A stretch of 64,000 nucleotides of DNA from Acidobacteriota bacterium (GTDB lineage: Bacteria; Acidobacteriota; Blastocatellia; UBA7656): the NCBI GenBank assembly GCA_038040445.1, contig JBBPIG010000009.1:104214-168213 (forward strand), written 5' to 3'. Every line of letters begins with the position of its first letter. Positions within the stretch are counted from its first letter, which is position 1. The notes beneath the pieces are model-generated. The model was not told the DNA's origin and made no database searches. It saw nothing but the letters and a program-made list of their open reading frames with translations. Position numbers and translations under genes: made by a program. Below, one piece after another: positions 1 through 64,000 of this stretch.

Positions 1-213
1 GAGGATGGAAGATCGAGGATAGAAGATTGAGGATGGCTCGAGGATGGAAGATCGAGGATAGAAGATTGAGGATGGCTCGAGGATGGAAGATCGAAGATGG
101 AAGATCGGAAGGAAGATGCCTCGATCCTCGATCCTCGATCTTCGATCCTCGATCTTCGATCCTCGATCTTCGATCCTCGATCCTCGATCCTCGATCCTCG
201 ATCCTCGATCTTC
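1..213. repeat. Heptamer repeat block forming a long imperfect inverted repeat
   Basis: The left part is purine-rich and built from 7-base words of the type GAGGATG/GAAGATC. A 39-base unit (five heptamers plus GCTC) occurs at 1-39 and again at 40-78. The right part, 123-213, is 13 uninterrupted heptamers GATCCTC or GATCTTC. The right words are reverse complements of the left ones, so the two halves could fold on each other. An open frame crosses the block but its translation is only repeat-derived, so it is not called a gene. Confidence 0.85.
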
Positions 214-294
214 GGCTTCGCCCTTCGCTCTTCTCCGCCTCCGGTGTTAGCATAACTGCTCTCAATGATGAATCTCTTTCCTGGGTGAATCGAT

Positions 295-888
295 ATGGCT
301 GAACGAGAAGAAACTGGTTTCAAAGTTACCGACCGAAGAAAGTACAACACTGACGGGAGTCCGCGCGACTCGGCTGAACCAGAAGCGCCCGGCGTCGAGG
401 AAGCCGAAGCGCCAGCTCCATTGCCTGAGCAGCCGGCCAGCAATGTCGTTTCGTTTCCCGGTGACGGGGCGAAGGGGCAACCTCAGGCGGGCGCTTCGCC
501 TCAAGCCGCCGCCGCCGCGAGTGAAAGTAGCGCGACCAGCCCCGCTTCGACTAAGGCGCCGATTGCCGCGGGCCAGGCTGCCGCAGGCCAGGTAGAGCAG
601 GCTTACAACCAGGCTCGCGGGCCCCAGTCTTCGAGGTTGCCCGAACCTTCCTTTTTCAGCCTGGCGAACATGCTTGCAGTCGAAGCCGCAGTGCACCTCG
701 GTTTGATTCAGACCCCCGGCGAAGAAGCTCCCCCGCTGGATCTCGAGGCGGCGCGTCATCTGATCGATATGCTGGGCATGCTTGAAACCAAAACGCGCGG
801 CAACCTAACGGAAGAAGAAGCCAATTTGCTTGAAAACGTTCTGGCCGATCTTCGGATGCAGTTCGTGGCGCTTTCGAAAGAAAGGTGA
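295..888 (+). CDS. DUF1844 domain protein with low-complexity N-terminus
   Basis: This is a 197-residue protein of unknown function. The first 115 residues or so are low-complexity and rich in Ala, Pro, Glu and Gln. The C-terminal 75 residues, from FSLANMLAVEAAVHLGL onward, match the DUF1844 pattern as I recall it: a helical segment with conserved small residues followed by an acidic helix ending in a leucine-rich stretch. The ATG at 295 is the natural start and follows the repeat block. No signal peptide or membrane segment is visible. The next gene is convergent, so this gene stands alone at its 3' end. Confidence 0.75.
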   Translation: MAEREETGFKVTDRRKYNTDGSPRDSAEPEAPGVEEAEAPAPLPEQPASNVVSFPGDGAKGQPQAGASPQAAAAASESSATSPASTKAPIAAGQAAAGQVEQAYNQARGPQSSRLPEPSFFSLANMLAVEAAVHLGLIQTPGEEAPPLDLEAARHLIDMLGMLETKTRGNLTEEEANLLENVLADLRMQFVALSKER

Positions 889-902
889 ACGTCACCGTTT
901 TT
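884..902 (+). terminator. Possible weak intrinsic terminator
   Basis: GGTGA-ACG-TCACC forms a 5-bp stem followed by G and five T residues. The TGA stop codon of the DUF1844 gene lies inside the left arm. The next gene ends at 914 on the other strand, so a terminator is expected here. The stem is short, so the call is tentative. Confidence 0.4.
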
Positions 903-913
903 CGGCAGTGGCG

Positions 914-3025
914 CTATGTCAGCCCGACCCCCGAACAACGCTGCTCGAACATCCGATTCACCAATCGCGCGATCTCGTTTGCTGCTGCGTCAGGACGCTT
1001 CGCTTTACGATGAATACCACACACTGCGTTAGTCCACGAGTGGTCAACATCAGACCCCCATCTTGATTGGCCGGCCTTGTCCCGGCCGTAGGTCAAGTAT
1101 GCCGACATCGTGTCGATCCCGGTGCCCGGCCGCTCACCGATGAAGTGAATGACCACCTCGATGTCGAGTAACAGTCCGACATGATAGCCTGCCCGCACGC
1201 GGCCGTTTTGGATGACAATGTCGATGTCGCCGACGCGATGTCCCGCTTGCACAAGGTGCCGGCGCACGACGGGAAGCACCAGGGGCAGGTTTTCATTGAG
1301 TGCGTTCGGATTGAGTCCGTCTGAGATCACCACCTGCACACGCGGGCGGCTTGATAGATAGAGCGCCCTGACGTGCGCGGCGTCCTCGTCGCGAATCGCC
1401 TCGCCGCAAGGCGGATGTGCGAGGTACTCGTCGCGGCCGGAAGCCTTGGTGCGAACGCGAAGAAAGTGCGGGCAGACTGCTCCGATGACGACGTCATCCA
1501 GCGTTGCGTACAGCGCTCGCCGGGCGTGTGAGTAGATCGCGTCGATTCGGGCGTTGACTTCAACCGGAGCCGTGAAATCCGCATTGCAGCCGTAACCGAG
1601 ATCAAATCCGCGTTCGGCAAGAACAGCGATCCTCTTTGTTGCTTCCTCGCTCAACGTTGCAACCGCGCGAGTGTCGCCGCCAGCCTTCTGATAAGCCGCA
1701 TAGAGCGACTGGGCGCCGTGTCCTGCGGCCTCGCCCGACTCCTTCATCACCCCGAGCGCAAGCAAGCGGCCCTTCATCGCAGAAGAAATCTGCTTGCTGC
1801 TTCGGTGGCGAATTGCAGGATGTTCCCTGAACGAAGTCGTGAGGTAGCCGAGCATCGGATCGGCATTCCCGGCTACCGCCATCAGGTAAGCTGGGGCCGC
1901 GCGTTCGACGATCGACTCGGCGAGCAGCCGAAGCTCGCGCGGTTCTATTCCCATATGAAACGTTGCACACACGTCGAGCCCCATCGTGATCCCGTGGAGC
2001 TTGGCCATCATCGTGTCCTCGAGACACGCGCGAAGAAGTTGATCGCCGGTGCGAAAAACTTCAGGCCCGATGAATCCGGCGACGTCGTTTACAATCATCC
2101 ATGCGCCGGTGCGCTGCCGAAGATATCGAGCGACGCCGTATGCGCGAGCTTCGAGCGTGACCATGTCCACGCCTTCCGCTGCTTGATTGGTGACGGCCGA
2201 GCCCTGGCCTGTTTCGAAATAGAGGCCGTTGAATCCGCCCGCCAGATCGAGCAGCCCGTCCACGTCGAGCCCAACCATCCCCCTGATCGCTTTCGAGGTT
2301 CCAGCCAGGCTTTGAAAGCCTGCGTCGACACGAGTTCGCGCGCGTGCGCTGGTCTGTTTCACTATGTCTGACAGCACTGCGTAACGGGTGGGCAGTTCCA
2401 GACGCTCGACGACGCTGCAGAGTAGCTGCTCGAGACGGACGATTGTGTCAACGTCGTCGCTTGCGGGATTGAGACCGATGATCACGTCGCCGCAGCCGTA
2501 GGTCAGCCCTTCGAGAATCGAGAAGAGGATTTCCTCTTCGTTATCTCCCGGGCTGTTGGGCTGAATGCGAGAACCGAAATGCTGCTGTGAGCCAATCGCG
2601 ATGCCGTCGCCAGGCAGCGGATTGAAAAGCGAACGCGACACCGATCCAAGCTCGTCGTTGGTCATCAGCTTCGCTGTGGCCGCAATCGCTTCGCTTGTGA
2701 GACCGTCGCGATATCGCCGCGCCCAGGATGCTGCATCAGCCGCGAGCAGGATTTGCTTCAGCTCACCGACCGTCAAGCGAGACAATTCGTTTGAACGTTG
2801 GGTGTCGATGGCCCGGCCGAGCGCCTCTGTGACTTGATCTTCAACCAGTGCCGTTTTGGCGATCTCGCCGAGGCGAATTGAAGCGAGCGCTTCGCGGGCT
2901 TCTTTGCGTACTTGCTCGTCGCGCGTCCCGCCGACCAGCAGATCGCCTTCTTTGAACTCGTTGGCGAGGGCGAATGTTTGCGTCAGCTCGTTGAGGTTCA
3001 AGTTGTTGCCTCGACTGAAGATCAC
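914..3025 (-). CDS. eutBC: Ethanolamine ammonia-lyase, EutB-EutC fusion
   Basis: Ethanolamine ammonia-lyase uses adenosylcobalamin to turn ethanolamine into acetaldehyde and ammonia. About the first 440 residues carry EutB blocks (LTYGCGDVIIGLNP, MIVNDVAGFIGPEVF, MGLDVCATFHMG). The last 200 or so carry EutC blocks (VVISDGLNPNALNENL, FIGERPGTG, a C-terminal EQRCSGVG). The usual separate subunits are thus one chain of about 703 residues, and the N-terminal part of EutC looks shortened. I place the start at the GTG at 3025. The frame is open up to 3070, but those extra residues are translated repeat DNA. The amine/amino-acid permease directly upstream likely forms an operon with it. No eut microcompartment gene is seen in the window. 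Confidence 0.88.
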   Translation of the reverse strand: MIFSRGNNLNLNELTQTFALANEFKEGDLLVGGTRDEQVRKEAREALASIRLGEIAKTALVEDQVTEALGRAIDTQRSNELSRLTVGELKQILLAADAASWARRYRDGLTSEAIAATAKLMTNDELGSVSRSLFNPLPGDGIAIGSQQHFGSRIQPNSPGDNEEEILFSILEGLTYGCGDVIIGLNPASDDVDTIVRLEQLLCSVVERLELPTRYAVLSDIVKQTSARARTRVDAGFQSLAGTSKAIRGMVGLDVDGLLDLAGGFNGLYFETGQGSAVTNQAAEGVDMVTLEARAYGVARYLRQRTGAWMIVNDVAGFIGPEVFRTGDQLLRACLEDTMMAKLHGITMGLDVCATFHMGIEPRELRLLAESIVERAAPAYLMAVAGNADPMLGYLTTSFREHPAIRHRSSKQISSAMKGRLLALGVMKESGEAAGHGAQSLYAAYQKAGGDTRAVATLSEEATKRIAVLAERGFDLGYGCNADFTAPVEVNARIDAIYSHARRALYATLDDVVIGAVCPHFLRVRTKASGRDEYLAHPPCGEAIRDEDAAHVRALYLSSRPRVQVVISDGLNPNALNENLPLVLPVVRRHLVQAGHRVGDIDIVIQNGRVRAGYHVGLLLDIEVVIHFIGERPGTGIDTMSAYLTYGRDKAGQSRWGSDVDHSWTNAVCGIHRKAKRPDAAANEIARLVNRMFEQRCSGVGLT

Positions 3026-3111
3026 CGCCGAGGCGCGAAGAACGCAGAGATCACGCAGAGAAGATGGCAAGTCTCTGCGTCATCTCTGCGGACCCTGCGC
3101 CTCTGCGGTGA
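3022..3111. repeat. CTCTGCG-type palindromic intergenic repeat
   Basis: Two 39-base arms (3022-3060 and 3073-3111) match as reverse complements at 32 of 39 positions around a 12-base loop. The core word is CGCAGAG. The element fills the gap between permease and eutBC and enters both: the permease TGA stop (3080-3082) lies in one arm and the chosen eutBC GTG lies in the other. Confidence 0.8.
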
Positions 3112-4579
3112 GAGATGTTGCTGACCAGGCTGGTCCGGTGAACGTCCGTCGCGCTCTCACCACGTACCAAAACACGAGCAAGACCGTGACCGCCGCGATT
3201 GTCTTTCCAGCGCGACCGTTGTCGGGAACACTCAGAATCACACAGATGAATGCAACCCAGATGATCGCAACTACGTTGATCGCCGAGCTGTACCGTCCGA
3301 GATGCCACGGTCCTCGCTGCGCGTATTCGGCGCCGGCGTTCGATCGCCTGGCTCGCAAAGCTAGGAAGACCGGGATCGTATACGAGAAGTAGAGTCCGAT
3401 CACGCTGATCGAGGTCACCACCGAATAGGCCCCGCCATAAACCGCCGCCGCGAATGCAACCGCGACGCACAGCCAGATTGCCGGCGCGGGGGTGAGGTGC
3501 TTTTTGCTTACCTGTTTCCAAAGCTTCGATGCCGGCATACCGTTGTCACGCGAGAAGGCGTAGATGACTCGTGAGCACCACGTCACCGCCGACAGTCCGC
3601 AAAACCACATCGCCATCGCCACCAACGCTGAGAACAGCGCGCCGGCTCTAGCACCGAGCGCACCGTCGAGAATCGTAATCACCGCGGGAACATCATTGCC
3701 ACTCGCGTCCTTGGCGCTCAGCACCGCGGGAATGTCTTTGATAGCCAGGGTCAGTGCAATCAGCAAGAGGTATCCGACGAGGCTCGATACAACGACTGCC
3801 ATTACCATTCCCCACGGCACCCTTCGGCGCGGATCGACGGTTTCTTCGGACACGCTCGCGGACGCGTCGTAGCCAGTGAACGTCCACTGCGCTTGCAGCA
3901 GCCCGACGATAAACGCCCACCAGTATGGCGAGCCTTGAGGGTTGTTAGTGACTGCGCTGAAGAAAAAACTCGCGGGCTGCTTAGGCGCGAAGATGAACAA
4001 CGCGGCTACTATCGCGAACACGCCGATGATGTGAACGGTCACGCTAAAGTCGTTGAGCAACGCAACCAGTCGAATGCCGTAGTGGTTGATAAACGCGTGC
4101 GAAGTCAGGATTGCCGCATACACAAGCAACAGGTTCGTCGTCGTCGCGTTCAGGCCTAGAAGCGGCGTAAGAAACTGGGCGCAGCCGTAGTCGATCCCTG
4201 CGAGCACGGTTATGTTGCCGACGATGTTGAACCAGGCCGTGAACCAGCCCCATCCCTTGCCGCCAAGCTTCGAGGACCAGTGATACATCGCGCCGGCGGT
4301 CGGCAGCGCAGAAGCAAGTTCGGCCATGCTCATAGCGACCGTCAGCGTGAACAGCGTCACCAGCGGCCATCCGAAAGCCATCTCAGCCGGACCGCCCATG
4401 GTCAATCCGTGCCCGTACAACGTGACCGCCCCGGTGAGGATCGAGATGATCGAAAACGAAATAGCAAAGTTCGAGAAGCCGCCCATCGTGCGGAAGAGCT
4501 CCTGTGCGTAGCCGAGCTTTCCGAGTTCGTGTGCGTCTTGAACGGCGCTGTCAGTGTTGCGATCAGGGTGTTTGGTCAT
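3080..4579 (-). CDS. APC-superfamily amino acid/amine permease
   Basis: This 499-residue membrane protein has about 12 hydrophobic segments and the APC hallmark near the first one (a GGFSNFAISFSIISI stretch). It resembles the amino acid/choline transporter branch. Because it lies 54 bases upstream of the ethanolamine ammonia-lyase and reads the same way, ethanolamine or a related amine is a plausible substrate; this is inference. A GTG at 4609 would add 10 residues, but the ATG at 4579 starts a more usual hydrophilic N-terminus. The last residues (TAEAQGPQR) are encoded by the palindromic repeat, so the repeat supplies the C-terminus and stop. Confidence 0.8.
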   Translation of the reverse strand: MTKHPDRNTDSAVQDAHELGKLGYAQELFRTMGGFSNFAISFSIISILTGAVTLYGHGLTMGGPAEMAFGWPLVTLFTLTVAMSMAELASALPTAGAMYHWSSKLGGKGWGWFTAWFNIVGNITVLAGIDYGCAQFLTPLLGLNATTTNLLLVYAAILTSHAFINHYGIRLVALLNDFSVTVHIIGVFAIVAALFIFAPKQPASFFFSAVTNNPQGSPYWWAFIVGLLQAQWTFTGYDASASVSEETVDPRRRVPWGMVMAVVVSSLVGYLLLIALTLAIKDIPAVLSAKDASGNDVPAVITILDGALGARAGALFSALVAMAMWFCGLSAVTWCSRVIYAFSRDNGMPASKLWKQVSKKHLTPAPAIWLCVAVAFAAAVYGGAYSVVTSISVIGLYFSYTIPVFLALRARRSNAGAEYAQRGPWHLGRYSSAINVVAIIWVAFICVILSVPDNGRAGKTIAAVTVLLVFWYVVRARRTFTGPAWSATSLTAEAQGPQR

Positions 4580-4762
4580 GCCGGATTTCGAGCGCCGGTA
4601 TTCTACCACTCACTGCGCGATCGAAAAGGGCCGTCCAGCTTGTGGCCCAATGCTCTGTGTCGTTTCACTCGCTGTGAATAGTCCATCGCACAACCATTGT
4701 GGTATTATTTTGGCGCCGATGCGCTTTCGCAATCGGTCAAACAACACACAGCCTGGGTGATT

Positions 4763-5323
4763 ATGTCGGTTCAATTTCAAAAGCACTACTTCACCGTTGA
4801 TGAATACTATCGGATGGCGAAGGGTGGCGTCTTTTCCGAGGACGATCGGGTTGAGCTGATTGAAGGCGAGGTCGTAGAGATGAGCCCAATTGGCAGCACC
4901 CACCAGGGATGTGTAGACGCGTTGAGCACGATTCTAACCCGTAGGCTAGGGCGGGCGGCGATTGTGAGAGTTCAAGGACCGATTGGCATCGATGAGTACT
5001 CAGAGCCCCAACCAGATATCTGCCTGCTGAAGCCGCGCAGCGATTTCTATCGCCGTTCACACCCGGTGCCCGCCGATGTGTTGCTGGTCATCGAAGTGGC
5101 CGACACTTCGATACAGTTTGATCGCAACGTGAAACTGCCGTTGTACGCGCGAGTGGGCATTCCGGAGGCCTGGTTGATTGTATTGATGAAAGACTTCATC
5201 GAGGTTCACAGCGAACCCACGAACGGGAAATACCAAAAAGTCCAACGACTCAAGCGCGGCAAGAAGCTTATATCACCAACGATACCAAGCCTAACTCTCA
5301 ACGTTGATAGCATCCTTGGCTAG
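4763..5323 (+). CDS. Uma2 family (DUF820) putative endonuclease
   Basis: This is a 186-residue protein of the Uma2/DUF820 family, which has a PD-(D/E)xK nuclease-like fold and mostly unknown biological roles. The core residues are visible: Asp in EPQPDICLL, Glu in VLLVIEVAD and Lys in KLPLYARVGIPEAWLI. The N-terminus (FTVDEYYRMAKGGVF) and ELIEGEVVEMSPIG are typical of the family. The ATG at 4763 is chosen because the family motif begins there; a TTG at 4697 would add 22 residues of no family likeness. No clear ribosome-binding site is seen. It is one of four Uma2 genes in the window. Confidence 0.85.
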   Translation: MSVQFQKHYFTVDEYYRMAKGGVFSEDDRVELIEGEVVEMSPIGSTHQGCVDALSTILTRRLGRAAIVRVQGPIGIDEYSEPQPDICLLKPRSDFYRRSHPVPADVLLVIEVADTSIQFDRNVKLPLYARVGIPEAWLIVLMKDFIEVHSEPTNGKYQKVQRLKRGKKLISPTIPSLTLNVDSILG

Positions 5324-5419
5324 GCGTTCGTCTCGCGTGTTCTCAGCAACCTAACCCCTCTCAGTTCTCCTACCCTCGAGAAATCGGAAACCGATCTCGG
5401 CCATCTAAAGCAGCTCGCC

Positions 5420-5449
5420 TTGACTGAGAGCCTTTCAGACTTCTATCAT
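5420..5449 (+). promoter_or_regulatory. Sigma-70-type promoter of the TetR gene
   Basis: A TTGACT box at 5420-5425 and TATCAT at 5444-5449 are separated by 18 bases. Both differ from consensus by one base. Transcription would start near 5456, inside the palindrome that follows, about 33 bases before the TetR start codon. Confidence 0.65.
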
Positions 5450-5464
5450 CGAACACTTGTTCGA
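5449..5464. promoter_or_regulatory. Probable TetR operator (palindrome)
   Basis: TCGAACA-CT-TGTTCGA is a perfect palindrome with 7-base arms and a 2-base centre. It overlaps the last base of the -10 box and the expected transcription start of the TetR gene. A TetR dimer bound here would block its own promoter, the usual autoregulation in this family. Confidence 0.55.
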
Positions 5465-5488
5465 GGCGTCATATTCGAGTCTTACACT

Positions 5489-6157
5489 ATGCCCTCTGAC
5501 CTGCAGTCAAAATACGACCAGAAACTAGTGCACGTGCTCAAGACCTCGGCGGCGGTGTTCGCGGACAAGGGCTACCACTCAACCAGCATGCGTGACATAT
5601 CGCGTGCTACAAAGATGAGCCTGTCGGGGCTATACTACTACTTCAAAAGCAAAGAAGAACTGCTCTTTCTCATACAGGATTACTGCTTCAGCACGGTGAT
5701 CGGCGATTGCCGAAGACTGCTCGAGGGCGTCGATGATCCAGTTCGGCGTTTGAAACTGCTCATCGAGAACCACCTGAATTACTTCGTTCAAAACATGAAC
5801 GAAATGAAAGTACTCTCGCACGAAGCAGATTCGATCAGCGGTGACTTGTTCAAGAAGGTCAACGCGAAGAAGCGCCAGTATGTGAACCTTGTTATGAACT
5901 TGCTTGATGAGATAGCTCGTGAGAACCGGGTTGAAGGACTCGATGCAAGAGTCGCGACGTTCTCGCTATTCGGCATGATGAACTGGACTTATAACTGGTA
6001 TAACGCGCGGAAGGACGTGGACGTGGCGGGGTTATCGAACAACATCACCCGGCTGTTTCTGAGCGGGTTCCTCGGAGACAAGGCGCTTGAAGCCGAGAGG
6101 CTAGAGACCGGGCGTGAGGCGCACCTGGCACGTTCGGTTTCAATTTGGCAGAAATGA
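5489..6157 (+). CDS. TetR/AcrR family transcriptional regulator
   Basis: A 222-residue repressor-type protein. Residues about 10-65 hold the TetR helix-turn-helix (AAVFADKGYHSTSMRDIS, then MSLSGLYYYFKSKEELL). The rest is an all-helical ligand-binding domain. The arrangement recalls TetR regulators of fatty-acid or steroid-CoA catabolism, and the genes downstream encode crotonases and aldehyde dehydrogenases, so an acyl-CoA ligand is plausible but inferred. The ATG at 5489 is chosen; an upstream in-frame codon at 5420 lies inside the promoter. A 16-bp palindrome over the promoter suggests autorepression. Confidence 0.85.
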   Translation: MPSDLQSKYDQKLVHVLKTSAAVFADKGYHSTSMRDISRATKMSLSGLYYYFKSKEELLFLIQDYCFSTVIGDCRRLLEGVDDPVRRLKLLIENHLNYFVQNMNEMKVLSHEADSISGDLFKKVNAKKRQYVNLVMNLLDEIARENRVEGLDARVATFSLFGMMNWTYNWYNARKDVDVAGLSNNITRLFLSGFLGDKALEAERLETGREAHLARSVSIWQK

Positions 6158-6190
6158 ATGCGGGACTAGCCACGAAGGCACAGGCGGGAC

Positions 6191-6298
6191 TAACCACAAA
6201 AGCACAAAGACACAAAGGAAATGCTCTATATTGAGAACGAATTTAGCGAAACCTTTCTCGTTCCTGTCCGGCTTAGTGTCTTTGTGCCTTTGTGGTTA
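6191..6298. repeat. CACAAAG-type palindromic intergenic repeat
   Basis: The left arm (6191-6218) contains TAACCACAAAAGCACAAAG. The right arm (about 6272-6298) is nearly its reverse complement. The loop is about 50 bases. The element fills the gap between the TetR gene and the crotonase gene. The same words return at 43616-43687. Confidence 0.75.
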
Positions 6299-6333
6299 AT
6301 TCTGTGTCGTGGTTAAGTTGATGGAGAGAATTC

Positions 6334-7137
6334 ATGACTAGAGAAGCGATGGAAAACAAGCTGGTCAACTACAGCATTCAGAACGGCGTTGCGATCATCG
6401 AACTGCACGACCCGCCCGCGAACACCTATACCTACGAGATGATGCGCGATCTGGACGACGCGATCCTCGAAGCCAGGCTCGACGAGGACGTGCATGTGGT
6501 TGTGATTCGGGGGGCGGGTGACAAGTTTTTCTGCGCGGGCGCGAACATCAAGATGCTGTTGTCGGCAACGGCACAGTTCCGTTACTTCTTCAGCTTGCAC
6601 GGCAACGAAACCCTGATGCGAATGGAGAACACCGCGAAGCTGATCATCGCCGCGATCAACGGCCATGCGGTCGGCGGCGGGCTCGAGATCGCGCTGGCTT
6701 GCGACGTGCGCATCGCGAAGAAGGGGCCGGGGATGCTCGGGTTGCCTGAGATTAATCTCGGTTTGTTGCCGGGAATGGGCGGGACGCAGAGGCTGCCGAG
6801 AATCATCGGAAAGGCGAAAGGCCTGGAGCTTCTTGCGACGGGACGCACGATCTCAGTCGAAGAAGCTCACGAGATTGGGCTGGTGAACCACGTGTTCGAA
6901 GAGGAAAACTTTTTTGAGAAGGTCCTCGAATACGCGCGGCAGTTTGTAGCACCGGCAAAGGCCAGCAAGGCTGTCGGACTGATCAAGCGCTCAGTCCAAA
7001 CAGGGTTTGAGGTGCCGCAGGCTGAAGCGTTGGCGCTCGAACGCGAGCTGTTGCAACAACTGTTTGAGAGTGAGGATGCCCAGGAAGGGCTAGACGCCTA
7101 CGCGAAGAAGCGGCAGGCGCAGTTTAAGGGGAAATAG
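6334..7137 (+). CDS. Enoyl-CoA hydratase/isomerase (crotonase) family
   Basis: This 267-residue crotonase most likely hydrates trans-2-enoyl-CoA. Both glutamates that activate water in the classic enzyme are in place: Glu118 in VGGGLEIALACD and Glu139 in GLPEINLGLLPG. The oxyanion-hole segment CAGANIKML is also present. The start is supported by GGAGAG six bases upstream of the ATG. It is the first enzyme gene after the TetR regulator and is followed by an aldehyde dehydrogenase. The exact substrate cannot be read from the sequence. Confidence 0.88.
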   Translation: MTREAMENKLVNYSIQNGVAIIELHDPPANTYTYEMMRDLDDAILEARLDEDVHVVVIRGAGDKFFCAGANIKMLLSATAQFRYFFSLHGNETLMRMENTAKLIIAAINGHAVGGGLEIALACDVRIAKKGPGMLGLPEINLGLLPGMGGTQRLPRIIGKAKGLELLATGRTISVEEAHEIGLVNHVFEEENFFEKVLEYARQFVAPAKASKAVGLIKRSVQTGFEVPQAEALALERELLQQLFESEDAQEGLDAYAKKRQAQFKGK

Positions 7138-7143
7138 TTATTA

Positions 7144-7227
7144 GTCCGAGTTCAGAGTTCAAGCTTTAGCTTGCGTTCCTTCAAAGGATCAGAACCGCAA
7201 GCTAAAGCTTGAACTCTGAACTCGGAC
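7144..7227. repeat. Perfect 32-bp inverted repeat
   Basis: Arm 7144-7175 and arm 7196-7227 are exact reverse complements over 32 bases, with a 20-base loop. The arms contain TTCAGAGTTCAAGCTTTAGC. The element ends about 20 bases before the start of the aldehyde dehydrogenase gene and just before its ribosome-binding site. A related element lies at 38070-38133. Confidence 0.9.
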
Positions 7228-7247
7228 CAAATCGGGAGGAATAATAG

Positions 7248-8693
7248 ATGGCGAAGATGTTCATAGCAGGAGAATCGGTCGATGCGATCAGCGGCGCGAC
7301 CTATCAAGTACACAATCCAGCCAACGGCGAAGCTGTAGACACCGCTCCGAAAGGCGCCGAAGAGGATGCGCGCCGAGCGATCGACGCAGCCGAGGCGGCT
7401 TTTGAAGAATGGTCGCACACGTCGGCAGAAGATCGCGGCAAGCTTCTCTTCAAGGCCGCGGAACTCGTAGTAGCCGAGCGCAAGAGCCTGGCGGAATTGC
7501 TGTGCCGGGAGCAGGGTAAGCCGTTTCAGGAAGCGAGCGGCGAGCTCGAGCACTTCGATCACGGCTTGCACTTCTACGCGGGACTCGCTTCGAAGGTGCG
7601 CGGCGCACACGTCCCGCTACCGGCTAAGAACGCTTATGGCATGGTGGTACACAAGCCGCTCGGCGTGTGCGGCGCGATCGTGCCATGGAATTTTCCGCTC
7701 ACTTTGATGGGCACCAAGGTCGGGCCGGCGCTCGCGGCTGGGAATACTGTTGTCGTTAAGCCCGCTTCGACGACACCGCTTACGACGATTCGCATCATCG
7801 AGTTGATGAACCAGGCCGGCATTCCGAAAGGTGTGTTGAATGTCATCACCGGACCGGGCGGCGTTGTCGGCGAGGAGTTGCTGAAGAACCCAAAGGTGCG
7901 GCGCATCGCGTTCACCGGAGAATCTGCGACTGGCAAGCACGTTGCTGAGGTTGCTTGCGGAGACTTCAAACGGGTGACGCTCGAGCTCGGCGGATCAGAT
8001 CCGATGATCGTCTGCGACGACGCCGATATTCAAAAGGCGATAACCGGCGCGATGGTTGGCCGCTTTTGGAATGCGGGTCAGGCGTGTCTTGCGGTGAAGA
8101 GGCTTTACATATTCGACAAGGTCTTCGATGAATTCGTCCAGGGACTGACGAGCAAGGTCGCGCGCTACGAAGTCGGCGACGGTATGACTAAAGCCGAGAA
8201 GCCGAAGATTCGAATGGGTCCGCTGCACACGGCGGCGCAGCGCGAAGAGATCGAATCACAGGTCAAAGACGCAATCGATCGCGGCGCGAAGGTGCTGCTC
8301 GGCGGCGCGCGACCTGAAGGCGCCCAGTACGAGAAAGGTCATTACTATCTGCCGACGATTCTTGTAGACGTTCCCGATGACGCGCGAGCTGTGCAGGAGG
8401 AAACATTTGGGCCGGTGCTGCCGATCTTCCGAGTGAGCAGCCTCGATGACGCGCTTCAACGCGCGAACGCGTCGATCTACGGGCTGGGTTCGTCGATCTG
8501 GACCAAGAACCTGGACAACATTGAAACGGCGATCGATAAGCTTCAAGCGGGGAACGTGTGGGTGAACTCGCTGCATTATGGCTACGATGAGCTGCCGTTT
8601 GGTGGTGTGAAGGCGAGCGGCTTCGGTCGTGAGCATGGACCTGAGGCGCTTGATTATTATCTGGAGCCTAAGGGTGTGGTTATTACGCGTTAA
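7248..8693 (+). CDS. NAD(P)-dependent aldehyde dehydrogenase
   Basis: A 481-residue member of the aldehyde dehydrogenase superfamily, which oxidises aldehydes to acids through a cysteine thioester. The general-base Glu246 (VTLELGGSDP) and catalytic Cys280 (WNAGQACLAVKR) are present, with the cofactor-loop motif IVPWNFP near residue 145. The overall form is closest to succinate-semialdehyde or general aliphatic dehydrogenases. The ATG follows a good GGGAGG site. The gene at 9986 is a close paralogue with its catalytic residues at the same positions. Both sit with crotonases under the TetR gene. Confidence 0.9.
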   Translation: MAKMFIAGESVDAISGATYQVHNPANGEAVDTAPKGAEEDARRAIDAAEAAFEEWSHTSAEDRGKLLFKAAELVVAERKSLAELLCREQGKPFQEASGELEHFDHGLHFYAGLASKVRGAHVPLPAKNAYGMVVHKPLGVCGAIVPWNFPLTLMGTKVGPALAAGNTVVVKPASTTPLTTIRIIELMNQAGIPKGVLNVITGPGGVVGEELLKNPKVRRIAFTGESATGKHVAEVACGDFKRVTLELGGSDPMIVCDDADIQKAITGAMVGRFWNAGQACLAVKRLYIFDKVFDEFVQGLTSKVARYEVGDGMTKAEKPKIRMGPLHTAAQREEIESQVKDAIDRGAKVLLGGARPEGAQYEKGHYYLPTILVDVPDDARAVQEETFGPVLPIFRVSSLDDALQRANASIYGLGSSIWTKNLDNIETAIDKLQAGNVWVNSLHYGYDELPFGGVKASGFGREHGPEALDYYLEPKGVVITR

Positions 8694-8762
8694 CGTGAGA
8701 TCAGTTTTTTCGTGGTTAGCGAGACGAGCCAAGCTTCACCTGGGGAAAGCGAGGTAGACAAT

Positions 8763-9335
8763 ATGAGTACAACGACACGTTGGACCTCTGCGGATCTCGA
8801 AAGGATGCCGGACGACGGCAATCGTTACGAGATAATCGACGGAGAATTGTATATGTCGACCCAGCCCCACTTCTATCACCAGTTCGTTTGCAGCAAGTTT
8901 GTTCATCAGCTCGAAACATGGAATGAAGAGGCGGGACTTGGCGAGGTAGCAATCGCGCCAGGCCTGATCTTCGCCGAGGATGACGATGTTGCGCCGGACA
9001 TCGTCTGGATAAGCAATTCCAGATTGGCTGCAGCGCTTCGGTCGGATGGCCATCTCCACGATGCGCCCGAGCTTGTCATCGAGGTTCTGTCGCCGGGCAG
9101 CGTGAATGAGCGGCGAGATCGGGTGGCGAAGCTCAAGCTCTATTCTCGCCGCGGTGTCAGCGAGTACTGGATCGCGAGTTGGCAGACCCGCACCGTCGAT
9201 GTCTATCGAAGAGAAGAGGCAGAGCTGAAATTAGTTGGAACTCTCGGTGAAGCTGACACGCTCCAGTCGCCCGTACTTCCCGGATTTTCCTGTCCGGTGT
9301 CGGTGCTATTCGCGCGAATCCCGATCGGGGAGTAG
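8763..9335 (+). CDS. Uma2 family (DUF820) putative endonuclease, copy A
   Basis: A 190-residue Uma2 protein with the nuclease-like triad: Asp in DDVAPDIVW, Glu in ELVIEVLSP and Lys in KLKLYSRRGVSEYW. It begins MSTTTRWTSADLERMPDDG, so the ATG at 8763 is taken as the start; GAGGTAG stands just upstream. The gene at 9376 is a tandem duplicate that also shares the leader sequence before the ATG. The pair lies between two aldehyde dehydrogenase genes on the same strand. Function is unknown. Confidence 0.85.
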   Translation: MSTTTRWTSADLERMPDDGNRYEIIDGELYMSTQPHFYHQFVCSKFVHQLETWNEEAGLGEVAIAPGLIFAEDDDVAPDIVWISNSRLAAALRSDGHLHDAPELVIEVLSPGSVNERRDRVAKLKLYSRRGVSEYWIASWQTRTVDVYRREEAELKLVGTLGEADTLQSPVLPGFSCPVSVLFARIPIGE

Positions 9336-9375
9336 CCAACAGTTGTAGTCCTGCGGAAAGCGAGGTAGAGCGGAT

Positions 9376-9951
9376 ATGAGTACAACGACGACGCGATGGA
9401 CCTCTGGAGCCTTGGAATCGATGCCGGACGACGGCACTCGATACGAGATCATCGATGGAGAGCTCTATATGTCAAAGCAACCGCATGCAAATCATCAAGA
9501 TGTTTGCGGAGAGATCTTTGGTGAGTTGCGAGACTGGAACAAGACCATGGGTTTGGGAAGGACATACTTCGCCCCAGGTATTATCTTTGCCGAAGACGAT
9601 GATGTTGCGCCCGATGTCGTCTGGGCTAGCAACGAAAGGCTCGCCATTGCGCTTGGCGCGGATGGTAAGTTCCACGACGCCCCCGAGCTGGTTGTGGAAG
9701 TCCTTTCTCCCGGCAGCGCGAACGAGCGTCGGGATCGTGAAGCGAAGCTGCAGCTCTACTCGCGCCGCGGTGTGAGCGAATACTGGATCGTAAGCTGGAT
9801 GCTACGCTCTGTCGACGTGTATCGGCGGGACCAAGCGCAACTACACTTTGTCGCAACGTTATACGAAGCTGACAAACTTGAGTCGCCGTTGTTGCCGGGC
9901 TTCTCCTGCCAGGTTGCCCTGTTGTTCGAGCGGATATCCCGGAACGAATAA
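9376..9951 (+). CDS. Uma2 family (DUF820) putative endonuclease, copy B
   Basis: A 191-residue paralogue of the preceding gene. Long stretches are the same, for example RYEIIDGELYMS and IFAEDDDVAPD, and the Asp, Glu and Lys of the nuclease-like core are kept. The leader AAAGCGAGGTAGA before the ATG is shared with copy A, so the duplication included the ribosome-binding region. Divergence is concentrated between residues 30 and 65, which may be where the two copies differ in what they bind. Confidence 0.85.
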   Translation: MSTTTTRWTSGALESMPDDGTRYEIIDGELYMSKQPHANHQDVCGEIFGELRDWNKTMGLGRTYFAPGIIFAEDDDVAPDVVWASNERLAIALGADGKFHDAPELVVEVLSPGSANERRDREAKLQLYSRRGVSEYWIVSWMLRSVDVYRRDQAQLHFVATLYEADKLESPLLPGFSCQVALLFERISRNE

Positions 9952-9985
9952 GCTTCAACCGGAACCCATCATTGGGAGAGATAGT

Positions 9986-11422
9986 ATGGCTCAAATGTTA
10001 ATCGGCGGCGAGTGGGTAGGCTCCCGTAGCGGAAACTCAATCGAAGTTCTCAATCCGGCGACCGGCGAGCTGGTCGATACCGCCCCGCGCGGAACGGTCG
10101 AGGACGCGCGCGAAGCAATCGACGCTGCCCATCAAGCGTTCGCCGTTTGGAGCGAGTGGACTCAAGCAAAGCGCGCCGATGTGCTGCGGCGGGCGGTTGG
10201 TCTGATTCAGCTTCACGAGAAGGAACTCGCGACGTTGCTGACGAAAGAACAGGGCAAGCCGCTGCGCGAAGCTACTCTTGAAATACGCCGCTACGCCCAC
10301 ACTATCGAATACTACGCCGGGCTCGGCAAGAACATCCGGGGCGGGTACATTCCGCAGATTGACGCCCACAAGTACGGCTTGATCATCAAGCGTCCTCTCG
10401 GTGTCGTCGGCGCTATTGTGCCCTGGAATTTTCCGGTGTCTTTGATGGGCAACAAGATCGGCCCGGCGTTGCTTGCGGGAAACACGATGGTGATCAAACC
10501 CGCCGAAACGACGCCTCTCACGGATCTCCGGGTAGTTGCTTTGTTCCTCGAAGCAGGCTTGCCCAAAGGGGCTCTCAACGTCGTCACCGGTCAAGGCTCT
10601 GTCGTCGGCGAAGAGATCGTCACCAATCCCCTGGTTCGCAAGATCGGCTTTACGGGCTCGACCGAAGTGGGCCGCCGGGTGATGGCTTCCGCGGCGCAAG
10701 GGATCAAGCGCGTTACCTTGGAGCTCGGCGGGTCGGATCCGATGATAGTGTGTGACGACGCTGATCTCGAGGAGGCGGTGAAGGCTGCGGCGACCGGGCG
10801 ATTCTTCAACTGCGGTCAAGCGTGTCTTGCGATCAAGCGGCTCTACCTGTTCGACTCGATCGCCGACGACTTCACTGAAAAGCTTGCCGCGCGGGCCACG
10901 AAGCTCCGCGTGGGAAACGGAATGACTGAAGGCACTATGATCGGGCCGCTTCACTCAGCGAACCAACGCGACGAGGTTGAAGCTCAGGTGCAGGACGCGA
11001 TTGATCGCGGGGCGAAGGTGCTGGCGGGAGGTGATCGCTTGCGAGGAGGCGAATACGATCGCGGATACTTCTACGCGCCGACGGTGCTCGCCGACGTGCC
11101 CGAAGATGCGCGCGTGGCGACTGAGGAAGTCTTCGGGCCGGCGCTTCCGATCTTTCGAGTGAAGAGTCTGGATGAAGCGATTGAGAAGGCCAACAACTCG
11201 ATCTTTGGTTTGGGTTCCTCGATCTGGACCAACGATCTGAATCGAGCGACCCACGCCGCCGAACGCATCGATGCGGGCTATACGTGGATCAACTCGGCGC
11301 AGGTCATCTATGACGAGCTTCCATTTGGCGGCCTCAAACAGAGCGGCCTCGGCAAAGAGCACGGCATCGAGGCGCTCGACTACTACACCGAAACAAAATC
11401 AGTTGTCGTCGCGACGAAATAA
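9986..11422 (+). CDS. NAD(P)-dependent aldehyde dehydrogenase, second paralogue
   Basis: A 478-residue aldehyde dehydrogenase. Glu246 (VTLELGGSDP) and Cys280 (FNCGQACLAIKR) form the active site; IVPWNFP lies near residue 145. It aligns with the enzyme at 7248 along its whole length, so the two arose by duplication and are now separated by the Uma2 pair. The ATG at 9986 follows GGGAGAG; the frame is open upstream to 9848 but that part overlaps the Uma2 gene. Its substrate is probably an aldehyde linked to the neighbouring acyl-CoA pathway. Confidence 0.9.
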   Translation: MAQMLIGGEWVGSRSGNSIEVLNPATGELVDTAPRGTVEDAREAIDAAHQAFAVWSEWTQAKRADVLRRAVGLIQLHEKELATLLTKEQGKPLREATLEIRRYAHTIEYYAGLGKNIRGGYIPQIDAHKYGLIIKRPLGVVGAIVPWNFPVSLMGNKIGPALLAGNTMVIKPAETTPLTDLRVVALFLEAGLPKGALNVVTGQGSVVGEEIVTNPLVRKIGFTGSTEVGRRVMASAAQGIKRVTLELGGSDPMIVCDDADLEEAVKAAATGRFFNCGQACLAIKRLYLFDSIADDFTEKLAARATKLRVGNGMTEGTMIGPLHSANQRDEVEAQVQDAIDRGAKVLAGGDRLRGGEYDRGYFYAPTVLADVPEDARVATEEVFGPALPIFRVKSLDEAIEKANNSIFGLGSSIWTNDLNRATHAAERIDAGYTWINSAQVIYDELPFGGLKQSGLGKEHGIEALDYYTETKSVVVATK

Positions 11423-11463
11423 ACTTTGTGCTCTTTGCGAGTCTTTGCGGTCTTTGCGCGAAA
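11423..11463. repeat. Single-arm CTTTGCG repeat
   Basis: This stretch repeats CTTTGCG-like words three to four times between an aldehyde dehydrogenase and a crotonase. It resembles one arm of the CTCTGCG palindromes, but no matching second arm is seen. In the frame of the next gene it would translate as an unlikely extension. Confidence 0.5.
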
Positions 11464-11470
11464 CGAGATC

Positions 11471-12253
11471 ATGCCCTACAAGACAATCCTCTTCGAGCTT
11501 ACCGGCCGCATCGCAACAATAACCTTCAATCGTCCCGACCGCCTCAACGCCATCAACGAAGAGATGCGCGAAGACTTCTCGCGCTTGTTCACCGAGCTTC
11601 AAACAAACGAAGACATTGGCGTCGTGATCTTCACCGGCGCGGGCCGCGCTTTCTCAGCAGGCGGTGACATCGAGTACTTCGAGCGCGACTGGCCTACGCG
11701 GAAGTTTCGAGCCGAGAACCACCGCCTCACTCAGTTCTTCGATGAGCTCGAGGTGATCGAGAAGCCCGTGCTTGCGGCGATCAACGGACCGTGCACGGGC
11801 GCGGGCTTGCAGATAACGCTGTCGTGCGATATTCGCATCGCCTCCGACCAGGCGAAATTCGGGTTTCGCGAAAACAACATCGGATTGATCCCCGGCGCCG
11901 GCGGATGTTCAAGGCTGGTGAAGCTGATCGGCTACGGCAAAGCGAAGGAGCTGATCTTCACCGGAGAGATGATACCGGCCGAAGAGGCCGAGCGAATCGG
12001 ATTGGTCAATCGAGTGGTCCCGCACGAAGCGTTGTTGACTCACACTCGCGCTCTGGCCGAGCATTTGTTGACGCGAGCGCCCGAGGCGCTCGGGCTTGCT
12101 AAGCGAGTCCTGTGGCACTCGGTCAATAGCGACTTTCAGACCGGGCGCACGCTCGAGGCTCTCGCTCAGAGCATCCTTGTAAAGAGCAAAGACCATCGCG
12201 AGGGCATCCGCGCCTTTCGCGAAAAACGTAAGCCCGAGTTCACGGGCGAATAG
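11471..12253 (+). CDS. Crotonase family protein with one altered catalytic residue
   Basis: A 260-residue crotonase. The fold motifs are clear: FSAGGDIEYF for the oxyanion hole and GLIPGAGGCSRL after the second active-site helix. One of the two classic glutamates is replaced: the GGGCE position reads GAGLQ, giving Gln114, while Glu134 (FRENNIGLIPG) is kept. This suggests an isomerase or another crotonase reaction rather than standard enoyl-CoA hydration. The ATG at 11471 is chosen because codons before it are repeat DNA. It is co-directional with the two aldehyde dehydrogenases. Confidence 0.85.
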   Translation: MPYKTILFELTGRIATITFNRPDRLNAINEEMREDFSRLFTELQTNEDIGVVIFTGAGRAFSAGGDIEYFERDWPTRKFRAENHRLTQFFDELEVIEKPVLAAINGPCTGAGLQITLSCDIRIASDQAKFGFRENNIGLIPGAGGCSRLVKLIGYGKAKELIFTGEMIPAEEAERIGLVNRVVPHEALLTHTRALAEHLLTRAPEALGLAKRVLWHSVNSDFQTGRTLEALAQSILVKSKDHREGIRAFREKRKPEFTGE

Positions 12254-12272
12254 CACCTTAGTGGCCGCGCGT

Positions 12273-12920
12273 ATGCCCGAGATTGAGACGGCGAGACTGC
12301 TTCTTCGGATGTTCACAGCGGACGATCTGGATGATCTTTCGCGTATCTACGCTGATTCGGACGTGATGAAGTACCTGTCTGGTCACCCACTGACAAGAGA
12401 CGAGAGTGCGAGCTGGCTCGCCTATTTCCTCGCCGGATGGGAGCAGTACGGCTTCGGTTGGTGGGCAATCACCCTGAAGGAGAGCGGGGAATTGATAGGT
12501 CACTGCGGTCTGCAGTTCATCCACGTGACGCCGGACGTGGAAGTCACCTACGGCCTCGCCAGGGCGTACTGGCGGAAGGGCTGGGCTTCGGAAGCTGCGC
12601 GAGCGTGCCTTCGATACGGGTTCGAGCAGTTGAAGCTTGATCGCATCTACGCCCTCGCGGACCCCGGAAACATTGGCTCGCATCGCGTGATGGAGCGAGT
12701 CGGAATGACGTACGACAAGACCGAGTATTACAAGGACAATCTTTACGAGGGTGACCTGATCTACTATGCAATCTCTCGGGGCCAGTATCGACCTGACGTA
12801 GCGCAATACAGCTTGCGACCGTTACCCGGAGATGAGGTTCGCATTAGCTTCGGCAAAGCGTTCGAGGAGCGTCAGCGGGAATGGAGCACGAGAGATCGGC
12901 CCAGTAATCTTCAGAATTGA
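12273..12920 (+). CDS. GNAT family N-acetyltransferase (RimJ/RimL type)
   Basis: A 215-residue acetyltransferase that would move an acetyl group from acetyl-CoA to an amine. The opening ETARLLLRMFTADDLDDL and the acetyl-CoA-binding region (RKGWASEAARACLRYGF, then ANIGSHRVMERVG-like DPGNIGSHRVMERVGM) are typical of the RimJ/RimL subgroup, which acetylates protein N-termini or small amines. The last 50 residues are extra to the domain. A GTG at 12261 is an alternative start. It is probably co-transcribed with the crotonase before it, but no functional link is evident. Confidence 0.8.
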   Translation: MPEIETARLLLRMFTADDLDDLSRIYADSDVMKYLSGHPLTRDESASWLAYFLAGWEQYGFGWWAITLKESGELIGHCGLQFIHVTPDVEVTYGLARAYWRKGWASEAARACLRYGFEQLKLDRIYALADPGNIGSHRVMERVGMTYDKTEYYKDNLYEGDLIYYAISRGQYRPDVAQYSLRPLPGDEVRISFGKAFEERQREWSTRDRPSNLQN

Positions 12921-12925
12921 TGGGA

Positions 12926-13007
12926 TTAACCGCAGAGGACGCGTTTAGGCGCGCAGAGGAATCCGAAGTTTCCCAGCGTTCCTCTGCGCCCGCCGCGGTT
13001 AGACTAA
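12926..13007. repeat. CGCAGAGGA-type palindromic intergenic repeat
   Basis: The inner arms GCGCAGAGGAA (ending 12961) and TTCCTCTGCGC (starting 12979) pair perfectly, and the outer TTAACCGC and GCGGTTA also pair. The middle of the arms is diverged. The element fills the gap before the next crotonase and is open in its frame, which falsely extends that gene. Confidence 0.7.
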
Positions 13008-13024
13008 AGACCAGAGAGGAAAAC

Positions 13025-13804
13025 ATGGCACTAGAAAACGTACTGATCGAAAGGCGTGGGCGAATCGCGATCGTAACCGTGAACCGCCCGGACAAACTTA
13101 ACGCTTTGAACATCGCGACGCGCAAGGAGATCCTTGCTGCGTTCGAGCAACTGAAAGGCGACGACGAAGTTCGGGTCGTCGTCATCACCGGCGCTGGCGA
13201 GAAGTCTTTCATCGCCGGCGCGGACATAAACGAATTTGCAGGCATGACCGCGCTTCAACAGCGGGCAGTAATGAAAGGCGGAAGAGCTTTTGACTCGGTC
13301 GAGGATTTTCCCAAGCCGGTCATTGCGATGATAAACGGTTTCGCGCTGGGTGGCGGCTGCGAGCTTGCGATGTCGTGCGACATTCGCATTGCGTCAACCA
13401 AAGCGAAGCTCGGCCAGCCGGAGATCAAGCTCGGGATAATTCCGGGTGGCGGCGGGACTCAACGGATGACTCGGTTGATTGGGGAAGGGAAGGCGATGGA
13501 GCTCATCCTAACCGGCGATATGATCTCGGCCGAAGAGGCCAAGCAGCTAGGGCTGGTCAATCACGTCTTCGCTCCCGAAGAGCTTGAAGCAAAGACGATG
13601 GAGCTTGCGAACAAGATCGCGGAGTTGAGCCCGGTTGCGCTGGCGATGGCCAAGGCATCGGTCAAAAACGCCGTGCGAATGAATCTCCGCGAAGGGCTTG
13701 ATTCAGAGATCGACCTTTTCGCGTTGTGCTTTTCGAGCGAGGACAAGGAAGAAGGCGTGCGTGCGTTCATTGAGAAACGCAAGCCAGAGTTCACAGGCAA
13801 GTGA
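13025..13804 (+). CDS. Enoyl-CoA hydratase (short-chain, crotonase)
   Basis: A 259-residue protein very close in form to short-chain enoyl-CoA hydratase (crotonase). Both catalytic glutamates are present: Glu113 in ALGGGCELAMSCD and Glu133 in GQPEIKLGIIPG. IAGADINEF gives the oxyanion hole. The ATG at 13025 follows AGAGGAAA. It would hydrate 2-enoyl-CoA in beta-oxidation or butyrate-type metabolism. Of the three crotonases in this stretch it is the most canonical. The M14 peptidase gene starts 21 bases downstream. Confidence 0.9.
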   Translation: MALENVLIERRGRIAIVTVNRPDKLNALNIATRKEILAAFEQLKGDDEVRVVVITGAGEKSFIAGADINEFAGMTALQQRAVMKGGRAFDSVEDFPKPVIAMINGFALGGGCELAMSCDIRIASTKAKLGQPEIKLGIIPGGGGTQRMTRLIGEGKAMELILTGDMISAEEAKQLGLVNHVFAPEELEAKTMELANKIAELSPVALAMAKASVKNAVRMNLREGLDSEIDLFALCFSSEDKEEGVRAFIEKRKPEFTGK

Positions 13805-13825
13805 GGTATGGAAAAGGAGCCATTG

Positions 13826-16522
13826 ATGAGGTTCTTACATCGCTCAGTTATGACACTGGTTCTAACTGGAGTCTTAATGTCAGCGCTATCTGCCATTGCC
13901 GCTGATCAACCTCCGACTCCGGAGAAGTTTCTCGGCTTTCGAGTCGGCGAAGACAAGAAGCTCGCTCGTTGGGAGAAGATCGTCGAGTACATGCGGTTGA
14001 TCGCGAACGGTTCCGATCGCGTGCGACTGCGCGAGCTTGGCAGAACGACGAACAACAATCCGTTCATCCTTCTCGAAATCAGCTCGGCCGACACGATAAA
14101 GAACCTCGATCATTTCAAGCAGCTCGAACGCAAGCTCTACTTTCAGGGTGGTGCGCCTACCGGCGCCGAACGCGACGAAGTGTTCCGGTCAGGCAAAGCT
14201 GTGGTGCTTGTGACCTGCAATATTCATTCGACCGAGATCGGTTCGTCGCAGATGGTGCTCGAGCTGGTGCATCGTCTCGCGACCGAAGACTCGCCTCTAG
14301 TGAAGAAGATTCTCGACAACGTGATTTTCCTGCTGGTGCCGAGCTTGAATCCTGACGGCCAGATCATTGTCACCGATTGGTACAACAAGAACGTCGGGAC
14401 CGAGTACGAAGCCAGCCCGCTGCCGTGGCTCTACCACCCGTACATCGGGCACGACAACAATCGCGATATGTACATGTTCACGCAGAAGGAGAGTCAGCTC
14501 ACCGCGCGCTTGTTGTGGCACGACTGGTTTCCTTCGGTTTGGCTGGACGAGCATCAGATGGGAAACCAGGGCGCGCGAATATTCGTGATGCCGGCGACCG
14601 ATCCGATCAATCAAAATGTGCACCCGCTCATCTATCGTTGGAACGGAATTCTCGGCCAATCCCAGGCGGCGGCGCTCGAGGCTGCGGGTAAGGAAGGGAT
14701 CATTTACAACTCGACTTACACAAACTTCTGGCAAGGAGCGATGGCATGGAGCGGTTGGTGGCACAACCAGGTCGGCTTGCTGACTGAGGTCGCGAGCGCG
14801 CGCATTGCCAGTCCTATCGAGCAGCGCAAAGCCCAACCCGGCCAGCAGGCTATGGCCACGACCGAGGACTTTCAGACTCAGCAGCGCCGCCAGATGGAGA
14901 ATCCCAACGAGCCATTGCCTCCGCCCCGCGACATCACTCCTCGCACTGAGTATCCGCGGCCGTGGCTGGGAGGGAAGTGGACTCTGCGCGACATAGTTGA
15001 TTACGAATTGATCGCGACCATGGCGTTGCTCGAAACGGCGGCCGATCATCGCGAGCAGTTGCTACGTCAGATCTACGAAGTGAATCGCGCTACGGTCGAA
15101 GCTGGCGCGAAGGGCGATCCAGCGGCGATCATCATTCCCGTCGAGAAGCAGCACGATCCTCGCGAAGCGATGCACCTTGTCGAGCGCTTGCAGATGGCCG
15201 GCGTCGAGGTCTCACGCGCCGAAGCTGACTTCGAAGCAGACGGCAAGAAGTATGCGGCCGGAACGTTTGTTATCCCGATGAACCAAGTCTTCGCGCGCTA
15301 TGCGAAGGACTTGCTCGAAAAGCAAACCTATCCTGAAGTGCGCCGGTCGCCGACCTCGCCGCCCGAGCCGCCTTATGACGTGACTGCGTGGTCGCTTGGG
15401 ATGCAGATGGGAGTGGAGACGGTGTTCGTCAAGAAGCCTCTGCCCAACACAGCAAAGCTGAGCAAGCTGGATGCGGCTCCGAAGCCAGCCGGCGAAGTAC
15501 GAGGCGAGGGCTCACGGTTCAGTTTCGACTATGCGGGTGCTGATTCGGCAATCGCGGTCAATCGGCTGTTGAAGGGCGGGGTGCAGATGGACATCGTTCT
15601 CTTATCGAGTAACGAAAAGCCCAGAGTATCCGGGGCGGGGGCTCCGCGCGAAATGCTTCAAGCGTTGTCCCGAGATTTCGGTCTCGTCATTCAAGCGGCT
15701 CCGGCCCCGAACGGCAAACCGGGCAAGTCAGCGACCCTTCCTGGCAAGATCGCGCCTGACAAGGTGCTGCCGCTTTCAACCTCGCGGCTGCGTGCGCCGC
15801 GCCTCGGACTCTATCAACCATGGACCTCGAATATGGATGAAGGCTGGACTCGTTGGGTGCTCGAGCAATACGAGTTTCCTTACACGACGCTTCACAACGC
15901 GGACATCAAAGCGGGCAAGCTTCGAGAGAAGTTCGACGCGATCGTCCTACCCGATCAGCAGCCACGCGACATTCTCAACGGTTACGACTTTAAGACAATT
16001 CGCGAGGAGTATCGCGGCGGTATAGGCGATGCAGGCCTCGAAGCGCTTCGTCAGTTTGTTCGCGAAGGCGGGACATTGATTGCGATGGGCGCGAGCTGCG
16101 ATCTCGTGATCGACAAGTTCCCGATCCCGGTTCGCAATCTCAAGCGCGGGCTGACTCGCGACCAACACTTTGCACCGGGCACTATCGTTCGCATCCAAGT
16201 AGACAACACGCATCCGCTAGGCTTGGGCATGCCTGCTGAGACATATGGCTTCTACAACAACAGCCCGTTCTTCGCACTGGTCGAAGGCTTCTCATCGCAG
16301 AAAGCGTCGGTTGTGGCGCGCTATCCGAATTCAGACGTAGTCGCATCAGGCTGGCTGAAAGGGGAAGAGCTGATGGCGGGCCGAGCGGCAGTTGTTTCGA
16401 TCGAAATGAACCTTGGCCGCATAGTGTTATTCGGCTTGCGGCCTCAGCACAGGGCGCAGACTCACGCAACGTTTTCGATGTTGTTTAATGCGCTGAATTG
16501 TGGTGCCGCGCGTGGCGTTTGA
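13826..16522 (+). CDS. Secreted M14-type zinc carboxypeptidase family protein
   Basis: A protein of about 898 residues. It opens with a signal peptide (RFLHRSVMTLVLTGVLM, then a small-residue cleavage region). The peptidase M14 domain covers about residues 30-360: the zinc motif is in CNIHSTEIGSSQM (His and Glu), followed by LVPSLNPDGQ, HDNNRDMYM and DEHQMG. The C-terminal third, from about residue 640, resembles a type 1 glutamine amidotransferase-like domain (DAIVLPDQ, GGTLIAMGASCD) without an obvious catalytic cysteine in the usual place. The ATG at 13826 is preferred over 13808 because AAGGAG lies 8 bases upstream. It probably degrades peptides in the periplasm. Confidence 0.85.
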   Translation: MRFLHRSVMTLVLTGVLMSALSAIAADQPPTPEKFLGFRVGEDKKLARWEKIVEYMRLIANGSDRVRLRELGRTTNNNPFILLEISSADTIKNLDHFKQLERKLYFQGGAPTGAERDEVFRSGKAVVLVTCNIHSTEIGSSQMVLELVHRLATEDSPLVKKILDNVIFLLVPSLNPDGQIIVTDWYNKNVGTEYEASPLPWLYHPYIGHDNNRDMYMFTQKESQLTARLLWHDWFPSVWLDEHQMGNQGARIFVMPATDPINQNVHPLIYRWNGILGQSQAAALEAAGKEGIIYNSTYTNFWQGAMAWSGWWHNQVGLLTEVASARIASPIEQRKAQPGQQAMATTEDFQTQQRRQMENPNEPLPPPRDITPRTEYPRPWLGGKWTLRDIVDYELIATMALLETAADHREQLLRQIYEVNRATVEAGAKGDPAAIIIPVEKQHDPREAMHLVERLQMAGVEVSRAEADFEADGKKYAAGTFVIPMNQVFARYAKDLLEKQTYPEVRRSPTSPPEPPYDVTAWSLGMQMGVETVFVKKPLPNTAKLSKLDAAPKPAGEVRGEGSRFSFDYAGADSAIAVNRLLKGGVQMDIVLLSSNEKPRVSGAGAPREMLQALSRDFGLVIQAAPAPNGKPGKSATLPGKIAPDKVLPLSTSRLRAPRLGLYQPWTSNMDEGWTRWVLEQYEFPYTTLHNADIKAGKLREKFDAIVLPDQQPRDILNGYDFKTIREEYRGGIGDAGLEALRQFVREGGTLIAMGASCDLVIDKFPIPVRNLKRGLTRDQHFAPGTIVRIQVDNTHPLGLGMPAETYGFYNNSPFFALVEGFSSQKASVVARYPNSDVVASGWLKGEELMAGRAAVVSIEMNLGRIVLFGLRPQHRAQTHATFSMLFNALNCGAARGV

Positions 16523-16572
16523 CTGCGGAGGATCTCGAAGACGATGGCGAGGGCGAATGCCTCGCGGACACA

Positions 16573-16612
16573 GGAAGTCCCGCTGGATCATTGCGATCTC
16601 AGCGGAACTTCC
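16573..16612. terminator. Strong hairpin between convergent genes
   Basis: GGAAGT, CCGCTG and GATC in the left arm pair in order with GATC, CAGCGG and ACTTCC in the right arm, with small bulges. The hairpin lies in the 115-base gap between two convergent genes. It may end transcription in both directions; no long T run follows, so this is not certain. Confidence 0.5.
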
Positions 16613-16637
16613 CGAATCCTTCCTCAGGCCTTTCCAA

Positions 16638-18248
16638 CTACTTAATCTTGTAGGTGAGTGATATCCCAACGGTCCACTTGTAGTTCTTTTGGACGGGTAA
16701 CTCCGCAGTGCCTTCCGGCACGCGTGCTCCTTGGAAGAGATTTCCGAGCAATTGCTGCTTGCGTCCCGCGTACCCGCCGATTGTGAGGAATAACTGCTCG
16801 TCAGCCATACTGAAAGATGGCCCTACAAGGTATTCCACATCTGTTCCCTTGTTGTCGTTTTTGGCGGTTACGCCAAGAGACAGGTGCAGGCCATCTATAA
16901 ACCCGCCCCATCGCATCAGCCTGCCGTTCAACTGAAGGAGCGGCAGAATGCGTGTCGGGGACTGTTCCTTTGCTTCCACAACGGTTGTAACTACCGGCTT
17001 GCCATCGACAATCACCTGATTGCCGCTACTATCAAGCTGGATTCCCTGAACACGGATGAACTCTTGTTTGACTAGGCGGGCGAAAACTATGCCGCCTGAC
17101 AATGAAAAGAAAGGCGCATCTCCGAACTTGATCTTGACGGATTTGCTGGGGCCCGCTTTCTCTTCACCAGGCTTGCCGTCTACAGAAGAAATTTCCTTGG
17201 TAGTGACATCGATCTTGACTTCAGTTGTGCGGGTGAAGGGACCTATTTCAACTACTTCGACGAAAGACGACTTGTTTCCGCGAACGTTGTCTATGGCTTT
17301 CTTCAGATCGCCAAACTTGGTGATGTCTTCTTTGATGGTGTTGACATCAGTTTGAAGTACACCGGCACCAGTTCGAATGCCGGCTGCGAAGACGATCATA
17401 GTAGTGAGGAAATCTACTTGATCTGGCTTAGCGCAGCGTGCGTAACGCTTAATCGCATCCTTGGCTAGAGTGTCTACGACGGTTGCGTGTCCCGTCAGCG
17501 CGTCAATTTGATCTTGAAGGCTCTTGATTTCCGCCGGCGTGACGGTATCTCTAAGGCTATCGAGAAACCCGTAGGACGCAGAACAAAGCTCATCGCACCT
17601 AAGCCCTGCCGACAAGTAAAGAGTTGCCCTGGTCGCCGTGTAGACGGTTCTAACCAGCTCGTGTTTAGCCTTGAGGCGGGCCAATTCGGCTTTTGCGGCG
17701 TTCAGAGCATCTTTGGCTTTAACCGCCTCTAAATCTATTGTCTTGATTATCGCATTTAGTTGATCTCTGCACTCATCATCCGCCGTCCTGGTTAGTGAAG
17801 GCGCAGCGGTCCCCACGGCTGGCGGGGGCGCGGGCGGCTTCGCTGGCGTAGCCGCATCTCCGACAAAGGAGCCGAGGAGCGCAAGAAAGGCGCTGATGGC
17901 GGTTTCCTGGATAGTTGTTTCTGTCGTGTCAATCTTGTACTTGTATCTGTATGGGTTCTTGTTCTTGAGCACCACCGTGACTCTGTCGCTCTTCTTGTAG
18001 GTCAAGTCCCCTTGAGTCGTCATGTTGCTGGCATCGATTATGAGTTGCTTCACCCCAGCGGGTATGGCCGGGTCCGCGCAATTGTCTGTGCAGCGGGGAT
18101 CAGGTGGCAAGCTGATGGCTTCTGCTCGGCCGGACCGGGGATCAGCCTTTACGCCCAATACCGGTCTGAAAGACTGGGCGCCAACCGATGTTGCGAGGAA
18201 CATCGTTATGAAGATCAGATGGGCAATTCTCTTCGCGTCACGATACAT
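16638..18248 (-). CDS. Secreted protein with coiled coil and beta-rich C-terminus, unknown function
   Basis: I do not recognise this 536-residue protein. It starts with a signal peptide (residues 1-24, ending VGAQ). A proline-rich linker (KPPAPPPAV) is near residue 135, followed by a helical, coiled-coil-like part (about 160-270) with several cysteines. The last 180 residues alternate polar and hydrophobic residues and end in YKWTVGISLTYKIK, as in outer-membrane beta-barrels. It is the last gene of the minus-strand hydrolase island. The 475-residue secreted protein at the other end of the island has a similar overall plan, though I see no clear sequence match. Confidence 0.7.
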   Translation of the reverse strand: MYRDAKRIAHLIFITMFLATSVGAQSFRPVLGVKADPRSGRAEAISLPPDPRCTDNCADPAIPAGVKQLIIDASNMTTQGDLTYKKSDRVTVVLKNKNPYRYKYKIDTTETTIQETAISAFLALLGSFVGDAATPAKPPAPPPAVGTAAPSLTRTADDECRDQLNAIIKTIDLEAVKAKDALNAAKAELARLKAKHELVRTVYTATRATLYLSAGLRCDELCSASYGFLDSLRDTVTPAEIKSLQDQIDALTGHATVVDTLAKDAIKRYARCAKPDQVDFLTTMIVFAAGIRTGAGVLQTDVNTIKEDITKFGDLKKAIDNVRGNKSSFVEVVEIGPFTRTTEVKIDVTTKEISSVDGKPGEEKAGPSKSVKIKFGDAPFFSLSGGIVFARLVKQEFIRVQGIQLDSSGNQVIVDGKPVVTTVVEAKEQSPTRILPLLQLNGRLMRWGGFIDGLHLSLGVTAKNDNKGTDVEYLVGPSFSMADEQLFLTIGGYAGRKQQLLGNLFQGARVPEGTAELPVQKNYKWTVGISLTYKIK

Positions 18249-18354
18249 GGTAGTTCTCCTTGTGTCGGTTAGAATCTGATTGATGCCAGGCAGGAGTTAC
18301 CTGCCACAAAACGCTGTGAAGACTATCGAGTACAATTGCGGACGAACAAAGAGT

Positions 18355-19842
18355 TCATTGGTTGTCCGCTCGGCTGTTTGCTTCTCTTACCGCGGCCTCG
18401 GCATTCAGGAAAGTACCAACGGGCTTTGCAGCATCGGTTACTATGAAGGTTCCAGTGTCCCTAAGAATCGCGCTGACTTCAGCATGACTGAGCCGAGGGT
18501 TTACCGATAGCATTAACGCCGCTGTTGCCGCAATTTTTGGGGTTGCGCCAGATGTGCCACCAAAAGCATTCATATAACCGTCATCGGCGGCGCTGCTACA
18601 GGTCAGGTCGTGCGACGAGTCGCCCGGCGCGGAGACGATGATTCCAGATCCGAAGTTGCTGAAGTCGGCTCGCCTGTTTTCCGTCGGATGGTATTCGGTT
18701 GCTCCAACTAGAATTGAGCCTGTTGGTGGAATGGGATCGCCTAAATCGTCAATCCCGGCATCGCGGTCGCCGTTTCCCGCCGCCACACAAACGACTACGC
18801 CACTGGCTATAGCATCCTTTATTGCCTGGTTCACGGCCGGTACCATTTCAATGTTTCCGAACCCGCCTGTTTGGACCTCCAGGTTAATTATCTTGCGCCT
18901 CCCGCCGCTGTCAGTTCGCCGAACCCAATCAATCGCGTTCGCCCACGAGTCTCCGCCGACAGGTGTGCCGGGTCCGGAATCAGCTTGAATTGCCCAGAGG
19001 GTTGCACCATATGCAATTCCGGCCATTCCTAACTCGTTGTCTGCGCCACCGGCGATACCCAGCACGGCTGTACCGTGGCTAACCGAATCCCCCTGGGTAA
19101 CATCGCTCCCTCCATCGAAGGAGTTATGTTTTACGCTTATGCGGGATTCCAGGTCTTGATGAGTTATGCGGTAACCCCAGTCTATGTCCGCGATGATGAC
19201 GCCTTCGCCAGAAACTTCGTCATCCCAGATCCGATCAACGTTACACCGGAAGATGTACCATTGGTTTTCTAATCCGCTTCCAGGGTCAACGGTTACTTGG
19301 CCAGAAGTCCCCACTCGCGGCTCATTCCCTGGCGTGCCTGGTGGTAGGACCTTAGGAACCGGAACGGCGCGTTCGACTTCAGGCAACTGGTTGAGTTCTT
19401 CCGATATTCGCACCAAATCAGCGTCCTCTGGGAAGTGAAGTATGACAAAGTGCTCGCGATTTGACGGCTCGGGAGGCTGCAGGTCACGAACGCGCGCAGT
19501 CATATCCGCCGGCGACGGTACCGCCTGAAAACTCGGCTCCGCCTGTCGAAGACCGTTCGCCTGCAGTAGTTGATTCAAGTTACTGAGATTGACGTTCGCA
19601 ACGCTACGAATCTCGGGAGCGAGAGTAGCCGTCGACGGTAGCAATTCCGGTCGAGTACCAATCTTGAATTGGACTTGAATCTTGCCGGCCTCCCAGTGTG
19701 GTTGTAAGTCACCGGCGGTTGGGTCTTTTGGCGAAAATCTCGGCGCTCCGGCATCATCTGGTTCTAGGAGTCTGGCGGTGAGTTTCTTGCTCCCAGATTT
19801 TGTTGATCTAGATTGTTTGTCCCTATAGCCCTTCTTTGTCAT
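18355..19842 (-). CDS. Subtilisin-like serine protease (S8), no signal peptide
   Basis: A 495-residue S8 peptidase. Using the two-residue-longer numbering from the GTG at 19848, the triad is Asp223 (IADIDWGY), His258 (SHGTAVLGIAGG) and Ser433 (GGTSGATPKIA), with the oxyanion Asn359 (VAAGNGD). About 190 residues precede the catalytic domain; part (HFVILHFPEDADLVRIS) looks like an I9-type inhibitor prodomain. The N-terminus is very basic (MTKKGYRDKQSRSTKSGSK) and lacks a signal peptide. The ATG at 19842 is chosen because GGGAG lies 8 bases upstream. It belongs to the minus-strand hydrolase island and might process other products. Confidence 0.88.
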   Translation of the reverse strand: MTKKGYRDKQSRSTKSGSKKLTARLLEPDDAGAPRFSPKDPTAGDLQPHWEAGKIQVQFKIGTRPELLPSTATLAPEIRSVANVNLSNLNQLLQANGLRQAEPSFQAVPSPADMTARVRDLQPPEPSNREHFVILHFPEDADLVRISEELNQLPEVERAVPVPKVLPPGTPGNEPRVGTSGQVTVDPGSGLENQWYIFRCNVDRIWDDEVSGEGVIIADIDWGYRITHQDLESRISVKHNSFDGGSDVTQGDSVSHGTAVLGIAGGADNELGMAGIAYGATLWAIQADSGPGTPVGGDSWANAIDWVRRTDSGGRRKIINLEVQTGGFGNIEMVPAVNQAIKDAIASGVVVCVAAGNGDRDAGIDDLGDPIPPTGSILVGATEYHPTENRRADFSNFGSGIIVSAPGDSSHDLTCSSAADDGYMNAFGGTSGATPKIAATAALMLSVNPRLSHAEVSAILRDTGTFIVTDAAKPVGTFLNAEAAVREANSRADNQ

Positions 19843-19946
19843 CTTCACTTCTCCCGTGCCTGTCTAGATGCCCCAGCCTGTGTTTGGGCTAGCGCCGCTA
19901 TCTCAAGAAGAACCCGGCCGAATGCTGGTAGATCGTGGTGCGCAAC

Positions 19947-20486
19947 TCATTGTGTAAACGGACCGGGGTCTGGCACCTCGCCCCTACCAATTCGTTTGCT
20001 AATGAAATGTGCGATCAATAGCCCAAGCCATTTGAGTCGAGGCTTCAGCCACTGGGCCTGTTCCAGGCAACTGATTTCGCCCAGCTCCAACACCAACTCA
20101 GCATCAGAGGTGTTCGCGAAGCCGAAGCCGTAGTAGTGCGAAAGATTCCGAGTGAAGTTGTCTGGCATCCACTTAAATGGCCAGTAGCGCGAATAGAGCG
20201 CCTTCCATTCGTCCGCTGCAGGCTTGTCAGTGCTGTCGTCGTACCCGATAGATGCGCCGCTCACGCAAACGTCATCGGCGCCATCGAAGTGAATGAAAAC
20301 AGCTATCCGAACGTTGTACCTGCCGCTGAATTCCGCTTTTTCGCGGATGACCGAAACTCCGGCCGCTCGCAAAACCGCTGTCGCTTCGTCCGCGACAATT
20401 GGCGTCCACTCGATTTCATCGCCCAACGGCCCCGAAGCTCCGGTGGCACCCACTCTTCGCCCTTCATGGCCGGCCTGAATCAACAC
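19947..20486 (-). CDS. N-acetylmuramoyl-L-alanine amidase-like protein
   Basis: A 179-residue protein whose start resembles the Amidase_3 fold: LIQAGHEGRRVGATG matches the usual DAGHGG strand with zinc ligand His7, an acidic residue follows (Glu24 or Glu26 in GDEIEWTP), and His66 in FIHFDG fits the third ligand. This family cuts the bond between N-acetylmuramate and L-alanine in peptidoglycan. The remainder (about 70-179) is less typical, so substrate is uncertain. It lacks a signal peptide. The GTG start has no ideal ribosome-binding site. It sits between the subtilase and the decayed genes of the island. Confidence 0.6.
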   Translation of the reverse strand: MLIQAGHEGRRVGATGASGPLGDEIEWTPIVADEATAVLRAAGVSVIREKAEFSGRYNVRIAVFIHFDGADDVCVSGASIGYDDSTDKPAADEWKALYSRYWPFKWMPDNFTRNLSHYYGFGFANTSDAELVLELGEISCLEQAQWLKPRLKWLGLLIAHFISKRIGRGEVPDPGPFTQ

Positions 20487-20631
20487 GTCGGCGTCCCTAT
20501 GGAGGCTCCTCCGTTCGCTACAGTATGTGAAAACTATTACGCTCTCAGATGGGAATGAGAATTAGGCTAGAAACATTTCATCGCAGTTAGGATGCGACCC
20601 GAGATGAGGTGTGTTCGTCGCGACGAGAGGA

Positions 20632-20793
20632 CTACTTCTTCGTATCATCAGCCGTTTCCGCGATGAATCCGAATTGAAAGGTATTTGTTCCGGCGACCAC
20701 CGGCGGGAGGCTTCCCCCGTTGTAGGATATCTTGAATCCAAATCTTCCCGTCGGTGTGTCTGCCAAATGGACCTTGCGGTCGCTTTGAAAAAC
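20632..20793 (-). pseudogene. C-terminal remnant of a paralogue of the 475-residue secreted protein
   Basis: The last 53 or so codons of this frame align closely with the C-terminus of the intact gene at 30305-31732: DTPTGRFGFKISYNGGSLPP here against DTPTGRLGFKLSYKRGSLPP there, followed in both by an NTFQFGF/NSFQFGF block and ETADDT. Upstream of about 20793 the likeness stops abruptly. Only the 3' end of a second copy remains, so this is called a pseudogene fragment. Confidence 0.75.
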
Positions 20794-20949
20794 CAGTGCT
20801 CGTCTTAAGGCAAGGACTAGGTATGAAGGATCCCCCACCTGCGGTCGTGGGATTAAGGCACGTTGTAGTAGGAGCCACCGACACTAGAGCGGCTCACCAA
20901 GATAGACGGTGCTTATACGTTGCGCCCAGTCCTCCAGCGTAGCCCCATC

Positions 20950-21215
20950 CCTGACTTATCTGTTGCACAGTGTGAAGCCCCAGCATTCGATAGCTCTCAA
21001 ACTGGTTTTCGCTGAAGGACTGGTCCGCGGTGCTCTCTCATGCGGAAGCAGCTTGCTCTGTTGTGCGCAATTGAACACATGTGCGGGCTCGCCTCCGCAT
21101 ATCGCAGGCTTGATGTAGATCAGTGTGCCGTCGTTTTCAGGGCCGCCTCCCGTCTACTTCCGAATAGCGAATCTTACCAACCGCGCAATACTCCCCGAGC
21201 TTGCAGCTCTTTCGA
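20950..21215 (-). pseudogene. Frameshifted remnant of a patatin-like gene 3' end
   Basis: Read on the minus strand, this stretch matches the C-terminal region of the giant patatin at 23742-27530 in three frames. YCAVGKIRYSEVD parallels YCAVGLIRYSCVD. DGTLIYIKPAICGGEPAHVF parallels DGFLFYIKPAFYGNEPRDIF. STADQSFSENQFESYRMLG parallels STADQWFDEPQFESHRMLG. At least two frameshifts and a stop codon separate the blocks. It is therefore a decayed second patatin gene of which only the tail survives. Confidence 0.75.
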
Positions 21216-21290
21216 GAATAGATGATTCGTCTCTTCAGACGAGCGGTTTTCCTTCAAAACTCAAAAGGGCTTCCGGTGTACCTTCTCCGC

Positions 21291-22259
21291 TCAAACCAAT
21301 TCGTAGCCAAGTTGCAAATTACGATTCGAGCGCAAAAGATATTCGTGAATATCGAACGGATGCGTTCCACCAGAGACAGGATGAACGAGAATGACGTCGA
21401 TCAGGTGATTGAGGAGATCACCGTGCTCGTCAATATCCGCATCAAGGAGCAGCACATCCCTGCCTTCATTGTCTCGCGCCGGCGCCATCGTCAGTTGCAG
21501 GTTGGCCAGGCTCTCATCAGTCTTGATGCTGAACATCTTTGTCTTGAAGACGCGATAGTCGGGTAGATTGTCCTGTAGCTTCTGGAAATGGAGACTGTGA
21601 TCGGCGCGCTCGTAGTGGTCAAAGCCGCGAATATTCTCGCGGATGCGAGCTACGATCTCACCCATTGCATCGTCAACCACGGCATACAGTCTCTGACGAT
21701 CGATGACGAGAATCTGTCGGACGAAGGAGAACCAGGGAAGCAGTCCGCCAACCGGTTCGGTCGTCATCGTGAGTTTGGTGAACAGATTCAGCAGAGAGGA
21801 CTTCGCAAGTTTGGTGCGCTCCGGGCCGGCTTGATCATACCTGTCCTCTGTGTACCTGCCGAGCGCTTCGCCCTGGATCACTTTGATAGTTGAATCGTTC
21901 AGCACTGTTTTCAAAGGCTCGAATTGTGACGGCAGTTGGGTCCAGGCGATAAAACTGGCCTGCCACTGTTGCGGGATGCGCAGGACGCGCAGGTCGTAAG
22001 ACAGCTCTTGACGATCCGTGAGAGTGAAGAAATCGGTTCTGCAATCGCGGTAGCGTTTCGGACGCACCTCGCAGCGCAGGTTCGCTGCCTGCGGAAAGGC
22101 GTCCAGTTCCAACCGAGCAGGTGGCGGAAGGCGCAGATCTGTAAAGCGCGCGATCACTCTGCCGTCCAGTCGGATTGCATCGACTCTCGTCTTCGGATCG
22201 GCGGCTTCTTGGCCTCTTACATCGATGAGGCCGAGCTTGAGGAAACCTGTGTTGGCCAT
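21291..22259 (-). CDS. Hypothetical protein of the hydrolase island
   Basis: A 322-residue protein I do not recognise. It has no signal peptide and no membrane segment. The N-terminal part is beta-like with paired strands (FLKLGLIDVRG, GRVIARFTDLRLP). The middle is helical and contains aromatic residues. The C-terminal part has an acidic LLLDADIDEHGDLLNHLIDV segment. Its ATG is 29 bases after the stop of the PhoD-like phosphatase on the same strand, so the two are probably co-translated. No catalytic motif could be assigned. Confidence 0.65.
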   Translation of the reverse strand: MANTGFLKLGLIDVRGQEAADPKTRVDAIRLDGRVIARFTDLRLPPPARLELDAFPQAANLRCEVRPKRYRDCRTDFFTLTDRQELSYDLRVLRIPQQWQASFIAWTQLPSQFEPLKTVLNDSTIKVIQGEALGRYTEDRYDQAGPERTKLAKSSLLNLFTKLTMTTEPVGGLLPWFSFVRQILVIDRQRLYAVVDDAMGEIVARIRENIRGFDHYERADHSLHFQKLQDNLPDYRVFKTKMFSIKTDESLANLQLTMAPARDNEGRDVLLLDADIDEHGDLLNHLIDVILVHPVSGGTHPFDIHEYLLRSNRNLQLGYELV

Positions 22260-22287
22260 CGAAATACTCCTATGATCGATTTTCGTT

Positions 22288-23550
22288 TCACCGGGGAAAA
22301 TCTAAGGGGAGGGACACCAATTCAGCGCTCTCGCGCTTGCCGGTTATAGTAACGCTCACTGTCGGCCCGCCTTCGTCATTGATGGTGATCAGCCCATACT
22401 GGCCCTTATGACGGTCAAAAATCCCGTGGCTGAAAGGCTCACCCTTGACTTTGCGGCTGTTGGGACGGTCCAGCGGCGCCGCGCAGAAAACTGGGAATCC
22501 ACCGACTCCTGTCGAACCGCGATTATTCGAGCCGTCATCAAGGGCGATCATATGGGCATCCGCGTGCAGCATTAGCACATTGCGAATATCATTCTCCTCA
22601 ATGAAAGAGCCGAGTTCGCTCCGCTCGGTCGAATAACTGTACCAGGCGTCAGTGTCGTCGTCTTCTTCGTTGGGGTCGCCAATCCATGGAACCGAGTTTA
22701 CCCACACCAGCAGCGGGTAACGATCCTTGCCCGCAAGCAGTTCGTCCTTCAACCATTGTTTCTGTCTCGCTCCGAGCATGGTCTTCGCAGAGTTGTCCGT
22801 GGCAGTGCGGTTCGCCCGCATTGAGCGCGTGTCAGTCACCAGAACGCGAACGCGCCCCACAGTGAATGCCTGGTAGATGGCGACGTCGCCCTCCCCTTCC
22901 GCGAGGGGGTAATGCGGCACGCATCGCTGATAGGCCAGACGGGCCGCCCTACGACCAGCCGCTCGCGCGTCGCTAGCGTTGCCACAAAAGTCGTGATCGT
23001 CCCAGATGTAAGCAAGGGGCACCTCGCGGTAGAGTTGGGCCTGCCTCGGCTTGTTTAACACCTCGCGATAGGTCTCCACGTGGTCTGCGACGTTGGTGCT
23101 GCCAATATTTGCATAGTGTAGATCGCCAAGGTGGAGGAAGAAGAGTGGATTCTCTCCGCGGATGTGGTCGAAGACTTCGTGGTTTGAGTAGGCACGGAAC
23201 GTCTCTCCCCCTTTTGCGTCGCCTGCGCAGGCGAAAGTAAAGGACGCTGGGGCGTCCGGAGGTGGAAACGTACGGAATCGGCCACGCCTATCGAGAGCGG
23301 GCTCCCCGTTAACCTCTAACGCATAGTGATATTCACGATCCGGGTCCAGCCCATCTACCTCAAAAGTGAAGACAGTCATCTCCGGTGAGGCGCTGATCCC
23401 AGACGGCGCCATTGACTGCGCGCCGGTCAGGTCGCTATTTTCGCTGACGAGCAATCTCACCGATGCGCCGTTCTCTATCCCGGCTTTAATGACCGACGAC
23501 GTCGCCGTGACGGCTCCAACCCAAGGACCAAAGACTATTTGGTCTGACAT
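22288..23550 (-). CDS. PhoD-like metallophosphatase/phosphodiesterase
   Basis: A 420-residue protein of the PhoD/metallophosphatase group. An N-terminal fibronectin-like domain (about 1-95) precedes the phosphatase domain. Metal-binding motifs are Asp111 (ACAGDAKGG), Asp143 (FLHLGDLHY) and WDDHD (183-187), and a late LHADAHM provides histidines. PhoD enzymes cleave phosphate mono- or diesters, including teichoic acids and phospholipid head groups. Family members are usually exported by Tat, but no signal peptide is seen here. AAGGAG precedes the ATG by 9 bases. It lies just downstream of the giant patatin gene. Confidence 0.82.
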   Translation of the reverse strand: MSDQIVFGPWVGAVTATSSVIKAGIENGASVRLLVSENSDLTGAQSMAPSGISASPEMTVFTFEVDGLDPDREYHYALEVNGEPALDRRGRFRTFPPPDAPASFTFACAGDAKGGETFRAYSNHEVFDHIRGENPLFFLHLGDLHYANIGSTNVADHVETYREVLNKPRQAQLYREVPLAYIWDDHDFCGNASDARAAGRRAARLAYQRCVPHYPLAEGEGDVAIYQAFTVGRVRVLVTDTRSMRANRTATDNSAKTMLGARQKQWLKDELLAGKDRYPLLVWVNSVPWIGDPNEEDDDTDAWYSYSTERSELGSFIEENDIRNVLMLHADAHMIALDDGSNNRGSTGVGGFPVFCAAPLDRPNSRKVKGEPFSHGIFDRHKGQYGLITINDEGGPTVSVTITGKRESAELVSLPLDFPR

Positions 23551-23596
23551 GCCTTAAGCTCCTTTCATCTACAAATGGTAATCGCTCGAAAACATT

Positions 23597-23725
23597 TCAG
23601 CGGGTTTTCTGAACGCCACGCCGAAACAGGAACTGGAGGCTGAAGAATGTGAGCACGGAATCTTCTTGCGGTTGCGAGCGCGCGATTCGTTGTAGCGGAG
23701 TCTCACCGAAATAAGGGCGCTGCAT
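23597..23725 (-). CDS. Possible small arginine-rich ORF (42 residues)
   Basis: A 42-codon frame lies in the 191-base gap between the patatin and PhoD-like genes on the same strand. It begins MQRPYFGETPLQRIARSQ and ends with a hydrophobic then basic tail (FSLQFLFRRGVQKTR). No good ribosome-binding site is seen and I know no family for it. It could be a small gene, or the remnant of a longer one. Confidence 0.3.
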   Translation of the reverse strand: MQRPYFGETPLQRIARSQPQEDSVLTFFSLQFLFRRGVQKTR

Positions 23726-23741
23726 AAGATGAGGCTCGGGC

Positions 23742-26700
23742 CTAAGCTGAATCTCCAGGTGAATCTTGAGCTGAGAGCCAGTCTATGAGCGGCTGTAACG
23801 GTTTTTCCTTGCCCTTCGAATGGTCGTAAGCCTTACCCAACAACTGTTTGATCGTGAGAGGGTCGTCGTCGTCTCCGCATATCTTGTCCATGATATAGGA
23901 ACCGAGCATCCGGTGGCTCTCGAATTGGGGCTCGTCAAACCACTGGTCAGCAGTTGACTCGTGTGGAAAATCCGTGTTGGTTTTTGCGTAGTTGAAGATG
24001 TCGCGCGGCTCGTTTCCGTAGAAGGCCGGCTTGATGTAAAACAGAAAGCCATCGCCGGCTTCTTTTCCCTCAACTTTATCGACGCACGAATAGCGAATCA
24101 GACCAACCGCGCAATACCTGCCCTGGCCTTCTTTGACCTCCTCATCTCTGGTGTGTATGGGAACGCGGCCGAATTCAATTGGTATTCCAAGATCGATTCG
24201 TATCTTGCGAACAGCATTGCCTAGATCGGCGAACTCGCCTTTGGCGTCTCTGCTACCGTCCACGACAACAATCACCTTGCTGCGGCGCAACACCATCTCA
24301 TAGAGACCGAGGTTCTCGAAGTGGCCGCCGTCGGAAAGAAGGACATAGTTATTCTTGTCATCAGTCCAGCCGAACGCTTCCGCGATGATCGGATAAACCG
24401 CGGATTTTGGGTATGCCAGGTGGTAGTAGCCCTGCCCAGCCGGTCCGGCGTTGCCCAGCCACCACCCCAGTCGCGCATTGAAAAGAGTCAGGACTAATGT
24501 GACCAGGGGTGATGTCGAGTAATAGCCCATGTTTGAGTTTACCGCTGCTCCGGAGATTGCCGCCGCCGTGCCAAGAGAGACGCCGTCTCGCCCGCCATAT
24601 TCCCTCGATCTTCGGTAACCGCCGTAGAGGCTTCCACAATGCAGCGGCGAGATGGAAAAGGACTCAGCCCTTCGCTGTTGCCAGGCCAGCTTATCGCCGC
24701 TCACCAGATTGAGCGCAGTATTCACCACATGCATCAACCTGTATGGCGGGGGCGGATAGTGCAAGGGTTCTATTTCCTCCGCGAAAAACTGGTCCAGTAG
24801 CAGCCGATTGAAGAGGATGAGATAGTCACCGCGCAACAGTTGCCCAACCGCTTCCTTGATGTGTTCGTTCTTCCGCGACTGGGGCAGGTTCTCAATGGCC
24901 CTGGCTGCCGCTTCGTTCTGTTCGGCCAGAGGCAATTGCTGGAACAGGCTCTGGGTCCTTTCAGCCATGTCGGACTTGGCGAACGCCGCATCCGCAAAAA
25001 ACTCCGCGCTTTCCAATATCCGGTTGAGGTCCTCGATCAGATTCACCTGTAGCGAGGGCGAAGGAACTTTTGGGCTTTGATAGCTATCCAGCATGTCCAC
25101 CGTTTCTATGGACAACCGGCTTCTCAGAAACTCTGATGGAGGATCATTTCCAACACGGTCGGCCTGCAACCTTAAAACGAATTTCGTCAGTCCTGCTTCT
25201 CGGCCGCGGAAGCTGTTCGGGCGGAGCAGTCCGACCCGCAGCTCATGCATCTGCACATTGTCGGATGGATCGAACCCGGTAAACGCGTTGGGCTTTCGCT
25301 CGATGTTGTTTCTACTCGCTCCCAGGAATGCGCGTATCAGGCGATCCCGGTAGGCTGCGTGCAAAGAGAATTTGTTGAGGTTGATCATCTTTGACATTAG
25401 CAAACCGAATCCGAGGAAGAACAGGGACAGGCCGGCAACGATCCACCATGGCGCATAGTAGATGTTCTTCATCAGGCTCGCACGCCCGGCTGGCTCTGAA
25501 TCGTCATTGAATATTGCCGGCTTTAGTTGATCGATGATGCTCGCGGAATCCATGGAAGTGACCCGGTCTACGAGTCCCCACTTTGAGATGTCGATGATGG
25601 GCGCCTTTGTAAAAAGCCATTTGATTATCAGACAAGTCAAGAATGAAAGCGATGCGGTTAAGAACAGCAAAAACACCAATGCAGCCAGCGATAGAGCATT
25701 GTGCATCACCAGCGAATAGACACCGCCTTTTGCTGCGTTCTCCTTGGTTGCCGGAGTGTTTGCGCTGCGCCCAGCCAATATGGAAAACAGAGCCGAGATG
25801 CCTCCGACAGAAGCGATGATCTCAGGGAGACGGTGTATGGCTAACGGGCCGAAGATCACCAGCGGGCTGGCGATGCTCCAGACCATGATTACTATTAACA
25901 GCCAGCCGGCAAAACGGGCCAACCATTCACGGTCTTCATCCTCGAGTGCAAATCGGCTGCTAATCCAGGGGCTTGGGCGCATGCCCCGTTTCCCGGTTCC
26001 TTGTCCCCCCCAGCCCTTACGGCTCGAGATTCCGACGAAGAAAGTGGCCGCGAGAAAAAAGGTCGCCATAAACAGAGGAAGCGCGAAGCAGACAAAAAGC
26101 CCGGTGATCGGGTCGGGGTGAGTAGCATCCTCCTTGGGGCTGGGCACTGGGTTCGGCAACACCTTCGTCGCCATCAGCCACAGGAGCCACCCTCCAACTG
26201 GTCCCGTGACAAACACGGTCGCGATGTCCGAGCGTCTGAACTTGCGAAACCAGATTGCGTAGATCGCCCAACCCACCAGATGAATCGCAAGTCCATAGAG
26301 CATGAAAACAAACCAGCTATATAGCGCCCAATTGGGGAGATAGCCCGCGAATGCCGAAGTGATCTGATTCTCCAGGTGCTCCTGGGAATCTTGAAAGTGA
26401 CGAAACCATGCCCAAAAGGCGCTCAGAAGCATCGCCGACAAAATGAGTGGCACCAGGCAGAGCATCAGAAAACTCTGCTGATCTGTCCGGCGTTGCAACA
26501 CTCCGCCACGCGCTTTGAGAGAGTCACTCGCGCTTGGTCTGTTCATGCTCACGTAGGCAATTGCCCACGCGGTTGAAAGTGATCCCAGCGCGAAACAACC
26601 CCATTTCATCCACCCGGCCGCTTGTTCCTGCACGGCGGCTACGCCAAGTCTCGGAATCGCGAAAACCGACACAAGAAGCGGAACGAGCACCAGCCAGTTC

Positions 26701-27530
26701 AGGATCAGGTTCCTGGCATACACTGCGACGAAGGCCCAGACGTCTGCTGACAAGAGGCCAAGTTTCGGGGTTATGAAATTGCTGTAGCTGCGAAGATAGC
26801 GAACGGGCTCCGGGTCGGGCTCAATCTTTGAGTCCTTTGGATTGTGCTTTAGTTCTTCGGTGACTCCCGCGAGTCCATCGGGATGGCGATGTGTCCACGC
26901 CGAAAGCCAGCTTCCGATGTAGCCGCCGCCCGAGACTGTTGATAAGTAGGTGAACTGATTGAGCATGTTATGGCGCGCAAGTCCTTGAATAATTCCAAGG
27001 GCAAAGCTGCCACTGCGCATGCCTCCGCCGGAAAGGCAAAGCGCGGCAGGCTCTTTCTTGTGGATGAGGCCGATTATGCTGCTAAGACGGATCTCGTGAA
27101 TCCGTCTTATCCAGCCGGGATAGGCGTCTTCGAGAAGCAAACGATTAAAGTGCAGGAGGTCATCGCCTTCAAAGACGATGCCGCTTCCGTCTTCCAGACC
27201 CAGCTTGACGAACTCTTGCGTCTCTTCCCTCAATGAAACCTGCGCGAATGCTTTTTCGGAGTAGAGCCCTTGATCCTCGAGCAACTTGTTCAGTGTGGGA
27301 ATCACCTGGTCCTGTTTGAAGTTCTTGAATGCCTCTCTCGTTTTGATATGCTCAGCTAGAGGCTCATCGGCGCCTGCCAGTCTGGATGCCAGGGACCTTA
27401 TGCCGGCGCCCTTGAAGTGGGCTTCGCTGAAAATCCATTCAGGTTTCGCCTCGATCTGGCTGTGCAGGTTGATATATTCTTCTTCCAACACCTGGCAGAG
27501 TTGAAGGGGAAGCCTGGGAATGTTCGACAT
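23742..27530 (-). CDS. Giant patatin-like phospholipase with central membrane segments
   Basis: A 1262-residue protein. The patatin catalytic parts are split: the oxyanion loop CLSGGGMRSGSFALG (about 165-179) and nucleophile Ser200 (STVSGGGYIG) lie near the N-terminus, while the catalytic Asp1067 (LLSDGGHFENLGLYE) lies near the C-terminus. Between them, about residues 265-740, are roughly ten hydrophobic membrane segments. Patatins release fatty acids from membrane lipids. The insertion would hold the active site at the membrane face. No N-terminal signal peptide is present. It follows the membrane alpha/beta hydrolase gene by 27 bases. A decayed tail of a second copy lies at 20950-21215. Confidence 0.88.
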   Translation of the reverse strand: MSNIPRLPLQLCQVLEEEYINLHSQIEAKPEWIFSEAHFKGAGIRSLASRLAGADEPLAEHIKTREAFKNFKQDQVIPTLNKLLEDQGLYSEKAFAQVSLREETQEFVKLGLEDGSGIVFEGDDLLHFNRLLLEDAYPGWIRRIHEIRLSSIIGLIHKKEPAALCLSGGGMRSGSFALGIIQGLARHNMLNQFTYLSTVSGGGYIGSWLSAWTHRHPDGLAGVTEELKHNPKDSKIEPDPEPVRYLRSYSNFITPKLGLLSADVWAFVAVYARNLILNWLVLVPLLVSVFAIPRLGVAAVQEQAAGWMKWGCFALGSLSTAWAIAYVSMNRPSASDSLKARGGVLQRRTDQQSFLMLCLVPLILSAMLLSAFWAWFRHFQDSQEHLENQITSAFAGYLPNWALYSWFVFMLYGLAIHLVGWAIYAIWFRKFRRSDIATVFVTGPVGGWLLWLMATKVLPNPVPSPKEDATHPDPITGLFVCFALPLFMATFFLAATFFVGISSRKGWGGQGTGKRGMRPSPWISSRFALEDEDREWLARFAGWLLIVIMVWSIASPLVIFGPLAIHRLPEIIASVGGISALFSILAGRSANTPATKENAAKGGVYSLVMHNALSLAALVFLLFLTASLSFLTCLIIKWLFTKAPIIDISKWGLVDRVTSMDSASIIDQLKPAIFNDDSEPAGRASLMKNIYYAPWWIVAGLSLFFLGFGLLMSKMINLNKFSLHAAYRDRLIRAFLGASRNNIERKPNAFTGFDPSDNVQMHELRVGLLRPNSFRGREAGLTKFVLRLQADRVGNDPPSEFLRSRLSIETVDMLDSYQSPKVPSPSLQVNLIEDLNRILESAEFFADAAFAKSDMAERTQSLFQQLPLAEQNEAAARAIENLPQSRKNEHIKEAVGQLLRGDYLILFNRLLLDQFFAEEIEPLHYPPPPYRLMHVVNTALNLVSGDKLAWQQRRAESFSISPLHCGSLYGGYRRSREYGGRDGVSLGTAAAISGAAVNSNMGYYSTSPLVTLVLTLFNARLGWWLGNAGPAGQGYYHLAYPKSAVYPIIAEAFGWTDDKNNYVLLSDGGHFENLGLYEMVLRRSKVIVVVDGSRDAKGEFADLGNAVRKIRIDLGIPIEFGRVPIHTRDEEVKEGQGRYCAVGLIRYSCVDKVEGKEAGDGFLFYIKPAFYGNEPRDIFNYAKTNTDFPHESTADQWFDEPQFESHRMLGSYIMDKICGDDDDPLTIKQLLGKAYDHSKGKEKPLQPLIDWLSAQDSPGDSA

Positions 27531-27557
27531 AGTGACGTTCCTATAGCAACTGGGTTT

Positions 27558-29498
27558 TCAGGCCGCTTGAGGCTTGGCGGCATCTCTCATCTCGCGCCGT
27601 GTTTTGTTACCGGTCATCTCTCGCAGACGTTCCATTGCCTGCGAGTTTTGTATGTAGATGTGCCAAACGAAAACCAGGTCAAACATCAACGCCGCGAGCC
27701 ACCAGAGATAGAGAAAGCCCGCGAGTGCTAAGACCACCGGCCACATTGGGCCTTCCGCTCCACCCGCCGCTATGCGGTAGATAACCATTCCTAGTACCGC
27801 AAGAAACCCTGGCAGCAACAGCGTGTATAAACCTAGCTTGGGAAGGAAGTGGTTAAGCCAATAGACAATGATCACAATCGCGATGGCGAGTGCGAGTAAT
27901 GGATCCATTCCAAGCCAATAGAAGATCAGCCGCGGGAAGTCGGAGAAGCGGTGTGCCGGCTCCTGAAAAGGAATTAGAAAATAGTAGATAGCCGCGAAAA
28001 CAGCGAACCCGAACGCTCCCACCGGAAGTCCGAACTTCAAGTTAGTCAGTCGAGGTATTCTCGCCACAAGCGTCACGCCGGCCAGCAGACTGCCAAGTCC
28101 AACAACGTTTCTGAAGATGGTCCCGGATGACTCGGCCTGAGGTTGGGGAACGGCCGACCCTATCGCCTTGTAGAGAACATAGACCGCCGCGAACAGGATC
28201 GCTGCAACCACCAAATATGGGACTGTCTTGGTGGTCAGACGGCGCCCTGGTGCGTTGCTGGGCGGGTCGGGGAACTCCCTCAGCTTTTTGGTCCTGGTCC
28301 CTGCTTTCTCTCCGACTACGTTCTGGAAGAAGTAGCCAAAAAGCGCTTCATCGCCCCAATAGTCAACATGGGCCTTTCCAGGAAACCAATAACGGTAGAA
28401 CCCCTTGTCATGAGCTTCGCCGTCGAAGTTGAAGGCCCCATCGAGTTTAGTCTTCTGCTTCAACCACTCTCGCGTTGTCTCTAATTCGAACCCGACAGGG
28501 TCTCCATAGTCGTAGAAATTGCGCCACTCAATACGAGGATCGGGGGGGTAAGGCTTGGGACTGTCTTTCTCGAAGTCTTGCCATAGTTCCGGCCACAGGA
28601 TCAGATGCTTATCGATGGGCGAACCGATAGTCAAGAACCCGCGAACCTTGGTGATCCAATCCCAAGTAGCGGGCGCCTCGTGGTGTCTGCACATTGCTCT
28701 AAGAAGGCCCATGAATGCCACGACGGTACCCTCGCTGTGCGAGACGATATGGATATCGGCGTTAGGGTAGTGTTCTCTAACCCGCTTCATCACTTTGCAG
28801 AACTGTGACAATATCCCTTCCCGGAAATTCTCATACTCGGTCACTATCTGAACGTCGGCCAGGTAGTCTACAAGTATTTTTCTAAGGTCAAATTTGAAGA
28901 CACCACCCTTCTCTGCCAGCGAGCACACCCTTTCAAGCACGGCCAGGGTATCAAGCATTTCCTGAAGAACGTTTTTAACCTTCTCATACTCTTTTTCACT
29001 CAGACCCTTGTTGCCGGCAGCGCAACGGAAGTGAAGGCGATCGACTATCGTTCGGGCCCACTTTTTCGACTCTTCAATAGTATGTCCTTCCTTGACTGGC
29101 GCTCGCGGGATATCGGCCCAGTACACTTCTGCAAAGCCTATGTGTCTAATCCCCTCGGGGTAGTCGTCACTTTCAAACAGGAAGGCGCCGGTTCCGCCAA
29201 CGCGCTTCGCATGAAAGCTTCCCAGGGGAATGGCTGTAGGCAATTCGAAAAAGCTGCAGAAACGATGCGCTACGGTCTGGATTGTCTCGTAGTTGAACTG
29301 ATCGCCGATACCGTGAACCGCTACGATCACCTTCTTGATTGCGGGGTTTGGCGCCTCGGAATCACCGAAGCCGCTTTTATTTTCCAGCGCTTCGAGTACT
29401 GCTGCGATCACTTGCTTGACATCGTAGTTTGACGGCTCCGAATCACGGGAGCCGCTTTTATTTGCCATCGCTTCGAGTTTGTCGTTTTGACCAGTCAT
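27558..29498 (-). CDS. Membrane-anchored alpha/beta hydrolase (lipase-like)
   Basis: A 646-residue protein. The N-terminal 420 residues form an alpha/beta-hydrolase-like domain: IVAVHGIGDQ (HG at 62-63) for the oxyanion region and Ser255 in IVSHSEGTVVAF as nucleophile elbow. About six membrane segments follow between residues 440 and 640, ending in a basic tail. The plan suggests a lipase or esterase held on the inner membrane. The ATG at 29498 is fixed by GGAGG 7 bases upstream; the frame is open to 29699 but overlaps the GH25 gene. An 81-base in-frame tandem duplication encodes two copies of a 27-residue segment at the N-terminus. Confidence 0.75.
   Translation of the reverse strand: MTGQNDKLEAMANKSGSRDSEPSNYDVKQVIAAVLEALENKSGFGDSEAPNPAIKKVIVAVHGIGDQFNYETIQTVAHRFCSFFELPTAIPLGSFHAKRVGGTGAFLFESDDYPEGIRHIGFAEVYWADIPRAPVKEGHTIEESKKWARTIVDRLHFRCAAGNKGLSEKEYEKVKNVLQEMLDTLAVLERVCSLAEKGGVFKFDLRKILVDYLADVQIVTEYENFREGILSQFCKVMKRVREHYPNADIHIVSHSEGTVVAFMGLLRAMCRHHEAPATWDWITKVRGFLTIGSPIDKHLILWPELWQDFEKDSPKPYPPDPRIEWRNFYDYGDPVGFELETTREWLKQKTKLDGAFNFDGEAHDKGFYRYWFPGKAHVDYWGDEALFGYFFQNVVGEKAGTRTKKLREFPDPPSNAPGRRLTTKTVPYLVVAAILFAAVYVLYKAIGSAVPQPQAESSGTIFRNVVGLGSLLAGVTLVARIPRLTNLKFGLPVGAFGFAVFAAIYYFLIPFQEPAHRFSDFPRLIFYWLGMDPLLALAIAIVIIVYWLNHFLPKLGLYTLLLPGFLAVLGMVIYRIAAGGAEGPMWPVVLALAGFLYLWWLAALMFDLVFVWHIYIQNSQAMERLREMTGNKTRREMRDAAKPQAA
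29324..29477. repeat. 81-base in-frame tandem duplication
   Basis: Blocks 29324-29396 and 29405-29477 are similar over 73 bases at a period of 81 bases, equal to 27 codons. They encode NKSGSRDSEPSNYDVKQVIA and NKSGFGDSEAPNPAIKKVIV, the second running into the first strand of the hydrolase domain. The copies have diverged somewhat, so the duplication is not brand new. Confidence 0.75.
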
Positions 29499-29569
29499 TC
29501 CTAACCTCCACGAGGGATGTTTCAACAAGCATTGGCTAATTACGGTTGCTCCGCCGAAGCACGCCTCAG

Positions 29570-30202
29570 TCAAAAATCCGCAGGGCCCCACAGTTTCTTC
29601 AAAGCGTCGATGTCGCCGTTGAACTGGTCCCTGTCGCATGGCCCTATTCCGGGAACCGTGTGTGGCTGCGGGCCCAGGTTTCCGTCGGTGTATTGCCACA
29701 AAGTCCAGGTCGGCCAGTTAGGCGGGACTACGGCGGTTGGCCCGTATTGAGCTAGCCAGAAGAAGCACTGCGCGAGAATTGGATCTTTGGTGTTGCCGAG
29801 TTGCGCTTTGATAAGACTGCCAGAGTAGAGCCCGGAAAACCTTCCGATTTTGGCGTTGACCTCGCTCACGAAGGCTCGCGCATCATCGAGCGACATCGTA
29901 GCGCCCTGAGTATTTGGTTCGTAGTCGAGCACGATCAGAGTGTCTGGTTCGGGATTGACAGTGGCGAGGAAGAAGTCGGCCTGAGCCGCGCCGGCGCCGC
30001 CGACACCAAAGTGGTAAGCCCCCCAGAGCAGTCCGGCGTCCAGCGCCTTCTGGCGATTGGTTGTGTACATCGGGCCCCTATAAGTCAGACCCTGAGTAGC
30101 CTTGTGGATAACTCCGACAATGCCTGCAGCCGCGGCTTGTTGAAAATCCGGATTCGCGTTGTGATGAGATATGTCAATGACAGCGTTTAGCGATTGAGCC
30201 AC
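29570..30202 (-). CDS. GH25 family muramidase (lysozyme), no signal peptide
   Basis: A 210-residue glycoside hydrolase family 25 protein, which cuts the N-acetylmuramic acid-N-acetylglucosamine bond of peptidoglycan. The family marks are Asp10 in AVIDISHHN, the IHKATQG strand, AYHFGVG and the DxE pair Asp93/Glu95 in IVLDYEPN. The C-terminus (TWTLWQYTDG, then CDRDQFNGD) is also typical. The GTG start is supported by GGAGG 7 bases upstream. The protein starts directly with the catalytic domain, with no signal peptide or binding repeats, which is unusual for an enzyme acting outside the cytoplasm unless another route delivers it. Confidence 0.85.
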   Translation of the reverse strand: MAQSLNAVIDISHHNANPDFQQAAAAGIVGVIHKATQGLTYRGPMYTTNRQKALDAGLLWGAYHFGVGGAGAAQADFFLATVNPEPDTLIVLDYEPNTQGATMSLDDARAFVSEVNAKIGRFSGLYSGSLIKAQLGNTKDPILAQCFFWLAQYGPTAVVPPNWPTWTLWQYTDGNLGPQPHTVPGIGPCDRDQFNGDIDALKKLWGPADF

Positions 30203-30304
30203 GGCTTATCCTCCTATTGCCGGACGGCCATCACCGAGTTGCAGACATCGAACCGTGTTTGCCAAACTCCTCATCTCTTCTCGGCGATGGATTAACTCCG
30301 AGAA

Positions 30305-31732
30305 CTATCTGGTTTTTGCTGTATCATCCGCGGTCTCGATGACAAAGCCGAATTGAAAGCTATTGGTGTTTGCGAAGACCGGCGGGAGGCTTCCACGCTT
30401 GTAACTAAGCTTGAACCCTAATCTTCCGGTTGGCGTATCTGACAGGTAGAACTTAAGGTCGGTCTGGAACCAGGGCTTGTGTCCCTTGTCCGTCATAACA
30501 TTCAATTTGGTCATCTCATCGAACTTCACTTCGGACAGGAAGAGGTATCTATCGACACCCCGAATATCTGCCTCAACACGCTTGAAAGGAAAACGGGTCT
30601 CTGGGTCGCTGTAGAAGAACGTCAGCGCGCCGCCGAACTTGGATCGCGCGATGTAGTTTACATCTTGCAGTTCCTGCATTTGTTGCGGACTGCCCGCCTG
30701 CTGCGCATCATTCCCTGTATTCAGGTTCTTTCCGCCCTCCATGCCTCCTAAGAACCGCAGCTTCCAAAAGCCCTTCTTTGAACCCAAAAGGGTTTTGGTG
30801 CGCGAGACTAGCTGGATTGTGGCATCACCTACGAAGTTGGTCACCTCGAGATCCATTGCCTGGCCTTCAAGATTGCTCGCAACGTCCAATAACACGGCGC
30901 CCCACAACTGGGCCTGTCGCTGTTTAGTCAATTCATCGACTTTGATTTTGGCCTCTTCGATTTGCTGAGGTGTGCTGGCGGGGTTTCGGATAATCGCAAG
31001 CTGTTCCCTGGTTTGATCAGCCCCCTTCGCCCCAATTAGAAAACTAGAGCGATAGGTAATACCGCTCTGGAAGTACTTAGGATCGGCATTATCGGCCGTA
31101 GTCTTGTCCAGGTGCATCGCAACGGTCAGGCCTGGCACACCCAGATCATTACTGTTCAAATGTATTTCCGCACCGCCCTGAGCGTCGTTCCCCTCGCCCT
31201 TGGCAGCAAACCCACTCGCAAAAATATTCTTCTCAGTAGAGGTCTTTGGGGTTTGAAGGAGTACTTCATACTGCTTCTCCAATTGCGCGGCAATGTTCTC
31301 GGGATTCAGAATATCGCCTGTACCGCAGACCTGCGCGCTGGTCGCGTGCGGCTTACCGGCAGGATCAAGGAAATTGAGCTTTGTAAAGCAGACCTGAACT
31401 TGAATGTCGGTAGCCGGTATCGCAGGACTGCCAGAGAGGGTGATGCGAAGATTTCTGGGCGTGAACGGATCCCTGCTGACACTGGAAACCGCTGTTATCG
31501 GCGTATTGCTGGGCGCGGATTTAATTTGGACATTCGGAGAATTGAGATCCTCCGGATGTCTCCTATCCAGCCGATCCGAGAATCTGACGTCAATGTATTT
31601 TTGGGCGGGAAAATTCGTGAAGCTTACGTTGGCGATCTTATACTCTTCGGTCGGCGCTTGCGCGTAGGCGGATGAATGAATGAGGCAAAACAAGACCGAG
31701 CACATTACGAGAAAGCGCGAACGATATGGCAT
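30305..31732 (-). CDS. Secreted protein of unknown function, beta-rich C-terminus
   Basis: I do not recognise this 475-residue protein. A signal peptide covers about residues 1-24 (LVMCSVLFCLIHSSAYAQ). The following 110 residues look like a beta-sandwich (NLRITLSGSPAIPATDIQV). The rest is beta-rich with a short helical stretch around 240-270 and ends in a strand-like FQFGFVIETADDTAKTR, compatible with an outer-membrane or surface protein. Its own C-terminal portion exists again as a fragment at 20632-20793. It is the second gene of the island, downstream of the 100-residue protein. Confidence 0.75.
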   Translation of the reverse strand: MPYRSRFLVMCSVLFCLIHSSAYAQAPTEEYKIANVSFTNFPAQKYIDVRFSDRLDRRHPEDLNSPNVQIKSAPSNTPITAVSSVSRDPFTPRNLRITLSGSPAIPATDIQVQVCFTKLNFLDPAGKPHATSAQVCGTGDILNPENIAAQLEKQYEVLLQTPKTSTEKNIFASGFAAKGEGNDAQGGAEIHLNSNDLGVPGLTVAMHLDKTTADNADPKYFQSGITYRSSFLIGAKGADQTREQLAIIRNPASTPQQIEEAKIKVDELTKQRQAQLWGAVLLDVASNLEGQAMDLEVTNFVGDATIQLVSRTKTLLGSKKGFWKLRFLGGMEGGKNLNTGNDAQQAGSPQQMQELQDVNYIARSKFGGALTFFYSDPETRFPFKRVEADIRGVDRYLFLSEVKFDEMTKLNVMTDKGHKPWFQTDLKFYLSDTPTGRLGFKLSYKRGSLPPVFANTNSFQFGFVIETADDTAKTR

Positions 31733-31928
31733 CGTTATCTCCTTTTGAGAAGTCTCCCGGGCACAAGCTGTTTGATCGGCCCGTTACTGCAAGATCGATT
31801 CTGCCGGTTTGGTGACGATAGCCCTGCGAGGCGAGCATGCGTGCCTATTGGCAAAAGCGAGTACCTAAGACCTGTCTTCTCCTCGCATCTGGGTTCGCCC
31901 GCCGAGCTAATCGAAATACCTCAGCCCT

Positions 31929-32231
31929 TCATTTCACCGAGTTATTGAGCAACGCCAGCCTGACAAACTCTGCGACCTGTTCGATCACCTGATTGGAGTT
32001 CTCGGGAATTCTATTTATGTCGGACTCAATCTCATTCAACAGTTTCACCAATTCCGCCTTGAATACGGCCATCTGGTCATCATCTATCCCGACTCCATTG
32101 TCGTTGAACGTACGGTCAAACAGGTCATCGGGATCCACTGTGACTGGATCCGTTTGTGTATCAACTGTAACCAGATCGCTTGTTCGCGCGATAGCCAGAG
32201 CGACTTCAAGCCTTCCGTCTTCGATTGCCAT
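31929..32231 (-). CDS. Small acidic protein, first gene of the hydrolase island
   Basis: A 100-residue acidic protein I do not recognise. It contains a Thr/Asp/Val-rich stretch (VTVDTQTDPVTVDPDDLF) followed by two predicted helices (AVFKAELVKLLNEIESDI and QVIEQVAEFVRLALL). No signal peptide. The ATG is supported by AGGAGGAG upstream. It is the first gene after the likely promoter of the island at 32360-32389. Its small size and position would suit an immunity, chaperone or regulatory role, but that is only inference from context. Confidence 0.65.
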   Translation of the reverse strand: MAIEDGRLEVALAIARTSDLVTVDTQTDPVTVDPDDLFDRTFNDNGVGIDDDQMAVFKAELVKLLNEIESDINRIPENSNQVIEQVAEFVRLALLNNSVK

Positions 32232-32668
32232 CAGGTCTCCTCCTGATCCCTTTTACGGCTTCGTTTCAGCTATTAACAACCAGTGTTCCATGGGTGAGAA
32301 CAGAACAGACGAGACCAAGCCCTGTCCTGTTGTTAGAACTACTACAAACTCAGGCGGCGAGTGTAGGTTGTTTTGACTTACATTGTCAACAACTTTCTCG
32401 CGGCTCGTTGAAAGACTCGAACGGACTCCGAACCTCGGGGTTGCGCTCTTAAGTTTTGCCAAAGCGGAGATGAAAAGCCTGGCCGTCTATGTTCTGCGTA
32501 CAGGTCAACCGGAGTCCCCAACTAGAATGGTTCAAGCAACCAAAGTGTTTCAGCCGATCCTGAAAACGATCCACGAGCGTGTAGAGGGAAGGAAAGATCA
32601 AAGGATTCTCGCGGAGAGGATGAGCAGAATCAGAGGAACTCAGCGGAAATCGACATCGGAGAGCCTGG
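32232..32668. other. Intergenic region upstream of the hydrolase island
   Basis: No convincing gene is seen. A plus-strand frame of 102 codons (32383-32691) and a minus-strand frame of 75 codons exist, but both lack a ribosome-binding site and family likeness. The stretch holds the candidate promoter at 32360-32389 reading toward the island and about 125 bases of leader. Confidence 0.5.
32360..32389 (-). promoter_or_regulatory. Candidate sigma-70 promoter of the hydrolase island
   Basis: On the minus strand TTGACA (32389-32384) is followed after 18 bases by TACACT (32365-32360). The -35 box is perfect and the -10 box matches 4 of 6. It reads toward the 100-residue protein at 32231 and the rest of the co-directional island. 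Confidence 0.5.
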
Positions 32669-33046
32669 TCAAACACTCACCTCATAAGTAGCGCGCGTGG
32701 ATGGCGTTTCCCAAACTCGAACCTTGTAGACTCTCACCCGCTCGTCGCTAATCTCCTCGGCGACTTTGTGAAGGATGAAGCCGGCCAGATGCTCGCTGGA
32801 AGGGTTCATCTCAAGGTCAAACGGCTGAAGCCCGTTGAGGTTTTGATGATCGAGATACTTCATCACGCGACGCGTTGCGGCTTTGACCTCCTTGAAGTCA
32901 ACCGGCATGCCAACTTGATCAATGTGCTCGCCGCGTACGTAGACTTCGACCTTCCAGTTATGGCCGTGCATGTTTTCGCACTTGCCACGGTAGCCCCGCA
33001 GCGCATGAGCGGCTGAGAATTCTTATTCGATCATCACTTCGTACAT
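32669..33046 (-). pseudogene. queD copy inactivated by a nonsense codon
   Basis: This frame repeats almost every codon of the intact QueD-like gene at 34822-35196. It begins MYEVMIE and then has TAA where the intact copy has GAA (codon 8), before continuing EFSAAHALRGYRGKCEN. Restart at the internal ATG before HGHNWKVEV would lose the first zinc-binding histidine in SAAHAL, so a working enzyme is unlikely. The ribosome-binding site of the intact copy is also missing here. The two copies are direct repeats flanking the glycosyltransferase gene. Confidence 0.88.
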
Positions 33047-33097
33047 TGACTGAATTAAGGCCTAGATCACAACTTGCAGGTTCACGCGCCACCAAAA

Positions 33098-34738
33098 TTA
33101 GAAGGATTGATTAGTGAGTGATCGAAGCTCTAACGCCAGCTTCCTGGCTATGTTCTTCCAATCATAGCGCCACCTGGCTATTTCTCGCAGCGTAGCCTTG
33201 TGCTTATCCCCGAGCGATAAAGCAGCCGTCGCTTTTGTCGCGATGTCGGCAACGGTTTGATTCTCGTCGGCGTTCAGCTTCATCAACTGCGAATCCTCAA
33301 CGGGCATGCTGTCGGCGATTGAATCAATGCTCGCCGCCATTCCCGCGAAGTATGTGCCTAGCGGGAAGCTGCCCGATGCTAGTGCTTCGAGAAAAACCAG
33401 CGGCCCGGCTTCTGCTACCACCGACGGAAAGATCGCGACATCGCAGCAAGGGAAGAGATAACGAAGCTCGCGATGGGTCAGGTAGCCTGTGAAGATTACT
33501 CTGTCGGCGGACAATCGGCGCGCTTCTTCAAAGTACTTATCAAGCTCTCCGCGCTCATCAAGCTGATCGTAAAAGCGCCGAGCTTCGGTGAAAGGCTTCG
33601 GCGCGGAGCCCTCCAACGCGCTGCCCCACTCGACGATTTTTTCGACAAGCGATAGCTCCCCGTTTCGCAATGCCCAAACGAAAGCTTCTAGTGCTTCGCG
33701 AAGCGGGCCGTGCCCGACCGCGATCAATCTTGCGTTAGGATGTTTGCTCAAAACCAAAGGCAACGCGGCTACAATAGATTGCAATCCCTTGCTGCCTATT
33801 AATCGTCCGACAAACAGGATTATTCTGTCATTAGCCCAATCAACTGTCGCGAGCTTCGCTTCAAGGTCGGAATCGGGCCGCTTCGAGGTGTAATCGCGCG
33901 TCGAGGCGATGGCAGCGTGCAACTCGTCGATACTCATATCGCCGTGAAGGTTTTCAAGCATCTTCCGAGACATTTCCGCCGACTTGCCGCGCGGAAGGCG
34001 GGCTATCAGTTCCAGCATCTCTCTGATGTTTCTCTGGCGCCCCTCGCGTGGAATCGGCTCAAACAAGCTGGTGTCCACGCCGAGGTTTAACCCGGTCATT
34101 TTTGAACCGATGTCCGGCACTGATGCGAACACTTTGCTCACCCGGCCTCGCATCTCGCGGCCCACAACAAAGACGCGCTTTGCAGCCGTGAACGCCGCGA
34201 CTGCGAGGCGAAGGAATCGCTCGTCTTTCTTTATTGCGTACTCTATGTCGCTACCGTGAGGCATTATCGCGAAGGGAATCGAAGTCGCCCGGCTCGCGCG
34301 CTCGACCGCCACAGACATCAGCACTGCATGGTTCACATGCATCGCGGTTATGTTGTGCGCGATTACTATTTTCATCAACGCTTCGGTGTTGCGATCAAGG
34401 TAGTAGTTGATCGCTTCGTCGGGCAGTTCGATCATCGGCACTACTTTTGAGAACTCTTCGTAGTGGTCCCAAACGTAGACCGGCAGCGTGTCTCCTATCT
34501 GCGGCTTGTGCATTATGCACCGGCCACTGTAAGGCACGTCGCGCCGAAACATTGTCTCAACGCTTCCGTCGAGGTGATAGCGGTAGCTTTCCGCTATGAA
34601 GTCGTACAATGGGGGATGCGGCTCCTGGCAGACGAGGTGAACAATCTCGCCTTCGCGGCAGAGTGCCTGAACGATTAGGCGGGTCCACAGATTGCTGCCC
34701 GACCCGTCGAGTAAGTAGCCGTGTATTATGCAGATCAT
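33098..34738 (-). CDS. GT4-type glycosyltransferase
   Basis: A 546-residue glycosyltransferase with the two-domain GT-B plan. The N-terminal acceptor domain begins ICIIHGYLLDGSGSNLW; the C-terminal donor domain contains ILFVGRLIGSKGLQSIV and the family's E-x7-E-like motif region FPSVVAEAGPLVFLEALASG. Members use nucleotide sugars or similar donors to build polysaccharides or glycolipids. About 100 extra residues, partly helical, are inserted in the second domain (RNGELSLVEKIVEW to RGELDKYFEEARRL). It lies between a dead and a live copy of queD on the same strand. Acceptor and donor cannot be told. Confidence 0.82.
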   Translation of the reverse strand: MICIIHGYLLDGSGSNLWTRLIVQALCREGEIVHLVCQEPHPPLYDFIAESYRYHLDGSVETMFRRDVPYSGRCIMHKPQIGDTLPVYVWDHYEEFSKVVPMIELPDEAINYYLDRNTEALMKIVIAHNITAMHVNHAVLMSVAVERASRATSIPFAIMPHGSDIEYAIKKDERFLRLAVAAFTAAKRVFVVGREMRGRVSKVFASVPDIGSKMTGLNLGVDTSLFEPIPREGRQRNIREMLELIARLPRGKSAEMSRKMLENLHGDMSIDELHAAIASTRDYTSKRPDSDLEAKLATVDWANDRIILFVGRLIGSKGLQSIVAALPLVLSKHPNARLIAVGHGPLREALEAFVWALRNGELSLVEKIVEWGSALEGSAPKPFTEARRFYDQLDERGELDKYFEEARRLSADRVIFTGYLTHRELRYLFPCCDVAIFPSVVAEAGPLVFLEALASGSFPLGTYFAGMAASIDSIADSMPVEDSQLMKLNADENQTVADIATKATAALSLGDKHKATLREIARWRYDWKNIARKLALELRSLTNQSF

Positions 34739-34746
34739 CAGCGTTA

Positions 34747-34789
34747 GTCAGTCGTCAGTTTGAAACATACACATCAACTGATGACCGAC
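34747..34789. repeat. GTCAGTCGTCAGTT-type palindromic repeat
   Basis: GTCAGTCGTCAGTT (34747-34760) is nearly the reverse complement of AACTGATGACCGAC (34776-34789). The hairpin fills the gap between the glycosyltransferase gene and queD. It follows the same plan as the other palindromes of the window but uses a different word. Confidence 0.6.
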
Positions 34790-34821
34790 AACAGTTTACT
34801 GACCAAGGAACTGATTCTGGG

Positions 34822-35196
34822 TCAATTCAGTTCGAACGTTGCACACGTTGACGGCGTTTCCCAAACTCGCACCTTGTAGACTTTCACTCGTGCATCGCTG
34901 ATCTCTTCGGCGACTTTGTGCAGGATGAAGCCGGCGAGATGCTCGCTGGAAGGGTTCATCTCGATGTCGAAGGGCTTAAGCTCGTTGAGGTTTTGATGAT
35001 CGAGGTACTTCATCACGCGACGCGTCGCGGCTTTGAGCTCCTTGAAGTCGACCAGCATACCAACCTGATCCAGCTGCTCGCCGCGCACGTAGACTTCGAC
35101 CTTCCAGTTATGGCCGTGCATGTTTTCGCACTTGCCACGGTAGCCCCGCAGCGCGTGGGCGGCTGAGAACTCTTCTTCGATCATCACTTCGTACAT
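34822..35196 (-). CDS. queD: 6-pyruvoyl-tetrahydropterin synthase/QueD-like protein
   Basis: A 124-residue zinc enzyme of the 6-pyruvoyl-tetrahydropterin synthase family. In bacteria QueD makes 6-carboxy-tetrahydropterin in queuosine synthesis. Zinc ligands are visible: His in FSAAHALRGYRG and the HGH of NMHGHNWKVEV. The conserved Cys in GKCENMHGH and a late Glu in VRVWETPS complete the site. A good AGGAG precedes the ATG. The other queuosine genes are not in the window. The dead copy at 32669-33046 shows it was duplicated together with its neighbourhood. Confidence 0.85.
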   Translation of the reverse strand: MYEVMIEEEFSAAHALRGYRGKCENMHGHNWKVEVYVRGEQLDQVGMLVDFKELKAATRRVMKYLDHQNLNELKPFDIEMNPSSEHLAGFILHKVAEEISDARVKVYKVRVWETPSTCATFELN

Positions 35197-35275
35197 GTGT
35201 ACTCCTCGTGAACTCGATGTGTCGGATCGATCTTTGATTAGAGGCTACAAAGGTGTAGGAGCCTTTGTCAATTAT

Positions 35276-35331
35276 GAGGAGTCAGTGGTCACGAACGACC
35301 GACTACGGACTTCGGACTCCGGACTCCTCTG
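35276..35331. repeat. GGACTCC-type imperfect palindrome
   Basis: GAGGAGTC near 35276 pairs with GACTCCTC ending about 35330, and GGTC-ACGAAC-GACC lies inside. The right arm repeats the word GGACT(T/C)C. It lies between the divergent queD and dehydrogenase genes. Confidence 0.5.
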
Positions 35332-35412
35332 GTTGTCTGCCCGGAAGCCAGTCGTATATGATTACACGCTTGCGGCGGGCTCGATGGGCCTGTCCTTGAG
35401 GAGGCATCCAGG

Positions 35413-36411
35413 TTGAAACACAAGATCACGCTTATACCGGGCGACGGCATAGGCCCCGAGGTCACAGGCGCGACCATATCGGTACTGAGAGCCACTGGCT
35501 TTGAAGCGGAATGGGAGACGTTCGTTGTAGGGGCTGAGGCGTTGTCGCGCTTTGGCGATCCGTTGCCTCAGGACCTGATCGACTCGATCAAACGTAACAA
35601 AATCGCGCTGAAGGGACCGGTCGCGACTCCGATCGGAACGGGCTTCGTCAGCTCGAATGTCCGCTTGCGAAAGGCGCTTGATCTCTATGCCAACCTGCGG
35701 CCGATCAAATCGCTCAAAGGCGTGCCAAGCCGCTACGAGAACGTCGACCTGATCGTCGTGCGCGAAAATACCGAAGATTTGTACTCGGGCCTCGAGCACG
35801 AAGTCGTTCCCGGTGTAGTCGAAAGCCTGAAGATCATCACCGACAAGGCCTCCCGCCGCATAGCGAGGTTTGCATTCGAGCACGCCAGGCTCGAAGGGCG
35901 CAGGAAGATCACCGCTATTCACAAGGCAAACATAATGAAGCTGTCCGACGGCCTTTTTCTGCGCTGTTTCCGTGAGGTCGCAGAGGATTATCCCGAAATC
36001 GAGGCCAACGATTTGATCGTCGACAATGCCTGCATGCAGCTCGTGATCGACCCGACTCAATTCGATATGTTGCTGCTCGAGAACCTGTATGGCGATATTG
36101 TCTCGGACCTGGGAGCGGGACTGATCGGCGGGCTTGGCGTTGCGCCGGGCGCTAACATTGGTGAAGAGATCGCCGTGTTTGAAGCAGTACACGGCGCAGC
36201 GCCGTCCATTGCGGGTCGCGGCATTGCCAATCCAACCGCGTTGCTGCAGAGCGCCGTCCTGATGTTGAAACACCTGAACGAGCGCGAAAGGGCATTGCGG
36301 ATCCAGGCCGCTCTGGAAAAGGTTTTGGCCGAAGGGAAAGTCTTGACGCGCGATCTGGGCGGTCAGGCAACGACGCTCGATTTTACTGAAGCGATAATTC
36401 GCGCACTGTAG
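35413..36411 (+). CDS. NAD-type isocitrate/isopropylmalate dehydrogenase family
   Basis: A 332-residue beta-decarboxylating dehydrogenase. ITLIPGDGIGPEV opens the domain; RLRKALDLYANLRP and VVRENTEDLYSGLEH are substrate-binding stretches, and EAVHGAAPSIAGRGIANPTA binds cofactor. The EDLYSG loop and the short length fit NAD-dependent isocitrate dehydrogenase or homoisocitrate dehydrogenase better than LeuB. The start is a TTG with GAGGAGG nine bases upstream; no ATG fits. PepA follows closely, so the two may be co-transcribed, without an obvious metabolic link. Confidence 0.85.
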   Translation: MKHKITLIPGDGIGPEVTGATISVLRATGFEAEWETFVVGAEALSRFGDPLPQDLIDSIKRNKIALKGPVATPIGTGFVSSNVRLRKALDLYANLRPIKSLKGVPSRYENVDLIVVRENTEDLYSGLEHEVVPGVVESLKIITDKASRRIARFAFEHARLEGRRKITAIHKANIMKLSDGLFLRCFREVAEDYPEIEANDLIVDNACMQLVIDPTQFDMLLLENLYGDIVSDLGAGLIGGLGVAPGANIGEEIAVFEAVHGAAPSIAGRGIANPTALLQSAVLMLKHLNERERALRIQAALEKVLAEGKVLTRDLGGQATTLDFTEAIIRAL

Positions 36412-36500
36412 ACAGCCACATGCGTTTCTTCGCGCGCAACGGAGTTTTCGCGCGCGACTCGCTATCGCAAGGTTGCAGAAGAGGGAGCCGCCAAGATCAA

Positions 36501-38027
36501 ATGAAAATCACCGCCAGCCGCACCAGTCTTGGGGAAATAGGCGAAGACGTACTCGTCGTGCCGGTTTTCGAGGGCGAATCTCCGCGCGACGCTGAGAACG
36601 CGTCAGCGTTAGCGGCATTGGATCACCTCACCGGCGGCGCCGTCGCCTCGCTCTTCGATGATGGTGAGATGACAGGCAAGCTCGATCGTTGGGTCCTTCT
36701 TCACAATGTCGGCCAGTTCTCGACTAAGCGGCTGCTGCTGTATGGAGCCGGCAGCGCCGAGAAAATCGACTCACTCAGCGTTCAGAGGCTTGCGGGCGCC
36801 GCGGTCCGAACTCTGATCAAACACCGTGGCATTCGTTCGGCCGCGTTCCTGGTTACCCGCAAGCTCGAGAGTGAGGCATTGGTGCGCGCTATAGCCGAGG
36901 GCGCGCTGATCGGTCAGATGAGCGGTGAGCTCTACAGATCCAATGGCGCGGACGCGGCGGTGATAGAGACCTTCGATGTGGTAAGCGAATTGCCGGATCC
37001 ACCTGACTTCGAGCGCGCGATCAGAGTCGGAATCGCAATGGCCGAGGCGACGAACTTCGCCCGGATGCTTGGCTATGAACCGTCGAACGTTATGACTCCG
37101 AGCGAGCTTGCGCTTCGGGCAAAGAAGATGGCCGAAAGCGAGGGGCTCGGGTTCGAAGCGCTCGGCGAAGATGAAATGAAGCAGCTCGGGATGGGTGCGC
37201 TGCTGGCGGTCTCGCGGGGCAGTCAGGAGCCGGCGCGACTGATCGTGCTGAGCTACGAGCCCAAAAGAGCCGGCGGGCAAGACGACCGCGCTTCCGGCGA
37301 GTTGATCGCGCTGGTGGGCAAAGGAATTACGTTCGACTCGGGAGGGATCTCCATCAAGCCGGCGGCCAAGATGGAAGAGATGAAATACGACATGGGCGGG
37401 GGCGCCGCGGTGATTGGCGCTATGCAAGTGATCGCGCGGTTGCGGCCGGACGTGCGAGTCATCGGCCTGGTGCCCGCGTCAGAAAACCTGCCTTCGGGTC
37501 GAGCCGTCAAACCGGGCGACGTGGTGAGAAGCTTGAGCGGCAAGACAATCGAAGTGGTTAACACGGATGCCGAGGGTCGATTGGTCCTCGCCGACGCGAT
37601 TACCTACGCGATCAGCCGGGGCGCCACCTGCCTAGTCGATGCAGCTACGCTGACCGGTGCGTGCGCAATAGCGCTAGGCGACGTTCGTGCGGCGGTGATG
37701 GGGACCGATCAGAATCTGATTGAGGAGCTGGTCAAGGCGGGCGAACAGTGCGGAGAACGGGTTTGGCCGCTGCCGCTTGACAATGACTACGGCGAACTGA
37801 TCAAGAGCGAAATTGCCGACGTGAAGAATGTCGGCAATCGAACTGCCGGCTCGATCACCGCCGGATTTTTCTTGAAGCACTTTGCCGGGTCAACTCCGTG
37901 GGCTCATCTGGACATAGCCGGGACGGCGTGGACCGAAACGGAGAAACCTTACATCGCGAAGGGAGCAACAGGTTTTGGGGTTAGACTGATGGCCAATTTC
38001 GTGCTCAATCGCTCGGCTTCCAGCTAG
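36501..38027 (+). CDS. pepA: Leucyl aminopeptidase (M17)
   Basis: A 508-residue M17 aminopeptidase, which removes N-terminal residues from peptides in the cytoplasm using two metal ions. The family signature NTDAEGRL is at residues 354-361. The metal ligand and catalytic segments GKGITFDSGGISIKP and KYDMGGGAAV precede it. The N-terminal macro-like domain is present, so the length is normal. The ATG at 36501 is chosen; the frame is open from 36420 but the added 27 residues are not family-like. Confidence 0.92.
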   Translation: MKITASRTSLGEIGEDVLVVPVFEGESPRDAENASALAALDHLTGGAVASLFDDGEMTGKLDRWVLLHNVGQFSTKRLLLYGAGSAEKIDSLSVQRLAGAAVRTLIKHRGIRSAAFLVTRKLESEALVRAIAEGALIGQMSGELYRSNGADAAVIETFDVVSELPDPPDFERAIRVGIAMAEATNFARMLGYEPSNVMTPSELALRAKKMAESEGLGFEALGEDEMKQLGMGALLAVSRGSQEPARLIVLSYEPKRAGGQDDRASGELIALVGKGITFDSGGISIKPAAKMEEMKYDMGGGAAVIGAMQVIARLRPDVRVIGLVPASENLPSGRAVKPGDVVRSLSGKTIEVVNTDAEGRLVLADAITYAISRGATCLVDAATLTGACAIALGDVRAAVMGTDQNLIEELVKAGEQCGERVWPLPLDNDYGELIKSEIADVKNVGNRTAGSITAGFFLKHFAGSTPWAHLDIAGTAWTETEKPYIAKGATGFGVRLMANFVLNRSASS

Positions 38028-38069
38028 GGGTAGTCTCGTTGAAGCTGAGTCAAGTTCAAGCTGATGGAC

Positions 38070-38133
38070 GTTCAGAGTTCAACCTTTAGGTTGCTCGTTC
38101 GAGGTTAAGCAAGCTAAAGCTTGAACTCTGAAC
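38070..38133. repeat. GTTCAGAGTTCAA-type palindromic intergenic repeat
   Basis: Arm 38070-38094 pairs with arm 38109-38133 at 23 of 25 positions. The arm sequence is close to that of the perfect palindrome at 7144-7227, so the two belong to one family. It lies between pepA and trxB. Confidence 0.8.
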
Positions 38134-38202
38134 ACTTGAACGCTGAACATTGGTATTAGCGGTACTGACTACTGCCTTTCGAAAGGAGTTTGGAGAGTAT
38201 CT

Positions 38203-39201
38203 ATGTCGAAAGAGACGATGCATAAGGAGGTCGTGATTCTCGGCTCGGGACCTGCGGGCTTGACTGCCGCAATCTACGCCGCTCGAGCGAACCTCAATCC
38301 GCTGGTGGTTGAAGGTCCGGAGCCGGGCGGCCAGTTGATGATCACAACCGACGTCGAAAACTATCCGGGCTTTGCGAACGGGATCATGGGTCCCATACTT
38401 ATGGACGAGTTTCGCGGGCAGGCTAAACGGTTCGGAACAGAGTTCATTGTAAGCTGGGTGAGCAAAGCCGACTTAAGCCAACGGCCGTTCACTATCGAGA
38501 CGGAAGATCACATAATCAAAGCAGAATCGTTGATCATTGCAACCGGTGCTTCGGCGAAGTGGCTTGGCATTCCCGGCGAAGCGCCGACCCCGGTCGGCTT
38601 CGGCGGCAACGGCGTTTCGGCTTGCGCGACCTGCGATGGGTTCTTCTTCAAGGGCAAGCCGCTGGTTGTCGTCGGCGGCGGCGACACCGCGATGGAAGAG
38701 GCGACATTCCTTACGAAGTTTGCCAGCGGGGTGACCGTTGCTCATAGGCGCGATTCCTTGCGCGCGTCGAAGTTCATGCAAGACAAGGCCTTCAATAATG
38801 AAAAGATCGATTTCATTTGGGATACGGGGGTTGAAGAGATACTCGGAACGCGTGAGGGCGGCGTCACCGGAGTGCGGTTGAAAAACTTGAAGACAGGGGA
38901 AGAGCGAGTGCTGCCTACCGGAGGGGTGTTTATCGCTATTGGCCATCGGCCAAACACCGATCTATTCAGGGGGCAGCTCGATATGGATGAAGTGGGCTAC
39001 ATAAAGACCGGGGACCGTTCGACGGCCACGAACATTCCGGGTGTGTTTGCGTGCGGCGACGCGCAGGACTCGGTCTACCGCCAGGCTGTCACCGCGGCGG
39101 GAACAGGTTGCATGGCTGCGATTGACGCCGAGCGGTTTCTCGACAATCATCCGATCGCCGCGGAAGATGGGAAGAAGGAAGCAGAACTCGCCGTGCAGTA
39201 A
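38203..39201 (+). CDS. trxB: Thioredoxin reductase
   Basis: A 332-residue FAD enzyme that passes electrons from NADPH to thioredoxin. The FAD motif GSGPAGLTAA is at 14-23, the redox pair Cys141/Cys144 is in SACATCDGFF, and the NADPH motif VGGGDTAMEE begins near 157. The C-terminal FAD-binding motif VFACGDAQDSVYRQ is normal. GGAG lies upstream of the ATG. A DUF4149 membrane protein gene follows after 16 bases. Confidence 0.92.
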   Translation: MSKETMHKEVVILGSGPAGLTAAIYAARANLNPLVVEGPEPGGQLMITTDVENYPGFANGIMGPILMDEFRGQAKRFGTEFIVSWVSKADLSQRPFTIETEDHIIKAESLIIATGASAKWLGIPGEAPTPVGFGGNGVSACATCDGFFFKGKPLVVVGGGDTAMEEATFLTKFASGVTVAHRRDSLRASKFMQDKAFNNEKIDFIWDTGVEEILGTREGGVTGVRLKNLKTGEERVLPTGGVFIAIGHRPNTDLFRGQLDMDEVGYIKTGDRSTATNIPGVFACGDAQDSVYRQAVTAAGTGCMAAIDAERFLDNHPIAAEDGKKEAELAVQ

Positions 39202-39217
39202 CGAGAGGGTACTCAAG

Positions 39218-39769
39218 TTGGCCAGCAGTATCACCACATCACCCGCCGTAGAAGTGGCTCCGGCAGTCCGGTTGGGGGTCGCTCAACAGATTGTCGCGTT
39301 CACTGAAGTCTTGCTGATTGGCGTATGGCTAGGCTCGATGATCTTCTTCAGCTTTGCAGTAGCGCCAAGCGCGTTCGCGGTGCTCCCAACACGAGAGATG
39401 GCCGGCTTGCTGGTCACCAGCACCATCGGCAAGATCGAACTGCTCGGTCTGATCATCGGTCCGCTGCTGATTCTCATAAAGGCGCTCGGATTGCGGGCCA
39501 GGCGATTGAGCGGGGCAAGCAAGACTCTGGAAGGTGTTCTCGTCCTCGTAATGATCGCGGCTGCTGCGCTGTCGCGGTTCTGGATTTCACCGAGCATGGT
39601 CTCGCTGCGTGCCGCGATGGGCGGACACATCGACGACGTGGCGGTGACTGACCCACTCCGCTTGCAGTTCAACGATCTTCATCAGTATTCGGTGGCGCTG
39701 ATGAGCGCTGCAATGATTTCCGGATTCGTGGTGCTATTTCTCACTGTTCGATCATGCCTCAAGCGGTAG
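39218..39769 (+). CDS. DUF4149-type small membrane protein
   Basis: A 183-residue integral membrane protein with four hydrophobic segments, resembling the DUF4149/TMEM205-like group. The first segment contains LLIGVWLGSMIFFSFAVAPSAF, split by the family's GxxxF pattern. A TTG at 39218 with GAGAGGG eight bases upstream is chosen as start; the longer frame overlaps trxB and its extension is trxB read out of frame. Function is unknown. It is probably translated from the trxB transcript. Confidence 0.7.
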   Translation: MASSITTSPAVEVAPAVRLGVAQQIVAFTEVLLIGVWLGSMIFFSFAVAPSAFAVLPTREMAGLLVTSTIGKIELLGLIIGPLLILIKALGLRARRLSGASKTLEGVLVLVMIAAAALSRFWISPSMVSLRAAMGGHIDDVAVTDPLRLQFNDLHQYSVALMSAAMISGFVVLFLTVRSCLKR

Positions 39770-39849
39770 ACGCGACAAGAGTCGGGGCGCAAGACCGATT
39801 TCGTTCACTACTCGGCGGCCCCGCGAACCTCCAGGAAACAGACAACAGA

Positions 39850-39879
39850 TTGACTTGAGCAGACACACCTGAATATTAT
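39850..39879 (+). promoter_or_regulatory. Promoter placed for a leaderless transcript
   Basis: TTGACT (39850-39855) and TATTAT (39874-39879) are 18 bases apart. The ATG of the next gene is at 39886, about where transcription should begin. No ribosome-binding site is present. The mRNA is therefore probably leaderless. Confidence 0.6.
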
Positions 39880-39885
39880 CGTGAT

Positions 39886-40173
39886 ATGAGCGAGCCGCTT
39901 ATCATCGAAGAAGGTCCGATGCCACCGGAACTGGCCGTTCGGTTCGAGAAAGCCAGGCGTAACCTGCTGTGGTTTAACGAACACGTCAGGGAGCTAAAGG
40001 TGTACGAACGCTATCGGGGTTGTTACGTCGCTGCTGCCAGCGAGGAATTGTTTGTTGCCGATACGCCGGAAGAGCTTAGACGTCTAGTCAACGAGAAGTA
40101 TCCTGACGAGGCGCCACACGTCCGCTACATCCCGCACAAGAACTTGAGCCGCATCTATGCGTCTCAATGGTGA
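39886..40173 (+). CDS. DUF5678-like small protein, copy 1
   Basis: A 95-residue protein. The centre, YRGCYVAAASEELFVADTPEE, followed by a VRYIP block, resembles the DUF5678 pattern as I recall it: a strand holding a Val-Ala pair, then a strand ending before a helix with a proline. Function is unknown. It has a tandem paralogue at 40190 and then a retropepsin-like gene, a combination I believe is common for this family. The start ATG lies seven bases after a -10 box, so the transcript is probably leaderless. Confidence 0.65.
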   Translation: MSEPLIIEEGPMPPELAVRFEKARRNLLWFNEHVRELKVYERYRGCYVAAASEELFVADTPEELRRLVNEKYPDEAPHVRYIPHKNLSRIYASQW

Positions 40174-40189
40174 ATGTTGGAGTGTAAGG

Positions 40190-40465
40190 ATGGACGACAA
40201 GATCATTATAACTGAGGAACCAGAGAACCCAGAACTCAGCCGGCGGCTGGCGCAGTTCCGTAGGAACGGGCAATGGCTTACCCAGCACGGAGCACCGTTT
40301 TTCGAGCAATTTCGCGGTCAATACATCGCAGTGTCCGAAGGCGAGATTTTCGCTTCCAGCGACGCCTCAGTTGCGCAAAGCCTGGCCAAACAGAAACATC
40401 CCGACGACGAGCCGTTCGTGCAGTACATACCACAAGAAAGATACGAACGAATCTATTCGTGTTGA
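40190..40465 (+). CDS. DUF5678-like small protein, copy 2
   Basis: A 91-residue paralogue of the preceding gene: FRGQYIAVSEGEIFASS and KHPDDEPFVQYIPQE mirror copy 1. The ATG at 40190 is chosen over 40157, which overlaps copy 1. Its end overlaps the start of the frameshifted retropepsin-like gene. The pairing suggests that the small proteins and the protease were once translated together. Confidence 0.65.
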   Translation: MDDKIIITEEPENPELSRRLAQFRRNGQWLTQHGAPFFEQFRGQYIAVSEGEIFASSDASVAQSLAKQKHPDDEPFVQYIPQERYERIYSC

Positions 40466-40897
40466 AGGTCGCTGGCATCTATTCGACGATGGCATTCTGA
40501 GGCCAGTCGTTGATTCATTCGTGCAGACGCCCGACGGAACATGGCAGGCTGCCATGTTGCTGCTGGATGCAGGGCTGATCGGACGGTGTTTGAGGCCCGG
40601 CTCTTGACCGTGCTTCAGAAGCTTGCCGTGCCTGCCGATGAAGCACCGGAACTCGGAGGCGTCGGAGGGAAAGCCGCCTGCATCTTCGCTCGGACTCGCC
40701 TCGGCTTCGTGCGAGACGACGGGCAACTGGTGAACGTTCAAGGGCTGTTTGGTGTTTTCACGAATCTTACTAGCAGCGACGTTTCTATCCTCGGCCGGGA
40801 CGTGACCAACAATTTTGATGTCATCTACAGCTTCCCTCATCGCGAGGTGATGCTCCTCGCGCCGCCCCATGGCTACCAAATTCTTTCGCCAGCTTGA
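40455..40897 (+). pseudogene. Retropepsin-like aspartic protease, frameshifted
   Basis: Two frames together encode one protein of about 147 residues. The first gives GRWHLFDDGILRPVV and MLLLDAG. The second gives DRTVFEARLLTVLQKL, the flap-like ELGGVGGKA and the closing DVSILGRDVTNNFDVI. The break is in the GGG at 40572-40574: one extra G would join LLDAG to ADRTVF, the aspartic-protease motif. The motif has Ala where Thr or Ser is usual (DAGAD). The start is unclear because no ATG, GTG or TTG suits; it overlaps copy 2. A sequencing error in the G run is possible. Confidence 0.65.
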
Positions 40898-40935
40898 GCG
40901 CCGGTTTCCGATCCAAATGAAGATGCATTCCTGCC

Positions 40936-40962
40936 TTGACGATTGTCGAAGCGGACTATAAT
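40936..40962 (+). promoter_or_regulatory. Promoter of the amino acid permease gene
   Basis: A perfect TATAAT at 40957-40962 is preceded by TTGACG at 40936-40941 with a short spacer of 15 bases. Transcription would start near 40969, which rules out the upstream TTG at 40943 as start of the permease and points to the GTG at 40976. Confidence 0.5.
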
Positions 40963-40975
40963 CTCGCCTGAACTC

Positions 40976-42421
40976 GTGGAGACAACAACAGAGAAGAACG
41001 AAGCGGGTCCGGCCGAAGCTCACGGTCGAACCTCGCTTCCTCGAAGGCTGGGCCTGATCAGTGCGATAGCTGTGTTGATTGGCTCGACCATCGGCAGTGG
41101 GATTTTCCGTTCTCCCGCCGGAATTGCGTTAAAGGTTCCTGATGAAGGTTTGTACCTTCTGCTGTGGGCTCTCGGCGGATTCTTCTCTCTATGCGGAGCA
41201 TTGACTCTTGCCGAGCTTGCTGGCGCGTTGCCCCACACCGGCGGAGTATTCGTGTACTTGCGCGAAGGATGGGGACGCTTGCCGGCGTTCCTGTTCGGTT
41301 GGTCGGAGCTGACGATCATCCGCGCGTCCGCGCTCGGCGCAGTCGCAACCGTATTCGCCGAATACTTTCTGCGGCTGCTTGGTAAAGAAAGTCCAAACGC
41401 CGTGCACTACGTTGCCGCGGGTGCGATTGCGGTAGTCGCCGTTGTCAACATCCTCGGCGTCCGGATGGGCGCGCTTGTCCAAAACCTCACAACCGGAGCG
41501 AAGTACGGCGCGTTAGTAATCCTCGTGCTGGCGGCGTTCTTGATTGGAGGAAACAATTCCGCGCCGGTTCCCACTCAGCCAGTCAACGTTCCAAACGAAA
41601 CTTCAGTGGTGACATTCGGGCTGGCGTTCATCTCTTTGCTGTGGGTCTACGATGGCTGGGCCGACGTGACGTTTCTCAGCGGAGAAGTGAAGCGCCCCGA
41701 GCGCAACCTGCCGCTGACCATCATTGGCGGAACGCTCGCGGTGATTGCGATCTACTTGCTGGCGAACTTCGCTTACCTGCATCTGCTGGACATCAGACAG
41801 ATCGCCGGCTCGAAGCTCGTTGCCGCGGATACGGCGTTTCGAATCGTGGGCGAGACCGGCGTGAAGCTCGCTTCCATCGCGGTCATGATTTCGGCGTTCG
41901 GAACCCTGAACGGGTCGATGATGACCGGCCCGCGAATCTTCTTTGCGATGGCCGACGACGGACTGTTTTTCAAGAAGATCGCCTCGGTGCATCCGCGCTT
42001 CAAGACTCCTTACGTCGCGATCTCGCTTGCCGCAGCGCTCGCCATCGTGTTCGTGATGGTCAGAACATTTGAGCAGTTGGCCGACGCGTTCGTGTTGGCG
42101 ATATGGCCTTTCTACGCGGGCGGGGCGGCGGCTGTTTTCGCGCTTCGCCGCAAGCGTCCAGATCTTCCTCGCGCGTATCGAACGTGGGGTTATCCGGTCA
42201 CGCCGATTCTCTTTATCCTCGCCGTGATTTTGTTGATCGGAAACGCGCTGGTAGATGATCTCGGTCACGGTCTGCGTGACAACTTCAGTTACTACCGCGC
42301 CTTGTTCACCGGAAGCGCATTGCCGTATGAGTCGAGCGGGGCGCTGCTGGTTTTCGCGATCGTGCTCGCAGGAATCCCGGCTTATTTCATCTGGAACGCG
42401 ACCCACTCAAAGCGAAGTTAG
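40976..42421 (+). CDS. APC family amino acid permease
   Basis: A 481-residue transporter with about 12 membrane segments. The first segment carries the APC motif GSTIGSGIFRSPAGIAL, and the conserved Glu of LTLAELAGALPHTGG is present, as in L-type amino acid transporter-like permeases. Which amino acid it carries is not visible. The GTG at 40976 is chosen because a TATAAT box at 40957 overlaps the alternative upstream start; this would leave a leader of only about seven bases. The mtgA gene follows 34 bases downstream. Confidence 0.82.
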   Translation: METTTEKNEAGPAEAHGRTSLPRRLGLISAIAVLIGSTIGSGIFRSPAGIALKVPDEGLYLLLWALGGFFSLCGALTLAELAGALPHTGGVFVYLREGWGRLPAFLFGWSELTIIRASALGAVATVFAEYFLRLLGKESPNAVHYVAAGAIAVVAVVNILGVRMGALVQNLTTGAKYGALVILVLAAFLIGGNNSAPVPTQPVNVPNETSVVTFGLAFISLLWVYDGWADVTFLSGEVKRPERNLPLTIIGGTLAVIAIYLLANFAYLHLLDIRQIAGSKLVAADTAFRIVGETGVKLASIAVMISAFGTLNGSMMTGPRIFFAMADDGLFFKKIASVHPRFKTPYVAISLAAALAIVFVMVRTFEQLADAFVLAIWPFYAGGAAAVFALRRKRPDLPRAYRTWGYPVTPILFILAVILLIGNALVDDLGHGLRDNFSYYRALFTGSALPYESSGALLVFAIVLAGIPAYFIWNATHSKRS

Positions 42422-42442
42422 AACGTCGACGCCCGTCAGAGT

Positions 42443-42448
42443 TATAAT
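42443..42448 (+). promoter_or_regulatory. TATAAT box just before mtgA
   Basis: A perfect TATAAT lies seven bases before the ATG at 42456, so a transcript from it would start at or near the start codon. The -35 region is poor. Its value rests on the similar spacing at 39886. Confidence 0.35.
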
Positions 42449-42455
42449 GCCTGCC

Positions 42456-43217
42456 ATGGTTCAGACCACTCAGGCCCGACCTCGACGCACCGCACGCCCC
42501 AAGAGCCGGTCTCGATGGTGGAAGTGGGCTAAGATCACAATCCTGGTCATACTTGGCGTCGCGATTGCTTATCAGGGATGGACAGTCTTCAGCGTATTTC
42601 GATACCGAAGCTCGAATCCGTCAAGTACGGCGCTGATGGATCAGCGGGCCTCTCAAGCGAGGGCTCGAGGCGAAGAGGTCAAGCGAGTGCAGACTTGGGT
42701 TCCTTATGATCGGATCTCGCGCAATCTCACGCGTGCGGTGCTCGCCGGAGAAGACTCCCGATTCTTCGATCACGCGGGCTTTGATTGGGAAGAGATCCGC
42801 AAGGCGCTTGAAGAGGATTGGAACGAAGGCGAGTTCAAGAGGGGCGCCTCGACTATAACTCAGCAGTTGGCGAAGAACCTTTTTCTGTCCACCTCGAAGA
42901 ATCCCCTCCGCAAACTCCATGAAGCGGTGATCACCAAAGAAATGGAATGGATTCTCCGCAAGCGCCGAATACTGGAGATCTACCTCAATGTCATCGAATG
43001 GGGTGATGGGGTTTATGGAGCGGAGGCGGCGGCGCGTACTTATTTCAACACATCGGCCGCCGCACTGAGCGCCGATCAGGCTGCGTTTCTGTCGGCCATC
43101 ATTCCAAGCCCGAACGGGGCGTTTAATCCCGCCACTCATCGACGCCGAGTCGAGCGGCGCAAGAACCTGATCGAACGGCTCATGCGTCACGTCGTTGTGC
43201 CGAGAGACCTCGACTAG
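42456..43217 (+). CDS. mtgA: Monofunctional peptidoglycan transglycosylase
   Basis: A 253-residue GT51 enzyme that joins lipid II units into glycan strands. A basic N-terminus and one membrane anchor (about 26-46) precede the catalytic domain. The catalytic Glu99 is in [32 protein letters not shown] and [20 protein letters not shown] are the other family motifs. No transpeptidase domain follows, so it is the monofunctional type. The ATG at 42456 is chosen. The stop codon shares the sequence CTAG with the stop of the convergent ridA gene. Confidence 0.92.
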
Positions 43218-43600
43218 AGAATAATTGCGTCCGCTTCTATCTCGACGAGCATGTCAGGATCAATCAACCGGCTCACCTCGACCATGCTGGTAGCCGGCCG
43301 GATATCGCGAAAGACCTCGCCGTGCGCGCGCCCGACTTTCTCCCACTCGCCGATGTCAGTCACATAGATTCGCGTGCGAACGACATCCTTGAAACTGGCT
43401 CCAGCAGCCCGAAGCGCGGTTTCGATGTTCTGGAGAGCTTGCACGGTTTGAGCGTAAAGGTCGCCTTTACCGACGATGTTGCCGGCTTGATCTGTTGCCG
43501 TCGTGCCTGAGACGTGAACCGAGGGTCCAACGCGAACCGCGCGCGAGTATCCGACAATCGGCTCCCACGGCGTGCCGCTGGCGATGTTTGTTCTTTGCAT
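43214..43600 (-). CDS. RidA family enamine/imine deaminase
   Basis: A 128-residue RidA/YjgF-type protein. Members hydrolyse reactive enamines and imines formed by PLP enzymes. The conserved arginine is in [18 protein letters not shown] and the closing [21 protein letters not shown] is typical. The opening [15 protein letters not shown] is the usual first strand pair. The ATG at 43600 is chosen; a GTG at 43624 would start inside the palindromic repeat. It converges with mtgA, sharing four bases at the stops. Confidence 0.88.
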
Positions 43601-43615
43601 GATTGCCTCCAGGGA

Positions 43616-43687
43616 CCTAACCACAAAGGCACAAAGTCACAAAGGCTCAAAACAAACCTTTGTGACTTCGTGCCTTTGTGGTTTAGG
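43616..43687. repeat. CACAAAG-type palindromic intergenic repeat
   Basis: Arm 43616-43645 and arm 43657-43687 are reverse complements apart from one mismatch and one extra base. The words are the same as at 6191-6298. The right arm contains the TAA stop of the upstream gene (43683-43685). Confidence 0.85.
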
Positions 43688-44606
43688 TGTATTTCACCCA
43701 GCCGCGGCCTTCGTGGCCAAAGTGAAAAACATTCGGGTGGATGATCTCCGACAGGATCTCCAGCGACTCGGCGAGCCTCGGTCCGGGCCGGTTGAAGTAC
43801 TGATTGCCGTCGGCGACAAACACCCTCCCGCTCTTGACCGCCTTCAGTTGCTTCCACTCCGGCTTAGTACTGAGCAAGTGCATCTCTTGAAGCGTGCGCT
43901 CGATACTGAAGCCGCACGGCGAAACGAAAATTATGTCCGGGTCTTTTGCGACCAGCTCTTCCCATGTCATCCACGGCGAATGCTTACCCGCTTCGCCGAA
44001 GAGGTTGACCCCGCCGGCCATCTCCACAAGCTCGGGCATCCAGTTGCCGCCCGCCATCAGCGGCTCAATCCATTCGATGTAAGCGACAGTCGGATTCAAT
44101 TCGAGCCAGTGAACGCGCTGGACGATGTCGTCCATTCGGCTCTCGATCTTGTTGATTAGACCTTCCGCGCGCTCAGCGGCGCCCAGCGCCTCGCCCACGC
44201 GACGAATGTCAGCCCAGACGTCGTCCAGGCAATTAGGTTCGAGGGAGACGATCACCGGACTCGAGCTTGTCATCTCGCAAACGGCCATCTCGACGTCCTT
44301 GAGGCTGACCGCGCACACCTCGCATTGTGATTGAGTGATTATGTGAGTGGGCTTCAGTTCTTCAAGCAGGCGCGGATCGACGTGATAAACGCTCAACGCT
44401 TCCAGCAGGGAAGCCTTTACGCGCTGATCGATCTCGGAGCTCGTGCCTTCGACGTTGAACTTCGGGCGGGTGAGTTGCGGGAGGAGCTTCACCGACGGCG
44501 GGTAGTCACATTCGTGCGAGCGTCCGACCAACTGGTCTTCGAACCCGAGTGCGCACACGATCTCAGTTGCGCTTGCTATGAGGGAGACTACTCTATTGTT
44601 CATCAT
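43683..44606 (-). CDS. BtuF-like cobalamin/metal-chelate binding protein
   Basis: A 307-residue protein of the periplasmic-binding fold used for vitamin B12 and iron chelates. RVVSLIASATEIVCALGF and LVGRSHECDYP are typical of the BtuF-like group, and PTHIITQSQCEVC is the usual second block. There is no signal peptide, which fits a cytoplasmic relative rather than the transporter component. The ATG pair at the start leaves one residue uncertain. The B12-dependent lyase at 914-3025 makes a B12 link attractive, but the two genes are 40 kb apart. The last codon lies inside a palindromic repeat. Confidence 0.78.
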   Translation of the reverse strand: MMNNRVVSLIASATEIVCALGFEDQLVGRSHECDYPPSVKLLPQLTRPKFNVEGTSSEIDQRVKASLLEALSVYHVDPRLLEELKPTHIITQSQCEVCAVSLKDVEMAVCEMTSSSPVIVSLEPNCLDDVWADIRRVGEALGAAERAEGLINKIESRMDDIVQRVHWLELNPTVAYIEWIEPLMAGGNWMPELVEMAGGVNLFGEAGKHSPWMTWEELVAKDPDIIFVSPCGFSIERTLQEMHLLSTKPEWKQLKAVKSGRVFVADGNQYFNRPGPRLAESLEILSEIIHPNVFHFGHEGRGWVKYT

Positions 44607-44715
44607 CTATGAGGCCACAGTCACAACAGCGAGAACGGTGATATTCATTGTCTTCCGGCGAGCCGGAGCCCGAACACACTGCAGCAGAATTCAAGGCCCT
44701 GACCGCGTCTGCTGG

Positions 44716-44922
44716 TTAGGTGCTCCCATGAAACGCCTTGAGATGAGCATCTAACTCTGCCTTACTGATCACGGAGCCACAAAACTTGCAGATTTTGCGA
44801 GCCGGACATTTCTTCAGATGAGCTTCATAGACTCGTACGTTCTGACCTTCAAAACAGTACGGACATTGTCGTTCATCACGGACCACGTGTCTCTTCAGTG
44901 GGCTTGAGCGGGTGGCAGACAT
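44716..44922 (-). CDS. Small two-zinc-finger protein
   Basis: A 68-residue protein with two finger-like units: CPYCFEGQNVRVYEAHLKKC and, after it, CKFCGSVISKAELDAHLKAF followed by a histidine. Each has CxxC followed by histidine and a second histidine or cysteine. Such small proteins may bind nucleic acid or another protein. No family was recognised. It is isolated between the BtuF-like gene and the decayed thiC tail. Confidence 0.55.
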   Translation of the reverse strand: MSATRSSPLKRHVVRDERQCPYCFEGQNVRVYEAHLKKCPARKICKFCGSVISKAELDAHLKAFHGST

Positions 44923-44935
44923 CTTCTACTAGAGA

Positions 44936-45118
44936 TCATGTCGAACATGAAGGGCAACCGTCAGCGGCGATCCTGTCGCGATCATCCTTCCTACAGACCT
45001 CCGCGCCCGCCTTCTTGAACTCCTCAGCCTTCTCCTTCAAAACGAGCTCAAGCGCGACCATTTCGTTCAGGTTGCGCCGAGCCGCGTAGTCCCGCACCTC
45101 CTGGGCGATCTTCCTCAA
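44936..45118 (-). pseudogene. Remnant of a thiC 3' end
   Basis: About 45 codons resemble the C-terminus of ThiC encoded at 45745-47661: KIAQEVRDYAARRNLNEMVA here, [20 protein letters not shown] there, and both continue with LKEKAEEFK and QAG or KAG. No ThiC core precedes it. It is therefore a displaced tail, separated from the real gene by the toxin-antitoxin pair. The divergence is too large for a very recent duplication. Confidence 0.75.
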
Positions 45119-45159
45119 ATGGGCGGGTCGTTGTCCGCGATAGAAAACAACGAGGCTGT

Positions 45160-45428
45160 TTAAGCGACTCGCTCTTCAAAGAGGATAACCGGAACGTTCA
45201 GGGTTCTACTCCTGCGTTTGCGTCGCTGATTGGTCAGCAATTCCGCAACGGTTCGCCCGACGTCTGACTTTACTACTCTTTCACCGCATCTCGGACAAAC
45301 GCCAGCGGGAACGCCGTCTAGAACGATCAGCTTCCCTTTGATCCAGAAGTCTTGCTTCACTCGCTGTTCTGTCATCCGCTCACCGCAGGTCTGGCAGTTT
45401 CCATATTCGTACTCTTTGGTCAGCTTCT

Positions 45429-45432
<4 letters not shown>
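45160..45432 (-). CDS. YgiT-type zinc-finger antitoxin
   Basis: A 90-residue protein. The N-terminal half holds two CxxC pairs, CQTCGERM and CPRCGERVV, as in YgiT/MqsA-like antitoxin zinc domains. The C-terminal half is basic and ends VPVILFEERVA. No helix-turn-helix is obvious. The ATG overlaps the stop of the original frame of the DUF4258 toxin (ATGA), the usual layout of this toxin-antitoxin type with the toxin first. Confidence 0.75.
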
Positions 45433-47753
<2,321 letters not shown>

Positions 47754-47818
47754 ATAGTTATTCGTAAAAGCGTGATGCGTGACCGGATCGGTACGACGCG
47801 TCAACGCCAGATTAGCAA

Positions 47819-48370
47819 TCAGGCGAATAGATCATCAACCGGCATCGTCCACCCAGGCAACGCCGGTTCAGCGTCGGCAATGTCGCCGCAGTGAAACAGC
47901 CTTGGGGCATCAGGATCATCAGCGCGGTAGCATCTTATGACTTGATCTCTGAGCACATCGACGTCCCACACGAGGAGCGTTCCGGCTGCGAAGTAGTCCG
48001 CGCGTTTCTTAGCCATTTTCTCCTCAGCCCTCCGACCGTAGTCGCCCTCGCTTCGCACCTCGACAGCGAAGATTGGCGCGCCATCAAGAAACTTACCGCC
48101 AGTACGCGGACCAATGTAGAAAGCGGCATCCGGGCTGACTGATTTGCGGTTAGGCAGGTTGACGATGAAGGCGGCATTGTCGTTGTACGCGCGGCCGGTT
48201 TTTGTGCGGCGCCCATATTCGCGCAGACTGACAAATACCTCGCTGGCCGCCGTGTTGGGCAAGTCTCCTGTGGGGCTCATAAGTACGAGTTCTCCATCCA
48301 CAATCTCGGCCTTACCGTCTTCGTCAACATGGTAGAGATCTTCGATTGTGGCTTCAGTTCGTGTGCTCAT
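47819..48370 (-). CDS. Uma2 family (DUF820) putative endonuclease
   Basis: A 183-residue Uma2 protein. Asp in SVSPDAAFYIG, Glu in IFAVEVRSEGD and Lys in KRADYFAAGTLLVWDVD form the nuclease-like core. KAEIVDGELVLMSPTGD is the N-terminal family motif. It is only distantly related to the tandem pair at 8763 and 9376. AAGG stands before the ATG, and a TATAAT hexamer about 70 bases upstream (48439-48444, minus) could be its promoter. Its role is unknown. Confidence 0.85.
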   Translation of the reverse strand: MSTRTEATIEDLYHVDEDGKAEIVDGELVLMSPTGDLPNTAASEVFVSLREYGRRTKTGRAYNDNAAFIVNLPNRKSVSPDAAFYIGPRTGGKFLDGAPIFAVEVRSEGDYGRRAEEKMAKKRADYFAAGTLLVWDVDVLRDQVIRCYRADDPDAPRLFHCGDIADAEPALPGWTMPVDDLFA

Positions 48371-48493
48371 ACTAACCTTCTGATTAACGCCCCAGGAAAG
48401 CGCAATGCTAAATGCGTTGATTACTTGTCGACGCTGGGATTATACGCCTACCCACGCCCGCGTTGCACCGTACGCTGAATAGCTTAGCGAGGA

Positions 48494-49495
48494 TCACTGC
48501 GATTCGCGAGCTTCATTTCCGCCGAGCACTCTATACAACGGTTTCGCCATCATCACGATCGCGACCGCCAGGAGAGCGCCCGCCACAACATCAACAACGT
48601 AATGGTAGCGTAAGTACACCGTCGAGATGATCACGCCCGCTCCAAGCGGAAGAAGCCACCAGAAAGTCTTCCGGTGAAATCTGTGCGCATAGTAGAGCAC
48701 CAGCAGCGTGAGTTCCGTGTGACCGCTGGGAAAGCAATCGCGCGTGATACCTTCGGCGCGGTCCAGCATCGCGCGAACCGGCTGAAACAACCAGATTCCC
48801 GTAAGCGGCTTTGTCTGGGCTTGCACTATCTCCGGCAGGAAGCGCGGTCCGATGGCAGGAACTAGAATGTAGCCCAGATAAGAGAGGTAAAATCCCAACA
48901 CCACGATGAACACCCAGAAGTGAAACTTTTCAAACCATCCCTTTCGCCAAAGAACAACGCCGAGAATGACCGGCAAAAGATAGTAGCTCGAATATGTGAG
49001 CTGAAGGACTTCGGTTAATGGTGGCGATGTGAACCGCTCGAGCCAAACCGTCGGATGCACGCCAAGAAAACGTTGATCAATCGCAGCCAGCTCCCCGTCA
49101 AAATCGCGCGGGTGAATGAGCGGTATCAGATAGCTCAGTTCCTTATAGGTGATTGGTATCAGCGCGACCGGATACCAGCCACGGACAAAAAGCGTGAGGG
49201 GGAGAGCGGCTGCCGAGTGTGCCGAGTTTCTCCATCGGGCTAACAACACGACCAATGCGATCAGAAAAGCATGTCCCCCAAAAAGCAGGCCCCACCATTG
49301 GATCCTGTAGCTGAAGATCAGAATCAACAACGCGGTAACTGCAAGATACCCGATAACAACTTTGTCGGCAGGATTGAGAAAGGTCTGTTTACTCGAGTCG
49401 CGAGCATCTCCTGGCGCAGGATCGGCTAGCCGCACTCTCGCCGCGTCTTTCTGCCTAGTTTCTCCGTCGCCCTCTCGAAGGTCTGTGCTGCTCAC
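48494..49495 (-). CDS. PAP2-superfamily membrane phosphatase/transferase
   Basis: A 333-residue membrane protein with about eight hydrophobic segments. The PAP2 motifs are visible: CFPSGHTELTLLVLYYAH for the second, and LRYHYVVDVVAG for the third. The form resembles the inositolphosphotransferase (Aur1/Ipt1-like) branch. Such enzymes move or remove phosphate from lipid head groups or prenyl phosphates. The start overlaps the stop of the epimerase gene by four bases (ATGA), so the two are translationally coupled. Confidence 0.82.
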   Translation of the reverse strand: MSSTDLREGDGETRQKDAARVRLADPAPGDARDSSKQTFLNPADKVVIGYLAVTALLILIFSYRIQWWGLLFGGHAFLIALVVLLARWRNSAHSAAALPLTLFVRGWYPVALIPITYKELSYLIPLIHPRDFDGELAAIDQRFLGVHPTVWLERFTSPPLTEVLQLTYSSYYLLPVILGVVLWRKGWFEKFHFWVFIVVLGFYLSYLGYILVPAIGPRFLPEIVQAQTKPLTGIWLFQPVRAMLDRAEGITRDCFPSGHTELTLLVLYYAHRFHRKTFWWLLPLGAGVIISTVYLRYHYVVDVVAGALLAVAIVMMAKPLYRVLGGNEARESQ

Positions 49496-50508
49496 AACCA
49501 GCCCTCGCTTTTGTACCAGGCGATCGTCTCGCGCAGCCCTTCTTCGAGCGGCACACGAGGATTGTAGCCGAGCTCGGTCCTGGCGCGTTCGATCGAGCAG
49601 GTCCAGAACGCCTGCGAGAGGTCGGTCACCTTGTCACGATTGATAACCGGCGGCTTTCGCATGAGGGCTGCTGCTCCTTCGGCAACAAGCGCGACGCCGT
49701 AAGCTACGGACCGGGGGATGGCAATTGCGCGCAGCCTTCTATGCATGAGCGCGGCCATCAAATCGGCGACCGCGCGCATCGAGTAATCGTCTTCGCTCGA
49801 AACAAAGTAGGTGCGTCCGGCTGAGACATCGCTCTCGCCCGCAAGAATTATTCCCTCGACCAGGTCGCGCACGTGGACGAGGCTCACTCGCTTATCGTGA
49901 CGGCCGATCATCGGGAACATGCCGCCCTTCACGGCCTTGAAGAACTCGAAGATGCCGTAGTCGCGAGGGCCATATACCGCGGGTGGCCTGACGATTGTGA
50001 CTGGCAACAGGTCGGAGACGGCGCGCACTGCTTCTTCGGCCAGGAGCTTGCTGCGTCCATAGGGCGTGATCGGCGAAGGCGGTGAATCTTCGTCAACTGG
50101 CTTTCCGTCGCTGCCCGGCCCGACCGCCGCAAGCGAGCTGATGTATACGAACCTTTTTATCCGATCGCGCCGCTTGAGCGCTTCGGCAAGAATCGCTTCA
50201 GTGCCTCGGTGATTGACGGTGAAATAATCCTTGGCCCGCCGCGCGAATGTCGTGCCCGCTACGTGATAGATGGCGCCGACACCGGCTAACGCGGCGTCCC
50301 AATCGGTCGAATCGTCGAGCCCGCCATATGCCAGCTCGATCTCAGGATGCTTGAGGTAACGCAGCTTGCTCGTCTTTCGCGCGAGGCATCGGACGGAGCT
50401 CCCGCGCTCGACGAGGTGGTCGACGAGATGGCTTCCGACGAAGCCAGTTGCGCCGGTTATCAGGACTTTTTTGTACTCGCTCGGGTCGATCATATGATCA
50501 CTCGTCAT
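49492..50508 (-). CDS. NAD-dependent epimerase/dehydratase
   Basis: A 338-residue short-chain extended dehydrogenase. LITGATGFVGSHLVDHL is the NAD-binding motif, and the catalytic Tyr-Lys pair is in YGRSKLLAEEAV. Members act on nucleotide sugars, isoprenoid precursors or sterols. The pairing with a PAP2 enzyme and the form of the C-terminal half recall hopanoid- or sterol-linked epimerases, but that is not certain. An ATG at 50493 is an equally good start. The M20 peptidase gene ends seven bases upstream. Confidence 0.82.
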   Translation of the reverse strand: MTSDHMIDPSEYKKVLITGATGFVGSHLVDHLVERGSSVRCLARKTSKLRYLKHPEIELAYGGLDDSTDWDAALAGVGAIYHVAGTTFARRAKDYFTVNHRGTEAILAEALKRRDRIKRFVYISSLAAVGPGSDGKPVDEDSPPSPITPYGRSKLLAEEAVRAVSDLLPVTIVRPPAVYGPRDYGIFEFFKAVKGGMFPMIGRHDKRVSLVHVRDLVEGIILAGESDVSAGRTYFVSSEDDYSMRAVADLMAALMHRRLRAIAIPRSVAYGVALVAEGAAALMRKPPVINRDKVTDLSQAFWTCSIERARTELGYNPRVPLEEGLRETIAWYKSEGWL

Positions 50509-50515
50509 TCCTGTA

Positions 50516-51808
50516 CTATCTGTTCGCAGCGTGGCGATCGAGGTAATCGAGCAGCACGTTCGACATCACCTTCACTCCGACCACCAGGCTCTCTTCATCA
50601 ACATCGAATTCCGCGGTGTGCCACGCCGGCATCAACCCTTTCGCTTTGTTGCCGACGCCCAGAAAGTAGAAGAAGCCGGGAATGACTTTCTGATAGTAGG
50701 AGAAATCTTCGGCGGGCATAAAAGGCTTGAGCAAGACGACGTTTGCGTCTCCGACTAAGCGCCGAATCGTCGGCAGCGTTTCGTCAACCAGCCGAGGATC
50801 GTTGTAGGTCACAGGATTCGAGTCGTCGAACGACAGGTCAAACTTTGCATCGTAAGCAGACGTCACGCTACCGAGAGTTTGCCGCATCAACTCGTGCGCG
50901 CGCGAGCGAACGTTTTCGTTCAACGCGCGCATCGTGCCTTCCATCTTCACTTCCTCAGCGATGATGTTGTTGCGGTCACCGCCTTTGATCGTGCCGATAG
51001 TGATGACCAGCGGTTCAAGCGGATCGATCCGACGGCTGCGAATTGTCTGAAGCGCGGTGACGCACTCGGCGGCTACAACGACCGCGTCCACGCCAAGCTG
51101 CGGCTGCGCGCCGTGAGACCTCTTGCCGCGAATCGTTATCGTGAACCGATCCGAAGAAGCCATCGCCGGTCCTGAGTGATAACCGATCTGACCAACTTCG
51201 AAGCCGGCGGTGTGCAACCCAAAAATAGCCTGCGGGCGCGGGTTCTCGAGCGCCCCTTCCTTGATCATCAAGCTCGCGCCGCCTTCTTCGCCTTGCGGCG
51301 CGCCTTCTTCCGCGGGTTGAAAGATGAATTTGATCGAGCCCGCAATCTGATCGCGCATCTTGCTCAGCACTTCCGCGACGCCAAGCGCAACCGTCGTGTG
51401 CACGTCGTGACCGCAGGCGTGTTTGACTCCGGGAGTCTGCGACTTGTACGGCACGTCGATGGTCTCTTGAATCGGGAGCGCGTCCATATCGGCTCGCACT
51501 GCAACGACGGGTCCGGGCTTGGAACCCTTGAGCAGAGCGACGACTCCGTACTTGCCGACGCCGGTCTTCACTTCATCAAGTCCGAGCGCGCGAAGTCTCT
51601 CCGCGACTACTCGCGAGGTGCGCTCTTCTCGATTCGAGAGCTCGGGATGCATGTGAAAATCGCGGCGTTGTTCGATGAGCTTCGCGCGCAGGGCTTCGGC
51701 TGCTTGAGCGATTTGCTGCTCGCGTCCCGTCGAAGGCTTCTCCGCCGCCACCATGAGCGGTGTTAAAGCGAGAAACAACACAAGAGCGGCAACCGGCTTT
51801 TGTTTCAT
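50516..51808 (-). CDS. Secreted M20 family amidohydrolase/peptidase
   Basis: A 430-residue M20 enzyme, of the group that cleaves N-acyl amino acids or small peptides using two zinc ions. It has a signal peptide (about 1-22, ending MVAAEK). Metal ligands lie in HACGHDVHT and FQPAEEGAPQGE. The dimerisation domain begins near RFTITIRGKRSHGAQP. The last ligand region is PFMPAEDFSYY. It is co-directional with the epimerase and PAP2 genes. Confidence 0.88.
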   Translation of the reverse strand: MKQKPVAALVLFLALTPLMVAAEKPSTGREQQIAQAAEALRAKLIEQRRDFHMHPELSNREERTSRVVAERLRALGLDEVKTGVGKYGVVALLKGSKPGPVVAVRADMDALPIQETIDVPYKSQTPGVKHACGHDVHTTVALGVAEVLSKMRDQIAGSIKFIFQPAEEGAPQGEEGGASLMIKEGALENPRPQAIFGLHTAGFEVGQIGYHSGPAMASSDRFTITIRGKRSHGAQPQLGVDAVVVAAECVTALQTIRSRRIDPLEPLVITIGTIKGGDRNNIIAEEVKMEGTMRALNENVRSRAHELMRQTLGSVTSAYDAKFDLSFDDSNPVTYNDPRLVDETLPTIRRLVGDANVVLLKPFMPAEDFSYYQKVIPGFFYFLGVGNKAKGLMPAWHTAEFDVDEESLVVGVKVMSNVLLDYLDRHAANR

Positions 51809-52105
51809 CTATAGTCTCCGTTGCATTCGTCTGGACTCACGGGTGAATCGCAAGCGAAGAGTATTGCTTGCGTTGACACAGGGTCAAGGGCGTGTTGCGG
51901 CTCGACGGATGGAAATTGCGCAAGGTCGTCACATGTGTTGTGTGACGGGTGACGATATCGCTCAAACTCGCCGTCAAACGCGACTCGGGTCGCCAGGTCG
52001 CGGACGATTGACTCGCTTCAAGCGGCGTGATGTAATCGCGGGTCTCAGAAGCCCAAGCTCTCGGGCGCAATGGCGGATCCAGGCTTGGCCAGGGAGGAAT
52101 AGATT

Positions 52106-54286
52106 ATGAAGCGCACGATGTTTGTTCTGGTTGTTTCGCTCTCGGTTTGCATAGCGGCGCTCGCGCAGCAGAAGCGAGCTATGACCTTCGAAGACGTTCT
52201 CGCAACGAAGAGCGTTTCCGATGCGCAAGTCTCGCCCGATGGCAAGTGGGTCGCTTACGTCGTCACCTCTGTCGATATGAAAGAAAACGCCAACGACGCC
52301 GACATCTGGTTGGTTTCGACTGCGGGAGGCGGTACCCTTCGGCTCACTACAAACAAGAAGAACGACACCCAACCTCGTTGGTCGCCTGATGGGAAGCGCA
52401 TTGCGTTCATCTCGGCTCGCGAAGAGAAGCCGCAGATCTTCTTGATCTCGCCCTTTGGCGGCGAAGCCGAGAAGCTCACCGACTCGAAGTCCGGTGCGCA
52501 ATCCCTTCAATGGTCGCCCGATGGAAACCGCATCGCTTACGTTGCTCAGCAGGAGCTCACCCCCGACGAAGAGAAGAAACAGAAAGAGAAAGACGACGCG
52601 CAAGTGGTGGACAAGAATTTCAAGTTCTCGCGCATCTGGGTCATCGACGTGAGCACCAAGAAGGCCAGCGAGCTGGTTAAGGGCGACTACAACGCCGGCG
52701 ATCCACAGTGGTCGCCGAACGGCAGCTCGCTCGCGTTTGTCACAAACCCGACGCCCAAAGCCGACGATGGCAGCCGGTCAGATATCTGGGTGATCGATGT
52801 GGCGACCGCTGCGAGCGCCGACGTGGGTGTCTTCCAGAAGAAGCTCGCGGCGCTTACAGAGACGCTTGCGGGTTTGGAAACGACCTTCGGGCCCAACAAC
52901 CCGCGAATCATGGAAGCTCGCGCCCAGATTGAATCCGTGCGGAAAGAAATGAATCAGAAGCTCGGGCTGCGAAAGCTGGTCGACAACGAAGGCCCGGACA
53001 GCGCGCCGCGATGGTCTCCCGATGGCCGGCAGATCGCTTTTTCGAGCCGCGATTCGAAGAACGGGGAGATCGGCCAGCAGAGACTGATGATCGTTGGCTC
53101 GGAGGGCGGGACACCTCGCGAGGTCGCGCCCCGATTTGAATATCAACCGGGTCCGCCGAAATGGTCAGCGGATGGCCGAACCATCTACTTCAATGCCGGC
53201 GTGCGAACAACCAGCCAGTTGTTCTCGGCGCCGGCAGCCGGGGGCGAAGCGAAGCAGGTTTCGAACAACGCCGGTGTGATGGGTCAAGCAACGTTTTCGC
53301 GCGACGGATCGGTGGCAGCTTTCACGAAGTCCGACACGCAACACGCCGATGATGTTTACGTAGCGAAGTCTCTTCCTATCGCTGAACCGACCAAGCTCAC
53401 CGATCACAATCCGCAGGTGCGAGAGTTGACACTCGGCGCCAGCGAGGTGGTTCGTTGGAAGGGCAAGGACGGCATGGAGATCGAAGGCATCGTGATCTAC
53501 CCGGCCGGCTATCAACAGGGCAAGCGTTATCCAACCGTCGCGTTGATCCACGGCGGTCCTGCCGGTGTATGGACGCAGAGCTTTCCAAGTTCGTGGAGTA
53601 ACTTTGGGCACGTATGGGCAGCCCAGGGGTGGGTCGCTTTTTATCCGAACATCCGCGGGTCGTCTTCATACGGCGAGAAGTTCCTGCTTGCGAATGTGCG
53701 TGATTGGGGCGGAGGCGACTATCAGGACATTCAAACCGGACTCGATCACTTGATCGCCAAAGGAGTCGCTGATCCGGATAGGCTGGGGCAGGCAGGCTGG
53801 AGCTACGGCGGATACATGACGGCGTGGACCTTAACTCAGACCGATCGTTTCAAAGCGGTGATGGTTGGAGCGGGTCTGACGAATATGTACTCGATGTACT
53901 CGACGAACGATTTACAGCGCATTCTGGAGGCTTACTTCGGCGGGCAACCGTGGGATGACACAGAATTCTACTGGAAGAGGTCGGCGATGGCTTTCATCAA
54001 AAAGGCGAAGACGCCGACGCTGATCTTGCACGGAGGCTCCGACACGCGCGTGCCGCCGAGCCAGGCTCAAGAGCTATACATGGGGCTTCGCAAGAACGGT
54101 GTTCCTGTCGAGATGGTGCTCTTCCCGCGCGAGCCTCACGGACTCGGAGAGCCGCGTCATCGCCTGGACAAAATGCGCCGCGAGTATGCGTGGTTCTCAC
54201 GGTATGTGCTCGGGGTTGAAGTGCCCGAGCCCAAACCAGCAAAGGACGAGAAGAAGTCAGAAGAGAAGCCTTCGCAGAATCAATAG
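52106..54286 (+). CDS. Secreted S9 prolyl-oligopeptidase family protein with an insertion
   Basis: A 726-residue serine peptidase. A signal peptide (1-20) precedes a beta-propeller with repeated WSPDG motifs (about 25-400). The C-terminal alpha/beta hydrolase domain has the triad Ser566 (GWSYGGYMTAW), Asp646 (GGSDTRVPPSQ) and His678 (REPHGLGEP). An unusual helical segment, about residues 236-287, is inserted in the propeller; TFGPNNPRIMEARAQIESV in it resembles a piece of a chain-length-determinant (Wzz/GumC) protein. It probably degrades peptides outside the inner membrane. Confidence 0.9.
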   Translation: MKRTMFVLVVSLSVCIAALAQQKRAMTFEDVLATKSVSDAQVSPDGKWVAYVVTSVDMKENANDADIWLVSTAGGGTLRLTTNKKNDTQPRWSPDGKRIAFISAREEKPQIFLISPFGGEAEKLTDSKSGAQSLQWSPDGNRIAYVAQQELTPDEEKKQKEKDDAQVVDKNFKFSRIWVIDVSTKKASELVKGDYNAGDPQWSPNGSSLAFVTNPTPKADDGSRSDIWVIDVATAASADVGVFQKKLAALTETLAGLETTFGPNNPRIMEARAQIESVRKEMNQKLGLRKLVDNEGPDSAPRWSPDGRQIAFSSRDSKNGEIGQQRLMIVGSEGGTPREVAPRFEYQPGPPKWSADGRTIYFNAGVRTTSQLFSAPAAGGEAKQVSNNAGVMGQATFSRDGSVAAFTKSDTQHADDVYVAKSLPIAEPTKLTDHNPQVRELTLGASEVVRWKGKDGMEIEGIVIYPAGYQQGKRYPTVALIHGGPAGVWTQSFPSSWSNFGHVWAAQGWVAFYPNIRGSSSYGEKFLLANVRDWGGGDYQDIQTGLDHLIAKGVADPDRLGQAGWSYGGYMTAWTLTQTDRFKAVMVGAGLTNMYSMYSTNDLQRILEAYFGGQPWDDTEFYWKRSAMAFIKKAKTPTLILHGGSDTRVPPSQAQELYMGLRKNGVPVEMVLFPREPHGLGEPRHRLDKMRREYAWFSRYVLGVEVPEPKPAKDEKKSEEKPSQNQ

Positions 54287-54398
54287 CTACCTGTCTCAAC
54301 TTCATCGACCCCAACGGTGACGTCGTGATGATCACCATCCCGGTCTGACAGCGTTGGAGCCGCCGACGTTTTTGTTGAGCCCACATTGGGGAACAGTT

Positions 54399-55553
54399 GT
54401 GAGCCAGCAGCCTTCTAGCGCGCCCACACCGGCGGCTGCAGCGCAGCCGACGCGCTTCGGGTCGGGCTGGATCAGCGGCGTTCTCTCTACAGCCTTTGGC
54501 GCTATCGGCCTGGGTGCCGTGTTCTGCTTCCACTACCCGGGGCTTCTCACGATGCCGGCGTTACGCGGGCTTTACCCGATCCCGTACGTGCGGGCGGTGC
54601 TGCACCTCGTATTAGTCGCTTCCTTGGTGCTCGGCGTTCTAAGTGTCTGCCTGCGGCGACGCAAAGCCCTCGGGCTGAGCGGTATCACACTCACTTTGGC
54701 GGCGGGCCTGCTCGGCGGCTCAAGCGTGCCGCTCGATGGAGAGTTGACTCACGGTCCGTTTCTGGGTCTCGACTGGTTTCTGCTCAACTTGATCGCTTAC
54801 TCAGCCGTCTTCATACCGATCGAGCGGATGTTCGCCCGGCGACGGGACCAGCCGATTTTCCGCTTCGGATGGCGGACCGATCTGGCGTACTTCTTTGTCA
54901 GTGCGCTGCTGGTCCAGACCACGACGCTGTTGACCATGAAGCCGGCGATGGTGCTCTTCCATTGGGCGGCGCACCCGGGCTTGCAGGCCTGGGTTGCTGC
55001 GCGGCCATTCGCGTTGCAGTTTGCCGGCATTGTTCTATTTACTGACTTGACGCAGTACTGGGTACACCGGCTGTTCCATAGGGTGCCGGCCCTGTGGCGA
55101 TTCCATTCGATTCACCATTCGACGGAAACTTTGGACTGGTTGGCGGGGTCGCGGTTGCACCTGGTTGATGTGGCCGTGACCCGAGGGCTGACTTACGTCC
55201 CGATCTACCTACTCGGATTTGCGGCGGCGCCGCTCGTCGCCTATGTGGCGTTCGTTAGTGTCCAGGCTACCTTCATTCACTCCAACGTCCGCTTCACGTT
55301 CGGTCCCCTACGATGGCTCGTGGCCACGCCGCAGTTTCATCACTGGCATCACGGCGCTCAACGGGAGGCTTTTGACAAGAACTTTGCCGTGCATCTACCG
55401 GTGCTGGACTGGCTGTTTGGCACGTTCTTGTTGCCGAAGGACCGCTGGCCCGCGTCCTACGGTCTTGGCGGCGGCGATCCGATTCCTCTAGGGTATTTCC
55501 GACAGTTCCTCTATCCGTTTCTGCCGCTGCGTCACGGCAAGTTCGGTTCATAG
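54399..55553 (+). CDS. Sterol desaturase/fatty acid hydroxylase family membrane protein
   Basis: A 384-residue membrane protein with a di-iron histidine cluster: HRLFHR, HSIHHS and HHWHHG are the three boxes of the fatty acid hydroxylase superfamily. The N-terminal 130 residues add three or four extra membrane segments. Family members hydroxylate or desaturate lipids or sterols. The GTG at 54399 with GGGGA seven bases upstream is chosen over the TTG at 54354. It is downstream of the S9 gene on the same strand, with 112 bases between. Confidence 0.85.
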   Translation: MSQQPSSAPTPAAAAQPTRFGSGWISGVLSTAFGAIGLGAVFCFHYPGLLTMPALRGLYPIPYVRAVLHLVLVASLVLGVLSVCLRRRKALGLSGITLTLAAGLLGGSSVPLDGELTHGPFLGLDWFLLNLIAYSAVFIPIERMFARRRDQPIFRFGWRTDLAYFFVSALLVQTTTLLTMKPAMVLFHWAAHPGLQAWVAARPFALQFAGIVLFTDLTQYWVHRLFHRVPALWRFHSIHHSTETLDWLAGSRLHLVDVAVTRGLTYVPIYLLGFAAAPLVAYVAFVSVQATFIHSNVRFTFGPLRWLVATPQFHHWHHGAQREAFDKNFAVHLPVLDWLFGTFLLPKDRWPASYGLGGGDPIPLGYFRQFLYPFLPLRHGKFGS

Positions 55554-55781
55554 CTCGGCGGGCAATCCAGAGGAACCCCTCACCTGGCTAAGTCTAGTTG
55601 ATTAGATATGTTGGGCCCGCCTCCGCAAATCTGAACTGGAACAATCCTTGCCCCCCATAACGATCCTGCATTGATTCACCGCGAATCTGTAGCCTTTGAG
55701 GTCGGATCGCGCTTGGAAATGCAGCATTTCAAGAGGGGTCACACATTAACTGTCTGTTCTTCGAACACACGGAGGATCGCA

Positions 55782-57347
55782 ATGAAATCAAGAATATTCA
55801 CAATCGCTAGCGTACTGTTGCTGTCGGTATTTGCAGGTACCACGCCGGCTCAGACCGTCGAAGTTAGGCGCGTAAACTCGGACGAGCAGTGGGTCGTCGT
55901 TAAACGCCACACGCTCGCGGTCAGGTACAAAGACAATGACGACACGTCGGTCAACATGGCCGGAACGCCGCTAAATGCTCAGGCGATCGGTAAGGCTGAT
56001 GTAAAGCGCAAAGAGGGGCGCACCCGGGTCAAACTCAAAATGCAAGGCCTTGGTCATCCGCAGGCGCTCGGAGCTTACTACACGACGTTCATTCTTTGGG
56101 CGATTGCTCCCGAAGGACAGGCAGACAATCTGGCGGAATTGCCGATCAAGAATGAATTCGAGCTCGACGTCACTACCGCGTTTCAGACCTTCGGCCTGAT
56201 CATCACTGCCGAGCCGCATTCTGCGGTCAAGCTGCCCAGTCCGGTCATCGTAGCGGAAAACACTCTTCGAAAAGGTACTGAAGGTGGCATTGAAGGGAGC
56301 CGCATAGAATATAGCGGCGATCCAGGCACTCTCTATATCGTAGCGACCCAAGACGGACCCGCAATGAGCGCCGACTACAATACACCGCTGCTGATACTGG
56401 GCGCGCGCAGGTCCGTCCAGATCGCCAGGCGCGCAGGCGCTCATCGATATGCGGAGCCGGAATTGAGAGAAGCTGAAGTGAAGCTGGCGGCTCTCGAGCA
56501 GACCTGGCCGCAGCGGAGAAAAGACGAAGAAAAATTCAGCGGCCTGGCTCACGATGTGATGCGGCTGGGAGAGCGTGCGCGAGAACTATCGGTCGAGCGC
56601 CTCATTCAAGCCAGACTTGAAGCCGAACGTCGCGCTGCAAGCAATACTATCGCTGATGCGCGAACTGAAGCTGACCGCTCAAGGGATCAAGCTGACCGCG
56701 CGAGGGATGACGCTGGACGGGCAAGGGAAGAAGCGGCTGCTTCACAGAATGCCGCCAGCCGGGCCGAGCGAGAACTTGCCGAAGCGCGTCTTCGGGTCGA
56801 GCAGGCCCAGACCGAAGCCGATCGAGCCAAGGCCAATGAGGAGCTGGCTCGCGCGGAAGCCGGGCGGGCGCGCCTTGACGCTGACCGAGCGAAGCAGGAC
56901 AAGGACGAACTACAACAGCGGCTCTTCACCTCGATCTCGGCGATTCTGGAAACCAGACGCGAAGCTCGCGGGTTGATCGTCAACCTGTCGGACGTGTTGT
57001 TCGATTTCAACCAGGCTTCTCTCAAACCCGGCGCGCGTGAAAAACTCAGCAAGCTGGCTGGAATACTGATGGCTTATCCGGGCACTTTTCACATAGAGAT
57101 CGAAGGGCACACGGACGCCGTCGGCTCGCAGGACTACAATCAGAAGCTCTCCGAAGACCGCGCTCAGTCGGTTAGTGGTTATCTGTTGAGCGCGGGCATC
57201 AAATCTGATCGGATCATGGCGGTGCGCGGCTTCGGCAAACTCAGACCGGTCACAACGAACGACACGCCGGAAGGCCGACAGATGAACAGGCGCGTCGAGA
57301 TTGTGATTGCCGATCTCGATAAACAGCCGGTGACTGACAGGCGGTAG
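55782..57347 (+). CDS. OmpA-family protein with long coiled coil
   Basis: A 521-residue envelope protein. A signal peptide (1-24, ending TPAQ) is followed by a beta-rich domain (about 25-235). A charged coiled coil of Ala, Arg, Glu and Asp (about 240-420) leads to an OmpA C-terminal domain that binds peptidoglycan: VLFDFNQASLKPGAREKL, then IEGHTDAVGSQDYNQKLSEDRA. It probably tethers the outer membrane to the wall across a wide gap. The ATG at 55782 is fixed by GGAGG; the longer frame from 55671 lacks this. Confidence 0.9.
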   Translation: MKSRIFTIASVLLLSVFAGTTPAQTVEVRRVNSDEQWVVVKRHTLAVRYKDNDDTSVNMAGTPLNAQAIGKADVKRKEGRTRVKLKMQGLGHPQALGAYYTTFILWAIAPEGQADNLAELPIKNEFELDVTTAFQTFGLIITAEPHSAVKLPSPVIVAENTLRKGTEGGIEGSRIEYSGDPGTLYIVATQDGPAMSADYNTPLLILGARRSVQIARRAGAHRYAEPELREAEVKLAALEQTWPQRRKDEEKFSGLAHDVMRLGERARELSVERLIQARLEAERRAASNTIADARTEADRSRDQADRARDDAGRAREEAAASQNAASRAERELAEARLRVEQAQTEADRAKANEELARAEAGRARLDADRAKQDKDELQQRLFTSISAILETRREARGLIVNLSDVLFDFNQASLKPGAREKLSKLAGILMAYPGTFHIEIEGHTDAVGSQDYNQKLSEDRAQSVSGYLLSAGIKSDRIMAVRGFGKLRPVTTNDTPEGRQMNRRVEIVIADLDKQPVTDRR

Positions 57348-57367
57348 CCCCCGCCGAACTGCACGCG

Positions 57368-57446
57368 GCACTCCCGCGTACTCTGCGTCTTTGCGGTGAG
57401 ACGGAACCCGAAAACCACTCACCGCAAGACGCCGAGAGTGCAGAGT
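57368..57446. repeat. CTCTGCG/CTTTGCGG-type palindromic intergenic repeat
   Basis: GCGTCTTTGCGGTGAG (ending 57400) pairs with CTCACCGCAAGACGC (starting 57418). The outer parts, rich in ACTCTGC and CACTC, pair less well. The element lies between the convergent OmpA and DedA-like genes. Confidence 0.7.
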
Positions 57447-57515
57447 TAAGATCTACAGGCCGTCGGCGGACGAAAAGCCTCAACAGACAGCAGCGTCACA
57501 ATAATCGCGGGTGCT

Positions 57516-58109
57516 TTACCAACCGAAGCGCGCGAAGTAAAAGCTGTAGAAGGCTGTCCATATTATCGACAGGATCGCCAGCTCGATGGCCGCTCGATGA
57601 TGGGTGAGCGGCTCGATCAGTCTGGCCACCGCTCGCGCGGCGACTGCTGCTAAAAAGAATCGCACGTAGCGCGCAGGGATCGAGATCAGCAAAAACGCGA
57701 GGAAGCTGCCGCCTTGCGCGCCCCACTCAACAGCGTAGATCTTGTACGGGATTCCCTTCAGCGGACCGAGCAAAACAGCCAGGAGCCCGCTCTCGCTTAT
57801 TTGAGCCGCGACCCTCGCTATCAAGGGCGGGCTAATCGCCGGAACATGATCCAGGAAGGCCACGGCAGCATCCGGCTCGCCGGCGCCGAACGCGTACATC
57901 AGCGCTCCGCCGGCAAGCGCACCGAGCAGCGCTGCCGCAGTCGCTTTCACCGCGGGTTTCAGCGCGCGGCAAGCGATCAAAGTCAGCAGCACGTCAGGAA
58001 CGATGAAGAAGAACGTTGCCTCCGCCAGCCCCCAGGCGAACGCTAGCGCGAGAACGGCGCTGCTCGATGTGAAATCATCCAGCGAAGACTTGCCGGCCGC
58101 CCTTGTCAT
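57516..58109 (-). CDS. DedA/VTT-like membrane protein
   Basis: A 197-residue membrane protein with five hydrophobic stretches. The family resemblance to DedA/YqaA-type proteins is modest; GLAEATFFFIVPDV near the start and LGPLKGIPYKIYAVE in the middle fit. DedA relatives help move lipids across the membrane. It is the last gene of the phospholipid operon and its ATG overlaps the stop of plsC by four bases, so a lipid role is likely. Confidence 0.6.
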   Translation of the reverse strand: MTRAAGKSSLDDFTSSSAVLALAFAWGLAEATFFFIVPDVLLTLIACRALKPAVKATAAALLGALAGGALMYAFGAGEPDAAVAFLDHVPAISPPLIARVAAQISESGLLAVLLGPLKGIPYKIYAVEWGAQGGSFLAFLLISIPARYVRFFLAAVAARAVARLIEPLTHHRAAIELAILSIIWTAFYSFYFARFGW

Positions 58110-58813
58110 CTTTCCTTTGCAAGCTCACGGGCAAGCTCGCGTACTGCGGCCTCCAGTGCTCGGGTGATTTCCTGGCGGCTGCCTTGCAGAACCCGCGGCG
58201 CGCCGATCCGAATCTCGCAAAAGAATGGTACCGGTATGAACTCGCCTTTGGGAAGGCTTCTTCCCATATTCACGAGATAGGCGGGAACTACCGGCACGCC
58301 GGGAATCTTTTCAATAAGGTGAGCAACGCCGGAGCGAAACTCTCCCATTTCCTGACCCGAACCTCGGGTGCCCTCAGGAAAGATGATTATCGAGTCTCCT
58401 GCTTCGATCGCTTCGCGCATTCGGCGCAGCGGATTGTTCTCGGGCGTGATGTTCTTTCGGGCAATCGGCAGAATGTTGAACAGCGTCTTGGTCAACAGAG
58501 AAACGAATTTATTGCGCTCGAAGTAGTCGGCCGCGGCTACAGGCCGAATGCGCCGAAGACGATTGAGCGGAAAGAGGCTTAGCAGAGAGATGGTATCCAG
58601 ATGGCTGGAATGATTCGCGATGAGAATGAACGGCGTGGAATCGGCAAGATGCTCGCGGCCGCGCACGCGGAGGCCAATGAACAGCGCCATGAAAGGCTTG
58701 ATCGCGAGCGCAAACACGATCATCTGTACAACGTTGCGAAGCGTCGGTCGATTCACCTTCACTGGTGTTTTGCCGGCAGTTGCTTCACTCGCCGATTCGG
58801 ATCCGCTCGCCAA
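58106..58813 (-). CDS. plsC: 1-acyl-sn-glycerol-3-phosphate acyltransferase
   Basis: A 235-residue acyltransferase that makes phosphatidate from lysophosphatidate. The HX4D active-site motif is His68-Asp73 in NHSSHLD, and Glu147 is in FPEGTRGSG. An N-terminal membrane segment lies around residues 30-48. The start is a TTG with AGGAG upstream; the frame is open far upstream over cdsA, but that part is only cdsA in another frame. The product feeds CdsA, whose gene comes just before it. Confidence 0.88.
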   Translation of the reverse strand: MASGSESASEATAGKTPVKVNRPTLRNVVQMIVFALAIKPFMALFIGLRVRGREHLADSTPFILIANHSSHLDTISLLSLFPLNRLRRIRPVAAADYFERNKFVSLLTKTLFNILPIARKNITPENNPLRRMREAIEAGDSIIIFPEGTRGSGQEMGEFRSGVAHLIEKIPGVPVVPAYLVNMGRSLPKGEFIPVPFFCEIRIGAPRVLQGSRQEITRALEAAVRELARELAKER

Positions 58814-58833
58814 AATCAGTCTCTCCTGTTGGT

Positions 58834-59784
58834 TTATTTGATGTAGAAATAACGAACGTAGTGAAAGAAGATAGGCGCGGCGTAGCAAAGCGAATCGACG
58901 CGGTCCAGCATTCCGCCGTGACCTGGTATAACGCTGCCGAAATCTTTCACGCCGAAGTCTCGCTTGACTGCGCTCATTACCGCTCCGCCGCAGAAACCCG
59001 CAATGGTGATGAAAAACGAAACCAGCAGTGTCTCTCCGATTGAAAACGGAGTGAGGAATCGAATGGCGAGGCTCAACACCATCGCGCTTGCTATACCGCC
59101 GAGGAAACCTTCCCAGGTTTTGTTGGGGCTGATGGTTGGAATGATCTTGTGCCGTCCCAGCGTCTTGCCCCAGATGTATTGAAGAACGTCGCTCATCTCG
59201 ACGACGAATACCAGAAACAGGACCAGGGTGCGGCCATTCGCACCGCCGTCGCCCAGAGAAGGAAAGGTGAGCAGGTATGCCATGTGGCTCAAGCCAAAAA
59301 CAAATATCATCATTCCCCAGTGAATCTGCGAAGCGGATTCTACGAAGCCTTTTGTCTCTTTTGACAACACCATTCGCACCGGCAGCGCCAGCATCATGTA
59401 AACGGGAATGAAGATGATAAACATTCCGTACCAGGGCGGATCGAGCGCGATCCACAGATACTGAATGGGTATCGCAAGAAACGTGAAGACCAGGGCATGA
59501 TGGTCAGCCGGGCGCGTTCTGAGAAGCGTGACATATTCCTTCATCGCCCAGAAGCTCAGCAGCGCGAAGAAAACCAGCGATATGCGATTGCTGGTTAGTA
59601 TTGCAGCGAAAAACACCGCCGCCATGATCCACCAGGCTCGGACCCGCGCGGAGAGTTCAGAGAAGTCCTTTACGGGCCGCGCGCGCCGAAGCACAGCGAC
59701 GGCAACGGAGGCGGCTACCAGCACGCCAAGAACCAGCAGTCCCATCTGTAACATCGGTGAGAGGTTCTTTATCGATGTAGGCAT
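58834..59784 (-). CDS. cdsA: Phosphatidate cytidylyltransferase
   Basis: A 316-residue membrane enzyme that makes CDP-diacylglycerol from phosphatidate and CTP. The family signature is complete near the C-terminus: SAVKRDFGVKD followed by PGHGGMLDRVDS. About eight membrane segments precede it. The ATG at 59784 is chosen; longer frames run into the upstream gene. It lies between a CDP-alcohol phosphatidyltransferase gene, which uses its product, and plsC, which makes its substrate. Confidence 0.92.
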   Translation of the reverse strand: MPTSIKNLSPMLQMGLLVLGVLVAASVAVAVLRRARPVKDFSELSARVRAWWIMAAVFFAAILTSNRISLVFFALLSFWAMKEYVTLLRTRPADHHALVFTFLAIPIQYLWIALDPPWYGMFIIFIPVYMMLALPVRMVLSKETKGFVESASQIHWGMMIFVFGLSHMAYLLTFPSLGDGGANGRTLVLFLVFVVEMSDVLQYIWGKTLGRHKIIPTISPNKTWEGFLGGIASAMVLSLAIRFLTPFSIGETLLVSFFITIAGFCGGAVMSAVKRDFGVKDFGSVIPGHGGMLDRVDSLCYAAPIFFHYVRYFYIK

Positions 59785-59795
59785 AAGAGGATCAT

Positions 59796-60422
59796 TCAGC
59801 GATCTTTCACTTCGCGCGAGCGCAACTCCTTGAGCGCTTGTGACACCCGGTTCAAACAGGTGACCGCCGTCAGCAGCGCCGCGACCGCAAATATCCAGGG
59901 CCACGCGGTGACGATAGCAGGAAACAAGAACGCCGCGAGCCCCAACGCGCCGACGACAAAGGCGCGATCGCTTTTTCCCATCGGCCCTTCGTAGTGACGG
60001 CTCGCCCCGAGCGCGCGGCCAAGGACGCCGCTGAACTCGGTAAGCACCGCGCCGATCGAGAACGCCACTACGGGCCATCGCGCCGGTTCATGGACAAAGG
60101 CGAGCGGCAAATACAACCCGAGATCCGAAACCGCGTCTCCAAGCTCGTTGAGCACCGCGCCTAGTTGAGTCGACATACCGAGCTCTCGAGCCATCATCCC
60201 GTCGATGGCATTGAGCGCCATGCGTACGAATAGCCATGCCGGCAGCAAGAGCAACAACGCTGGCCGAGAGTGGCCGAACGAGACGGCAATGCCGACGGCG
60301 ATGGATCCAACGATTGCGATGACTGTGACCGCATTCGGAGTCAAGCCAAAGGCCGGGAGACGGCGCATCAACGGTCTAAGCAAGGCCTGGAATTTTGGTT
60401 TGAGATCGTAAACGGACGCCAT
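59796..60422 (-). CDS. CDP-alcohol phosphatidyltransferase family protein
   Basis: A 208-residue membrane enzyme that swaps CMP of CDP-diacylglycerol for an alcohol. The motif DGxxAR (Asp74-Gly75, Ala78-Arg79) is clear, with Gly88, Asp96 and Asp100 following. Compared with the classic pattern, the first and third aspartates are Asn71 and Asn92, as in a branch with the NELGDAVSD sequence. The alcohol acceptor is not readable. It is the first gene of the phospholipid operon, upstream of cdsA, plsC and a DedA-like gene. Confidence 0.85.
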   Translation of the reverse strand: MASVYDLKPKFQALLRPLMRRLPAFGLTPNAVTVIAIVGSIAVGIAVSFGHSRPALLLLLPAWLFVRMALNAIDGMMARELGMSTQLGAVLNELGDAVSDLGLYLPLAFVHEPARWPVVAFSIGAVLTEFSGVLGRALGASRHYEGPMGKSDRAFVVGALGLAAFLFPAIVTAWPWIFAVAALLTAVTCLNRVSQALKELRSREVKDR

Positions 60423-61117
60423 ATCTCAAGGATTGGTTCCATCCCTTTATCTTGCGAGCTTTGATTATCCTTGGGCAAAGACTTCGATGCGGATTATAGT
60501 CGATTCCGATTGTCTTTAGGTAGGAGCTTTCGATTTGTCAGACAATTTCACCGGTCGAGAGTCCTGGCTGCCTAAAGTCTCTCCTGACCAATGTCCGTCA
60601 GCTAAAATCTAGAATCTGGAGCGAGCTGTGACATGTTTTTGCGAAGTTGTCATAAAAGAATGTAGCAACTTGGGCGGACTCTGAGGGTTCGCGCCGCGGG
60701 AGCCGAGCGTTTCTTGGAGTACGCGCATTGATGATGACACGGCCTGACTCATTGACGCGCAACTGCGCCCTGAGAATCACCTCGATTCGGCGCCGTTGAT
60801 AGCAGGGACGCTGCGTACAAACGACAGCGAAGACGATAAGGCAACCAGTAGCCGCGGACGCTCTAACAGATAGTCGTTGAGTCGAATCGCGAGCTGTGAT
60901 AGAAGTAGCCGCCTAAGACTATTCGAATCGCTCAGCGATTGTAGGATCGGCCCATCGGTTGGAGTTTCTAGGTCAGGTTAAGTCATCAAGTTTGCTCTGG
61001 GTTTGGTGTGAACTGACGCATTGGACAGGTCTGTGAAAGCGATCGTTAACCCGCGGGAGTTGCCCGCAGTCTGAAACACTCGCGCGGATGGATTGATTCA
61101 GAAAGGTGGGAGAAAAG
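60423..61117. other. Divergent intergenic region of about 0.7 kb
   Basis: No gene is supported. A TATAAT hexamer on the minus strand (60498-60493) could serve the phospholipid operon. A 60-codon minus-strand frame at 60598-60780 lacks any family likeness. The final bases carry GGTGGGAG, the ribosome-binding site of the C11 protease gene. The stretch is AT-richer than the flanking genes. Confidence 0.5.
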
Positions 61118-62662
61118 ATGGCCAATAAGAAAAAAGAATGGTTAGTGATGATCTACTTGTCCGCCGATAACGACCTGTCAGAAGAAGCGGTCTGGTCTCT
61201 ACTGGAAGTCCTTCGGGCCGGCCCAAGTGACGAAGTCGGAGTGGTTGTACAGATCGACCCCAGATTCGAGGGTATACGACGGTTCGACTTGGCCAAGCTT
61301 TTCGTGGGGGAAGGAAAGAAATTGCGGTCTAACGTTGCGGCCCATCGTGATCAGGTCCGCAGTAAACTGCTCTCACGCGGGCGGCGAGTCCGTGCTCGAG
61401 ACAATATGGCGACCGTCAAGGCGCTCACGGAGTTCATAATCGAAAGCAAGAGGCCGCCCAATGAGGCGAACCGCCACTTGTTGATATTGTCCGGTCACGG
61501 CGGCGGCCCAACCGGCAGCTCTTTTCTGGTAGATCAGTTTCCAGCGCAGGGGGTCAGCATGAGGGGTGTTAGAAAGGCAATCAGGAAGGCGCGCGGAGTG
61601 GATGTTGTAGGAATGGACTCTTGCGGGATGGGGATGGCAGAGATCGGAAATCAGTTGAGCGACTGCGCGGAATTTCTCGTCGCTTCTGAAGGCTTCGAGT
61701 TGAATACCGGTTGGCCTTATTTTCCGATCATTGAGGCACTGAAAAAGAACCCGGAGATGGATGCTCGAACCCTGGCGGCCACAGTCGTCCAGATCCACAC
61801 AGACTATTATTCAAACTATCTGATGGCGGGAGTTTCGACGGACATGGCTGCTTGCGATCTCAAGAAAGCGCCGGACCTCACCTCTAGCATTCAAGAGTTG
61901 GCGCGGGAATTAACCGGAAATCTCCTGCTGCGACAAAGGTTCTCACACAAAGCCGACTCACCCCGTGATAAAAGAGTCTTCGTTGAGGATTTGCGGCTCG
62001 CCAAGCGTTCCGTCGCCGATGCGATCATCCTCGCCCACTGGAGGGCGCAGTCCTATCGGTTTGAGCGCCACACCGACCTCTACGACTTTTGCGACCTTCT
62101 CGATGACGGATGTCGGGACGAAGGCGTTAGCGAGGCATGTAAAAAGGTCAAGTCTATTATCAAAGGAAAGAAAACCGATGACGGTACATACGACGGGTAC
62201 GTCATTAAGTCCTGCCACAGCGGTGTCATGTTTCAGCACTCGCATGGAGTTGCTGTGTATTTCCCGTGGGCGGCAGTCGACAAGGATTATAGTGAGCTTA
62301 GACTATCGCGGAAGGCCGGCTGGGATCTTTTCCTGAAGGCTTATGTGAGAAGAACGCGGCGGCGTCCTCGAGATGACTCTGGCGTAGTTGAACTAGTCGC
62401 GCAAGCGGATGATAGTGCAAGTGCCATGCGCGATTTTCCGGAACTCGGCACCAAGGATTTCCCGGAACTCGGCACCAAGGATTTCCCGGAACTAAGCACC
62501 AAGGATTTCCCGGAACTAGGCACCAGGGATTTTCCGGAGTTAGGTACAAAGGACTTTCCGGAGTTGGGTACGAAGGATTTCCCGGAACTGGGCACCAAAG
62601 GGAAAGTGCTCATTCCTGAAATGAAGAATCCACCGGATATCTTCTTTAAAGACCCATGCTGA
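61118..62662 (+). CDS. Clostripain-family (C11) cysteine protease with C-terminal octapeptide repeats
   Basis: A 514-residue protein. It opens like C11 peptidases (WLVMIYLSADNDLSEEA). The catalytic dyad is His127 (LILSGHGGG) and Cys169 (GMDSCGMGMAEIG), a caspase-like clan CD arrangement. A cutting preference after basic residues is usual in the family. Residues 439-494 are seven copies of the octapeptide DFPELGTK, with Ser, Arg or Gly at single places. There is no signal peptide. The ATG at 61118 follows GGTGGGAG. The stop overlaps the start of the next gene, a TPR protein, by seven bases, so the two products are likely made together. Confidence 0.9.
   Translation: MANKKKEWLVMIYLSADNDLSEEAVWSLLEVLRAGPSDEVGVVVQIDPRFEGIRRFDLAKLFVGEGKKLRSNVAAHRDQVRSKLLSRGRRVRARDNMATVKALTEFIIESKRPPNEANRHLLILSGHGGGPTGSSFLVDQFPAQGVSMRGVRKAIRKARGVDVVGMDSCGMGMAEIGNQLSDCAEFLVASEGFELNTGWPYFPIIEALKKNPEMDARTLAATVVQIHTDYYSNYLMAGVSTDMAACDLKKAPDLTSSIQELARELTGNLLLRQRFSHKADSPRDKRVFVEDLRLAKRSVADAIILAHWRAQSYRFERHTDLYDFCDLLDDGCRDEGVSEACKKVKSIIKGKKTDDGTYDGYVIKSCHSGVMFQHSHGVAVYFPWAAVDKDYSELRLSRKAGWDLFLKAYVRRTRRRPRDDSGVVELVAQADDSASAMRDFPELGTKDFPELGTKDFPELSTKDFPELGTRDFPELGTKDFPELGTKDFPELGTKGKVLIPEMKNPPDIFFKDPC
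62432..62602. repeat. Seven 24-base tandem repeats encoding DFPELGT
   Basis: Each unit encodes DFPELGTK or a close variant. The first four units and the last share GATTTCCCGGAACT-like codons, while units five and six use GGAGTTAGGTAC-like codons. Protein identity is kept although the DNA differs, which argues for selection on the peptide. Confidence 0.9.
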
Positions 62663-64000
62663 GACGAACACTCGCCGCAATTGCAGTGCTCTCACTGTTG
62701 TCGGAAACGTCAATTGGCTGTTGCTTGTTCTCTAGCGACAGTTTTGTCCTGACCGCCATGAAGGCGGCCCGTCGAAGCGTATTCCACAGCCTTACGCACC
62801 GGACGCCGCGGAAACAAGCGGCAACCGCACGGCATGAGATAAGAATCAATGGGGCGAGGCGGTCCACGGAAAGAGAGGGGCGCCGAATCGCAGCGGAGAG
62901 GCTTTCCGCGGAGGGAGCCCGACTCCGTGCCGAGGGAACGGCGAAGTCCGCTCGAATAGCCATCAGCAAGTATGAGCAGTCTCTGCCATTTTGGCGGGCG
63001 GCCATCGACAAACGCGGGGAGACCCGCGCCTTGATGTACATCGGCGAGATATATCATACGCTCGGCGAGCCGAAGAAAGCGCTCGAGTACTACAACCGCG
63101 TCTTACTGCTCAGCCAGGAGGCGGATGATCGCCAGTTAGAATGCGAAGTGCTTAACGATATTGGGTATGTTCAAATCCATCTCGGTGAGACTCAGAAAAC
63201 CCTCGAGTATTGCACAAGAGCCCTCAAGCTGAGTCAGAACATCGGTGATGCAACGAGCGAAGCGCGGGCGCTCAACAACATTGGAGGGGCTTACTACGCG
63301 ATCGGCAGCCGACAGAAAGCGCTCGCCTATTACCAGCAGGCATTACCCATTTGGCGTTCTCAGAACAATCCCGCGGGCCAGGCGCAGACGCTATTGAATT
63401 TCGCTAATGTTTACTCTGACCTTAGCAATACAGGGCAAGCGTTGGAGTACTACGCGCAGGCGCTTTCATTTTGGCGCGCTGTGAAGGACAAGAGAGGCGA
63501 AGCCAGCACGCTTACGGCGATGGGACACCTTCATTCCAGGGTAGGTAAGAAGCAAGAGGCGCTCGATCTTTACGAGCAGGCGAGACATCTTATCCAGTTG
63601 GTGGGAGATCGAGTTGAAGAAGCGAGGATACTGAACGGCCTCGCTTATGTTTACAAGGAACTGGGTGAATTGGAAAGCGCTCTCGGGTATTACAATCAAG
63701 CATTAAGTCTCTTTCAAGCTACAAACTACAAACGTGGACAAGCCGGATCACTGATTGTAATTGGCGGCCTCTACTACTCAAAGGGAGACTATCAGAAAGC
63801 TCTCAACAGTTTTCAGCAGGCGTTGTTGAGGGTTCGGGAATTGAAGGACAGACACTACGAAGCTTACGCGCTCAGGAGTATCGCCGCGCTCTATGATTCC
63901 CTCGGAAACAAGAGGCAAGCCCTCGACTACTACAAGCAAGCCCTTCTGTTGCACGACAGCTTGGGCGATCGGCGGGGCGAAGCATATGCGCTCAACGGCG
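62656..64000 (+). CDS. TPR-repeat protein, partial at window edge (possible CHAT protease)
   Basis: The frame is open to the window end (448 codons so far). It begins with a hydrophobic stretch (LAAIAVLSLLSETSIG), perhaps a signal or lipoprotein sequence. A charged helix rich in Arg and Glu follows, then KYEQSLPFWRA and at least eight TPR units of about 40 residues with a common pattern such as LGEPKKALEYYNRVL and ALNNIGGAYYAIG. Proteins of this style often end in a CHAT caspase-like domain; that part is outside the window. It overlaps the C11 protease gene by seven bases. Confidence 0.85.
   Translation, partial: MLRRTLAAIAVLSLLSETSIGCCLFSSDSFVLTAMKAARRSVFHSLTHRTPRKQAATARHEIRINGARRSTEREGRRIAAERLSAEGARLRAEGTAKSARIAISKYEQSLPFWRAAIDKRGETRALMYIGEIYHTLGEPKKALEYYNRVLLLSQEADDRQLECEVLNDIGYVQIHLGETQKTLEYCTRALKLSQNIGDATSEARALNNIGGAYYAIGSRQKALAYYQQALPIWRSQNNPAGQAQTLLNFANVYSDLSNTGQALEYYAQALSFWRAVKDKRGEASTLTAMGHLHSRVGKKQEALDLYEQARHLIQLVGDRVEEARILNGLAYVYKELGELESALGYYNQALSLFQATNYKRGQAGSLIVIGGLYYSKGDYQKALNSFQQALLRVRELKDRHYEAYALRSIAALYDSLGNKRQALDYYKQALLLHDSLGDRRGEAYALNG

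Follow-up and report, generated by a model that had tools for sequence, protein, structure and literature searches.

Why would a protease end in seven near-identical copies of one short peptide, and what might these copies have to do with the TPR protein whose gene overlaps its own? This question is raised by a clostripain-family (C11) gene in the window analysed here, by which we mean the whole stretch of 64,000 nucleotides (G000:C9:104214-168213). The product has 514 aa, and its features and those of the adjacent genes are collected in Table 1. A first-pass annotation had suggested that the repeats are the ligand of the TPR protein, giving a multivalent complex of two proteases that might act as a stress- or phage-triggered cascade.

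Table 1. Features of the C11 locus (positions in the window, + strand, unless L002 is given).
Feature	Position	Strand	Basis or remark
C11 (clostripain-family) cysteine protease	61118..62662	+	Pfam PF03415; AF2/Foldseek; without signal peptide
Catalytic His127 (SGHGGG)	61496..61498	+	almost invariant in A1, invariant in A2
Asp167-Ser168-Cys169 (DSCGM), S1 Asp and catalytic Cys	61616..61624	+	Cys invariant
Peptide array DFPELGTK x7, residues 439-494	62432..62599	+	Tandem Repeats Finder; pN/pS; AF2
Conserved motif KNPPDIFF, residues 503-510, after array	62624..62647	+	homologues; AF2
TPR-CHAT protease, first 448 of 1087 aa in window	62656..64000	+	TPR families; CHAT profile
Sigma factor	L002 about 6185-6808		downstream of TPR-CHAT
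Anti-sigma	L002 about 6816-7802		downstream of sigma gene

The protease belongs to the C11 family by profile, active site and predicted fold. Its Peptidase_C11 match (Pfam PF03415) has E=2.5e-21 and 77 bits against a cut-off of 25.8, the sequence alignments show a His/Cys dyad (H127 and C169) with an S1 Asp (D167), and the AF2 model, built from 25 sequences, has a confident C11 fold that retrieves 9cip, 6mzo and 6nag in Foldseek (E about 3e-12 to 5e-12). It is not clostripain sensu stricto, scoring 25.6 bits on TIGR02806, below the equivalog cut-off of 550 bits. Translation starts at ATG 61118, GTG 61106 being possible too; since the open frame upstream of this ATG adds just 7 residues, a signal peptide is impossible. 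D167, two residues ahead of the catalytic Cys, corresponds to PmC11 Asp177, through which the S1 site accommodates Lys/Arg (PMC4850288). Enzymes of the C11 family take Lys or Arg in P1 and process themselves, and by analogy with PmC11 the window C11 would be expected to cleave after Lys/Arg and to activate itself (PMC4850288).

Tandem Repeats Finder recovered the octapeptides as 24 bp x 7.0 copies at 62432-62598, in the order DFPELGTK x2, DFPELSTK, DFPELGTR and DFPELGTK x3; thus six copies read DFPELGT and one DFPELST, with a trailing K in six and R in one. A degenerate DFPELGT pattern gave 6 exact matches in the window and 0 in shuffles, and within the 6.75-Mb genome it occurs solely at this gene. 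No comparable array was present among 338 ORFs of the source genome in a control scan, and 464 kb of that genome held, besides the array, only few low-complexity or short, degenerate stretches. The array is disordered in the AF2 model (pLDDT 33-43, about 35), and the motif that follows it scores higher (62-69). A second AF2 model, of the C11 at locus L080, also has a disordered array (pLDDT about 30) and a weak C-terminal end; in neither model was the array docked on the catalytic domain with confidence.

Tandem peptide arrays were found in about 40 C11 homologues, as the first-pass annotation had expected of homologous proteases, but DFPELGT itself was absent and the unit differs by lineage. 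Therefore, DFPELGT is not a conserved ligand, and we rejected it as a widespread motif: it is confined to a single protein of its genome, and no homologue had the same unit. The homologous arrays take the same position, ahead of a KN-containing C-terminal motif that lies downstream of the array in most homologues (N504 is almost invariant in A2); at L089 the array is internal, upstream of conserved C11 blocks. Their units include RFTPPWS, YVPPY[ST][KR], NGDANK, NGDINK, TQDSKLAG, SGALEPSDKS, LGGSGSSTK, [IL]AGQEG[ST][KR], LGTGQGR, AGQGNPEK, EGGPYSGK, VPPYDVDNK, NPVFRVEG, DGLPFTK, RMMTD, REVGG and WNKDNPH, among others. Units are common to close relatives only and usually differ below roughly 65% identity of the catalytic domain. 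The 91%-identical C11s of L138 and L139 mix YPPYGRPGDR and VPPYDVDNK types in different copy numbers, and were apparently caught in the middle of unit replacement. Three paralogues of one genome (L043, L056 and L058 of G016) have different arrays or none; the unit thus goes with the individual protein rather than with the genome.

Two further patterns were observed among the arrays. A PP[YW] core recurs in distant ones (YVPPYSK, FTPPWSR, VPPYDVDNK, NNPPWSK and FTPPYVK at L040, L042, L138, L152 and L159), and is either ancestral or convergent. A C11 subclade has long arrays of 5-12 copies ([IL]AGQEGSK-like, LGGSGSSTK, LGTGQGR), and TPR-CHAT was not seen alongside its members (L071, L073, L080, L081, L083, L086, L049, L050, L056, L122, L127 and L128); the C11s of L071, L080 and L086 lie directly after a large gene, whose product in L071 is a Ser/Thr kinase that also has a WD40-like domain.

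The array peptide is under selection at the peptide level, over the whole unit. Within the DFPELGTK array pS is 0.69 and pN 0.041, which confirms that the peptide is conserved while its codons vary. The same holds for all 34 arrays with three or more copies, each of which has pN below pS (means 0.024 and 0.56), and codon choice among copies comes on average to 67% of what random codons would give, with complete randomisation in several arrays; this supports the selection suspected in the first-pass annotation. Scrambled arrays may be over-represented in this sample, because short-read assembly breaks off at arrays whose codons vary little; the contigs of L045, L046 and L083 stop within their arrays. 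In one pair of relatives that are 62% identical, NGDANK x4 stands against NGDINK x4, one residue being changed in every copy. Peptide repeats of at least 2.8 copies occur in 36 of 79 C11 ORFs and in 4 of 441 other ORFs of the same loci.

The ATG of the TPR gene (62656) and the end of the C11 stop codon (62662) give the 7-base overlap that had been noted before. Read beyond the end of the window (L002:2870-6133, that is C9:166869-170132), the gene does end, as had been supposed, in a CHAT domain (residues 747-1084, E=1.1e-70) with HFATHG (His) and SACQTG (Cys) motifs; together with its TPR array (TPR_12, 2.9e-57), this makes it a TPR-CHAT protein. The start of the sigma-factor gene in the source genome is uncertain because homology reaches upstream of the first ATG/GTG/TTG; this gene (L002:6185-6808) may use a rare start codon.

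C11 homologues were present in 52 of 162 classmate genomes. The 31 loci with organism names, obtained by an alignment-based search of genome contigs, are mainly from Acidobacteriota (Pyrinomonadaceae, Blastocatellia, Chloracidobacterium) and also include Thermoanaerobaculia, one Planctomycetota and one Atribacteria locus, the latter without an array; a search of genome contigs with a single protein found none. A TPR-CHAT gene adjoins the C11 on the same strand at about 45 distinct loci, mostly within a few hundred bases, and this pairing recurs across Acidobacteriota. By hand count, 37 distinct loci combine C11, TPR-CHAT, a sigma-70/ECF-type factor and an anti-sigma-like protein, the last two being encoded co-directionally, convergently or upstream. 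At L042, for example, the sigma factor matches ECF (1.3e-11) and the anti-sigma-like protein has a zinc-finger anti-sigma motif.

A hydrophobic N-terminal segment passed a strict threshold in 35 of 42 TPR-CHATs, and most of the others fell narrowly below it, with a C11-CHAT fusion at L172 as a clear exception. The same threshold was passed by 9 of 77 C11s, which appear to be secreted relatives without an array. Judged by hydropathy alone, TPR-CHATs look exported or membrane-anchored and array-bearing C11s do not.

Some unusual gene arrangements were also noticed. The L172 fusion (L172:3201-5951, also at L189) joins a C11-like N-terminal domain lacking SGHG and DSC to a C-terminal CHAT, a natural protease fusion. 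L161:4612-8371 has a tandem C11 pair, neither with an array, with one TPR-CHAT and one sigma/anti-sigma pair between them. Elsewhere in the window, an apparent coiled-coil-like insert (FQKKLAALTETLAGLETTFGPNNPRIMEARAQIESVRKEMNQKLG) was seen in an S9-type peptidase that has a WD40-like propeller (52106-54286).

The idea that the repeats are the ligand of the TPR protein is one form of a broader explanation, in which each unit serves as a short linear motif for binding a partner (the TPR-CHAT groove or another protein), several copies are held together and no cleavage is involved. TPRs commonly bind peptides, and such docking would agree with the conservation of the whole unit, its several identical copies and the conserved pairing of the two genes. 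However, an array is present in 17 of the 21 C11s that have no adjacent TPR-CHAT in the available sequence, which includes some short contigs, compared with 25 of 45 that have one. Arrays are therefore as common without the supposed partner as with it. Direct contact is also not obvious, because TPR-CHATs carry N-terminal export or anchor segments that array C11s lack. In addition, the units resemble nothing in their own TPR-CHAT: as mimics of a site in the anti-sigma, the sigma factor or TPR-CHAT they ranked their own partner at 0.53, 0.48 and 0.48, which is chance.

The distribution of Lys and Arg was analysed without regard to phylogeny. K/R is present in all 30 distinct units, where 21.5 were expected and the highest of 4000 composition-matched shuffles reached 27, and exactly one K/R is present in 26 of the 30 (expected 11.6); none of the other residue classes tested in the 30 units behaves like this. 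Among the 26 single-K/R units, the third residue after K/R is G/P in 19 (expected 7.6), and G/P directly follows K/R in one (expected 7.7, P 0.0008). The units thus have a common phase, [KR]xx[GP], which was found post hoc and in a test that likewise ignores phylogeny; its observed maximum over classes and positions was unmatched by any permutation. Six of the 19 variable columns within arrays are swaps between K and R. Furthermore, arrays of at least 2.8 copies occur in 33 of 50 C11s with the S1 Asp and in 2 of 10 with His at that position (Fisher p 0.012, phylogeny ignored).

Docking predicts neither one Lys/Arg per unit nor the avoidance of Gly/Pro directly after it, although Lys/Arg could serve charge-based binding instead. 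We regard docking as unlikely, while giving it more weight than the timer, bait and slippage explanations below. Because of the K/R rule, the phase, the K/R swaps and the arrays without an adjacent TPR-CHAT, we prefer cleavage after K/R, and the S1 Asp of the window C11 also counts for self-cleavage. Our tentative reading, held with less than even confidence, is that a cytosolic C11, part of a sigma-factor module, carries the array as a flexible segment with many sites for cleavage after Lys/Arg. If every unit were cut after its single Lys/Arg, with the C11 itself as the most likely enzyme, one protein would yield many copies of one lineage-specific peptide of 5-10 residues. The predicted disorder of the array in both models and the conservation of the module at 37 loci agree with this reading. 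Against it count the absence of an array from about 20 of the 45 CHAT-linked C11s, so that the module can do without one, and the failure of the units to resemble sites in the cognate catalytic domain, anti-sigma, sigma factor or TPR-CHAT better than by chance. A P1 preference by itself gives no reason for the remaining 4-9 residues to stay identical, and we therefore also invoke a specific product or recognition step. The four-gene module, with its C11, exported or membrane-anchored TPR-CHAT, sigma-70/ECF-type factor and anti-sigma-like protein, would then probably couple a proteolytic trigger to sigma-factor release, and where it is complete, the TPR domain may, speculatively, sense the released peptide.

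Cleavage might also serve a different end. The array could be a tethered pseudo-substrate that fills the active site of its own enzyme until it is consumed, so that copy number sets a delay. The K/R phasing suits such a timer, as do the placement of the array behind the catalytic domain and ahead of a conserved C-terminal motif of somewhat higher pLDDT and, at L089, its location before the conserved C11 blocks; PmC11, which is autoinhibited before self-cleavage, provides a precedent (PMC4850288). But for this purpose cleavable sites would suffice and identical 8-mers would not be required, and neither AF2 model docks the array into the active site with confidence. We consider this rather improbable. 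Mimicry of a site in the own C11 catalytic domain (e.g. the activation loop) was rejected separately, with a mean rank of 0.47, which is chance.

A bolder form of the cleavage reading would make the array a multi-copy precursor carried in cis, whose self-cleaved peptide is sensed by the exported TPR-CHAT and switches the ECF-type sigma factor, as a fast-evolving password of kin or lineage. We think it improbable that all of these steps apply together. A RiPP precursor was rejected: no modifying enzyme was recognised among the neighbours inspected, and the HaaT match of the TPR protein (148 bits) is far below the cut-off of 1125 bits.

It is also conceivable that the array is bait, cut by a foreign protease of a phage or competitor so as to trigger the system, with lineage-specific units as the trace of an arms race. 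The rapid turnover of units would fit, and caspase/CHAT systems of CRISPR defence do work via ECF sigma factors (PMC10028731). On the other hand, the loci are embedded among ordinary genes, defence neighbours are absent, PADLOC matched no anti-phage system at the locus beyond a generic TPR model, and the C11 had no viral relative; we regard bait as very unlikely. A phage or plasmid origin of the C11 was rejected as well, its four plasmid relatives being remote (<30% identity). Of the stress or phage trigger proposed in the first-pass annotation, the stress part is consistent with the sigma/anti-sigma neighbours, whereas the phage part found no such support. Finally, functionless repeats left by replication slippage in a tolerant disordered tail would explain the fast change of copy number and unit, as at L138/L139, but are strongly disfavoured by pN below pS in every array of three or more copies, by the codon scrambling and by the rarity of repeats in neighbouring ORFs, which together with the 338-ORF control rules out genome-wide slippage as the source; we give this explanation hardly any credence.

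C11, TPR-CHAT and ECF-type sigma factors are each known families. We found no published description of the array-bearing C11 or the four-gene module in the open-access literature searched, and no C11 that carries many phased copies of a peptide is known to us. Several known systems are nevertheless comparable in part. The window C11 shares fold, His/Cys dyad and S1 Asp with clostripain/C11 (PmC11, PDB 3UWS, 6MZO, 9CIP) and, by analogy, probably the Lys/Arg specificity and self-processing of characterised members. In clostripain one nonapeptide linker is cut out (PMC4850288), whereas the window C11 has a multi-copy array and lacks a signal peptide.

The arrangement of the array recalls fungal Kex2-processed repeat proteins (KEPs), with tandem peptide cores between basic cleavage sites (PMC9769878). 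Here too, tandem cores are separated by basic residues in all units, though single and not dibasic ones; KEPs are secretory precursors of eukaryotes, and the protease that cuts them is a separate protein, while here the array is bacterial, fused to the protease and without a signal peptide. Metacaspase operons of Myxococcus and other bacteria encode a caspase-like protease with sigma-70 factors (PMC3501461), but those proteases belong to C14, and neither a CHAT partner nor peptide arrays are described there.

The type III CRISPR cascade of SAVED-CHAT and PCaspase reportedly pairs a CHAT protease with a second clan CD protease. The module described here too pairs CHAT with such a protease, and the C11 model weakly matches SAVED-CHAT in Foldseek; a SAVED domain and CRISPR were not seen at the module, and we know of no counterpart of the array in that cascade.

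A precedent for the regulatory logic is the Craspase/CASP type III-E CRISPR system (Cas7-11, TPR-CHAT Csx29, Csx30 and CASP-sigma), in which the TPR-CHAT protease cleaves Csx30 and so frees an ECF-type sigma factor from inhibition (PMC10028731). Both combine TPR-CHAT, an ECF-type sigma factor and an inhibitor, and the III-E sigma model gives a weak match to a sigma factor of one module. However, no Cas7-11/gRAMP or other Cas genes were found at the locus, where the genes around TPR-CHAT encode C11, sigma, anti-sigma and unrelated proteins; the TPR-CHAT appears exported or anchored by hydropathy, the anti-sigma is a membrane-type protein and not Csx30, and the module adds a second protease, the C11, with a peptide array. 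Peptides that stay nearly identical within one protein although their codons are scrambled, and that are exchanged entirely from one lineage to the next, point strongly, and in an unusual way, to selection acting on a short repeated sequence. If the reader or cutter of this peptide were identified, protease-controlled signalling of a new type would be defined in a phylum that is large and little studied, and the TPR-CHAT/sigma-factor logic of type III-E CRISPR would gain a design with a second protease.
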